Source: Flavobacteriia bacterium (GTDB lineage: Bacteria > Bacteroidota > Bacteroidia > Flavobacteriales_D > Crocinitomicaceae). From it: a stretch of 36,392 nt of DNA. Within the stretch, counting starts at the first letter, position 1; every line of letters begins with the position of its first letter. The DNA lies in the NCBI GenBank assembly GCA_947463445.1, contig CANHRS010000020.1, forward strand, positions 1 through 36,392, in the 5' to 3' direction. A model generated the notes under the pieces. That model worked only from the letters and a program-made list of their open reading frames with translations. It ran no database searches and was not told where the DNA came from. Below, piece after piece: positions 1 to 36,392 of the stretch. Position numbers and translations under genes: made by a program.

Positions 1-110
1 GCAAAATCCAAATAAAAATGTTAATTTACATCCTATGAATTAATTACAAATACCAAATTGATTCAACAACTTCTAGTTTATTTTTTAAATATAATTTAGA
101 CTAAAAGTAC

Positions 111-422
111 ATGTATATTAACCTAAACTCGAAAGTCATGGAAAATTTATACTATACACGCATTGAAAAAGAAGTAGTTCCATCCCTTTCCTTTCATAAA
201 GAGTTGGATTTGGATCAACACGATGATATCATCCAACGTTTGGAAAAAGCAACACTTCTAGGAAATATTCATCATTCTAAAGTTATAATATACTTTCAAG
301 ATGATGAAGGTCCTAAAAAAGTAGAAACAACAATCTGGGCAACTGGAACAAAATTCATATGCCTAAAAGGTGGTATGTGGATACCAATTTCACGCATCCT
401 AGATGTGGAATATGTAAGCTAA
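111..422 (+). CDS. Small conserved protein of unknown function
   Basis: The frame encodes 103 residues, acidic in the first half, with a C-terminal block reading TTIWATGTKFICLKGG followed by WIPISRILDVEY. No signal peptide or membrane segment is visible, so a small cytosolic protein is expected. From memory the C-terminal block (TTIWA, LK-G, IPI-RI) resembles a family of roughly 90-residue uncharacterised Bacteroidota proteins. An internal ATG at 138 (MENLYYTR) would give 94 residues and may be the true start, because the first nine residues look unlike conserved sequence; the longest open frame is reported. A strong hairpin follows 22 bp after the stop, so it is probably a single-gene transcript. 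No function is assigned. Confidence 0.75.
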   Translation: MYINLNSKVMENLYYTRIEKEVVPSLSFHKELDLDQHDDIIQRLEKATLLGNIHHSKVIIYFQDDEGPKKVETTIWATGTKFICLKGGMWIPISRILDVEYVS

Positions 423-444
423 AAGAAATAACACGTTATATGCT

Positions 445-477
445 AAATAGGCTGTCTTTTTCTGAGACAGCCTATTT
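445..477. terminator. Perfect 13-bp hairpin, terminator-like
   Basis: The arms AAATAGGCTGTCT (445-457) and AGACAGCCTATTT (465-477) pair perfectly around a 7-base loop. It lies between the small conserved gene and the convergent 38-aa ORF, so it can end transcripts from both sides; each side has only a short T-run. Confidence 0.8.
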
Positions 478-501
478 GCGTTATAAAATTATCTAAGGAT
501 A

Positions 502-618
502 TTATTTGTAGGTATCAAAAGCGCCAAAGGCAACCAATAGGACCATAATCGTTACAATAATTATAATTGAATATGCAATAAAAATTTTGATTTTATCGTC
601 TTTCGTGTTCTCGTCCAT
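502..618 (-). CDS. Putative 38-aa single-pass membrane peptide
   Basis: An ATG at 618 opens a 38-codon frame ending in TAA at 502. The product starts with a charged stretch (MDENTKDDKIK), has one strongly hydrophobic segment at about residues 12-34 (IFIAYSIIIIVTIMVLLVAF), and ends DTYK. This is the layout of a small single-pass membrane protein, possibly an accessory subunit of a larger complex, but no family is recognised. It is convergent with the preceding gene across a shared hairpin. A 9-bp-arm palindrome sits at 646-664 upstream of its start. No clear TAnnTTTG element or Shine-Dalgarno was found, so translation is unproven; the charge pattern and clean hydrophobic core are the only support. 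Confidence 0.5.
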   Translation of the reverse strand: MDENTKDDKIKIFIAYSIIIIVTIMVLLVAFGAFDTYK

Positions 619-848
619 AACCGTAGTATTTAGGTGAATAACATGTTTAATTTACTAAATTAAATACTGAAAAACAAGTAATTACAAAAAATATATTTTA
701 GACCAAGTACAATTTAACATGTTACATAGTGTGCATATACACGCTAGACCTTGTAGCGAAAGGAAACTTCATAAATAGTTACTAGAATTAAATAACATTT
801 AACAACCTACTTTAGTAATTTTCATTTTCAATTTTCTACATTAATAAG
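619..848. other. Divergent intergenic region
   Basis: This gene-free stretch lies between the 38-aa ORF and the acyltransferase. It is very AT-rich. Apart from the palindrome at 646-664 there are only short inverted repeats (GTGTGCATATACAC near 729-742 and GCTA...TAGC just after). No tRNA-like or strongly structured RNA was recognised. Confidence 0.4.
646..664. promoter_or_regulatory. Palindrome upstream of the 38-aa ORF
   Basis: TTTAATTTACTAAATTAAA is a perfect inverted repeat, 9-bp arms around a central C. It is 28 bp upstream of the ATG of the 38-aa minus-strand ORF and about 220 bp upstream of the acyltransferase. It could be an operator, but it is all A/T plus one C, so chance is possible. 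Confidence 0.3.
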
Positions 849-856
849 TACATTTG
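849..856 (+). promoter_or_regulatory. -7 element of acyltransferase promoter
   Basis: TACATTTG matches the Bacteroidota -7 consensus TAnnTTTG and lies 25 bp before the ATG at 882, giving a leader of about 18-20 bases. No TTG was found at the expected -33 distance, so this is a partial promoter match. Confidence 0.45.
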
Positions 857-881
857 TTAGATATATACTATAACCTACTGG

Positions 882-2009
882 ATGAATTTTTTAAAAATAA
901 ATTATGGCCACTCCCGCGTATTCGGTCTAGACTTGTTGCGTATGTTTGCTATCCTATTTGTGGTATTTGGGCATAGCGCAATTTTAGTTCCAGAAGAATA
1001 CAAAGACATCATTCGAAAAATCACCTTAGATGGCGTGGCTATGTTTTTTGTGTTGAGTGGCTTTTTGATCGGTGGAATTCTAATCAAAATTGTAGAAAAA
1101 GAAAAACCGTCCTTTCCAGTACTGCTTAATTTTTGGTCGCGCCGATGGTTGCGTACTGCACCAATTTATTTTATTATTCTAACGATTGTATTGGTATACA
1201 CCTTTGCATTCAAAGTGGAACGTGTACCTTCTGACTGGTATCGCTATTTCATATTCACGCAAAACTTCAACCATAAACTACCATTGTTTTTCGCGGAATC
1301 CTGGAGTTTAAGTATCGAAGAATGGTTTTACTTACTTACTCCTATTGCTTTATTTTTAGCGTTACGTATAAGTAAAGCCACAGTAAAAACAACTACATTA
1401 ATTGTATTAATCGCAGGTATCATTGCTATTATTGGTTACCGTTTGTATTTGTATAGAACATTACATTTAACCGAATTTGAAGAATTAAATTTACAAATTA
1501 CACGCCAAGTATTACCGCGTCTTGACTCTATCATGTTTGGGGTTTTAGCAGCTTATATCGCCTACTACTTCCCGAAAGTGTGGAACAAAGCAAATTTTGC
1601 AATAATTCCAATCCTTGCATTTATAGCTTTGTATTATTTAAAATTCAAAAACCCAAGTAATATAAGTGAGTATTCTATTGTTTGGCTACCAATTATTAAA
1701 TCACTCATCGTTTTTATCTCTTTACCTTTCTTGTCACAGTGGAAAGAATTTCGTTTCCCGAAAATAAGCAAAGCAGTAACGTTTATTAGTTTAATCTCAT
1801 ACTCTATGTATTTAACAAACTTAACGATTGTCATACATATTTTCATCAAACATGTTATTCATGGTAATTACCTACATAAACATATTCTACCAAGCTATTG
1901 GGAATACGAATACCTCTTATTTTGGGCAGTAACTATTGTTTTATCCTATCTATTATATGTTACAATTGAAGTGCCATTTATGAAACTTCGCGATCTTAAA
2001 AAAAAATAA
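882..2009 (+). CDS. Acyltransferase 3 family membrane protein
   Basis: This 375-residue multi-pass protein begins with the hallmark of acyltransferase-3 (OafA/YrhL-type) enzymes, FGLDLLRMFAILFVVFGHS at about residues 14-32, where the Arg and the His are the conserved residues. A second conserved block, FAESWSLSIEEWFYLLTP (about 137-154), follows. About ten hydrophobic segments fill the rest. The family transfers acyl groups, often acetyl, onto cell-surface sugars at the inner membrane; the substrate cannot be read here. It is followed after 12 bp by the DUF3050 gene, so the two are probably co-transcribed from the element at 849. The product name is secure; the role in polysaccharide or lipid decoration is inferred. 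Confidence 0.92.
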   Translation: MNFLKINYGHSRVFGLDLLRMFAILFVVFGHSAILVPEEYKDIIRKITLDGVAMFFVLSGFLIGGILIKIVEKEKPSFPVLLNFWSRRWLRTAPIYFIILTIVLVYTFAFKVERVPSDWYRYFIFTQNFNHKLPLFFAESWSLSIEEWFYLLTPIALFLALRISKATVKTTTLIVLIAGIIAIIGYRLYLYRTLHLTEFEELNLQITRQVLPRLDSIMFGVLAAYIAYYFPKVWNKANFAIIPILAFIALYYLKFKNPSNISEYSIVWLPIIKSLIVFISLPFLSQWKEFRFPKISKAVTFISLISYSMYLTNLTIVIHIFIKHVIHGNYLHKHILPSYWEYEYLLFWAVTIVLSYLLYVTIEVPFMKLRDLKKK

Positions 2010-2021
2010 AATTCATACACT

Positions 2022-2816
2022 ATGCATCCAAGAATTAATCAAATCAAAGAAAGAATTCAACCAATCCGAGAATCGATTGTGAACCATGCCTTGTTTCAAG
2101 AAATTAAAACCATGGAAGATATTCAACTATTTATGCAGCATCATGTATATGCCGTGTGGGATTTTATGTCCTTGCTTAAATCCTTACAGCGCAACTTAAC
2201 CTGTGTAGAAACTCCTTGGTTTCCTACTGGAGCACCTGAAACGCGTTTTTTAATCAACGAAATTGTAGTTGGGGAAGAATCCGACGTGGACGCACATGGT
2301 GTTCGCAAAAGTCATTTTGAACTATACTTAGATGCTATGCAACAAGCAAATGCTTCTACGGATGAAATTCTACGTTTTTGCAACTCACTTCAAAACACCA
2401 AAAATATGGAGGAGAGTTTTGCCGTTAGTAATACGCCGGAAAGTGTTCGCAATTTTGTACGCTTCACTTTCCAAACTATTCATACAAATAAAGCGTATTT
2501 ACAAGCAGCAATTTTTACCTTTGGGCGCGAAGATTTAATTCCTAACATGTTTTATGCTTTGGTGAATGAATTAAACAAACAATTTCCAGATCAAATTGCA
2601 CCAATCAAATATTACCTCGACCGACATATCGAAGTAGACGGAGATCACCATAGTCACCTAGCAATCCAAATGACAGAGGAATTGTGCGCTACAAACGATG
2701 CGCATTGGGACGAAGCTGAATCATACATACTAGCTTCTTTAGAACAACGTAAATTACTTTGGGATGGTGTGTTAAAAGCGATACAAACAAAAAAACGTAT
2801 CACACAAACACATTAA
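2022..2816 (+). CDS. DUF3050 family protein, heme-oxygenase-like
   Basis: This 264-residue soluble protein matches the DUF3050 pattern: MHPRINQIKERIQPIRESIVNH-type start, QHHVYAVWDFMSLLKSL (about 39-55), NEIVVGEESD (79-88) and RHIEVDGDHHSHL (201-213). The all-helical family is thought to have a heme-oxygenase-like fold. Conserved His/Glu/Asp positions (H41, E80, E85, H98, H202, E204, D206, H209/H210) are spread over helices as in heme-oxygenase-like metal oxidases, so a metal-dependent oxidase is possible but untested. The start is 12 bp after the acyltransferase stop, which implies translational coupling. There is no signal peptide or membrane segment. Confidence 0.85.
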   Translation: MHPRINQIKERIQPIRESIVNHALFQEIKTMEDIQLFMQHHVYAVWDFMSLLKSLQRNLTCVETPWFPTGAPETRFLINEIVVGEESDVDAHGVRKSHFELYLDAMQQANASTDEILRFCNSLQNTKNMEESFAVSNTPESVRNFVRFTFQTIHTNKAYLQAAIFTFGREDLIPNMFYALVNELNKQFPDQIAPIKYYLDRHIEVDGDHHSHLAIQMTEELCATNDAHWDEAESYILASLEQRKLLWDGVLKAIQTKKRITQTH

Positions 2817-2832
2817 ATTATTGCATCTGCCA

Positions 2833-3065
2833 ATGGAGGATATTCGCTGGAAACAACGTTTTATGAATTTTGAAAATGCTTTAAAACAATTAGTTGAAGG
2901 AGTAGATATATTTGCAAATACGGAAGGATGGAAATGATTGAAAGTAGAAATAACTCTGTACATACGTATCAAGAATCTATTTTGGAAGAGGAATACGAAA
3001 AGATAATTAAACAGTATCTACCTGAGCTGATTTCGTTTGAAAGAAAAATGAAAACATATTTCTAA
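2833..3065 (+). pseudogene. Disrupted HEPN-domain gene (HI0074-like)
   Basis: An ATG at 2833 begins MEDIRWKQRFMNFENALKQL, the typical N-terminus of HI0074-like HEPN proteins that accompany MNT nucleotidyltransferases. That frame stops at TGA 2935-2937 after 34 codons. In another frame, 2928-3065 (45 codons) encodes the typical C-terminus, MEMIESRNNSVHTY followed by a YEKIIKQYLPEL helix, including the HEPN RNase motif R-x4-H. Intact relatives are about 130-145 residues, so some 55-65 codons of the middle helices are missing and the two ends are out of frame. The C-terminal frame ends TAATG, sharing one base with the MNT start, which shows the original operon coupling. I read this as an internal deletion with frameshift; translation of the 45-codon C-terminal fragment remains possible. 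Confidence 0.75.
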
Positions 3066-3397
3066 TGGAAACGGAATCTTTGAAATTCGGAATAAAACAA
3101 ACTACAATTGATAAAATCAACGGGGTATTTCGCTTACATCCTGAAATAGAAAAAGTAGTAATTTATGGTTCATGTGCAAAAGGAAATTACCGACCTGTTT
3201 CGGATATTGACATCCCCCTTTTTGGAGAAAACGTAACCCGAGATACACTCTCTAAACTCGACTGGGAAATTGACGATTTGAACACCCCCTATTTATTTGA
3301 CATCTCTATTTATACGAAATTGAACGCTTCTTCGTTACAAGAACATAAAGACCGTTTTGGCCAGGTATTTTACGTGAAAGAAACACCTAATTCTTAA
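3065..3397 (+). CDS. MNT-type nucleotidyltransferase domain protein
   Basis: The 110-residue product is a minimal nucleotidyltransferase: VVIYGSCAKGNYRPVSDIDI at about residues 31-50 carries the GS...DxD signature, with the third acidic residue probably in LFDISIY (about 77-83). HEPN/MNT pairs act as toxin-antitoxin modules in which the MNT protein modifies and silences the HEPN RNase. The usual Arg in GSRAKG is Cys here. The HEPN partner directly upstream is broken, so this gene is either an orphan antitoxin or on the way to decay. Its stop codon lies in the first unit of a six-copy TTCTTAA repeat. Confidence 0.85.
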   Translation: METESLKFGIKQTTIDKINGVFRLHPEIEKVVIYGSCAKGNYRPVSDIDIPLFGENVTRDTLSKLDWEIDDLNTPYLFDISIYTKLNASSLQEHKDRFGQVFYVKETPNS

Positions 3398-3432
3398 TTC
3401 TTAATTCTTAATTCTTAATTCTTAATTCTTAA
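3391..3432 (+). repeat. Six tandem copies of TTCTTAA
   Basis: Six perfect 7-bp units run head to tail from 3391 to 3432. The first contains the TAA stop of the MNT gene (3395-3397) and the array ends 4 bp before the ATG of the next gene at 3437. Since 7 is not a multiple of 3 and each unit holds TAA, the array puts stops in all three plus-strand frames. Copy number would alter gene spacing but not the MNT protein. Confidence 0.97.
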
Positions 3433-3436
3433 AAAA

Positions 3437-3979
3437 ATGGATATTTTAGCACTCATCGGAATCATCGTACCAACATTAAGTTTATCTATTATCTTGGTAT
3501 ACGTATTGAAATCACAACAACAAAAAGTAGTAGAAATCCCTGCGCCGGTAATAACACCTACAAAGAATGAAAAACACACGAATGAAAACGCAAAATTCTT
3601 CTTACCTCATCGCGTAGAAGCATACCAACGTATCATTTTGTTTATGGAACGTATTTCACCAAATTCACTAGTCATGCGTAAATTTCAAAATGGAATGCAA
3701 GCAAAAGAACTTCAGGCAGAACTTCTATCCACTATTCGTAGCGAGTTTGAACACAACATTGCGCAACAAATCTTCATCTCTCCACAAGGTTGGAAAATGG
3801 TGAAAGAATCCAAAGAAGAAATTATCAAAATCATCAACTTAGCAAGTAGTCAAATCGATGAAAACGGAAACGCTTTAGACTTATCTCAAAAAATCTTTGA
3901 AATCGCAACACAACTAGAAAAACTTCCTACAGAAATCACTAACGCGTTTTTGATTAACGAATTGCAAAAGTTATTCTAG
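3437..3979 (+). CDS. Membrane-anchored protein of unknown function
   Basis: This 180-residue protein has one N-terminal membrane segment (about residues 4-25, LALIGIIVPTLSLSIILVYV), a Lys/Pro/Thr-rich linker to about 55, then a helical cytosolic domain (LPHRVEAYQRIILFMERISPNSLVMR). The domain resembles an uncharacterised family widespread in Bacteroidota that is listed only by DUF numbers; I do not assign a function. The predicted orientation is short N-terminus outside and C-terminal domain inside, because KSQQQK follows the membrane segment. It begins 4 bp after the TTCTTAA array. No terminator is visible downstream. Confidence 0.85.
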   Translation: MDILALIGIIVPTLSLSIILVYVLKSQQQKVVEIPAPVITPTKNEKHTNENAKFFLPHRVEAYQRIILFMERISPNSLVMRKFQNGMQAKELQAELLSTIRSEFEHNIAQQIFISPQGWKMVKESKEEIIKIINLASSQIDENGNALDLSQKIFEIATQLEKLPTEITNAFLINELQKLF

Positions 3980-4214
3980 AATAAAAAAGGTCCCTCCCTC
4001 TGACACCTGCACTACCGCTTGGTTTTCGAAAGTAATACTTTCTCACCTCCAGGAGGAAAAATGTATATCTCACTTCGAAAGATAGAAATACATTTATATT
4101 ATTCTGAAAAACATAAAATCTTCCTCCTAGATGACAGTCTCGAAAGTTTTGTGGAAATGGAGGTGCCAAAATACCTATCCGTCTCCCCTACTAAATACGT
4201 CATTCGAAACTTCG
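3980..4214. other. Unexplained intergenic segment with short palindromes
   Basis: This 235-bp stretch has no convincing gene; the open frames on both strands lack any family resemblance and overlap each other. It holds two adjacent small palindromes, GAAAGTAATACTTTC (4028-4042) and CCTCCAGGAGG (4046-4056), and several copies of YTCGAAA near 4026, 4075, 4140 and 4203. The start, TCCCTCCCTCTGACACC, resembles degenerate intergenic repeats I associate with Bacteroidota, but I cannot confirm this. Confidence 0.35.
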
Positions 4215-4228
4215 TCACTCGTCACTCA
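4215..4228 (-). repeat. Two stop-anchored GAGTGA heptamers
   Basis: Read on the minus strand, TGAGTGACGAGTGA begins with the TGA stop codon of the thioesterase gene (4228-4226) and repeats with a period of 7. The same heptamer follows the stop of the ABC exporter gene at 12260-12294. Confidence 0.75.
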
Positions 4229-4648
4229 ATACCCCGCTTTCTCTTTCGGATAAGCATTAAACGTACCCGACCCCATAGCTATTAAGGTTTCTCCATCATA
4301 CACTTTCACTTCCGAAACTAAAATTCTATTTCCTTTAGAAACCACCTGCGACTTTGCTACGATTTTAGCCCCTAAGACCGCTGGTTTTAAATAACGTAAA
4401 GACAACTCCAACGTAGAAACTACTTTATTATCATTTACAACCGCACTCAAACATGCTACTCCAAGTGCTGCGTCCATTAAGGAGGCTATAACACCACCAT
4501 GTGCTGCGATCGGCGTAGCCAGATGTTTATCTTCAATGGTAATATAATAATCTACCTTTCCAATTTCAGGAATTTCACAATGCATGCCAATCAATTCCCC
4601 GAAATGATTACTACGCGCATATTGTGCTATTAACTCGGATGAAAACAT
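4226..4648 (-). CDS. PaaI-family hotdog thioesterase
   Basis: This 140-residue protein matches the PaaI-type hotdog thioesterases, which hydrolyse acyl-CoA thioesters. The core motif HGGVIASLMDAALG is at about residues 50-63, with the HGG loop and the Asp at 59 in the positions of the catalytic and oxyanion-side residues. The flanking strands (STLELSLRYLKPA, LVSEVKVYDGETLIAMGSGTF) fit the fold. The substrate is unknown. It follows the mscS-type gene by 6 bp on the same strand, so the two form an operon. Length is normal. Confidence 0.93.
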   Translation of the reverse strand: MFSSELIAQYARSNHFGELIGMHCEIPEIGKVDYYITIEDKHLATPIAAHGGVIASLMDAALGVACLSAVVNDNKVVSTLELSLRYLKPAVLGAKIVAKSQVVSKGNRILVSEVKVYDGETLIAMGSGTFNAYPKEKAGY

Positions 4649-4654
4649 ACCTAA

Positions 4655-5488
4655 CTACGCTTTTGCTATTGCATTTTCATGATGAAATTGAATACCATTT
4701 GCTGTTAATTCAGCATATACTTTCTCATTCAATGCATAAAAGACAGAAGTATGATCATCTGTTAACGTCCATACCCGTGCATGAATTTCAATAGAGGTTG
4801 TCGTCATAGCACCAATTCCTACAAAAGGCTTAGGCTCTTGAAGAACACGTTTTTCCTCGGAAAACAAAGAAACTAAATTAGACTTTACTACCTCAAAATC
4901 TGTCCCATACTCTAAATGAAATACAAATTCTACCCTTCTACTTTCTGCCTTAGTCAAATTGGTAATATTTCCATTGGCAATTGGACCGTTTGGCAAAATA
5001 ACCACTTTATTATCGGGCGTATAAATATGGGTGTTAAAAATTTGTATCTCTTTCACAACCCCTTGTGCCGTTTGCGCTAAAATTGTATCCCCCACTTTAA
5101 ACGGTTTGAATACCAAAATCATCACACCACCTGCAAAATTGGATAAGGTACCTGAAAACGCCATACCAATCGCCAAACCTGCTGCTCCTAACAAGGCAAC
5201 AAACGAAGTCATTTGAATACCAAATTGCGTGATACTTGTAACAACTACTAACAATTTTAAGGCTGTAGAAGTCAAACTAGACAAAAATGTCACCAAACTT
5301 TCATCGGTATGGCTTCGTTTTAATACACGTCGAATGGTTTTAGATGCGAGGTTTGCTAACCAAAATCCAGCAACCAAAATCACAATTGACATTAATAGAT
5401 CTGTCCCTATTTTCAATGCCCATTTTTCAATCTCCTCCATGGAGAAACCGAATATTTTTTTTTCAATTGCGTGTAAACCAATCTTCAT
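4655..5488 (-). CDS. MscS-family mechanosensitive channel
   Basis: The 277 residues match small-conductance mechanosensitive channels in size (E. coli MscS is 286). Two membrane segments at about 28-50 and 68-90 precede the Gly/Ala-rich pore helix (VALLGAAGLAIGMAFSGTLS, about 96-115) and the start of the beta domain, GGVMILVFKPFKVGDTI. The C-terminal alpha/beta domain ends in a helix around KVYAELTANGI. The protein should sit in the inner membrane and vent solutes on hypo-osmotic shock. The ATG at 5488 is preceded by a TAAATTTG -7 element at 5517-5510. The thioesterase is co-transcribed downstream. Confidence 0.95.
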   Translation of the reverse strand: MKIGLHAIEKKIFGFSMEEIEKWALKIGTDLLMSIVILVAGFWLANLASKTIRRVLKRSHTDESLVTFLSSLTSTALKLLVVVTSITQFGIQMTSFVALLGAAGLAIGMAFSGTLSNFAGGVMILVFKPFKVGDTILAQTAQGVVKEIQIFNTHIYTPDNKVVILPNGPIANGNITNLTKAESRRVEFVFHLEYGTDFEVVKSNLVSLFSEEKRVLQEPKPFVGIGAMTTTSIEIHARVWTLTDDHTSVFYALNEKVYAELTANGIQFHHENAIAKA

Positions 5489-5509
5489 CTTTTCATCGTT
5501 AGTGTTCTA

Positions 5510-5517
5510 CAAATTTA
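5510..5517 (-). promoter_or_regulatory. -7 element of mscS-type promoter
   Basis: On the minus strand TAAATTTG (5517 to 5510) fits TAnnTTTG exactly and lies 21 bp before the ATG at 5488. No TTG at the usual -33 distance was identified. Confidence 0.45.
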
Positions 5518-5590
5518 AGAAAGTAAGTGGAAAGTTGAAAGTCCAATATCGAAAGTTAAATTTCTGATTTCACTCCTATAATTTCGACAA

Positions 5591-5615
5591 TTAACTTTAT
5601 ACGTTTAACTTTATA
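5591..5615 (+). repeat. Direct repeat TTAACTTTATA x2
   Basis: TTAACTTTATA occurs at 5591-5601 and again at 5605-5615, a 14-bp period, 27 bp upstream of the SDR start. GAAAGT occurs three times in the same divergent region (5530-5565), giving AACTTT/AAAGTT boxes in both orientations. This could be a regulator site; no regulator gene is adjacent. Confidence 0.4.
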
Positions 5616-5642
5616 GACTCGTGTATATACTATTGTTTAACT

Positions 5643-6437
5643 ATGAACTATTTCAAAGATAAAATATGTTGGATTACAGGTGCTTCATCCGGAATTGGTG
5701 AAGAACTTGCTATTCAATTGAGCCAATATGGTGCGCAGGTAGTACTTTCTGCTAGAAACATAGAGGCACTGCAACAAGTTCTCCAAAAAATGAAACAACC
5801 AGAACGTCATTTGATTTTACCTCTCGACTTAGAGAATCAAAAAGAATTCCCAACACTTTGTCAATCAATTATTAAACACTACGGACACATCGATATGTTA
5901 TTTAACAATGGTGGTTTGAGTCAACGATCCGAAGTACATGAAACATCCATGGAGGTAGATCGTAGAATCATGGAAATCAATTATTTTGGAAATATAGCAC
6001 TTACAAAAACCGTACTTCCTTATTTTAGAGAACAAAAAAGCGGACACATCATCGTAACTTCCAGTGTTGCAGGTAAATTCGGGTTCTTTTTACGTTCTGC
6101 CTATAGTGCATCTAAACATGCTCTGCAAGGATATTACGAAAGTTTACTTTTAGAGGAAGAAAAAAATAACATTGCAGTTACTATTTTGTGTCCTGGAAAA
6201 ATCAATACGCCAATCTCGATTTCTGCCTTACATGGAAACGGTGAAAAACATAATGCAATGGACCACAATCAAGCAACAGGAATGCCTGTTTCGGTATGTG
6301 TTTCCAAAATTTTGAAAGCTGTATCTCACAAGAAAAAAGAAGTGCTAATTGGTAACCGCGAAATTTATGCTGTATATATCAAACGTTTTATACCCGCACT
6401 ATTCTGGAAAATAATCAAAAACGAAAAAGCGACATAA
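5643..6437 (+). CDS. Short-chain dehydrogenase/reductase
   Basis: This is a classical SDR of 264 residues. The NAD(P)-binding motif ITGASSGIGE is at 11-20, the NNGG motif at about 89-92, the catalytic Ser at SSVAG (about 140), and the YSASK Tyr-Lys pair near 154-158. The C-terminal end is short and basic, with a hydrophobic stretch (YIKRFIPALFWKII) that may touch membranes, as in DHRS7-like enzymes. Substrate unknown. It is transcribed divergently from the mscS-type gene and has no downstream partner. Confidence 0.95.
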   Translation: MNYFKDKICWITGASSGIGEELAIQLSQYGAQVVLSARNIEALQQVLQKMKQPERHLILPLDLENQKEFPTLCQSIIKHYGHIDMLFNNGGLSQRSEVHETSMEVDRRIMEINYFGNIALTKTVLPYFREQKSGHIIVTSSVAGKFGFFLRSAYSASKHALQGYYESLLLEEEKNNIAVTILCPGKINTPISISALHGNGEKHNAMDHNQATGMPVSVCVSKILKAVSHKKKEVLIGNREIYAVYIKRFIPALFWKIIKNEKAT

Positions 6438-6468
6438 AAGTTAAAGAATTTACTAGAAGTTGTATTTT

Positions 6469-6633
6469 AACACAAAGTACTCAGAGAAATAATCTACAAG
6501 ATTGATAAATTAAGAGTACACATAGTAAACTAACTACGTTAGATTTAACACACGCTACATTTTTGATGAAGTCAAAAACCTTTGTGGACTCAAAACGAGT
6601 TAACTTCAAAATTCTCTCCGTGACCTTTGTGTT
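6469..6633. repeat. Imperfect inverted repeat AACACAAAG...GAGA
   Basis: AACACAAAGTACTCAGAGA (6469-6487) recurs inverted at 6614-6633, where the minus strand reads AACACAAAGGTCACGGAGAG; about 15 of 19 positions match. A third CCTTTGTGGACTC copy is at 6579-6591. The right arm overlaps the stop codon of the permease gene. The 195-bp gap between SDR and permease otherwise holds nothing recognisable. Confidence 0.5.
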
Positions 6634-8306
6634 TAATTCTCTACTTTCCCAAGTAAACTCCTCTTCCTACTATACCCAAAATACACCCCCAGCCCAATCA
6701 CCAACCAAACTCCAAACCCTATCCAATTAGCTAATTCCAACTCTGTCATCATGTAAAAGCAACTTAACAATCCAAATAAGGGAATCGTAGAAAAATTATA
6801 TTTAAAAGCTAATACACTAAACAATAAAGTAACTCCAATAAAAATCCATTGCGAAATAGTAACATTAGTTATTCCGAACGTATATATCATTCCTCCGATA
6901 ATTAAAACGATTAATGGCATTACATACTTCGAATTCAAATAAGGGGTTTTAAAAGTTCCTTTAGGACCATCCTGTCTTGCCTGCATAACCAATACCCCTC
7001 CGCACACCAAAACAAAAGCAAAAAGTGTCCCAATACTACATAAATCCGTCACCATCTTCAAATTCATAAACAACGCCGGAATAGCAACCACAAAACCGAC
7101 AACAATGGTTGCGAAACTTGGTGTTTTATACGTTGGATGAATTTTCGAAAAACGCTTTGGCAATAATCCATCCCTACTCATACTCATCCAAATGCGCGGT
7201 TGTCCCATTTGAAAAACTAACAATACGCTTGCCATGGCAATTACAGCACTTACAGCAATGATTCCAGCAATCCATGTAACATGTAACTTTTCAAAAACGA
7301 AAGACAACGGATCTCCGACATTTAATAACTTGTAATCAACCATTCCAGTTAATACAAGTGCTATTAGAATATATACAATGGTACATATAATAATAGACCA
7401 CATCATTGCTTTTGGTAAATCACGCTTCGGATTCTTACACTCCTCTGCAGTAGTAGATATCGCGTCGAAACCAATATATGCAAAAAAGACTGCTGAAACT
7501 CCTTTTAACACCCCACCGATACTTTCTGGAGCAAAAGGTTTCCAGTTTTTTACATCTACATAAAATGCACCAACTATCAAAACCAATAAAATCACAAATA
7601 ATTTAATTAATACCATGATATTACCTGCGCGTTTTGATTCTCGAATACCGCGATAAACCAACCATGTAATCAGCACGATAATACCTAAAGCAGGTAAATC
7701 TGCAACAAAATGAAAGCTGCCTATGCGAGGAGCACCCAACCAAGCCTTATATGCAGTTTGTAAATGGAGTTCTAAGGAATGTAATCGTACGCCTTGTTTC
7801 AATAAAATAGTCACTTTATCAAATCCCGCATGAGCGGACAAATAATCCATTTGCATCCATGCAGGAAGATTAAATCCACTACTCGCGAGCAAACTAGTAA
7901 AATAATCACTCCAAGAAATTGCAACTGTAATATTACCGATAGCATATTCCATAATTAACGACCATCCAATAATCCATGCTACAATTTCACCAAATGCTAC
8001 ATAGGAATAGGTATATGCACTTCCTGAAACAGGCACAATAGACGCAAATTCAGCATAAGCAAACGCAGAAAAACCACATGCTAATGCTGTAAATAAAAAT
8101 AAAAAAATAACTGCTGGCCCACCAGCATGACTAGCATTTCCAATGGTACTAAAAATACCAGCACCAATAATTGCTGCAATTCCAAAGGAAATTAAATCTT
8201 TTAAAGTTAAATGTCTCCCTAATTGTTTACCTGCTTCTTCGTCGACCTTTACTTGCAGGAGTATATCTTCCACCTTTTTTTTTCGAAATAAAGAAGTGTT
8301 TTTCAT
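6633..8306 (-). CDS. APC-family amino-acid permease
   Basis: This large APC superfamily transporter has the N-terminal signature GRHLTLKDLISFGIAAIIGAGIF, including the unwound-helix motif GAGIF that binds the substrate backbone, and about 12-14 hydrophobic segments. It resembles the cationic amino acid transporter / YfnA branch. The ATG at 8306 (MKNTSLFRKKKV) was chosen over a TTG at 8318. Residues after helix 4 (about 140-200) form a long extracytoplasmic loop. It lies downstream of the LysM gene but a terminator at 8332-8356 separates them, so it should have its own promoter. Substrate is not determinable. Confidence 0.93.
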   Translation of the reverse strand: MKNTSLFRKKKVEDILLQVKVDEEAGKQLGRHLTLKDLISFGIAAIIGAGIFSTIGNASHAGGPAVIFLFLFTALACGFSAFAYAEFASIVPVSGSAYTYSYVAFGEIVAWIIGWSLIMEYAIGNITVAISWSDYFTSLLASSGFNLPAWMQMDYLSAHAGFDKVTILLKQGVRLHSLELHLQTAYKAWLGAPRIGSFHFVADLPALGIIVLITWLVYRGIRESKRAGNIMVLIKLFVILLVLIVGAFYVDVKNWKPFAPESIGGVLKGVSAVFFAYIGFDAISTTAEECKNPKRDLPKAMMWSIIICTIVYILIALVLTGMVDYKLLNVGDPLSFVFEKLHVTWIAGIIAVSAVIAMASVLLVFQMGQPRIWMSMSRDGLLPKRFSKIHPTYKTPSFATIVVGFVVAIPALFMNLKMVTDLCSIGTLFAFVLVCGGVLVMQARQDGPKGTFKTPYLNSKYVMPLIVLIIGGMIYTFGITNVTISQWIFIGVTLLFSVLAFKYNFSTIPLFGLLSCFYMMTELELANWIGFGVWLVIGLGVYFGYSRKRSLLGKVEN

Positions 8307-8331
8307 AATAGGAAACAAATTAGTTAAACAA

Positions 8332-8356
8332 AAAAAGACCTTAGTAAGGTCTTTTT
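8332..8356 (-). terminator. Rho-independent terminator after LysM gene
   Basis: AAAAAGACCTT (8332-8342) and AAGGTCTTTTT (8346-8356) form a perfect 11-bp stem with a 3-base loop and a T-run on each side. On the minus strand it follows the LysM protein stop by 22 bp and precedes the permease. Confidence 0.85.
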
Positions 8357-8378
8357 GAAATATCTTTTAGAAAATAAT

Positions 8379-9797
8379 CTATTGAGGAATGATTAATTGT
8401 TGACCTATCTCAATTTTATCATCCGATAAGTTATTTGCTTTACGTATCGCATCCGGTTTTACACCATATTCAGCAGCTAATCCATTAATCGTATTTCCAG
8501 ATTTAACTGTATGACTTTTAGATTTACCAGACTTTACTTTCTTTTCCTCTTTCTTTTTTTCTTCTTTCTTAGGCTCTTTTTCAGCCTTTTTCTCCTCTTT
8601 CTTTTTCTCCTCTTTTTTCTCGATCACTTTTGGTGTGACAGTTGACTCTTCTTTTGGAACGGTCGCCTCCTCTACAACAGCTTCAGTAGAAGTTTCAGTA
8701 GTTGTCTCCTCTTCTTCATTAACTTCCTCTTCTATTTCTTCCTCTTCCTCCTCTTCTTCTTTCTCCGCTTTTTTCGGTTTTTCATACTCCATCAACTCCT
8801 CTAAATCTTGGTGCTGATTCGTCGTGTCTTTTTGTATAACTTCTCCGGCATCATCTAGTACTTTATCCGTGTCATCATGTGGTTGACGGAAAACAAACCA
8901 TATCAAGACAAATAAAGCAACAATAACAGCACCTATCTTAATTGTTTTATTTCTATCTAATGTTATTTTATTAAATAAATTTACTTGTTCTTGCGTTACT
9001 TTTCCTTCAGCTATAGTCGACGCATCAACGACATTGTTATTTTGTGTGCTCGAAGCTGAAATCAATCTTTTTTGAATATTCCCTTCTGTAACCGCAATTA
9101 ATTGAAGTGTAACATTTTCAGGTACGCTCTTTCCTTTAGCTATATCAACTAATTCTAAGATATTCGTATTGATAGAAGCATATTCTATTTTGCTATTCAT
9201 AAAAGTATCATCTAATACTTTTGTAATACCATGCGTACAAACCAATACTACATCGCCTGCTGCTACATCTAACTTAGAAAAACAAACAGTGGGAGAAATA
9301 CTTGGCGTATTCCCCAATGCTTTTGGTAATTTAACCACTGGTTTTGAATAATCTACATCGTTTGATGGATATAATTGAACATCCAAATACCCATGATCAG
9401 TAGTCAAACGCTGTAACTTACCTTCTGATTTTAAATAAACACGTGCATTTCCAATATGTGCATAGTACAAACCTTCTTCACGAACCAATACAACAGCAAC
9501 ACTAGCAAATACACCTTTTAAACCCTCTTCCAAAATAGAAGCACGATATACTTGTTCATTAGCAAATTGAAATGCATGATTCAAGCCAATATATACGTTG
9601 TCAAAAATTTCCTTTTCAAAAAAATCAAGAATACTTTGTACCGCTAAACGAGAAGCAAAACTTCCATTTGCATCCACAGGACTTCCATCTGCAACCACAA
9701 AAACATGTCCGTTCTTGGTTTTTTTATCCCCTAAAGCATCCGAATTAATTGGATGTTTTAACCCTAAATCTGTTTTTGAACAATATGAAACTTTCAT
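8379..9797 (-). CDS. PP2C-like domain, TM segment, LysM: likely pseudophosphatase
   Basis: The 472 residues comprise a PP2C-type domain (about 1-238), a spacer, one membrane segment (287-303, IGAVIVALFVLIWFVF), an acidic tract (346-364), a Lys/Glu-rich tract (391-424) and a C-terminal LysM (427-472, HTVKSGNTINGLAAEYGV...IGQQLIIP). NKTIK before and DD after the membrane span predict PP2C inside and LysM in the periplasm on peptidoglycan. PP2C landmarks are recognisable: NSD (18-20), VVADG (34-38), AHIGNARVYL (113-122), LTTDHGYLD (131-139), LVCTHGI (185-191), PENVT (226-230). But the metal ligands are eroded: Glu of NED is Ser19, Asp of SDG is His189, Asp of DN is Glu227; only Asp37 remains. 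Loss of activity is therefore likely. It lies 75 bp after the FHA gene on the same strand, suggesting joint function. Confidence 0.85.
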   Translation of the reverse strand: MKVSYCSKTDLGLKHPINSDALGDKKTKNGHVFVVADGSPVDANGSFASRLAVQSILDFFEKEIFDNVYIGLNHAFQFANEQVYRASILEEGLKGVFASVAVVLVREEGLYYAHIGNARVYLKSEGKLQRLTTDHGYLDVQLYPSNDVDYSKPVVKLPKALGNTPSISPTVCFSKLDVAAGDVVLVCTHGITKVLDDTFMNSKIEYASINTNILELVDIAKGKSVPENVTLQLIAVTEGNIQKRLISASSTQNNNVVDASTIAEGKVTQEQVNLFNKITLDRNKTIKIGAVIVALFVLIWFVFRQPHDDTDKVLDDAGEVIQKDTTNQHQDLEELMEYEKPKKAEKEEEEEEEEIEEEVNEEEETTTETSTEAVVEEATVPKEESTVTPKVIEKKEEKKKEEKKAEKEPKKEEKKKEEKKVKSGKSKSHTVKSGNTINGLAAEYGVKPDAIRKANNLSDDKIEIGQQLIIPQ

Positions 9798-9872
9798 TCT
9801 ATACGTATATTGATAGTGGTATAAATAGACCTATTTTTGCTAATAAACACATGAAATAAACCAAGCGCTAAA

Positions 9873-10376
9873 TTAAGAAAGAAAAGCAATATATAGCAAT
9901 ATAAACAAGACGATATTTAACACAAAGATATGAACGATAGAAGAATTATGTGTGTAAAAATAATTCCAACGTTGCATCCAGGTAGCATCTTCCGAAAGCG
10001 CTTCTTCAAATAAATATTCCTCCTCAACCGATACTAAACTTGGTAATTCTACCTTATTTTCTATATTTTCGGTGAAGACCAAGTTACTTCTCAATGTTGC
10101 GATTTTTTTGGATACATCAATCGTAGTAACCAACTTTGTCCAATCAAACATGAATTTACCTGCTATAGTCACTTTATCTTTCATAGATAACGTACAAAAA
10201 GCCTTAACTTTTTGTCCATTCACAAACGTTCCTAACTCCGTTTTTAAATCCGAAAGAAAAACATTTCCACGCGCATCTTGAAATAATTCTAAATGATATG
10301 GATTTATTGCCTCATGATTAATTACTACATCATTATCACTTGCACTCCCTACGCGAATTAGTCTTACTTGTTCCAT
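9873..10376 (-). CDS. Tail-anchored FHA-domain protein
   Basis: Starting at the ATG at 10376 (MEQVRLIRVG) the product has 167 residues; a longer start at 10406 is possible but adds ten residues ahead of the first FHA strand. The FHA fold spans about 4-70: IRVGSASDNDVVI, NPYHLELFQDARGNVFLSDL, ELGTFVNG. A helical linker follows, then a C-terminal membrane segment (about 147-166) that makes it tail-anchored with FHA in the cytosol. FHA domains bind phosphothreonine; here the GR Arg is Ser11, the SxxH Ser is Asn25 and the NGT Asn is Leu48, so phosphopeptide binding is doubtful. It precedes the PP2C/LysM gene and probably shares its transcript. Likely a scaffold or membrane partner of that protein. 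Confidence 0.82.
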   Translation of the reverse strand: MEQVRLIRVGSASDNDVVINHEAINPYHLELFQDARGNVFLSDLKTELGTFVNGQKVKAFCTLSMKDKVTIAGKFMFDWTKLVTTIDVSKKIATLRSNLVFTENIENKVELPSLVSVEEEYLFEEALSEDATWMQRWNYFYTHNSSIVHIFVLNIVLFILLYIAFLS

Positions 10377-10509
10377 AAAATAAATTTTTACTCCTGCAAA
10401 ATTCATTATTATTCCAACTCAAAATAGCGAGAGTTAGTGGAATTATCAGATACAAATTGTTGAAAACAAGCAGTCAGTCTACTTTTTTTTTAGTAAATAA
10501 AATTACAAT

Positions 10510-12144
10510 CTACTTTTTCTCTATCTCTTTCAAACTTTCCATTTTCTTATTCGCTAAGAAACTTGTAATATCTTCAAAATGCTCTTTTACCCGTTGATTC
10601 CCAAATTCAAATACTTTATTTGCTAAGCCATCCAAGAAATCTCGATCGTGTGAGACTAAAATCAACGTACCATCAAAATCACGCAACGCATCTTTAATAA
10701 TATCTTTTGTTTTCATATCCAAATGGTTCGTAGGCTCATCAAGTATGAGTAAATTAACAGGCTGCAACAACAATTTTATCATTGCTAAACGTGTTTTCTC
10801 GCCTCCAGATAATACCTTTACTTTTTTCGTGCTTTCTTCTCCACCAAACATAAAAGCTCCAAGTATATCGCGAATCTTCAATCGTGCATCTCCTTCTGCC
10901 GCTTGATCAATGGTTTCAAAGATAGTTAACGATTCATCCAATAAAGACGCTTGATTCTGTGCAAAATATCCTATTTGAACATTATGCCCTAGTTCTAACT
11001 TCCCATCAAAATCAATCTCACCCATAATAGCTTTTACCATCGTAGATTTCCCCTCTCCATTACGACCAACAAAGGCAACTTTTTCTCCACGTTCAATGGT
11101 TATTTCTGCATTCTTAAACACTACATGGTCTCCATAGGATTTGGAAATTTCACGTGCAGTTACTGGATAATTCCCAGATCGTGGTGCCGGAGGAAATTTT
11201 AAGCGTAACGCGGAAGTATCCACCTCATCCACTTCAATAATTTCTAATTTCTCTAACATCTTCACACGCGATTGAACAACCAACGTTTTAGAAAATGTTC
11301 CTTTAAAGCGTTCAATAAATTCTGTTTGTTCCGCAATAAACTTTTGTTGATCGTCAAATTGTTTTTGTTGTTGATCCCGTCGGTCTTTACGTAATTCTAA
11401 ATACATAGAATAATTCACTTTATAATCGTAAATTCTTCCCATGGTAACTTCGATAGTTCGCGTGGTAATATTATTCACAAATGCTTTGTCATGCGATATA
11501 ACAACTACTGCTTTTGCACTATTTACTAAAAAATCTTCCAACCACTGAATAGATTCAATATCCATGTGATTCGTTGGCTCATCCAACAAAATTAAATCTG
11601 GTTTTTGCAATAAAATCTTTGCTAACTCAATACGCATTCTCCAACCACCACTAAATTCAGAAGTTGGACGCGTAAAATCGGAACGTAAAAATCCGATACC
11701 TTGCAACACTTTCTCAACATCCTCATCGAAATTGATTTCTTCGATAGAATAATACTGTTCACTCAATTCGGATACACGCTCGATAACTTTCATATAATCA
11801 TCGGATTCATAATCCGTACGAACGGTCAATTCCTCGTTCAACTTCTCAATTTCATCCTTCATTGCAAAAATAGATGCGAAGGCTTTACTAGTCTCTTCAA
11901 AAACTGTCGCGTTATCTTCTGTCAATAAATGTTGTGGCAAATACGCAATACGATACTCCTTCGGAGCAGAAACTTTTCCGGTCGTAGGCTTGTTAATTCC
12001 AGCTAGAATTTTTAATAAAGTAGATTTTCCAGCGCCATTTTTCCCCATCAACGCGATCTTATCATTCTCATTAATAACAAAGGATACATCACTAAATAAT
12101 TTCTTACCACTAAACTCTACCCCAATCGCATCTATTGATATCAT
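10510..12144 (-). CDS. ABC-F family ATP-binding protein
   Basis: Two complete ABC ATPase domains and no membrane segments define an ABC-F protein, a ribosome-associated translation factor class. Domain 1 has Walker A GKNGAGKST (about 34-42), signature FSGGWRMR and DEPTNHMD; domain 2 has GRNGEGKST, LSGGEKTR and DEPTNHLD. The charged inter-domain linker (about 240-320, rich in Gln/Lys/Phe) matches the P-site tRNA interaction motif. At 544 residues it fits the EttA/YbiT-like housekeeping group rather than long Uup forms; it lacks an obvious C-terminal coiled coil. It may also relate to antibiotic-protection members, but nothing here favours that. Confidence 0.95.
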   Translation of the reverse strand: MISIDAIGVEFSGKKLFSDVSFVINENDKIALMGKNGAGKSTLLKILAGINKPTTGKVSAPKEYRIAYLPQHLLTEDNATVFEETSKAFASIFAMKDEIEKLNEELTVRTDYESDDYMKVIERVSELSEQYYSIEEINFDEDVEKVLQGIGFLRSDFTRPTSEFSGGWRMRIELAKILLQKPDLILLDEPTNHMDIESIQWLEDFLVNSAKAVVVISHDKAFVNNITTRTIEVTMGRIYDYKVNYSMYLELRKDRRDQQQKQFDDQQKFIAEQTEFIERFKGTFSKTLVVQSRVKMLEKLEIIEVDEVDTSALRLKFPPAPRSGNYPVTAREISKSYGDHVVFKNAEITIERGEKVAFVGRNGEGKSTMVKAIMGEIDFDGKLELGHNVQIGYFAQNQASLLDESLTIFETIDQAAEGDARLKIRDILGAFMFGGEESTKKVKVLSGGEKTRLAMIKLLLQPVNLLILDEPTNHLDMKTKDIIKDALRDFDGTLILVSHDRDFLDGLANKVFEFGNQRVKEHFEDITSFLANKKMESLKEIEKK

Positions 12145-12224
12145 ATTTTTATTTTTTTTATAATACTATTAAATTTTCAGTACGTATAAAGTATGTATTA
12201 TACTTATCCAAGAACTTTTGTACG

Positions 12225-12242
12225 GATAAGGCATGCCTTATC
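12225..12242. repeat. 18-bp perfect palindrome GATAAGGCATGCCTTATC
   Basis: The palindrome sits in the gap between the ABC exporter stop and the ABC-F start, both minus strand. With wobble pairs it extends to about 12219-12248 as an RNA hairpin. The GGCATGCC core resembles dispersed palindromic intergenic repeats of other bacteria. There is no T-run, so a simple terminator is unlikely. Confidence 0.75.
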
Positions 12243-12259
12243 TTTATACTGCATATTCT

Positions 12260-12294
12260 TCACTCATCACCCGTCACTCGTCACTCATCACTCA
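12260..12294 (-). repeat. Five stop-anchored GAGTGA heptamers
   Basis: On the minus strand five 7-bp units read TGAGTGA, TGAGTGA, CGAGTGA, CGGGTGA, TGAGTGA. The TGA stop of the ABC exporter gene (12290-12288) is inside the array. The same unit follows the thioesterase stop at 4228. Each unit contains TGA, so stops occur in all three minus frames. Confidence 0.9.
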
Positions 12295-14036
12295 CTCCGT
12301 TGCTTCTCATACATTTCTTTAAACAAACCTCCTTTTCGCACTAATTCTTCTTGTGTGCCACTCTCTACAATCCTACCTTGATCCAATACGTAAAGACGAT
12401 CTACAAAACGTAAAGACGAAATACGATGGCTTACAATTACAGTAATTCGATCCTCTGAAGCATCTTCCACCGCTTTCAAAATAACATCTTCTGTTTCTGT
12501 GTCTACTGCAGACAAACAATCATCCAACACCAACATTTGTGGTTTGCGAATTAATGCGCGCGCGATACTCACACGTTGTTTTTGTCCACCACTTAAATTC
12601 ACCCCACGTTCACCTAACACTGTTTCAAAAACATCCGGAAATTCCACAATATTATGATATACATGAGCTTGTTTGGTAACTTCAATCAATGCTTCTTCTG
12701 TTACCTCTTGTGAAGTCAATCCAAAAGCAATATTATTTTTTATCGTATCTGAAAATAGAAAAACATCCTGCGGAACAACACCTATTAGCTTACGATATGC
12801 TTCTAAATTAATCTCTTTTAAATTTTCATTATTTATAAATACATCCCCCGATGTAGGATCTAATTGGCGTAATAAGATGTTTAACAAAGTAGACTTACCA
12901 CTTCCTGTTCGACCAATAATACCTATTTTCTCTCCCGCCTTAAACGAAAATGAGACATCCGTCAACACAGGTGTATCACTATCCTCGTACTTAAAAGTCA
13001 TACGCTCAAAAGTTACTTGTTGCACAGATGAAAATGGTCTTTCAGTAGGATTGATGATAGCAGGTTGAATTTGTAAAAACTCGTTAATTCTTTCTTGCGA
13101 TGCAGCTGCTCGTTGAATTATCGAAGTAACCCAGCCAACACTGGCAAATGGCCATGTTAACATATTGATATAGAAAATAAATGCCACAATGTCTCCCGGG
13201 GTAATTTGTTTCGAATAGGTTAACAATCCTCCATAATAAATAGCCAACAAGGTACTTAGACCAATCAAGAAAACTATCGTAGGCATAAACAAAGCATTCA
13301 CCCGCACCTGCTTCATCGTTCGCTCTTTATACATATCTGAAGATGCATCAAATTTTTGTTGCATTTCTAATTCTCGTAAATAAGCTTTAATTACACGGAT
13401 TCCAGAAAAAGTTTCTTGTACAATCGTAGATAACAACGACTGTTCTTTTTGTACAAGTTTACTCAAAGCATTCATTTTACTAGAAACTTTATATATCATC
13501 ACAGACATAATTGGCAATGGGATCAATACAATCAAGGTTAGTGAAACATTGATTTGTAACATTGTATAAATAGCCATTATAGATAATATTGCTAAATTAA
13601 TCGTATACATCAAACCAGGACCCAAGTACATTCGGACCTGTGAAACATCTTCTGAAATTCTATTCATAAGATCACCTGTCGTATTCCTCTTATAAAACGA
13701 ATAATTCAAGCGCTGATATTGCACATAAATCTCATTTTTTAAATCATATTCAATATAGCGAGAAACAATTATGATTGTCTGTCTAGTCAAGAATAAGAAA
13801 AAACCTTTCAAAATCGAATACACCAAATACATACCTGCTAGTTGTAAACTAAGCCATAAGACGGAAGTAAAATCCGTTGTATGTTTAACATCTTTCAGAA
13901 AATCATTAGTTGCATTCTTCACAATCTTTGGCATTTGAATTCCAAAATAATTGGAAAGACAAATAAACAACACACCCAAAAGTATGCGCCATTTATAAAG
14001 AATTAAATATTTATTTAGATAAGCGAGTGACTTCAT
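12288..14036 (-). CDS. ABC exporter, fused permease and ATPase
   Basis: This 582-residue half-transporter (from ATG 14036, MKSLAYLNKYLILYKW) has six membrane segments in about 15-300 and a C-terminal ATPase: GRTGSGKST Walker A, LSGGQKQRVSIARAL signature, MLVLDDCLSAVD Walker B and SHR H-loop. It belongs to the MsbA/multidrug type that works as a dimer; the substrate may be lipid or drug. An upstream start at 14093 would add 19 residues but lies ahead of the TAGTTTTG promoter element at 14064-14057, so it is rejected. The Walker B has Asp-Asp where the catalytic Glu is usual (LDD for LDE), which is found in some exporters, especially heterodimers with a degenerate site. The stop codon lies within a GAGTGA heptamer array. 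Confidence 0.93.
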   Translation of the reverse strand: MKSLAYLNKYLILYKWRILLGVLFICLSNYFGIQMPKIVKNATNDFLKDVKHTTDFTSVLWLSLQLAGMYLVYSILKGFFLFLTRQTIIIVSRYIEYDLKNEIYVQYQRLNYSFYKRNTTGDLMNRISEDVSQVRMYLGPGLMYTINLAILSIMAIYTMLQINVSLTLIVLIPLPIMSVMIYKVSSKMNALSKLVQKEQSLLSTIVQETFSGIRVIKAYLRELEMQQKFDASSDMYKERTMKQVRVNALFMPTIVFLIGLSTLLAIYYGGLLTYSKQITPGDIVAFIFYINMLTWPFASVGWVTSIIQRAAASQERINEFLQIQPAIINPTERPFSSVQQVTFERMTFKYEDSDTPVLTDVSFSFKAGEKIGIIGRTGSGKSTLLNILLRQLDPTSGDVFINNENLKEINLEAYRKLIGVVPQDVFLFSDTIKNNIAFGLTSQEVTEEALIEVTKQAHVYHNIVEFPDVFETVLGERGVNLSGGQKQRVSIARALIRKPQMLVLDDCLSAVDTETEDVILKAVEDASEDRITVIVSHRISSLRFVDRLYVLDQGRIVESGTQEELVRKGGLFKEMYEKQRSE

Positions 14037-14056
14037 CTGATATTTTTCTATTTTTG

Positions 14057-14064
14057 CAAAACTA
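14057..14064 (-). promoter_or_regulatory. -7 element of ABC exporter promoter
   Basis: Minus-strand TAGTTTTG (14064 to 14057) matches TAnnTTTG, 20 bp before the ATG at 14036. A TTG lies 14 bp upstream, closer than usual for -33. Confidence 0.45.
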
Positions 14065-14170
14065 ATTGAATGATTTAACAAAATTGTTAGCAACTAGTAA
14101 TTATTATTCGTTCTATTTTATTTTTTGACTCGGATGCTTGAAATTACATCTTCTAAATCTAGTTCCACGC

Positions 14171-14192
14171 GTAAAAGTAACCTTACTTTTAC
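14171..14192. promoter_or_regulatory. Inverted repeat upstream of nusB
   Basis: Perfect 10-bp arms GTAAAAGTAA (14171-14180) and TTACTTTTAC (14183-14192) around CC. It lies 30 bp before the nusB start in the divergent region with the ABC exporter. The tight 2-bp spacer suits a dimeric protein operator better than an RNA hairpin. Confidence 0.5.
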
Positions 14193-14222
14193 TGTCAAAA
14201 TTGCATTCAAAACCCTACATAC

Positions 14223-15152
14223 ATGTTAAACAGACGTCACTTACGAATCAAAGTATTACAAGTGCTTTATGCTTATTTTCAATCTAATGAAAATGATTTT
14301 AAAGTCATTGAAAAAGAATTAATGAATTCAATTGAACGCATTTATGACATCTACTTGTATGTATTACTTGCATTTGAAGAGTTAAAAGATGTAGAAGAAC
14401 AAAAAATTGCCGAAAGCAAGTTAAAATCCAGAACTACGAATGATCGTTTCGTGCAAAATAAAGTAATCGCTTTAATTACCGAAAATACTGAATTGCGTGA
14501 AGCATCTGAAAAAAATAAAGTAAACTGGATTGGCGATGAACACCGCGAAATGTTTAAGAAAATCATGCTGCAAATACGAGAAAGTGAATTATTCTTCAAC
14601 TACATGCAATCTGAAACAAATACATTTGAAGAAGATAAAAATTTTATAATCGCATTGTTTAAAGCAGAAATTGCAAACTCACAATTGATATATAATTTCT
14701 TTGAAGAAAAAAGTATTCATTGGATGGATGACATCGATCTCGCTTGTGGTATCGCCTTAAAAACGATCAAACAAACAACCGAAGATGGCGCAATAACAAT
14801 TCACCCATTGTTTAAAGATCCTGAAGATGAAATTCCATTTGTAAAAACACTATTACGTAAAACCATTGCTAACGATCAAGAAAACATTCTTTTAATTGAC
14901 GAACTAACAAAAAACTGGGAATTGGACCGTATCGCAAAAATGGATATCATACTTATGAAAATGGCAATTACGGAACTACAAGAGTTTAATAATATCCCTA
15001 AAAAAGTTACACTAAACGAATATATTGAAATATCTAAATTCTATTCTACACCAAAAAGTAGTGGGTTTATAAATGGTATCCTAGATAAGGCTATCGACCG
15101 TTTAATAAAAGAACATAAAATTCAAAAAATCGGTAGAGGATTAATGGATTAA
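14223..15152 (+). CDS. nusB: Transcription antitermination protein NusB
   Basis: The N-terminus MLNRRHLRIKVLQVLYAYFQS is the NusB RNA-binding helix, and the C-terminal half (about 210-300) contains the rest of the fold: NWELDRIAKMDIILMKMAITEL, PKKVTLNEYIEISKFYSTPKSSGFINGILDKAI. At 309 residues it is more than twice the E. coli length (139) because of a central helical insertion (about 30-200), as in other Bacteroidota NusB proteins. NusB with NusE binds boxA RNA and supports rRNA transcription. It is first in an operon with the DUF1573 lipoprotein and yajC. Confidence 0.95.
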   Translation: MLNRRHLRIKVLQVLYAYFQSNENDFKVIEKELMNSIERIYDIYLYVLLAFEELKDVEEQKIAESKLKSRTTNDRFVQNKVIALITENTELREASEKNKVNWIGDEHREMFKKIMLQIRESELFFNYMQSETNTFEEDKNFIIALFKAEIANSQLIYNFFEEKSIHWMDDIDLACGIALKTIKQTTEDGAITIHPLFKDPEDEIPFVKTLLRKTIANDQENILLIDELTKNWELDRIAKMDIILMKMAITELQEFNNIPKKVTLNEYIEISKFYSTPKSSGFINGILDKAIDRLIKEHKIQKIGRGLMD

Positions 15153-15193
15153 CTAAAAAACATTTAACTTGCGACTTTAAAACCAAAATAACA

Positions 15194-15586
15194 ATGAAAA
15201 AATTAGCTTTTTTAACACTCGGTCTACTTTTATTTTCTTGTACATCTAACGATAAATTAGAGGTTGGCAACAAAACAACATTATCTGTTAACGAAACATT
15301 TAATGCTGGAAAAGTAATGTTAGGCGAAGAAGTAGAAGCAAATTTCACGATTAAAAACACTGGGAAGTACCCTTTAATTATCGCGGAAGTGAAAGGTGAA
15401 TGTTCTTGTACTGTTGCTGAATTTCCAGAAGATCCAATTGAACCAGGAGAAACTGGAAAAATATCCGCAACCGTTCGTACCGACAATGCTGCCGAAGGAA
15501 TGTTAAGTAAAGGGGTTCGTATTATTGCAAACACAGAACCTTCTCTTACCAAATTAACCATAAACGCTGAAATAGTTCGTAAATAA
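15194..15586 (+). CDS. DUF1573 domain lipoprotein
   Basis: The 130-residue product starts with a lipoprotein signal (MKKLAFLTLGLLLFSC, lipidated Cys16). The rest is a DUF1573 immunoglobulin-like (ASH/MSP-type) domain: FNAGKVMLGEEVEANFTIKNTG, then GECSCTVAEFP with the typical Cys pair, and PGETGKISATVRTD. Expected in the periplasm on the inner or outer membrane. It lies 41 bp after nusB and 18 bp before yajC; the order is common in Bacteroidota. Molecular role unknown. Confidence 0.93.
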   Translation: MKKLAFLTLGLLLFSCTSNDKLEVGNKTTLSVNETFNAGKVMLGEEVEANFTIKNTGKYPLIIAEVKGECSCTVAEFPEDPIEPGETGKISATVRTDNAAEGMLSKGVRIIANTEPSLTKLTINAEIVRK

Positions 15587-15604
15587 TAACCTAAAATAAA
15601 TACC

Positions 15605-15880
15605 ATGAATCCAAATTATGTAATGATTCCGTTGATGATCGTAGTATTCTACTTTTTCATGATCAGACCACAACAAAAAAAACAAAAAGAATTAAAAAAA
15701 TTCCGTGAAAATTTAGCGCCAGGAGATAAAGTGATTACTATTGGTGGAGTACATGGTAAAATTTTAGAAATTAACGATACTACGGTTTTGATTAATTCTG
15801 AAGGAAGTAAAATCCGTTTTGAAAAATCTGCAATCTCACAAAGTTCAGCTGATTTACTAGGTTCTGAAGGAAAAGCATAA
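15605..15880 (+). CDS. yajC: Preprotein translocase subunit YajC
   Basis: This 91-residue protein has one N-terminal membrane segment (about 5-20) followed directly by FMIRPQQKKQKE, the YajC hallmark, and a small cytosolic domain with LAPGDKVITIGGVHGKI. YajC is an accessory of the SecDF complex. It is the last gene of the nusB operon; a strong terminator follows 18 bp after its stop. Confidence 0.96.
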   Translation: MNPNYVMIPLMIVVFYFFMIRPQQKKQKELKKFRENLAPGDKVITIGGVHGKILEINDTTVLINSEGSKIRFEKSAISQSSADLLGSEGKA

Positions 15881-15898
15881 TCTGTTACTGTTCTAATT

Positions 15899-15928
15899 AA
15901 GCTCATGAATTTCATGGGCTTTTTTTTT
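15899..15928 (+). terminator. Rho-independent terminator after yajC
   Basis: AAGCTCATG (15899-15907) pairs with CATGGGCTT (15913-15921) with one G-T pair, a 5-base loop, then a run of T residues to 15928. Classic intrinsic terminator for the nusB operon. Confidence 0.9.
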
Positions 15929-16054
15929 GATTTTTAAAAAAAAGACGTTTATAGACATTGTGATCCTTAATTAACAAAACACTCTTTAATATTTCAGTAA
16001 TACATTTCCTATTTATTGGATATTATCCCTAATTTTACCTTAAATATTTGCACC

Positions 16055-16567
16055 ATGTCAAAGCATAACTTTCTTTTTATACCTCTTTTTTCATTTATAG
16101 CAATTGCTGGATGTACTAAAGATCGAACTCCAGTTGGAATAGACGCAGAATTATTCTCTAAAGCACAACGAAAAGAAGGTTTTTCCTATTATAACTTTAG
16201 TACCGAATTTCTAGAATCCACAAAAGTCGGTGGTCATAAATCCAATTACTTTCGTACTAAATACAACAACTTAGCTGCAACTATTTTAGACAGTACAGGA
16301 GTTGTAGTTCCAGGTTCATTTTTCCCTGAAGGTTCTATTATTGTAAACGAAATGAGCTCTATCAAAGGTGAACCCGAGAAATATGCTATTATGTTAAAAG
16401 ACGAGAAAAGTGATTACGCAGATGAAAAAGGATGGGTATGGTCATATGTGAATGCGGATAATACAATTATCGAACCTGCTTCGAGAAAAGGTATTTCTTG
16501 TATTTCATGTCACTCAAGTGAAAACTCTACCCTAATGTCTACTTATTCCACTGGCAAAAAAAAGTAG
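16055..16567 (+). CDS. Cytochrome P460-like lipoprotein
   Basis: From the ATG at 16055 (MSKHNFLFIPLFSFIAIAGC) the product has 170 residues with a lipoprotein signal and lipidated Cys20; a start at 16016 would put 13 residues before the signal peptide and is rejected. The domain (SYYNFSTEFLESTKVGGHKSNYFRTKYN, FPEGSIIVNEMS, YAIMLKDE, GWVWSYVN) matches the cytochrome P460 family, and a c-type heme site CISCH sits near the C-terminus. P460 relatives oxidise hydroxylamine or detoxify NO-related species; whether this one does is unknown. No partner cytochrome is nearby. Its TAG stop abuts the convergent OmpA gene stop with no gap. Confidence 0.85.
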   Translation: MSKHNFLFIPLFSFIAIAGCTKDRTPVGIDAELFSKAQRKEGFSYYNFSTEFLESTKVGGHKSNYFRTKYNNLAATILDSTGVVVPGSFFPEGSIIVNEMSSIKGEPEKYAIMLKDEKSDYADEKGWVWSYVNADNTIIEPASRKGISCISCHSSENSTLMSTYSTGKKK

Positions 16568-19003
16568 CTAGCGTATTTTACTAATTAAAAAGTCAGTTCT
16601 TCGATTAATTGCTCTATTTTGATCCGAATCATTCGAAACTTTAGGCTGTGTAGATCCAAATCCTTTAGCTTCTAACCTTATTTCTGCAATACCAAGACTT
16701 ACCAAATAGTTTTTTACAGACTTGGAGCGCTCCTCAGATAAACTTAAATTCTTTGCTGCGTCCCCCAAATCATCTGTATGCCCCTGTATCACAATATCAA
16801 TATTCTTATTCTCTATCATAAATTTAGAAAACTCTCTGATGATAAATTTAGACTGCTCTGTTAATACACTTGAATTAGTGGCAAACAGAATGTTTTTTAT
16901 TGCATAAGTCATCCCAACTTTCAATGGACTTACATCCATATTTAAACTACGAATTACCATAGAAGCAGCAGGTTCTCCATCTAATATTGAATTCTCGTTT
17001 GCTGTTAGCATTGTATCATGCTTTTCTAAAAGCGCATTCCCATCTAACATGGTATTCTCTTCTTCTGTATCTTCTACTTTTCGCGTAACATCCGCTTGCT
17101 TTGTAATTGTTTTAGTTTCTATTTCTAATTTAGTTTCTACCTGCTCAACTTTGGTAACTGCTGACTGAGTGTGATGAGATACAGCTGCTTTTGTATGCAA
17201 ATAATCTTTATGATTAACAGATAATTGATTTGTATCCTTATGGTTTGAATGTTTTGCTAGCTCTTCTGCTTTTTTATGTTCCTTCTTTTCACCTGTTACA
17301 AATGTTCTTATCTTTTCGATTTCTTTTTTAGTTATCATTTTGGTATCGAACGAATGTCCTTCTTTTTTAACAGTTATCGCTACATCTTGCGGATTATCAA
17401 TGCGTACAATTGCAGCATATTTCCCATCATGCCCATTTACTTTTACTTTTTCAGTCTCTCCAGTAGCTCCATAAGCAATTTCAATCGTAGCTCCATCAAT
17501 TGGTTTTCCTGCATCGTCTTTCAAATCTCCTTTAATCAACGCTACAGGATGAGGTCTAGCCTCTTTATATAAATCAAATTGATAAATATTCCAATCGCCT
17601 TCATGTTTAGAAGAATAATACGCTAATTTTCCATCCGTTGAAACAAAAATACCTACCTCATCGTCCTTGGTATTGATTGGATAACCTATGTTTTTCGGTT
17701 TAGACCAAATCTCCTGTCCATCAGGACCTTTTTTCACCCTTCCTTTCTCATCACGCTCCATACGTGTATAAAAGATATCTGTTCCACCAACTCCTCTTCG
17801 TGCATCTGAAGACGAAGAAACAAAATACAAGGTTTCAGAATCTTGGTGCAAGAACGGACTCTTATCTTTTCCTGGCGTATTTAATTGATTCATCGGTACT
17901 GCATTCGACCATTTCCCATTCGTCATTCGATGTGAAATATATAAATCGTTATCTTGCGTATTCGCTCCTGCCTTTGTAAAAATTAAAGTATTTCCATCCG
18001 CTGACAAAGTAGGTTGCGCCTCCCAACTCGTAGTACCATTTATTCCAGGCCCTAAATTTTCAAACTGCGTCCACGAAAAATCATTTCCCCCAGCACCAGA
18101 ACGCTCATAACGTGTTATATACAAATCACAATTACGGTATTTCTGCCCTTGACTCATTATATCTTTACACGCACAAAAAATCATCTCTTTATTATCAACC
18201 GCCATGGTAGCAGCGCCATATCCATCAAAATACCCATCGTTAAACGGACTTGTAAATGGCATCCCTGCATTAAAAGATGCTGTATTACTTGGTCTTTGTG
18301 AAAAAGTAAATTGCTCTGTATGGTGTATCATTGGATCCCCAGCTATACGTTTTTCAACACGACGTGTATAAAACATAACCTCATTATCCGGAGAAATCAT
18401 TGGAATATAATCGTCAATTTCAGAACTTACATGCGCAACTTTAATAGGTTTAAACGGTACTGGACTATTGTAAAGTGCCACTTCATCTTCTAACAGTGAA
18501 ACAATATCTTTAATTTCTTTTAATTTTTCATCATGATCAGCAGCATAACGCTCCACATCCTTGGATTCATAATTTTGAAATTCTTTCAAATATTTTAGTG
18601 CATTAACATTATCTTTTTGAAAATAATTGATTACCCCTAAATAATAAAAACAATCCGCATTATACTCAGCACAGTAAGATAATGCCTTCAAAAACAAATC
18701 TTCTGCTTTTGCCATACTTTTATCCCCTGCAACATCTCCTGCTTCTGTACCTTTTGCATACAAGCGATCTGCATCTTCAAAAGCATATATACCAAATTCA
18801 TAATACGCTAAAGCATGGGTTGGAGCTAAGGTGATTGCTTCATTAAACAACATAACCTTTTCACTAGCAACCGAATTTTCCTTTGCTTTTTGAATAAGCT
18901 TAAATACTTTTTTAGGCGGTTTACCACAAGAAGGATTTTGTTCTTGTGCAAAGAATACCTGTGTCAACACAAGAAAAAAACAAAAAATAGTATACTTTAA
19001 CAT
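16568..19003 (-). CDS. PorE-like TPR/beta-propeller/CRD/OmpA protein
   Basis: The 811-residue protein has a cleavable signal peptide (1-20, ending FFAQ), TPR-like helices (about 35-170), a PD40/WD40 beta-propeller (about 190-480, blades such as YIPMISPDNEVMFYTRR and AQPTLSADGNTLIFTKAG), a carboxypeptidase-regulatory-like fold (485-560, IKGDLKDDAGKPIDGATIEI), a 125-residue His/Lys/Glu-rich linker (about 565-690), and an OmpA C-terminal domain (700-811) with the peptidoglycan motif GHTDDLGDAAKNLSLSEERS and NRAINRRTDFLI. This order is that of PorE, which anchors the type IX secretion system to peptidoglycan in Porphyromonas; PorE is shorter (about 670). Many Bacteroidota have several paralogs, so orthology is not proven. 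It lies 77 bp downstream of lon on the same strand. Confidence 0.88.
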   Translation of the reverse strand: MLKYTIFCFFLVLTQVFFAQEQNPSCGKPPKKVFKLIQKAKENSVASEKVMLFNEAITLAPTHALAYYEFGIYAFEDADRLYAKGTEAGDVAGDKSMAKAEDLFLKALSYCAEYNADCFYYLGVINYFQKDNVNALKYLKEFQNYESKDVERYAADHDEKLKEIKDIVSLLEDEVALYNSPVPFKPIKVAHVSSEIDDYIPMISPDNEVMFYTRRVEKRIAGDPMIHHTEQFTFSQRPSNTASFNAGMPFTSPFNDGYFDGYGAATMAVDNKEMIFCACKDIMSQGQKYRNCDLYITRYERSGAGGNDFSWTQFENLGPGINGTTSWEAQPTLSADGNTLIFTKAGANTQDNDLYISHRMTNGKWSNAVPMNQLNTPGKDKSPFLHQDSETLYFVSSSSDARRGVGGTDIFYTRMERDEKGRVKKGPDGQEIWSKPKNIGYPINTKDDEVGIFVSTDGKLAYYSSKHEGDWNIYQFDLYKEARPHPVALIKGDLKDDAGKPIDGATIEIAYGATGETEKVKVNGHDGKYAAIVRIDNPQDVAITVKKEGHSFDTKMITKKEIEKIRTFVTGEKKEHKKAEELAKHSNHKDTNQLSVNHKDYLHTKAAVSHHTQSAVTKVEQVETKLEIETKTITKQADVTRKVEDTEEENTMLDGNALLEKHDTMLTANENSILDGEPAASMVIRSLNMDVSPLKVGMTYAIKNILFATNSSVLTEQSKFIIREFSKFMIENKNIDIVIQGHTDDLGDAAKNLSLSEERSKSVKNYLVSLGIAEIRLEAKGFGSTQPKVSNDSDQNRAINRRTDFLISKIR

Positions 19004-19080
19004 CCTAGACGTATTAATGGTTATTGTTTCTAACGTAAAAAACGACTAAAATGTTATATACTAAATCGAATAATTTAAAG

Positions 19081-21531
19081 TTATTTTATTTCAATAAAGT
19101 CTTTAACTTTTTCAGACAATAAAGCAATATCCAATACCTCTTTCATCGTTTTGACATAGTGAAAAGTTAATCCTTTCAAATAATTTGCTTTTATTTCTTC
19201 TATATCTTTTCGATTTTTTTCACATAAAATAATCTCTGTGATGGAAGCACGTTTTGCTGCTAAAACTTTTTCTTTTATTCCCCCTACTGGTAGTACTTCT
19301 CCACGCAAGGTTATTTCGCCAGTCATAGCCAATTGATTCTTTACTTTTCGCTGGGTAAACAAAGACGCTAAAGAAGTTAACATCGTAATTCCTGCGCTAG
19401 GACCATCTTTTGGAGTCGCTCCTTCTGGCACATGAATATGCACATTATAATTTTCAAAGATTTCTTGCTCTAACCCTAAGAAATGACTGTGGGCTTTCAA
19501 ATATTCCAACGCAATTACAGCAGACTCTTTCATGACATCTCCTAAATTACCTGTTAATGTTAATTTCCCTTTTCCTTTTGTTATGGATGATTCAATAAAT
19601 AAAATATCCCCACCGACACTAGTCCACGCTAAGCCAGTAACAACGCCAGCAACATCGTTATTTAAATACTTTGTTCGCGCTCTTCCAACACCTAATACCG
19701 TATGTAAATCTTCCGCTACAATTTTAATAGAGAACTCCTCTTCCAAAGCTATTTGTCTTGCACGATTTCGTACTAACTTAGCAACTTGTTTATTAAGTCC
19801 TCGAACGCCAGATTCATTCGTATATTCCTCAATTAATTTTTCCAATACTTTTTTATCTATAGAAATATCTTTCTTTGTAATTCCATGTTCTTTAATTTGT
19901 TTTGGAATCAAATGATTTTTAGCAATTTCTATTTTTTCTTCAATGGTATAGCCATTAACCTCTATAATTTCCATACGATCACGCAAGGGACCTTGTATTT
20001 CTGCTAACGAATTCGCCGTAGCAATAAACATCACTTTAGATAAATCGAATTCTGTTTCTATGTAATTATCGTAAAATGCACTGTTTTGCTCTGGATCCAT
20101 TACCTCTAATAAAGCGGAAGATGGATCACCATGGTTACTACGTCCTAATTTATCTATTTCATCTAAAACAAACACAGGATTCGCTGTTTCGGCTTTTTTC
20201 AAATTTTGAATAATTCTACCTGGCATTGCTCCAATATACGTTTTTCTATGTCCTCGAATTTCGGATTCATCATGCAAACCACCTAAAGACATCCTCACAT
20301 ATTTTCGCCCTAAAGCATCGGCAATAGACTTTCCTAAAGATGTTTTACCAACACCTGGAGGTCCATAAAAACAAAGAATTGGCGACTTCATGTCACCTTT
20401 CAATTTTAATACTGCTAAATATTCCAAAATACGACGTTTCACATCCTCTAAACCAAAGTGATCTCGGTCTAATATTTTCTCTGCAATTTTTAAATCCAAA
20501 ACATCTTCCGAAAATTCACCCCAAGGTAAATCAATCAACATTTCTAAAAAGTTTAATTGAACTGTATATTCTGCACCTTGTGGATTCATACGTTGAAATT
20601 TGTTCAACTCTTTCGCGAAAATTTTAGCTACTTTTTCATCCCACTTCTTAAGTTTTGCACGTTCTTGTAAGTCCTGCACTTCCTGCTCTTGCGGATTATC
20701 CCCTAACTCATCTTGAATTGTTCTAATTTGTTGATTTAAGAAATATTCGCGCTGTTGCTTATCAATGTCATGACGCACTTTAGATTGAATTTCATTACGA
20801 ATTTTAAGTACCTCCGTTTCCATAGAAAGATGTTCCAAAACCATGTAGGAACGCTTTTTGATATCTAATTGTTCTAATAGTTGCTGTTTCTTAGCAACAT
20901 CTGCGTTCATATTGGAACAAATGAAATTCACCAAAAATGTTGGGCTATCAATATTACCAATTGCAAAAGATGCTTCAGAAGGAATATTTGGACTTTGACG
21001 TATGATTTCCAACGCATTTTCTTTTATAGAAGCAAAAACTGCCTCCATTTCTTTGGACTTTTTGTCGTATGGTTTTTCTTCTAATAACTTTACGGTTGAT
21101 TTTAAATAAGGCTCACTCTGTGTTTCTTTAACCAATTTAAACCTCCTTCTTCCCTGCAGAATAACCGTTGTACTGCCATCAGGCATTTTCAACATTCGGA
21201 TAATTTGAGCTACAGTTCCTACTTTATGCAAATCTTTCCATTCCGGACTTTCGACCTCTTGGTCCTTTTGCGAGACAACCCCAATAATTTTATCCCCTTT
21301 ATTGGCATCTTGAATTAATCGTATCGATTTATCACGACCAACTGTAATTGGAATTACAACTCCTGGAAATAATACGTTATTTCGTAAAGGTAAAATGGGT
21401 AATTCAGAAGGAAAATCTTGCTTATTCATCGACTCCTCTTCTTCTTGTGTGATTAACGGAATAAATTCAGCCTCACTTTCTATATCTGAAGAAAACTGTA
21501 CTAATGGTAATTCAAAATTGTCGTAATTCAT
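19081..21531 (-). CDS. lon: ATP-dependent protease Lon
   Basis: The product (816 residues from ATG 21531, MNYDNFELP) has the LON N-terminal domain (about 43-240, [19 protein letters not shown]), coiled-coil helices, an AAA+ ATPase (Walker [10 protein letters not shown]; Walker B FVLDEIDK) and the Ser/Lys protease domain with the catalytic Ser in [11 protein letters not shown] and Lys in [11 protein letters not shown]. It degrades misfolded and regulatory proteins in the cytosol. An upstream start at 21546 adds five residues and is less likely. The acidic N-terminal extension (about 35 residues before the LON domain) is typical of Bacteroidota Lon. No clear TAnnTTTG precedes it. Confidence 0.97.
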
Positions 21532-21687
21532 AATATATAGTGTCAAATTGTCATATGTTTCAACTAAAAAGTTGTAATCTATCGAAAGAAAACAAAAATT
21601 TATAGATGATTACTTATTGGTCAAACAACATGCCATTTTTACATCCGACAAATTGCGCAATTCTCTAATTATCTCAATCAATTTCTT

Positions 21688-21695
21688 TAAATTTG
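21688..21695 (+). promoter_or_regulatory. -7 element upstream of aminotransferase
   Basis: TAAATTTG matches TAnnTTTG; the ATG is at 21796, so the leader would be about 95 bases, unusually long for this window. No TTG at -33 spacing. Confidence 0.4.
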
Positions 21696-21717
21696 TACCT
21701 AGGATAAAGCAATATTA

Positions 21718-21761
21718 ATTCAGAACTCTTTTTGTCATCGAGTGTCAAAAAAAGTCTGAAT
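21718..21761 (+). promoter_or_regulatory. Imperfect hairpin in aminotransferase leader
   Basis: The left arm ATTCAGAACTCTTTTTGTCA (21718-21737) pairs with TGTCAAAAAAAGTCTGAAT (21743-21761) with few mismatches. It lies inside the predicted leader and is not followed by a T-run, so it is not an ordinary terminator. Confidence 0.4.
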
Positions 21762-21773
21762 CAAGAATGCCTA

Positions 21774-21793
21774 AATAAACCCTAATAAACCCT
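21774..21793 (+). repeat. Tandem duplication AATAAACCCT x2 before start codon
   Basis: AATAAACCCT at 21774-21783 is repeated exactly at 21784-21793, two bases before the ATG at 21796. It occupies the ribosome-binding region. Confidence 0.8.
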
Positions 21794-21795
21794 AA

Positions 21796-23268
21796 ATGCA
21801 AGATTACTTTTTAAAATACCGTAATGGTATTATAGGAATAGATACGTCTATTCCGACTCCAACTGGAGAAAATCTACCTATAGTTTATGCTGACTGGACA
21901 GCTAGCGGACGTTGTTTTTCCCCTATTGAAGAGCGATTGAAGCAGGAAATAATGCCTTTCGTTGCAAATACACATACCGAAACTAGCGCAACAGGAATGG
22001 CAATGACGTACGCATACCACAAAGCTAGAACTAAAATAAAAAATCATGTCAATGCAAATGAAAATGATATGATTATAACAAGTGGTTCTGGTATGACAGG
22101 AATGGTAAATAAATTCCAACGTATTCTCGGTCTACGTGTTCATGGGAAATTAGCTTCTATTCCAAATGAAGAAAATAAACCTGTTGTTTTCATCACGCAC
22201 ATGGAACACCATTCTAACCATACAAGCTGGTTAGAAACTATTGCAATAATTGAAATCATTGAGCCAACAGCTGACGGATTAATCAACCTAGAACATCTGC
22301 ACGAATTACTACAAAAACATGCACATAGAACAATGAAAATAGCCTCTATTACTGCTTGTTCAAATGTTACTGGTATTCGTACACCATACCACCAAATTGC
22401 GAAAATGATGCATGAAGCAAATGGTGTCATATTCGTTGATTTTGCTTGCTCTGCACCTTATGTAGACATCAATATGCACCCACAATCCGTTGATGAACAC
22501 CTGGACGCTATCTTTTTCTCACCACACAAATTCCTTGGTGGACCAGGTTCTTCTGGGGTACTTATCTTTAACAAATCACTCTACAACAATACGATTCCAG
22601 ATGATTCTGGAGGCGGTACAGTAGATTGGACTAATCCATGGGGAGAACATAAATATGTAGATGATATTGAGGCGCGAGAAGATGGAGGTACACCTGCTTT
22701 TTTACAAACCATAAAAACTGCTATGTGTATTTCTCTTAAAGAAGAAATGGGTGTTGAAAATATTTTACAACGAGAACATGAAGTATTAGATATACTTTGG
22801 AATAAATTAGAACACATTCCAAATCTTCATATCCTAGCCCCACAACATAAAGATCGCTTAGCAATAGTTTCTTTTTATATCGAGGAAATGCATTATAATC
22901 TTGGTGTTCGTTTATTAAATGATAAATTCGGTATTCAAAGCCGAGGTGGTTGTTCCTGTGCTGGAACTTACGGGCATTATCTATTAAATGTCGATCAAGA
23001 AACATCAAAAAAAATAACAGATAGTATCAATCAGGGTGATTTTTCGAATAAACCTGGATGGATTCGAGTTTCTCTTCACCCAACCATGACCAATGAAGAG
23101 GTCATTTTTATAGGAGAATCGATTATAGCACTAGCTAAAAACTTTAAAGAATGGGGAAATGGCTATGAATTAATTCCCTGTCAAAACTCCTTGGAATTGG
23201 AGGAGGCAACAAGTGAAAATAAAATAAAAACAAAAATGGATCAAGCCTTAACTGATTCTTTTTGTTGA
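21796..23268 (+). CDS. Class V aminotransferase (cysteine desulfurase-like)
   Basis: The 490 residues fit PLP fold-type I, class V: PLP lysine K245 in FFSPHKFLGGPGSSG, Asp215 in VDFACSAPY, His in HMEHHSNHTSW (about 135-145). The motif SRGGCSCAGTYGHYLL (382-397) places Cys386 and Cys388 in the loop where SufS-type desulfurases hold the catalytic Cys. It is longer than SufS/IscS (about 400) and lacks suf genes around it, so the substrate (cysteine, selenocysteine, kynurenine-like or other) is open. Its last 21 bp overlap the convergent MFS gene. Confidence 0.88.
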   Translation: MQDYFLKYRNGIIGIDTSIPTPTGENLPIVYADWTASGRCFSPIEERLKQEIMPFVANTHTETSATGMAMTYAYHKARTKIKNHVNANENDMIITSGSGMTGMVNKFQRILGLRVHGKLASIPNEENKPVVFITHMEHHSNHTSWLETIAIIEIIEPTADGLINLEHLHELLQKHAHRTMKIASITACSNVTGIRTPYHQIAKMMHEANGVIFVDFACSAPYVDINMHPQSVDEHLDAIFFSPHKFLGGPGSSGVLIFNKSLYNNTIPDDSGGGTVDWTNPWGEHKYVDDIEAREDGGTPAFLQTIKTAMCISLKEEMGVENILQREHEVLDILWNKLEHIPNLHILAPQHKDRLAIVSFYIEEMHYNLGVRLLNDKFGIQSRGGCSCAGTYGHYLLNVDQETSKKITDSINQGDFSNKPGWIRVSLHPTMTNEEVIFIGESIIALAKNFKEWGNGYELIPCQNSLELEEATSENKIKTKMDQALTDSFC

Positions 23269-24411
23269 TGTATAATTGGAAACTAATAAATAAATCAAAG
23301 CAATAAAGGAGGTAATAATCCCTATAAAAAAAGAATGACTCGCAGATATATAGGTGTTTTTGTAGGTAAATAAAGTGCATATGGAACCAAACATTATCCC
23401 CAACTCTAAGGCGATAAACATGGTTCCTGCTCCAACTCCTTTTCGCTCAGGATGGGATAAATCTGCTGTCCATGCAAACAAAGAAGGGCTATTTATTCCT
23501 GTTGCTAGTCCAAAAACAAGCGAAGAAATTGTATAGGTTACAATATTGGAAGCATTCACCAATAGAATCATGCTTATTAGTAACAAACTAACTCCAATAA
23601 TCAAAGACTTTACTCGTCCGATCGTATCCGATAAACGACCAGTAAACAAACGTACCAAAATAGTTATTGCTATATAAAAAAAGAAAAACCATCCTTTATT
23701 GTTTATCCCGAGATATCCTGAAATATCAGGTGTTAATACAAATACACATCCGGAACACGCAGAAGTTAGAAACATAACAAAAGCAGATGGCAATACACTT
23801 GGTTCAAATACATCCTGTTTTTTAATTTTCAAAAAATGAAATTGCATTTGTTTTGGACTTTCTAGCGTCTCTATACTAAACTGAAGTAAAATTAAAGAAG
23901 CAATATTTAATGCTAATGAAAGATAAAAAAGTGCATTTACTCCTAAAACAGTAGCTATTGGTGTCCCTAAAACCTGTCCCAAGCCTATTCCTAAAGAAAT
24001 AAACGTCCCCCAGATTCCCATACCAACTCCTCTTTTATCTACAGGTAAAATATCCGTAATTAATGCAGTAGCCCCTGTTGGAGTAAAACCTACCGTAAAT
24101 CCATGTATAAATCGAACAACCAAAAACAAAAAAACAGAATGCGTAAAGGGGTATAATAAATTAACAAAGACACATAAAATTAAACCAACATACATCACAT
24201 TTTTTCTTCCTATATAATCTGAAAGTTTACCTGAAAATGGGCGAGATATAGCAGCTGAAATCGTAAATATAGTTATGATTAATCCTTTCCAATTATTTCC
24301 ACCTAGTCTAGATAATATTCCATTTAGTTCTGGCATGATTAAGTTAAAACTTATCATAAATAACAACATGGAAATACAAACAACCCAAAAATTACGGTTA
24401 TATTTTTTCAT
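23248..24411 (-). CDS. MFS transporter
   Basis: The 387 residues form about 12 membrane helices. The MFS motif A GKLSDYIGRKNVM follows helix 2 (about 60-72) and its repeat GRLSDTIGRVKSL lies in the second half. The layout resembles YfcJ/AraJ-like efflux permeases; substrate unknown. It is separated from the upstream thioredoxin-like gene by a terminator and overlaps the convergent aminotransferase by 21 bp at the 3' ends. Confidence 0.93.
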   Translation of the reverse strand: MKKYNRNFWVVCISMLLFMISFNLIMPELNGILSRLGGNNWKGLIITIFTISAAISRPFSGKLSDYIGRKNVMYVGLILCVFVNLLYPFTHSVFLFLVVRFIHGFTVGFTPTGATALITDILPVDKRGVGMGIWGTFISLGIGLGQVLGTPIATVLGVNALFYLSLALNIASLILLQFSIETLESPKQMQFHFLKIKKQDVFEPSVLPSAFVMFLTSACSGCVFVLTPDISGYLGINNKGWFFFFYIAITILVRLFTGRLSDTIGRVKSLIIGVSLLLISMILLVNASNIVTYTISSLVFGLATGINSPSLFAWTADLSHPERKGVGAGTMFIALELGIMFGSICTLFTYKNTYISASHSFFIGIITSFIALIYLLVSNYTSTKRIS

Positions 24412-24418
24412 TCTGTAT

Positions 24419-24451
24419 GTAAAAAGGCTGCCTCAATATTTGAAACAGCCT
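24419..24451 (-). terminator. Rho-independent terminator after thioredoxin-like gene
   Basis: On the minus strand AAGGCTG (24451-24445) pairs with CAGCCTT (24429-24423), with an inner TCAA/TTGA stem, followed by TTTT. It follows the thioredoxin-like gene and ends 8 bp before the MFS start. Confidence 0.85.
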
Positions 24452-24459
24452 TGTTATTT

Positions 24460-26004
24460 TTAGTGGGATTCTTTTGCATGCTCCTCTTCTTCCGGATCAG
24501 GAGGAAACAACTTAGGAGCATCCTTTTTTCCTTGATAATGATCTAACATATCTTCTAACTGAGAAATAGAAAGTCCTTTCGCAATGATCTTTTTGTCTTT
24601 ATCCAATACAAATATTTTTGGTGTCGAATAAATATCATAGGTCTCTTGGTAGTTTAATGCTTCTACTGTCGTAAATTTTGGAACAAATTGTCTTGCATCT
24701 TCCAATGCAGCTTTATAAAGTTTATCCGTTAATGCTACATTTATAAAGGATAAATTATTATCCTTTATAAATTTTTTCCATTTCACATAATCTTCGCCAA
24801 CTGCTTTACCAACAGCATATACTTCCACATTGCGCGCTTTTAATTTCTTTACATACAACTCTCCTAATTTTGGTGTTGTTTTTTTACAATGTCCACACTC
24901 TGGATCCCAAAAATATAAAACTGTATAATCAGCCTTTAAACTATAAAAATCTCTCCAACGTGTATCTGTAGAATCTACCAATGAAATATTAGGTGGCACT
25001 TCTCCTTGTACTAAATTTTTATTTATATCTACTTTTTTACACAACTCCCCCAATTTCGCTGAATCCATCCAGGTGATATTGGAAGAACCTTGTAATTTAC
25101 CGAAATTATTTTTTACACAATAATAACGTTGCCCCATTTTAACAAACACCTTGTCCATACCCATAATATTAGACTTCTCATAATTGGATGTGATATGGGT
25201 AACACAATACTTAAACATCTCTGATTTAACACTTAAATTGTCACAAAAACGGAAAGCAAATTTTACAATGGTATCCGGAATTGGAGGCAACATATTGTTA
25301 CTAAAGTAAAAATCAAGTTTGTTATGAAAAACTGGAGTACTCAATAATCTATCGTCGCTCAAGTCAATATTATCAAAATAATGATCTCTAAAATAATGAT
25401 ATGCAAAATTAGAATCCAATAATACACCATTCGCATTCTTAGGTGCTTCAGGCACTTCAACATCCATCGACATCTTTACAATTTTACTTACAAATGCTGT
25501 TGGATTATCTGTTACCAATTGCTTTTGGTATGAAACAACTTCTTTTGAAATTGCCTCCAATTCTTTTCCAATCACCTTGTAATCTGGCGATTCTTTACCC
25601 AATTTCTCACGTTTATCTGCTAATTCTTTCGCTTTTGTCCTGCGATCATTCATGAATTTGATATATGCTAAGAAAGTAGTGTTCTCTTTGGATTGTTTGA
25701 TTACCATTGACTGAATGAAATCTGGTCCAGAAGTTTCTATACTTACATCTTCACCACTGTAAATAAAGTCAAAATACTTTTGACCTGGAAGCAAAAGAGC
25801 TAATACACCTGGTTTTTGTTTGGAACCTTTGAATTCAACTATTCCTTTTTTCATCTCAGCTGTATCTGCATAATACATGCCTTTACCATAATATTTCACC
25901 AAAAAAACGGTTGTATCTTTTTCACCAGACACCTTAATCTTGATTTTTTGTGAAAATCCAGCTAATGATAATAACGTAAATAAAATAAAAACTACTTTTT
26001 TCAT
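24460..26004 (-). CDS. Thioredoxin-like protein with DUF4369/DUF5106-type N-terminus
   Basis: The 514-residue secreted protein has a signal peptide (about 1-19, ending FSQ), a beta-rich N-terminal domain like DUF4369 (20-110), a helical middle region (110-330) like DUF5106, and a C-terminal thioredoxin fold with CGHC at 370-373 (YFWDPECGHCKKTTPKL) and the cis-Pro loop in YSTPKIFVLDKDKK. It is probably a periplasmic thiol-disulfide protein of the TlpA/ResA group; partners unknown. The C-terminal tail is acidic (PDPEEEEHAKES). A TAATTTTG -7 element lies 25 bp upstream. Confidence 0.9.
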   Translation of the reverse strand: MKKVVFILFTLLSLAGFSQKIKIKVSGEKDTTVFLVKYYGKGMYYADTAEMKKGIVEFKGSKQKPGVLALLLPGQKYFDFIYSGEDVSIETSGPDFIQSMVIKQSKENTTFLAYIKFMNDRRTKAKELADKREKLGKESPDYKVIGKELEAISKEVVSYQKQLVTDNPTAFVSKIVKMSMDVEVPEAPKNANGVLLDSNFAYHYFRDHYFDNIDLSDDRLLSTPVFHNKLDFYFSNNMLPPIPDTIVKFAFRFCDNLSVKSEMFKYCVTHITSNYEKSNIMGMDKVFVKMGQRYYCVKNNFGKLQGSSNITWMDSAKLGELCKKVDINKNLVQGEVPPNISLVDSTDTRWRDFYSLKADYTVLYFWDPECGHCKKTTPKLGELYVKKLKARNVEVYAVGKAVGEDYVKWKKFIKDNNLSFINVALTDKLYKAALEDARQFVPKFTTVEALNYQETYDIYSTPKIFVLDKDKKIIAKGLSISQLEDMLDHYQGKKDAPKLFPPDPEEEEHAKESH

Positions 26005-26029
26005 ATAATTGTATAGGTTAATGTTAGCT

Positions 26030-26037
26030 CAAAATTA
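26030..26037 (-). promoter_or_regulatory. -7 element of thioredoxin-like gene
   Basis: Minus-strand TAATTTTG (26037 to 26030) matches TAnnTTTG, giving a leader of about 18-20 bases before the ATG at 26004. Confidence 0.45.
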
Positions 26038-26071
26038 TAAATTTTAAGTAGATTCCATATGTTAAATCTTC

Positions 26072-27247
26072 CTAAAATTCATTTAATATATTTCTTTTAC
26101 TACTTATAAAGACTACTAGGTAAAATAAGACGAACGAAACACCTAAGGTTGCCCAGCTATAGATACTATGATTAAAATCAATATAAATCCCAGTACTTTG
26201 TAATTTCTCATCCAAAAAAGACTTGATAAGAACAAAAAATAAGATACCTACTAAACATAGTGATCCAAATAATAAAACAAAATAATAAATAAAGACGTTA
26301 GACAATGTATGTGTTGCATACCCCAAACGTAATAAGGTTTTAATTTCATAAGAATTCTTGGAAATTAATAGTTGTATATATTGTACTAAAACAAATGAAG
26401 AAAATAATAATGTTAAAAAAGATATACATGCTACTACAAGTAATAATGTACTTACAATACTTTTTAATCTTCCTGTAACTAATTGCGCATTTTTAGACTC
26501 ATAATGTTGTTTTTGCAAGAATTTTTCCAGCAACCCAAACTCCTTCTCTTTCCCAGAAATCATTAGCTGTGTTATTTTTTCTTGGGACTTGGTTCCGAAG
26601 GTGTTTTTCCCAAATTGCATAAATGATTTTGGTACCAAAATAGAAGAAACTTCATTCGTAAATCCAATAATTTTGGCATTGAACTTTTGGTTTATTCGAT
26701 CGTTCGATAACTGTAAACTAAACAATACATCTTTTGCTAATTCATCCGAAATTTGAGGGATTCCAGAAGAACTCATAAATGTATTTAACATTACCATAAA
26801 ATCACGTGGCAAAATTATCGGTACAAAATCTGAATTCTTGTCCCACTTCCAGGATTTGGATTTAACATCCAAAAAACGAGTATCAATAGATTGAATAAAA
26901 ACATCCGAACGAAAGTAAGGTAACATTGGATCAGATGTTGCGAATTCAACCCCAAAATTATTACTCAATACAGGCTGAACATCTGCAATAAAAGATTTGT
27001 TTTTGATAGCATGAATTTCATGTGCAGAAAATGAAGTGGATGCTAATTGTAAAGTAGTAGTAGTCGATACTTTTTTCTGGATTACTAATGTATTTGGACC
27101 CAACATTTCAGAACCTTCACCAAATTCAGTCACTTTGATGAAATAATGTACCGATACAAGTAAAAAAACGACGCCTAAAAACGCACCAAACAAGGCGATA
27201 ACCAATTGTATAAAAGACTGATTCCGTAATAGTATTTTGCGTAACAT
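26072..27247 (-). CDS. FtsX/MacB-type ABC permease
   Basis: The 391-residue protein has four membrane segments, at about 12-34, 264-293, 316-341 and 363-382, with a large extracytoplasmic domain (35-263) between the first two. That is the FtsX/MacB topology, and EIKTLLRLGY (301-310) in the loop after segment 2 is the usual ATPase-contact motif. Its start overlaps the ATPase stop by one base (TAATG), so the two are translationally coupled and form one transporter. These systems act as mechanotransmitters or lipoprotein/peptide exporters rather than classical pumps. It could be FtsX itself, but FtsX is shorter (about 290-300). Confidence 0.88.
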   Translation of the reverse strand: MLRKILLRNQSFIQLVIALFGAFLGVVFLLVSVHYFIKVTEFGEGSEMLGPNTLVIQKKVSTTTTLQLASTSFSAHEIHAIKNKSFIADVQPVLSNNFGVEFATSDPMLPYFRSDVFIQSIDTRFLDVKSKSWKWDKNSDFVPIILPRDFMVMLNTFMSSSGIPQISDELAKDVLFSLQLSNDRINQKFNAKIIGFTNEVSSILVPKSFMQFGKNTFGTKSQEKITQLMISGKEKEFGLLEKFLQKQHYESKNAQLVTGRLKSIVSTLLLVVACISFLTLLFSSFVLVQYIQLLISKNSYEIKTLLRLGYATHTLSNVFIYYFVLLFGSLCLVGILFFVLIKSFLDEKLQSTGIYIDFNHSIYSWATLGVSFVLFYLVVFISSKRNILNEF

Positions 27248-27888
27248 TAGATTAAAATTAATTGGTCATAAGCACTATTAACATGCGTTCCTAAAGCCGT
27301 TAAAATCCAACCTGCTTCCTGTTGTTCACACGCCTGATTTAGAATATCCATACAAATTTGTGCATTGTTCGCATCTAAATGCGAGAAAGGTTCATCCAAC
27401 AACAACCAAGAAAAAGGTTGACAAATCGAACGAAGAATTGCAACTCGCTGCTGTTGACCAATAGACAGGTTGCAACACTTTTCATTGATTTTTTTAAACA
27501 ACCCAACTTGTTCAATAAATGCAATAAGCTCCGCTTTTGTTAAATGACTCGTTAAATCATTTTTTATCTGTAAATTCTCAAGTACAGTTAATTGTGGAAA
27601 TAATTGTAAATCTTGAAATACAATCGACACTTTATTATTTCGGTATTCACTCCAAGTACGATGTGAAAATGTAGAAAGATTCTGGCCATCCACACAAATT
27701 TCACCAGAATAATCTTTTCGAACTCCAAATAATAAATGTACTAAAGTTGACTTTCCTCTTCCACTTGGAGCTTCCACAACCACCTTCTTACCCTTTTCCA
27801 AAATTAGACTTTGATTCCATAGCGAATTCTCTGTTTGAAGAGTCGATGAAAGTGGCGTTGGTAACACATGATTAAAATGAATATGCAT
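27247..27888 (-). CDS. ABC transporter ATP-binding protein
   Basis: A single 213-residue ATPase domain with Walker A APSGRGKST (40-48), Q-loop VFQDLQLFPQLTV, signature NLSIGQQQRVAI (about 139-150) and Walker B LLLDEPFSHLD. It resembles LolD/FtsE/MacB ATPases. The signature has Ile where Gly is usual (LSIGQ for LSGGQ). The usual H-loop His lies in a divergent segment (ALGTHVN). It is coupled to the FtsX-type permease and begins 36 bp after miaA. Confidence 0.92.
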   Translation of the reverse strand: MHIHFNHVLPTPLSSTLQTENSLWNQSLILEKGKKVVVEAPSGRGKSTLVHLLFGVRKDYSGEICVDGQNLSTFSHRTWSEYRNNKVSIVFQDLQLFPQLTVLENLQIKNDLTSHLTKAELIAFIEQVGLFKKINEKCCNLSIGQQQRVAILRSICQPFSWLLLDEPFSHLDANNAQICMDILNQACEQQEAGWILTALGTHVNSAYDQLILI

Positions 27889-27924
27889 GCTTATAATTGT
27901 TGTATGTTAACCAAATGTAATTAA

Positions 27925-28830
27925 TTATTTCAAGTTGGTAAGAACCTCTTTTACCTGTAACTCTGTTTCTGTAGACTCTAACCAATATGCATGCTCGTAC
28001 CTTCGAAACCACGTTAATTGTCTTTTAGCATACCGACGTGTATTTTGTTTAATCAACGCAATTGCATCTGCAAGACTAATCTCTGATTTCAAATATCGAA
28101 ATAACTCAGAATATCCAACTGTATTTAAAGCTTGTAAATGCGCCAAATGAAAAACAGACTTTACCTCTTCCAATAATCCAGTCGCAATCATTCGATCAAC
28201 ACGTTGTTCAATTCGTGTATATAAAATGTCTCTTGGATGATTTATGATAAAATACTGAAATGTAAAATCTCTTTTGACTTTTGTATTATTCTCTTTATAG
28301 GAAGTAAAAGTATTGCCTGTATTACGTATAACTTCAAGTGCGCGAATTACTCGTGTAGCGTTTGCATGGTCAACTTGTGAATAAAAGATGGGGTCTTTTG
28401 TTTGTAGTTCAACTAACAATGCATCCAAACCAACTTGAAGCAATTCTTCATTTAGCTGATTACGTATTTCTTGACTGAAAGGGATTTTATCCAAACCTAC
28501 ACACAAGGCATCTATAAACAACCCCGATCCTCCAACTAAGACAATTGTATCTTTAGTTTTAAACGCTTCTTTTAATACTGACAATGCTTCATCCGCAAAA
28601 GTGGAAGCCGACAAAGGATTTAGTAAAGTGTGACTATCTACAAAATGATGTGATACTCCTTCTTGCTCTTCTAAACTAGGCTTGGCCGTCCCAATAGCTA
28701 CCTCGCGATAAAATTGACGTGAATCTGCTGATATTACACAGGTATTAAAGTGCTTTGCTAATTGGATTGCTAATGAAGTTTTTCCACTTGCCGTAGGTCC
28801 AGCAATAACTATCAAGCGTTTATTACTCAT
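27925..28830 (-). CDS. miaA: tRNA dimethylallyltransferase MiaA
   Basis: The 301 residues carry the P-loop GPTASGKTS (9-17), the substrate motif SADSRQFYREVAIGTAKP, GGSGLFIDAL, and the C-terminal YAKRQLTWFRR block. MiaA adds a dimethylallyl group to A37 of tRNAs reading UNN codons. The first eight bases overlap the end of the mltF-like gene, showing a shared transcript. Length is normal. Confidence 0.97.
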   Translation of the reverse strand: MSNKRLIVIAGPTASGKTSLAIQLAKHFNTCVISADSRQFYREVAIGTAKPSLEEQEGVSHHFVDSHTLLNPLSASTFADEALSVLKEAFKTKDTIVLVGGSGLFIDALCVGLDKIPFSQEIRNQLNEELLQVGLDALLVELQTKDPIFYSQVDHANATRVIRALEVIRNTGNTFTSYKENNTKVKRDFTFQYFIINHPRDILYTRIEQRVDRMIATGLLEEVKSVFHLAHLQALNTVGYSELFRYLKSEISLADAIALIKQNTRRYAKRQLTWFRRYEHAYWLESTETELQVKEVLTNLK

Positions 28831-30178
28831 ACAAGGACTTCAAGGTTTGATAACGATGGAAAACCTCTTTTACATAGGAAGCTATACGCTTACCTTTTCG
28901 TTTACGTAATACAACTTCTACGTTATTATCCCATAATAAAGGATTTAATCCCTTAGCTGCAGCACGCTTTTGCGCTTTTTCAATTGGAGAATGTCCAGCG
29001 TTATAAGTAGCAAATACAAACTTGATACGTTGATGATAATCTGGTATATGATTCCATAATTTAAAATCTTGAAAAATCTTTTTCATACCAGCTTTTATTT
29101 GTGAAGCAGGGGAAGAGGATGGATGAACACCATAGCGTTTACCAGTACCAGGCATAAATTGCATTAAACCAAACGCACCTCCTTTACCTTTTATATATGG
29201 TGTGAAATTCGACTCTTGTTGTACTATTGCACCTATAATATGCCATTCCATAGCATATTTCTTAGCTTCTCGTTTAAACAACTTATCAAACGAAGAAAGT
29301 TTCCCGCCACCAGAATTTAAATAATCTGTATACGTCAAATGAGATAACTCTTTCCCATCAAAATATTTCTTTTTCAGAAATCTAAAATGAGGTGTTTTAC
29401 GGAATTTATGAATCCAAGCATCCATACTTGCTTTCAATTTGGGATTATTTTTACGAACTCCAAACGCTATCTGTTGCTTTATACTTAAACGTAAATGATG
29501 ATCTAAATGATTAAAAGCATAGGCATTGGCTACAGCAATATGATTATCCACTACCGTATAATCTATTTCTTTATTAGCAACTTTAGCTAATAATTTCTCA
29601 GGTGAATAAATTCCATCTAATGCATGAATCTCAATCGGCTCACCAATCTCTTGTTCTAAATACTTAATACGCTGATAATAACTAGAGTTTTTCCAAACAG
29701 AAATCTTTTTATGTGCTAACTGCATCGGATCTTTTATATACTGTGGTGTTGAATCAGATGGTAATCGCTGAATTAATACCTGTGCAGAGCGTAAATATGG
29801 TAACGTGAAATCAATGGTTTTCTTACGATCTTTACTAATTGTATAACTACACGCTAATACATCCCCCTCTAAACGATTTAACTTTAAATCAACATCATCC
29901 AAATTAGTAATTAGTTTTACTTCTAGTTTAACTCCTATACTTTTAGCATATTCTTTCAATAATTCATATTCAAAACCCATTTTAACACCTTCTAATTCTA
30001 AATAAGAGGTAGAACTATTTTCTGCTAATACGATTAATTTTTTATTCGCTACTATAGTTGGTAAATCAGAGTTTTCAGAAGAATTTATATAGAAAGCATA
30101 TTTTTCTGTGTTTCTTTTACATGAAAAAAGAATCAATATGGAGAAAAACAAAAAACCTAAAAAGCGTATTTTATACAT
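28823..30178 (-). CDS. MltF-like lytic transglycosylase lipoprotein
   Basis: The 451 residues have a lipoprotein signal (lipidated Cys20 in LILFSC), a solute-binding-like domain (SBP_bac_3, about 45-265, KLIVLAENSSTSYL) and a lytic transglycosylase SLT domain (about 300-440) with catalytic Glu322 in IVQQESNFTPY and GAFGLMQFMPGTG, ATYNAGHSPIEKA. This is the MltF architecture, a murein lytic transglycosylase with a regulatory ligand-binding lobe. It is first in a minus-strand run with miaA, ABC ATPase and permease. Confidence 0.93.
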   Translation of the reverse strand: MYKIRFLGFLFFSILILFSCKRNTEKYAFYINSSENSDLPTIVANKKLIVLAENSSTSYLELEGVKMGFEYELLKEYAKSIGVKLEVKLITNLDDVDLKLNRLEGDVLACSYTISKDRKKTIDFTLPYLRSAQVLIQRLPSDSTPQYIKDPMQLAHKKISVWKNSSYYQRIKYLEQEIGEPIEIHALDGIYSPEKLLAKVANKEIDYTVVDNHIAVANAYAFNHLDHHLRLSIKQQIAFGVRKNNPKLKASMDAWIHKFRKTPHFRFLKKKYFDGKELSHLTYTDYLNSGGGKLSSFDKLFKREAKKYAMEWHIIGAIVQQESNFTPYIKGKGGAFGLMQFMPGTGKRYGVHPSSSPASQIKAGMKKIFQDFKLWNHIPDYHQRIKFVFATYNAGHSPIEKAQKRAAAKGLNPLLWDNNVEVVLRKRKGKRIASYVKEVFHRYQTLKSLYE

Positions 30179-30315
30179 ACGTAAAGTATTACGTTCATAA
30201 AGAACATGTTAAACATAAAAATATTATACGTAAAATACAAAATAAAGTTACTTTTCACAAAATCAACACACTAAACTATATTATAAAATTAATACAATTG
30301 TGTGTGTTGAATTTG

Positions 30316-30323
30316 TATTTTTG
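30316..30323 (+). promoter_or_regulatory. -7 element of gtrA-type gene
   Basis: TATTTTTG matches TAnnTTTG, 17 bp before the ATG at 30341. A TTG lies 15 bp upstream (30298-30300). Confidence 0.45.
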
Positions 30324-30340
30324 CATTTCAATAAAATTTA

Positions 30341-30814
30341 ATGAATAGAGCACAAATCCTTATTTTCAATTTTTTAGATGTTTTTTACCCCATCTTTAAA
30401 CGATTTATGGATAAACAAACCTATCACTATTTAGCGTGTGGAGGAGGAAATACATTATTCGGGTTAGTACTTTTTTTCGTCTGTGAACACTATGTTTTTC
30501 ATCAAGTAAATGTAGAGTTTGGTTTTTTTACAATTAAACCTCACATTGCTTCATTTATTGTTTCTTTCAGTATCACCTTCCCTATTGGTTTTTTATTAAG
30601 CAAATATGTAGTTTGGAACGATAGTAATTTACCAGGTAAAAAACAATTTACAAGACATTTATTTTTTGTAATCTTTAGTGTATTTCTAAATTATATTTTA
30701 TTAAAATTATTTGTTGATTATTTGCATTGGTGGCCTATGCCTAGCCAAATATTAACCACCTTAATCATCGTGATTTTCAGCTATCTAGCTCAAAAATATT
30801 TCACATTTAAATAA
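30341..30814 (+). CDS. GtrA-family membrane protein
   Basis: The 157-residue protein has four membrane segments (about 29-48, 68-90, 108-128, 135-152) and the GtrA family features LACGGGNTLFGLVLFF near the start and the C-terminal AQKYFTFK. GtrA-like proteins are small flippases of undecaprenyl-linked sugars used in O-antigen or teichoic modification. Its stop abuts the convergent NlpC/P60 gene with no gap. Confidence 0.88.
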   Translation: MNRAQILIFNFLDVFYPIFKRFMDKQTYHYLACGGGNTLFGLVLFFVCEHYVFHQVNVEFGFFTIKPHIASFIVSFSITFPIGFLLSKYVVWNDSNLPGKKQFTRHLFFVIFSVFLNYILLKLFVDYLHWWPMPSQILTTLIIVIFSYLAQKYFTFK

Positions 30815-31429
30815 CTAATCAAACGTCAACCCTTCTTCGTTAGATGTAGAACCATGACTTTCAACTCCATAATCTAATCGTTTTGTAGTTACGTATCTTG
30901 GAACATAATATGCACTGCCATTAAAGCGATCGATAGTTATACCTTTGGATGAAGATGCATGTATAAATTTTATCCCTTCTGTAGGATGGATTTCATAAAT
31001 TATTGCAACATGACCAATCCGACTAGAACTAGAATTACTTCCTTTGAAAAACATTAAATCCCCTGGCTTTGCTTCTGAAAGTTTTACAGTCCTTCCATAC
31101 TCCGCTAATCCATAACTAGAATGTATTACATCTAGACCAAAATTCCCTAAGACATAAGATACAAAACCAGAACAATCAAACCCGGTTGGTGATGCACCCG
31201 AACTCAAATAAGGTGTTCCTAAAAATGTTTTAGCAAAACCTAACATATTGTCTACATAGGCACTATTATTTTGAGGCAATGAATCTGTATGTACTTTAAA
31301 ATCTAATTTAGCAACCGATCTAGAATTAAGAATAGAATCTTTTTTTACATTTCCTTGTGCGCTGACATGGAAGAATTGTAAGCAACAAAAAAATAAAAAA
31401 AATATAATATAGATACTAGATGTTCTCAT
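30815..31429 (-). CDS. NlpC/P60 family peptidase
   Basis: The 204-residue protein has a signal peptide (about 1-25, ending SAQG) and an NlpC/P60 domain with the catalytic Cys86 in GFDCSGFVSYVL, His140 in RIGHVAIIYE and a third polar residue His157. NlpC/P60 enzymes cut D-Glu-diaminopimelate bonds in peptidoglycan stem peptides. A TATTTTTG element ends only seven bases upstream of the ATG. It is divergent from the MerR gene by 45 bp. Confidence 0.93.
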   Translation of the reverse strand: MRTSSIYIIFFLFFCCLQFFHVSAQGNVKKDSILNSRSVAKLDFKVHTDSLPQNNSAYVDNMLGFAKTFLGTPYLSSGASPTGFDCSGFVSYVLGNFGLDVIHSSYGLAEYGRTVKLSEAKPGDLMFFKGSNSSSSRIGHVAIIYEIHPTEGIKFIHASSSKGITIDRFNGSAYYVPRYVTTKRLDYGVESHGSTSNEEGLTFD

Positions 31430-31436
31430 TCGTTTG

Positions 31437-31444
31437 CAAAAATA
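31437..31444 (-). promoter_or_regulatory. -7 element of NlpC/P60 gene
   Basis: Minus-strand TATTTTTG (31444 to 31437) fits TAnnTTTG. Only seven bases separate it from the ATG at 31429, so the transcript would be leaderless or nearly so. No TTG at -33. Confidence 0.45.
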
Positions 31445-31474
31445 TCACTATTTTCACAGCATAAAACGTAAGTC

Positions 31475-31825
31475 TTGAATAAAGTATCTACAGAAAATTT
31501 AACTAAATTGTACTACACCATCGGTGAGGTATCAACTATGTTCAATGTAAACACTTCATTAATAAGGTTTTGGGAAAAGGAATTCCAAGTTATCTCCCCT
31601 AAAAAAAACAGAAAAGGCAATCGCTTATTTACGATCCAAGACATCGAAAATATTAACAAAATTTATCATCTAGTAAAAATCAAGGGGTTTACATTAGATG
31701 GTGCAAAAAATTCTTTAAAGGCAAAAGAAGATTATTCACACGAAGAAAATATATCTGATAAAGAAGCCGTTATTGAACGTTTAAAAGCAATAAAGGAGTT
31801 ATTACTAACAATGAAAACGAAATAA
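31475..31825 (+). CDS. MerR-family transcriptional regulator
   Basis: The 116-residue protein has a MerR winged-helix DNA-binding domain, YYTIGEVSTMFNVNTSLIRFWEKEF (about 13-37), followed by KKNRKGNRLFTIQDIENI and a short helical C-terminus with no Cys-rich effector site. It matches the small MerR-like regulators common in Bacteroidota. No ATG lies upstream: the in-frame TAA is at 31469-31471, so translation probably begins at the TTG at 31475. The target is unknown; it is divergent from the NlpC/P60 gene. Confidence 0.88.
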   Translation: MNKVSTENLTKLYYTIGEVSTMFNVNTSLIRFWEKEFQVISPKKNRKGNRLFTIQDIENINKIYHLVKIKGFTLDGAKNSLKAKEDYSHEENISDKEAVIERLKAIKELLLTMKTK

Positions 31826-31847
31826 TTAAGAGGTTTAAAAATTGAAT

Positions 31848-32939
31848 TTATACGTTTTTGTGCTCTTCTAGATAAAGACGATTTAAATACTCTAAAGACT
31901 CAAGTATTTCTTGCTCAGTAATTTCTTGATTTATTACACTTTCACCAATACCAATTAATAAAACGCACAAAATTTTCTGTTGTTCATTCTTTTTATCATT
32001 GAGCATTAATTGATAAATTTCATGCAAGTTTTCATTTGATAAATCAATACTTTCATAATTAGAAAGTAACACATTTTCGATTTCATTTAATTCAGACAAT
32101 GTGATAAAATTCTTTTTAAACGAAATAAATGACTCAGCTAAAATCCCCAACGCTACCGCATAGCCATGAGATATTGGATCTTTCGTAACAAAGTGTCCTT
32201 CCAAAGCATGTCCAATAGTATGACCAAAATTTAATTTTTTTCGAAGCCCTCCTTCAAAAGGGTCTTCCAATACAATTCCATTTTTTATAGAAAGTGAAGT
32301 GTAAATATGCTCTATCGTTAATTCTTTTTCTACTTCCTTTATTGAAGATAAATCTGCCCAATGTTTTGCATGTACAATCAAACCATGTTTTAACATCTCA
32401 GCAAAACCATTATATATTTCTCCAATTGGTAAGGTTTGCAAAAATGCGGGGTCAATAAATACTGCTTTTGGATCAACAAAAAGCCCCAACTGATTTTTAT
32501 ATTTACCTAAGTCCACTCCTGTTTTGCCTCCTATCGAAGCATCCACCATAGCTAATAACGAAGTAGGTATATTTATGAAATCTATCCCTCTTTTATATAT
32601 TGATGCAGTAAATCCACCAATATCTGATACGATCCCCCCACCTAAATTTAAAACAACATCTTTTCTGTCAATTTGATAGTCTGTCCAGGTCTCCCATATC
32701 TGTGCACACAAATCGATAACTTTACTACTTTCACCCTCAGGAATTAAGATTACCTCTGCTTCTCGTAAAAAATCAAACGAGGTTAATAAATACTCTAAAC
32801 AAAATTCATTCGTATTTTCATCTACAATAATAATTTTACGTGATGTTGCATAGTTAGTTTCCATCAAATCGTGAAAGGAAGACAGTTCTAATTCATTAAT
32901 TTCAATTAGATATCCATTCGATTTGAGTGTATATGACAT
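31848..32939 (-). CDS. aroB: 3-dehydroquinate synthase AroB
   Basis: The 363 residues match AroB, the second shikimate-pathway enzyme: NAD-binding GGGIVSDIGGFTASIYKRG, then FINIPTSLLAMVDASIGGKTGVD with the metal/phosphate residues, and LNFGHTIGHALE with a metal His. No other shikimate genes are adjacent. It is convergent with the MerR gene (22-bp gap) and divergent from the proline dehydrogenase. Confidence 0.97.
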   Translation of the reverse strand: MSYTLKSNGYLIEINELELSSFHDLMETNYATSRKIIIVDENTNEFCLEYLLTSFDFLREAEVILIPEGESSKVIDLCAQIWETWTDYQIDRKDVVLNLGGGIVSDIGGFTASIYKRGIDFINIPTSLLAMVDASIGGKTGVDLGKYKNQLGLFVDPKAVFIDPAFLQTLPIGEIYNGFAEMLKHGLIVHAKHWADLSSIKEVEKELTIEHIYTSLSIKNGIVLEDPFEGGLRKKLNFGHTIGHALEGHFVTKDPISHGYAVALGILAESFISFKKNFITLSELNEIENVLLSNYESIDLSNENLHEIYQLMLNDKKNEQQKILCVLLIGIGESVINQEITEQEILESLEYLNRLYLEEHKNV

Positions 32940-33011
32940 AACTTAGAATTTTTAAATGAAGATACAAAATACAATATATTTTCAATACCATTAATTTTTC
33001 ACTTAAAATTA

Positions 33012-33043
33012 TTGAATATTTAGATAAAATGAAAGTATTTTTG
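33012..33043 (+). promoter_or_regulatory. Promoter of proline dehydrogenase gene
   Basis: TTG (33012-33014), a 21-bp spacer and TATTTTTG (33036-33043) fit the Bacteroidota -33/-7 pattern. The ATG at 33048 is only four bases after the element, predicting a leaderless mRNA. This is the best promoter match in the window. Confidence 0.55.
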
Positions 33044-33047
33044 TACT

Positions 33048-34214
33048 ATGATAACGTTTGAAAATACAGAAATTGCTTTTAAAAGCAAAACCGACAAAGA
33101 CTTAATTAGAGCCTATTGGTTATTCAAAATAATCGGATATCCACGCGTGGTAAAATTCGGCAAATGGTTTACTGAAATTGCTTTAAAATTAAATTTACCG
33201 ATTGATGGAATCATCAAAAAAACGATATTTAAACAGTTCTGTGGAGGTACAAACATAGAGGATTGTTCATCAAAAATCAAAGAATTAAACGACTATAAAA
33301 TCGGTACCATACTAGATTATTCTGTAGAAGGAAAAACGGAAGAAGTGGACTTTGAGAAAACGACGCAAGAAATAATTGCAACTATTCTTAAAGCAAAGGA
33401 AAATCCTGCTATTCCATTTGCTGTATTTAAAGTGACTGGAATTGCTACTTTTTCAATTCTAGAAAAAGCTAACGATATTAACAATAAACTTTCTGACACA
33501 GACAAGAAAGCATATCTTGGTATTATTCATCGTGTGGAACGAATTTGTCAAGCAGCACACACAAATAATGTACCCGTTTTTATAGATGCGGAAGAATCTT
33601 GGATTCAAGATAGTATCGATCGAATAACTTTGTCAATGATTATGAAATTCAATAAAGATAAAGCAATCGTTTTCAACACCCTTCAAATGTATCGACATGA
33701 TAGAATGGATTTTTTGAAAAAACTAATCGTAGATGCACGTTCAGGAAATTATCACTATGGAATTAAACTTGTTCGAGGTGCATATATGGAAAAAGAACGT
33801 GAACGAGCAAAATTACTTGAATATCCTTCGCCTATTCAGAATACAAAAGCAGATTCAGATAAAGATTATAACCTAGCGTTAGAATTAATTTGTAGTAATA
33901 TAGATTGCCTAGCATTGTGCGCAGGAACACATAATGAAGAAAGTTCACTTTTTTTAACGGAACTAATTGCACAAAAAGGGTTAGACAAATATTCTAAAAA
34001 TTTATTCTTTGCTCAATTACTAGGTATGAGTGATCATATATCATATAATCTTGCAGCTAATGATTTTCATGTTGCGAAATATGTTCCATACGGTCCAATT
34101 AAAGAGGTACTCCCATATTTACTTCGACGTGCTGATGAGAATACATCTGTAGCAGGTCAAACTAGTAGAGAATTATCGTTACTATCCATCGAAAAAAATA
34201 GAAGAAAAAAATAA
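33048..34214 (+). CDS. Proline dehydrogenase
   Basis: The 388-residue single-domain flavoenzyme converts proline to pyrroline-5-carboxylate. The barrel motifs are visible: VFIDAEESWIQD (about 180-191), FNTLQMYRHDR, GIKLVRGAYMEKERERA (about 240-255) with the FAD/substrate-binding Arg and Lys, and the C-terminal YVPYGPIKEVLPYLLRRADEN. There is no aldehyde dehydrogenase domain, so it is not a PutA fusion. The next gene starts on the following base, so the two are probably co-transcribed. Confidence 0.95.
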   Translation: MITFENTEIAFKSKTDKDLIRAYWLFKIIGYPRVVKFGKWFTEIALKLNLPIDGIIKKTIFKQFCGGTNIEDCSSKIKELNDYKIGTILDYSVEGKTEEVDFEKTTQEIIATILKAKENPAIPFAVFKVTGIATFSILEKANDINNKLSDTDKKAYLGIIHRVERICQAAHTNNVPVFIDAEESWIQDSIDRITLSMIMKFNKDKAIVFNTLQMYRHDRMDFLKKLIVDARSGNYHYGIKLVRGAYMEKERERAKLLEYPSPIQNTKADSDKDYNLALELICSNIDCLALCAGTHNEESSLFLTELIAQKGLDKYSKNLFFAQLLGMSDHISYNLAANDFHVAKYVPYGPIKEVLPYLLRRADENTSVAGQTSRELSLLSIEKNRRKK

Positions 34215-34985
34215 ATGTCTATCTCTCAAATTAGAAAAACAAGAGAACGAAAACGAGCGTTATTCTATAAAACACTTGCTTTATTTTTAGTATTAATTTT
34301 AACTAACACGCTATGGTTTACATTTTTTTACGAAGATGATACGCTGGATATTATTTATGGAATTCTAACTCCATTATTGTACTGTTTATTCTATTATCGT
34401 ATAAAAAAAACTCGTAAAAGATTTAAATCAAAAATTAAATCACACATCTATATACCAATTATATATGCATTATTCGGAATGTTTTGGTATGTTTTCGCTT
34501 CGTTTTTTATTTATGTTAGTGATAAATTAGATGGAACAGTAGATGATGTTTACGAAGCAAATATTGAAGTTATTAATGCACAAAATAAAGAAACAGTCAT
34601 ACAAAAAAACGATTCTAAAAATCTTTTTGAAAAATTAAATGTAAAAACTTTCTTTCTCTTCAATCCAAATCTTGCATATCCATGTAAAATTTCAGAAGAA
34701 ATTGAAGCATCCTTTACAAAAAAATCAAAAAACAATACAATACATCACTCTAAACAACAAGCAAATACCATTATTATTTTTGTTATTTTATTTTTGATTC
34801 AAATAGGAGTGATATATATTTCTGAACACTATATTTACCCGAAAATAAAACCGAAAGTAATTACTCGTAGAAAAAGAATACATACTTTCTTAAAGATTGA
34901 AGACGCATTCATCGATGAAAAAAGAGTGCATGAAGAGGTCAAATTAACACCCAAATCTTCCTCCACTGATTTTCCTAAATTGTAG
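34215..34985 (+). CDS. Unknown membrane protein with four TM segments
   Basis: The 256-residue protein is not recognised. It has an Arg/Lys-rich N-terminus (RKTRERKR), membrane segments at about 18-38, 45-61, 78-100 and 185-203, an extracytoplasmic loop (102-184) with an Asn/Lys-rich middle, and a basic then Ser/Thr-rich cytosolic tail. Positive-inside charges put both ends in the cytosol. It directly follows the proline dehydrogenase stop and overlaps the convergent lpxH 3' end by 11 bp. It could be a partner of the dehydrogenase at the membrane, but that is inference from position only. Confidence 0.8.
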   Translation: MSISQIRKTRERKRALFYKTLALFLVLILTNTLWFTFFYEDDTLDIIYGILTPLLYCLFYYRIKKTRKRFKSKIKSHIYIPIIYALFGMFWYVFASFFIYVSDKLDGTVDDVYEANIEVINAQNKETVIQKNDSKNLFEKLNVKTFFLFNPNLAYPCKISEEIEASFTKKSKNNTIHHSKQQANTIIIFVILFLIQIGVIYISEHYIYPKIKPKVITRRKRIHTFLKIEDAFIDEKRVHEEVKLTPKSSSTDFPKL

Positions 34986-35754
34986 AATTTGTAACTAAGT
35001 TTGGTTCAAATTTTAATAATTCCATTTTTTCACCATCAAAAACTCCATACGTAAAATAGTGAATCCAATCACCTAGATTCACATAAACAGATGTTTCAAC
35101 TTGCTGTAAAATTGGTAAATGACGATGACCGAAAACGAAAATATCGATACTTTCTTTTCGTAATTCTTCTTTACAATAATGAATCAGCCATTCTTTATCT
35201 TCACCTAGAAAAACCTCATCCAAATGTCCTGATTTAGCACGACTTCTCTTCGATAAAAAGTCAGCTAAACCTATACCAATATTTGGATGAATAAATCCAA
35301 ACATAGCTTGTATCCAACGATTTTTAAAAATCTTTTTTAAACGCTTGTAACCATAATCACCAGGGCCAAGTCCATCACCATGTACAATGAATATTTTTTT
35401 ACCATTAATGGAGGTAATAAATGGTTCATAATGGAGTATTACGCCTAACTCTTTCGGTAAATAATCAAAAGCCCACATATCATGATTGCCAGTAAAAAAA
35501 TGTACTGGTATACCAGCATCTGTAAATTCAGCAATCTTACCTTGTAATCGGACAAAACCTTTTGGTATAGCAAACCTATATTCAAACCAAAAATCAAAAA
35601 TATCACCCACTAAAAATAAGGCTTCACAAGTAGGTTTAATTTGCTCCATCCAAGAACAAATTTGATTTTCCCGTACACGACTTTTCTCATAAGTAGGAGC
35701 ACCTAAATGAAAATCAGAAGCAAAGTAAACCTTTTTAGATGGAGATAATTGCAT
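34975..35754 (-). CDS. lpxH: UDP-2,3-diacylglucosamine diphosphatase LpxH
   Basis: The 259 residues are a calcineurin-like metallophosphatase with the LpxH layout: SDFHLG (about 13-18), VGDIFDFWFEYRF, TGNHDMWAFDYL, IVHGDGLGPGD and FGHRHLPI supply the metal ligands. LpxH removes UMP from UDP-diacylglucosamine in lipid A synthesis, so the host makes lipopolysaccharide or lipooligosaccharide. It follows the thioredoxin-like gene by 2 bp, so the two share a transcript. Confidence 0.95.
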   Translation of the reverse strand: MQLSPSKKVYFASDFHLGAPTYEKSRVRENQICSWMEQIKPTCEALFLVGDIFDFWFEYRFAIPKGFVRLQGKIAEFTDAGIPVHFFTGNHDMWAFDYLPKELGVILHYEPFITSINGKKIFIVHGDGLGPGDYGYKRLKKIFKNRWIQAMFGFIHPNIGIGLADFLSKRSRAKSGHLDEVFLGEDKEWLIHYCKEELRKESIDIFVFGHRHLPILQQVETSVYVNLGDWIHYFTYGVFDGEKMELLKFEPNLVTNSTI

Positions 35755-35756
35755 AA

Positions 35757-36392
35757 TTAAAATCCAAAGACGTTTTTCAAAAGTAATTCTAACTCTTCTC
35801 CTCGGACATTTGTTTTAATTATCTTCCCTTCTTTGTCAATCAAGACTGTAAATGGAATTCCGGTAACTTTATATAATTGAGCAGCTTCATTAGACCATGC
35901 TTTTAAATCACTTACATGATTGGTCCAAGACAATTTATCTTTTTTTATCGCTTCTTGCCACGCATTTTTATCCTTATCCAATGAAACACTCATAACTGTA
36001 AATCCGGAATCCTTGTACTTCTCATAAATCTTAACCACATTTGGATTCTCTCTTCTACAAGGACCACACCAAGATGCCCAAAAATCAAGCAAAACTACTT
36101 TCCCTTTTAAATCAGATAAACGCATAGGTTTACCGTCTATTTTTGGTTGCATAAAATCTAAAGCTTCTTTACCAGGCATTAAAAAAGCCATCTCATCATG
36201 TTTAGCTTTGAAATTTAAATAATTAGATTTAACAAAATTTACAGTAGGTGCACCATCAAATCCTTTCACAATTTGATCCACTAACATTTCATATACCTCA
36301 AAATTTTGATTTGGATCAATAAGTGATAGTAATGGTAATAATGCTGGAGAATTTTGATTCAAATTAAAAAATTCCTGCTTGTATGCTTCAAA
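35757..36392 (-). CDS. TlpA-like thioredoxin protein, 5' end outside window
   Basis: The frame stays open to the window edge (FEAYKQEFFNLNQN reads through the apparent TTG start at 36362), so the gene continues beyond 36392 and only its C-terminal part is visible. It carries a TlpA/ResA-type thioredoxin domain: LKGKVVLLDFWASWCGPCRREN, with the redox Cys pair CGPC, and the cis-Pro loop TGIPFTVLID. The preceding segment looks like the helical tail of a DUF4369-type N-terminus. A periplasmic disulfide reductase is expected. Confidence 0.9.
   Translation of the reverse strand, partial: FEAYKQEFFNLNQNSPALLPLLSLIDPNQNFEVYEMLVDQIVKGFDGAPTVNFVKSNYLNFKAKHDEMAFLMPGKEALDFMQPKIDGKPMRLSDLKGKVVLLDFWASWCGPCRRENPNVVKIYEKYKDSGFTVMSVSLDKDKNAWQEAIKKDKLSWTNHVSDLKAWSNEAAQLYKVTGIPFTVLIDKEGKIIKTNVRGEELELLLKNVFGF

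Follow-up and report, generated by a model that had tools for sequence, protein, structure and literature searches.

What does a bacterium keep when it keeps a membrane phosphatase that has lost its catalytic residues? The question is raised by a gene on the minus strand of contig CANHRS010000020.1 of a Flavobacteriia bacterium, which was analyzed over 36,392 nucleotides (the window). An earlier note had placed the gene at 8379-9797 and described its product as a PP2C-like domain joined through one transmembrane (TM) helix and a charged linker to a LysM domain. The open reading frame was recovered at these positions, and the described order of parts agrees with the Pfam matches to PP2C_2 and LysM and with a TM-like helix in the AF2 model. 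The gene and its parts are as follows.

8379..9797, minus strand: gene for a predicted PP2C-like/TM/LysM pseudophosphatase, 472 aa (open reading frame; Pfam; 13/13 genomes of the genus)
9078..9797, minus strand: predicted cytosolic PP2C-fold domain, residues 1-240 (AF2; superposition on tPphA 5d2u)
8886..8945, minus strand: predicted single TM helix, residues ~285-304, with a Lys/Arg-rich N side (N-in) (sequence; AF2 helix 282-304)
8514..8885, minus strand: linker, residues 305-428, Glu-rich and then Lys/Glu-rich (sequence; pLDDT <50 over most of it)
8784..8888, minus strand: conserved, putatively periplasmic juxtamembrane motif RxPxDDTD...DTTNxxQDLxxxMEYE, residues 304-338 (R304, P306, D308, D309, D324, D331 and M336 invariant, n=10 members)
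8385..8513, minus strand: predicted periplasmic LysM domain, residues 429-471 (Pfam LysM, 51.3 bits; dN/dS 0.01-0.07)

Pfam places PP2C_2 (PF13672) at residues 18-192 (1.5e-8) and LysM at residues 429-471 (1.1e-13), the latter with a score far above the cutoff of 20.9 bits. In the AF2 model, built with 25 relatives, the PP2C domain is confident (pLDDT ~90 or higher across most of its length), a TM-like helix spans residues 282-304, the charged linker is disordered, and the LysM domain is again confident. Superposition, the check proposed in the earlier note, revealed an intact PP2C/PPM fold, with Z 30.3 and an rmsd of 1.9 over 211 residues against tPphA 5d2u and Z 28.8 against PstP. A layout of cytosolic PP2C domain, TM helix and periplasmic LysM is thereby supported by sequence and model, from which we infer the topology in cells; the LysM domain is predicted to bind peptidoglycan. 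The motif just past the TM helix is kept even in PP2C-LysM copies of 37-40% identity and suggests a periplasmic contact site.

To read the active site, the PP2C domain was aligned to active tPphA, whose numbering serves as reference; the assignment of tPphA residues to individual metals is well established for the family. The following ligand positions are substituted.

9447..9449, minus strand: Asn117 in place of the M3 ligand Asp (tPphA D119); alignment, N or S in 13/13 genomes
9231..9233, minus strand: His189 in place of the M1/M3 ligand Asp (tPphA D193); alignment, H/Y/N/S/K in 13/13 genomes, never D
9117..9119, minus strand: Glu227 in place of the M1 ligand Asp (tPphA D231); alignment, E, D or G across the genus

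The ligand set of an active PPM phosphatase (D34, G35, D119, D193 and D231 in tPphA numbering) is therefore broken at N117, H189 and E227. The damage extends beyond the metals: the phosphate-binding Arg13 of tPphA is replaced by H15, a position held by His, Asn, Tyr or Ser within the genus, the active-site His39 by D42, and the MG-T-T motif (95-99) is lost and the flap cut short; none of the 13 genomes retains the MGTT or flap motifs. What is retained is part of the M2 site, namely D20 (tPphA D18), D37 (D34) and G38 (G35), which survive in ten members, D37 being E in three of the 13. By analogy with TAB1 and PHLPP2 (PMC12002173), one bound metal at this remnant is possible. The earlier note had listed Ser19 for Glu, His189 for Asp and Glu227 for Asp as lost metal ligands. 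The last two match D193 and D231 in the alignment; Ser19 was correctly positioned but does not count as a strict metal ligand in bacteria, and it is weak evidence of inactivity, because active tPphA itself has Gln (Gln17) at that position, where the relatives in this analysis have Glu. The list also missed N117, H15, D42, the lost MGTT and the shortened flap. His189 was considered as a new metal ligand and rejected, since position 189 varies across the genus.

The distribution of these changes was then assessed. A degenerate copy is present in all 13 genomes of one genus of freshwater Bacteroidota, and the active-site changes hold in 13/13, which excludes chance. In the tree, the 13 copies form one clade with a support of 100/100 and a long stem, and all 45 PP2Cs examined outside the clade (16 sampled in the order and 29 more from the class, with the few alignment gaps read by eye from the sequence) are intact at the catalytic positions. 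Beyond the genus, the inspected loci of 299 genomes in the order and 396 in the class yielded no degenerate copy. Between copies, dN/dS is 0.04-0.12 for the PP2C domain, 0.01-0.07 for the LysM domain and 0.01-0.13 for the FHA domain encoded next door (see below), approximate values given that several dS values are near saturation; the first of these indicates that the PP2C gene is not decaying. In the copies of the genus, 18/36 positions of the catalytic face are invariant vs 88/204 elsewhere (P 0.28), which is background, whereas the active relatives have 30/36 vs 40/204. With catalytic-face conservation down to background and purifying selection in force, the gene is therefore kept, and not for catalysis. 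The idea that the former active site had been turned into a new pocket was also rejected, as conservation is not enriched there. Because the catalytic residues are lost, and the losses are fixed in 13 genomes of one clade under purifying selection, the sequences strongly support the view, already taken in the earlier note, that the domain is a dead phosphatase.

The window genome, 91% complete, holds no PP2C_2 and FHA matches other than this PP2C and the FHA protein adjacent to it. In two genomes of the genus, the dead pair is accompanied by a canonical PP2C that has a canonical Ser/Thr kinase in its vicinity (L052:2372-3988 and L055:499-2115). Other phospho-signaling genes are found in the window genome as well: a cytosolic LRR protein (L080:1294-2598) carries an intact-looking Hanks kinase domain with the VAIK, HGD and DFG motifs intact, most genomes of the genus have similar kinase matches, and SpoIIE-type phosphatase matches are present. 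The idea that all kinases had been lost is thus wrong.

The gene upstream, absent from the earlier note, encodes the FHA protein.

9873..10406, minus strand: tail-anchored FHA protein, upstream of the PP2C gene, with the start more likely at 10376 (167 aa) and a TM helix at the C-terminus, residues 145-166 (Pfam FHA 1.6e-12; alignments; AF2, Foldseek)

Its FHA fold is indicated by the Pfam match and by Foldseek hits to FhaA, GarA and others (rmsd 1.3 over ~67 residues), obtained with a model of only moderate confidence (pLDDT 65). The TM helix of the protein hardly varies. FHA domains bind phosphothreonine through an Arg (GR), a Ser (SR) and an Asn (S/T-N-G). None of the three is present in the window protein, which has Ser11 for Arg, Asn25 for Ser and Leu48 for Asn. 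Across the genus, Gly-Ser stands for the canonical Gly-Arg in 13/13, the Ser has given way to N, A or G, and the Asn is lost in 10/13. The FHA gene adjoins the PP2C gene in 13/13 genomes, and the tree distances of the two correlate at 0.98. After regressing out the tree of the neighboring permease, the one background gene on which this test rests, the correlation stays at 0.98, falling to 0.91 when the most divergent genome is left out; restricted to the seven closest genomes, the partial r of 0.46 (p 0.06) is suggestive only. The FHA protein is the most likely cytosolic partner of the PP2C-LysM protein, and we infer that the two are in contact. Small tail-anchored FHA proteins (L097-L113) are also common in genus g2, where they adjoin parA/parB (neighbor names read from sequence) and rplS and have mostly lost the phosphothreonine residues; relatives in genus g16 keep these residues, and some genomes place them near gyrB. 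Since the g2 relatives beside parA/parB occur without this PP2C, the FHA protein can function in its absence.

The FHA and PP2C-LysM genes are a two-gene operon. Hairpin terminators follow the PP2C gene in most genomes, so the transcription unit is the gene pair; in the window, the candidate lies between that gene and the permease.

8332..8356, minus strand: intrinsic terminator-like hairpin 3' of the PP2C gene, before the permease (hairpins in most relatives, sequence varying)

The downstream amino-acid permease adjoins the pair in the 11/11 genomes with sequence there, but hairpins separate them in most, co-transcription is unsupported, and a functional link was rejected. In six divergent genomes, the gene directly upstream of the pair is homologous among them (L117:5953-7365 and relatives); it belongs to the beta-lactamase2 family (Pfam; one copy scanned) and may hint at a link to peptidoglycan. 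Synonymous sites are unusually conserved over window positions 9708-9971, which run from the last FHA codons into the first PP2C codons: variable sites number 6/24 in FHA codons 136-167 and 6/28 in PP2C codons 1-30, vs a fraction of ~0.7 elsewhere. An embedded regulatory element is possible. RNA structure was rejected for this segment, as covariation is absent and the window has no Rfam match, and so was a conserved promoter, as TAnnTTTG is no commoner in the window than expected by chance.

On balance, we lean towards the view that the FHA and PP2C-LysM proteins form an inner-membrane complex without phosphorylation chemistry, kept as a wall-anchored scaffold or tether. The PP2C-fold domain would serve as a binding surface on the cytosolic face, the helix of the same protein would span the inner membrane, the juxtamembrane motif and the long charged linker would cross the periplasm, and the LysM domain would hold peptidoglycan. 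The phospho-blind, tail-anchored FHA protein would partner the PP2C domain on the cytosolic side, and the presumed scaffold or sensor would perhaps report wall engagement to the cytosol. The pair would descend from active Bacteroidia PP2C-LysM phosphatases, which in sister genera belong to Ser/Thr kinase-phosphatase-FHA clusters. What makes the case interesting is that the FHA protein shares in the loss: it is quite conceivable, though we stop short of calling it probable, that a whole Ser/Thr phosphorylation module, phosphatase and phospho-reader, lost its chemistry in step to become a non-catalytic inner membrane-peptidoglycan complex.

The PP2C-LysM protein could instead sense wall engagement or act as an anchor chiefly together with another protein, e.g., the LRR-kinase or a wall enzyme, the FHA gene being no more than co-transcribed. 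The beta-lactamase2-family neighbor of the divergent genomes and the g2 FHA proteins found without PP2C speak for this reading, which we consider unlikely in view of the strict FHA-PP2C pairing and the matched evolution of the two. Rather more doubtful is a substrate trap, in which the dead phosphatase goes on binding phosphoproteins and protects kinase substrates or competes for them. In its favor, retained substrate binding has been proposed for PHLPP (PMC12002173), and the intact LRR-kinase is present, with counterparts in most of the genus; however, the phosphate-binding Arg and the MGTT and flap motifs are lost too, and conservation of the former catalytic face does not exceed that of the remaining domain. 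It is very improbable that the protein is an active phosphatase in which His189 and Glu227 complete a metal site: His and Glu can bind metals and D20, D37 and G38 remain, but the variation at positions 189, 117 (N/S) and 37 leaves no conserved substitute ligand. That the gene is a decaying remnant heading for loss, as the lost catalytic residues and the long stem branch might suggest, is scarcely credible given strong purifying selection on all folded parts and the absence of stop codons from the copies examined.

Should the pair act as the proposed wall-anchored complex, the reader and the eraser of a phospho-signal would have lost their chemistry together and been kept for structure. The complex would consist of a bacterial pseudophosphatase of the PP2C type, which spans the membrane and carries a wall-binding domain, and of an FHA partner that is phospho-blind, and it would offer a compact two-gene system for testing how a dead phosphatase serves the cell wall. 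No bacterial PP2C pseudophosphatase was found in the literature searched; LysM and inactive members also go unmentioned in a 2025 survey of bacterial PP2Cs (PMC12088040).

The nearest homologs are PP2C-LysM phosphatases of Bacteroidia, which likewise combine an N-terminal PP2C and a C-terminal LysM in one protein but have intact catalytic residues. Within the family, L048 combines an intact PP2C with a C-terminal LysM over the Pfam cut-off, and so do L125, L127, L128, L137 and L138 from other families in the class, which were compared by PP2C and LysM content. The layout is thus shared with homologs whose ligands are intact, a case that the earlier note had itself named as refuting its reading; judged by sequence, it is an ordinary active phosphatase type that only this genus appears to have made dead. 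The active genes of the same family lie in a cluster with Ser/Thr kinase, FHA, vWA, M48 and ABC genes, whereas the window locus has no such cluster; in sister genera, the PP2C gene is clustered with Ser/Thr kinases and FHA-M48, FHA-ABC2 and vWA-FHA genes (some named from sequence, not Pfam).

Mycobacterium tuberculosis PstP and cyanobacterial tPphA share the PP2C fold (Z 29-30), and PstP also has a cytosolic PP2C, a TM helix and an external part; unlike the window protein, both are active two- or three-metal enzymes without LysM. In PASTA-type wall sensor kinases, an external wall-binding domain controls a cytosolic signaling domain, and the likeness here is one of layout alone. Rather than as the "mirror image of PASTA kinases" of the earlier note, the architecture is better described as that of membrane PP2Cs similar to PstP and equipped with a LysM. 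The eukaryotic PPM pseudophosphatases TAB1 and PHLPP2, for which scaffolding has been proposed (PMC12002173), resemble the window protein in their inactive PP2C fold, with M1/M3 ligands lost and M2 partly kept, but have other partner domains and no wall-binding domain. The mycobacterial MviN pseudokinase with FhaA also places a dead signaling domain on a wall-linked membrane protein with an FHA co-worker (PMC12599244); MviN is, however, a pseudokinase, and its binding of FhaA needs phosphorylation by PknB, whereas the window FHA protein lacks the phosphothreonine-binding residues. By analogy, the window pair may work somewhat like MviN-FhaA, with a chemistry that would resemble TAB1 and PHLPP2, while being a member of neither group.
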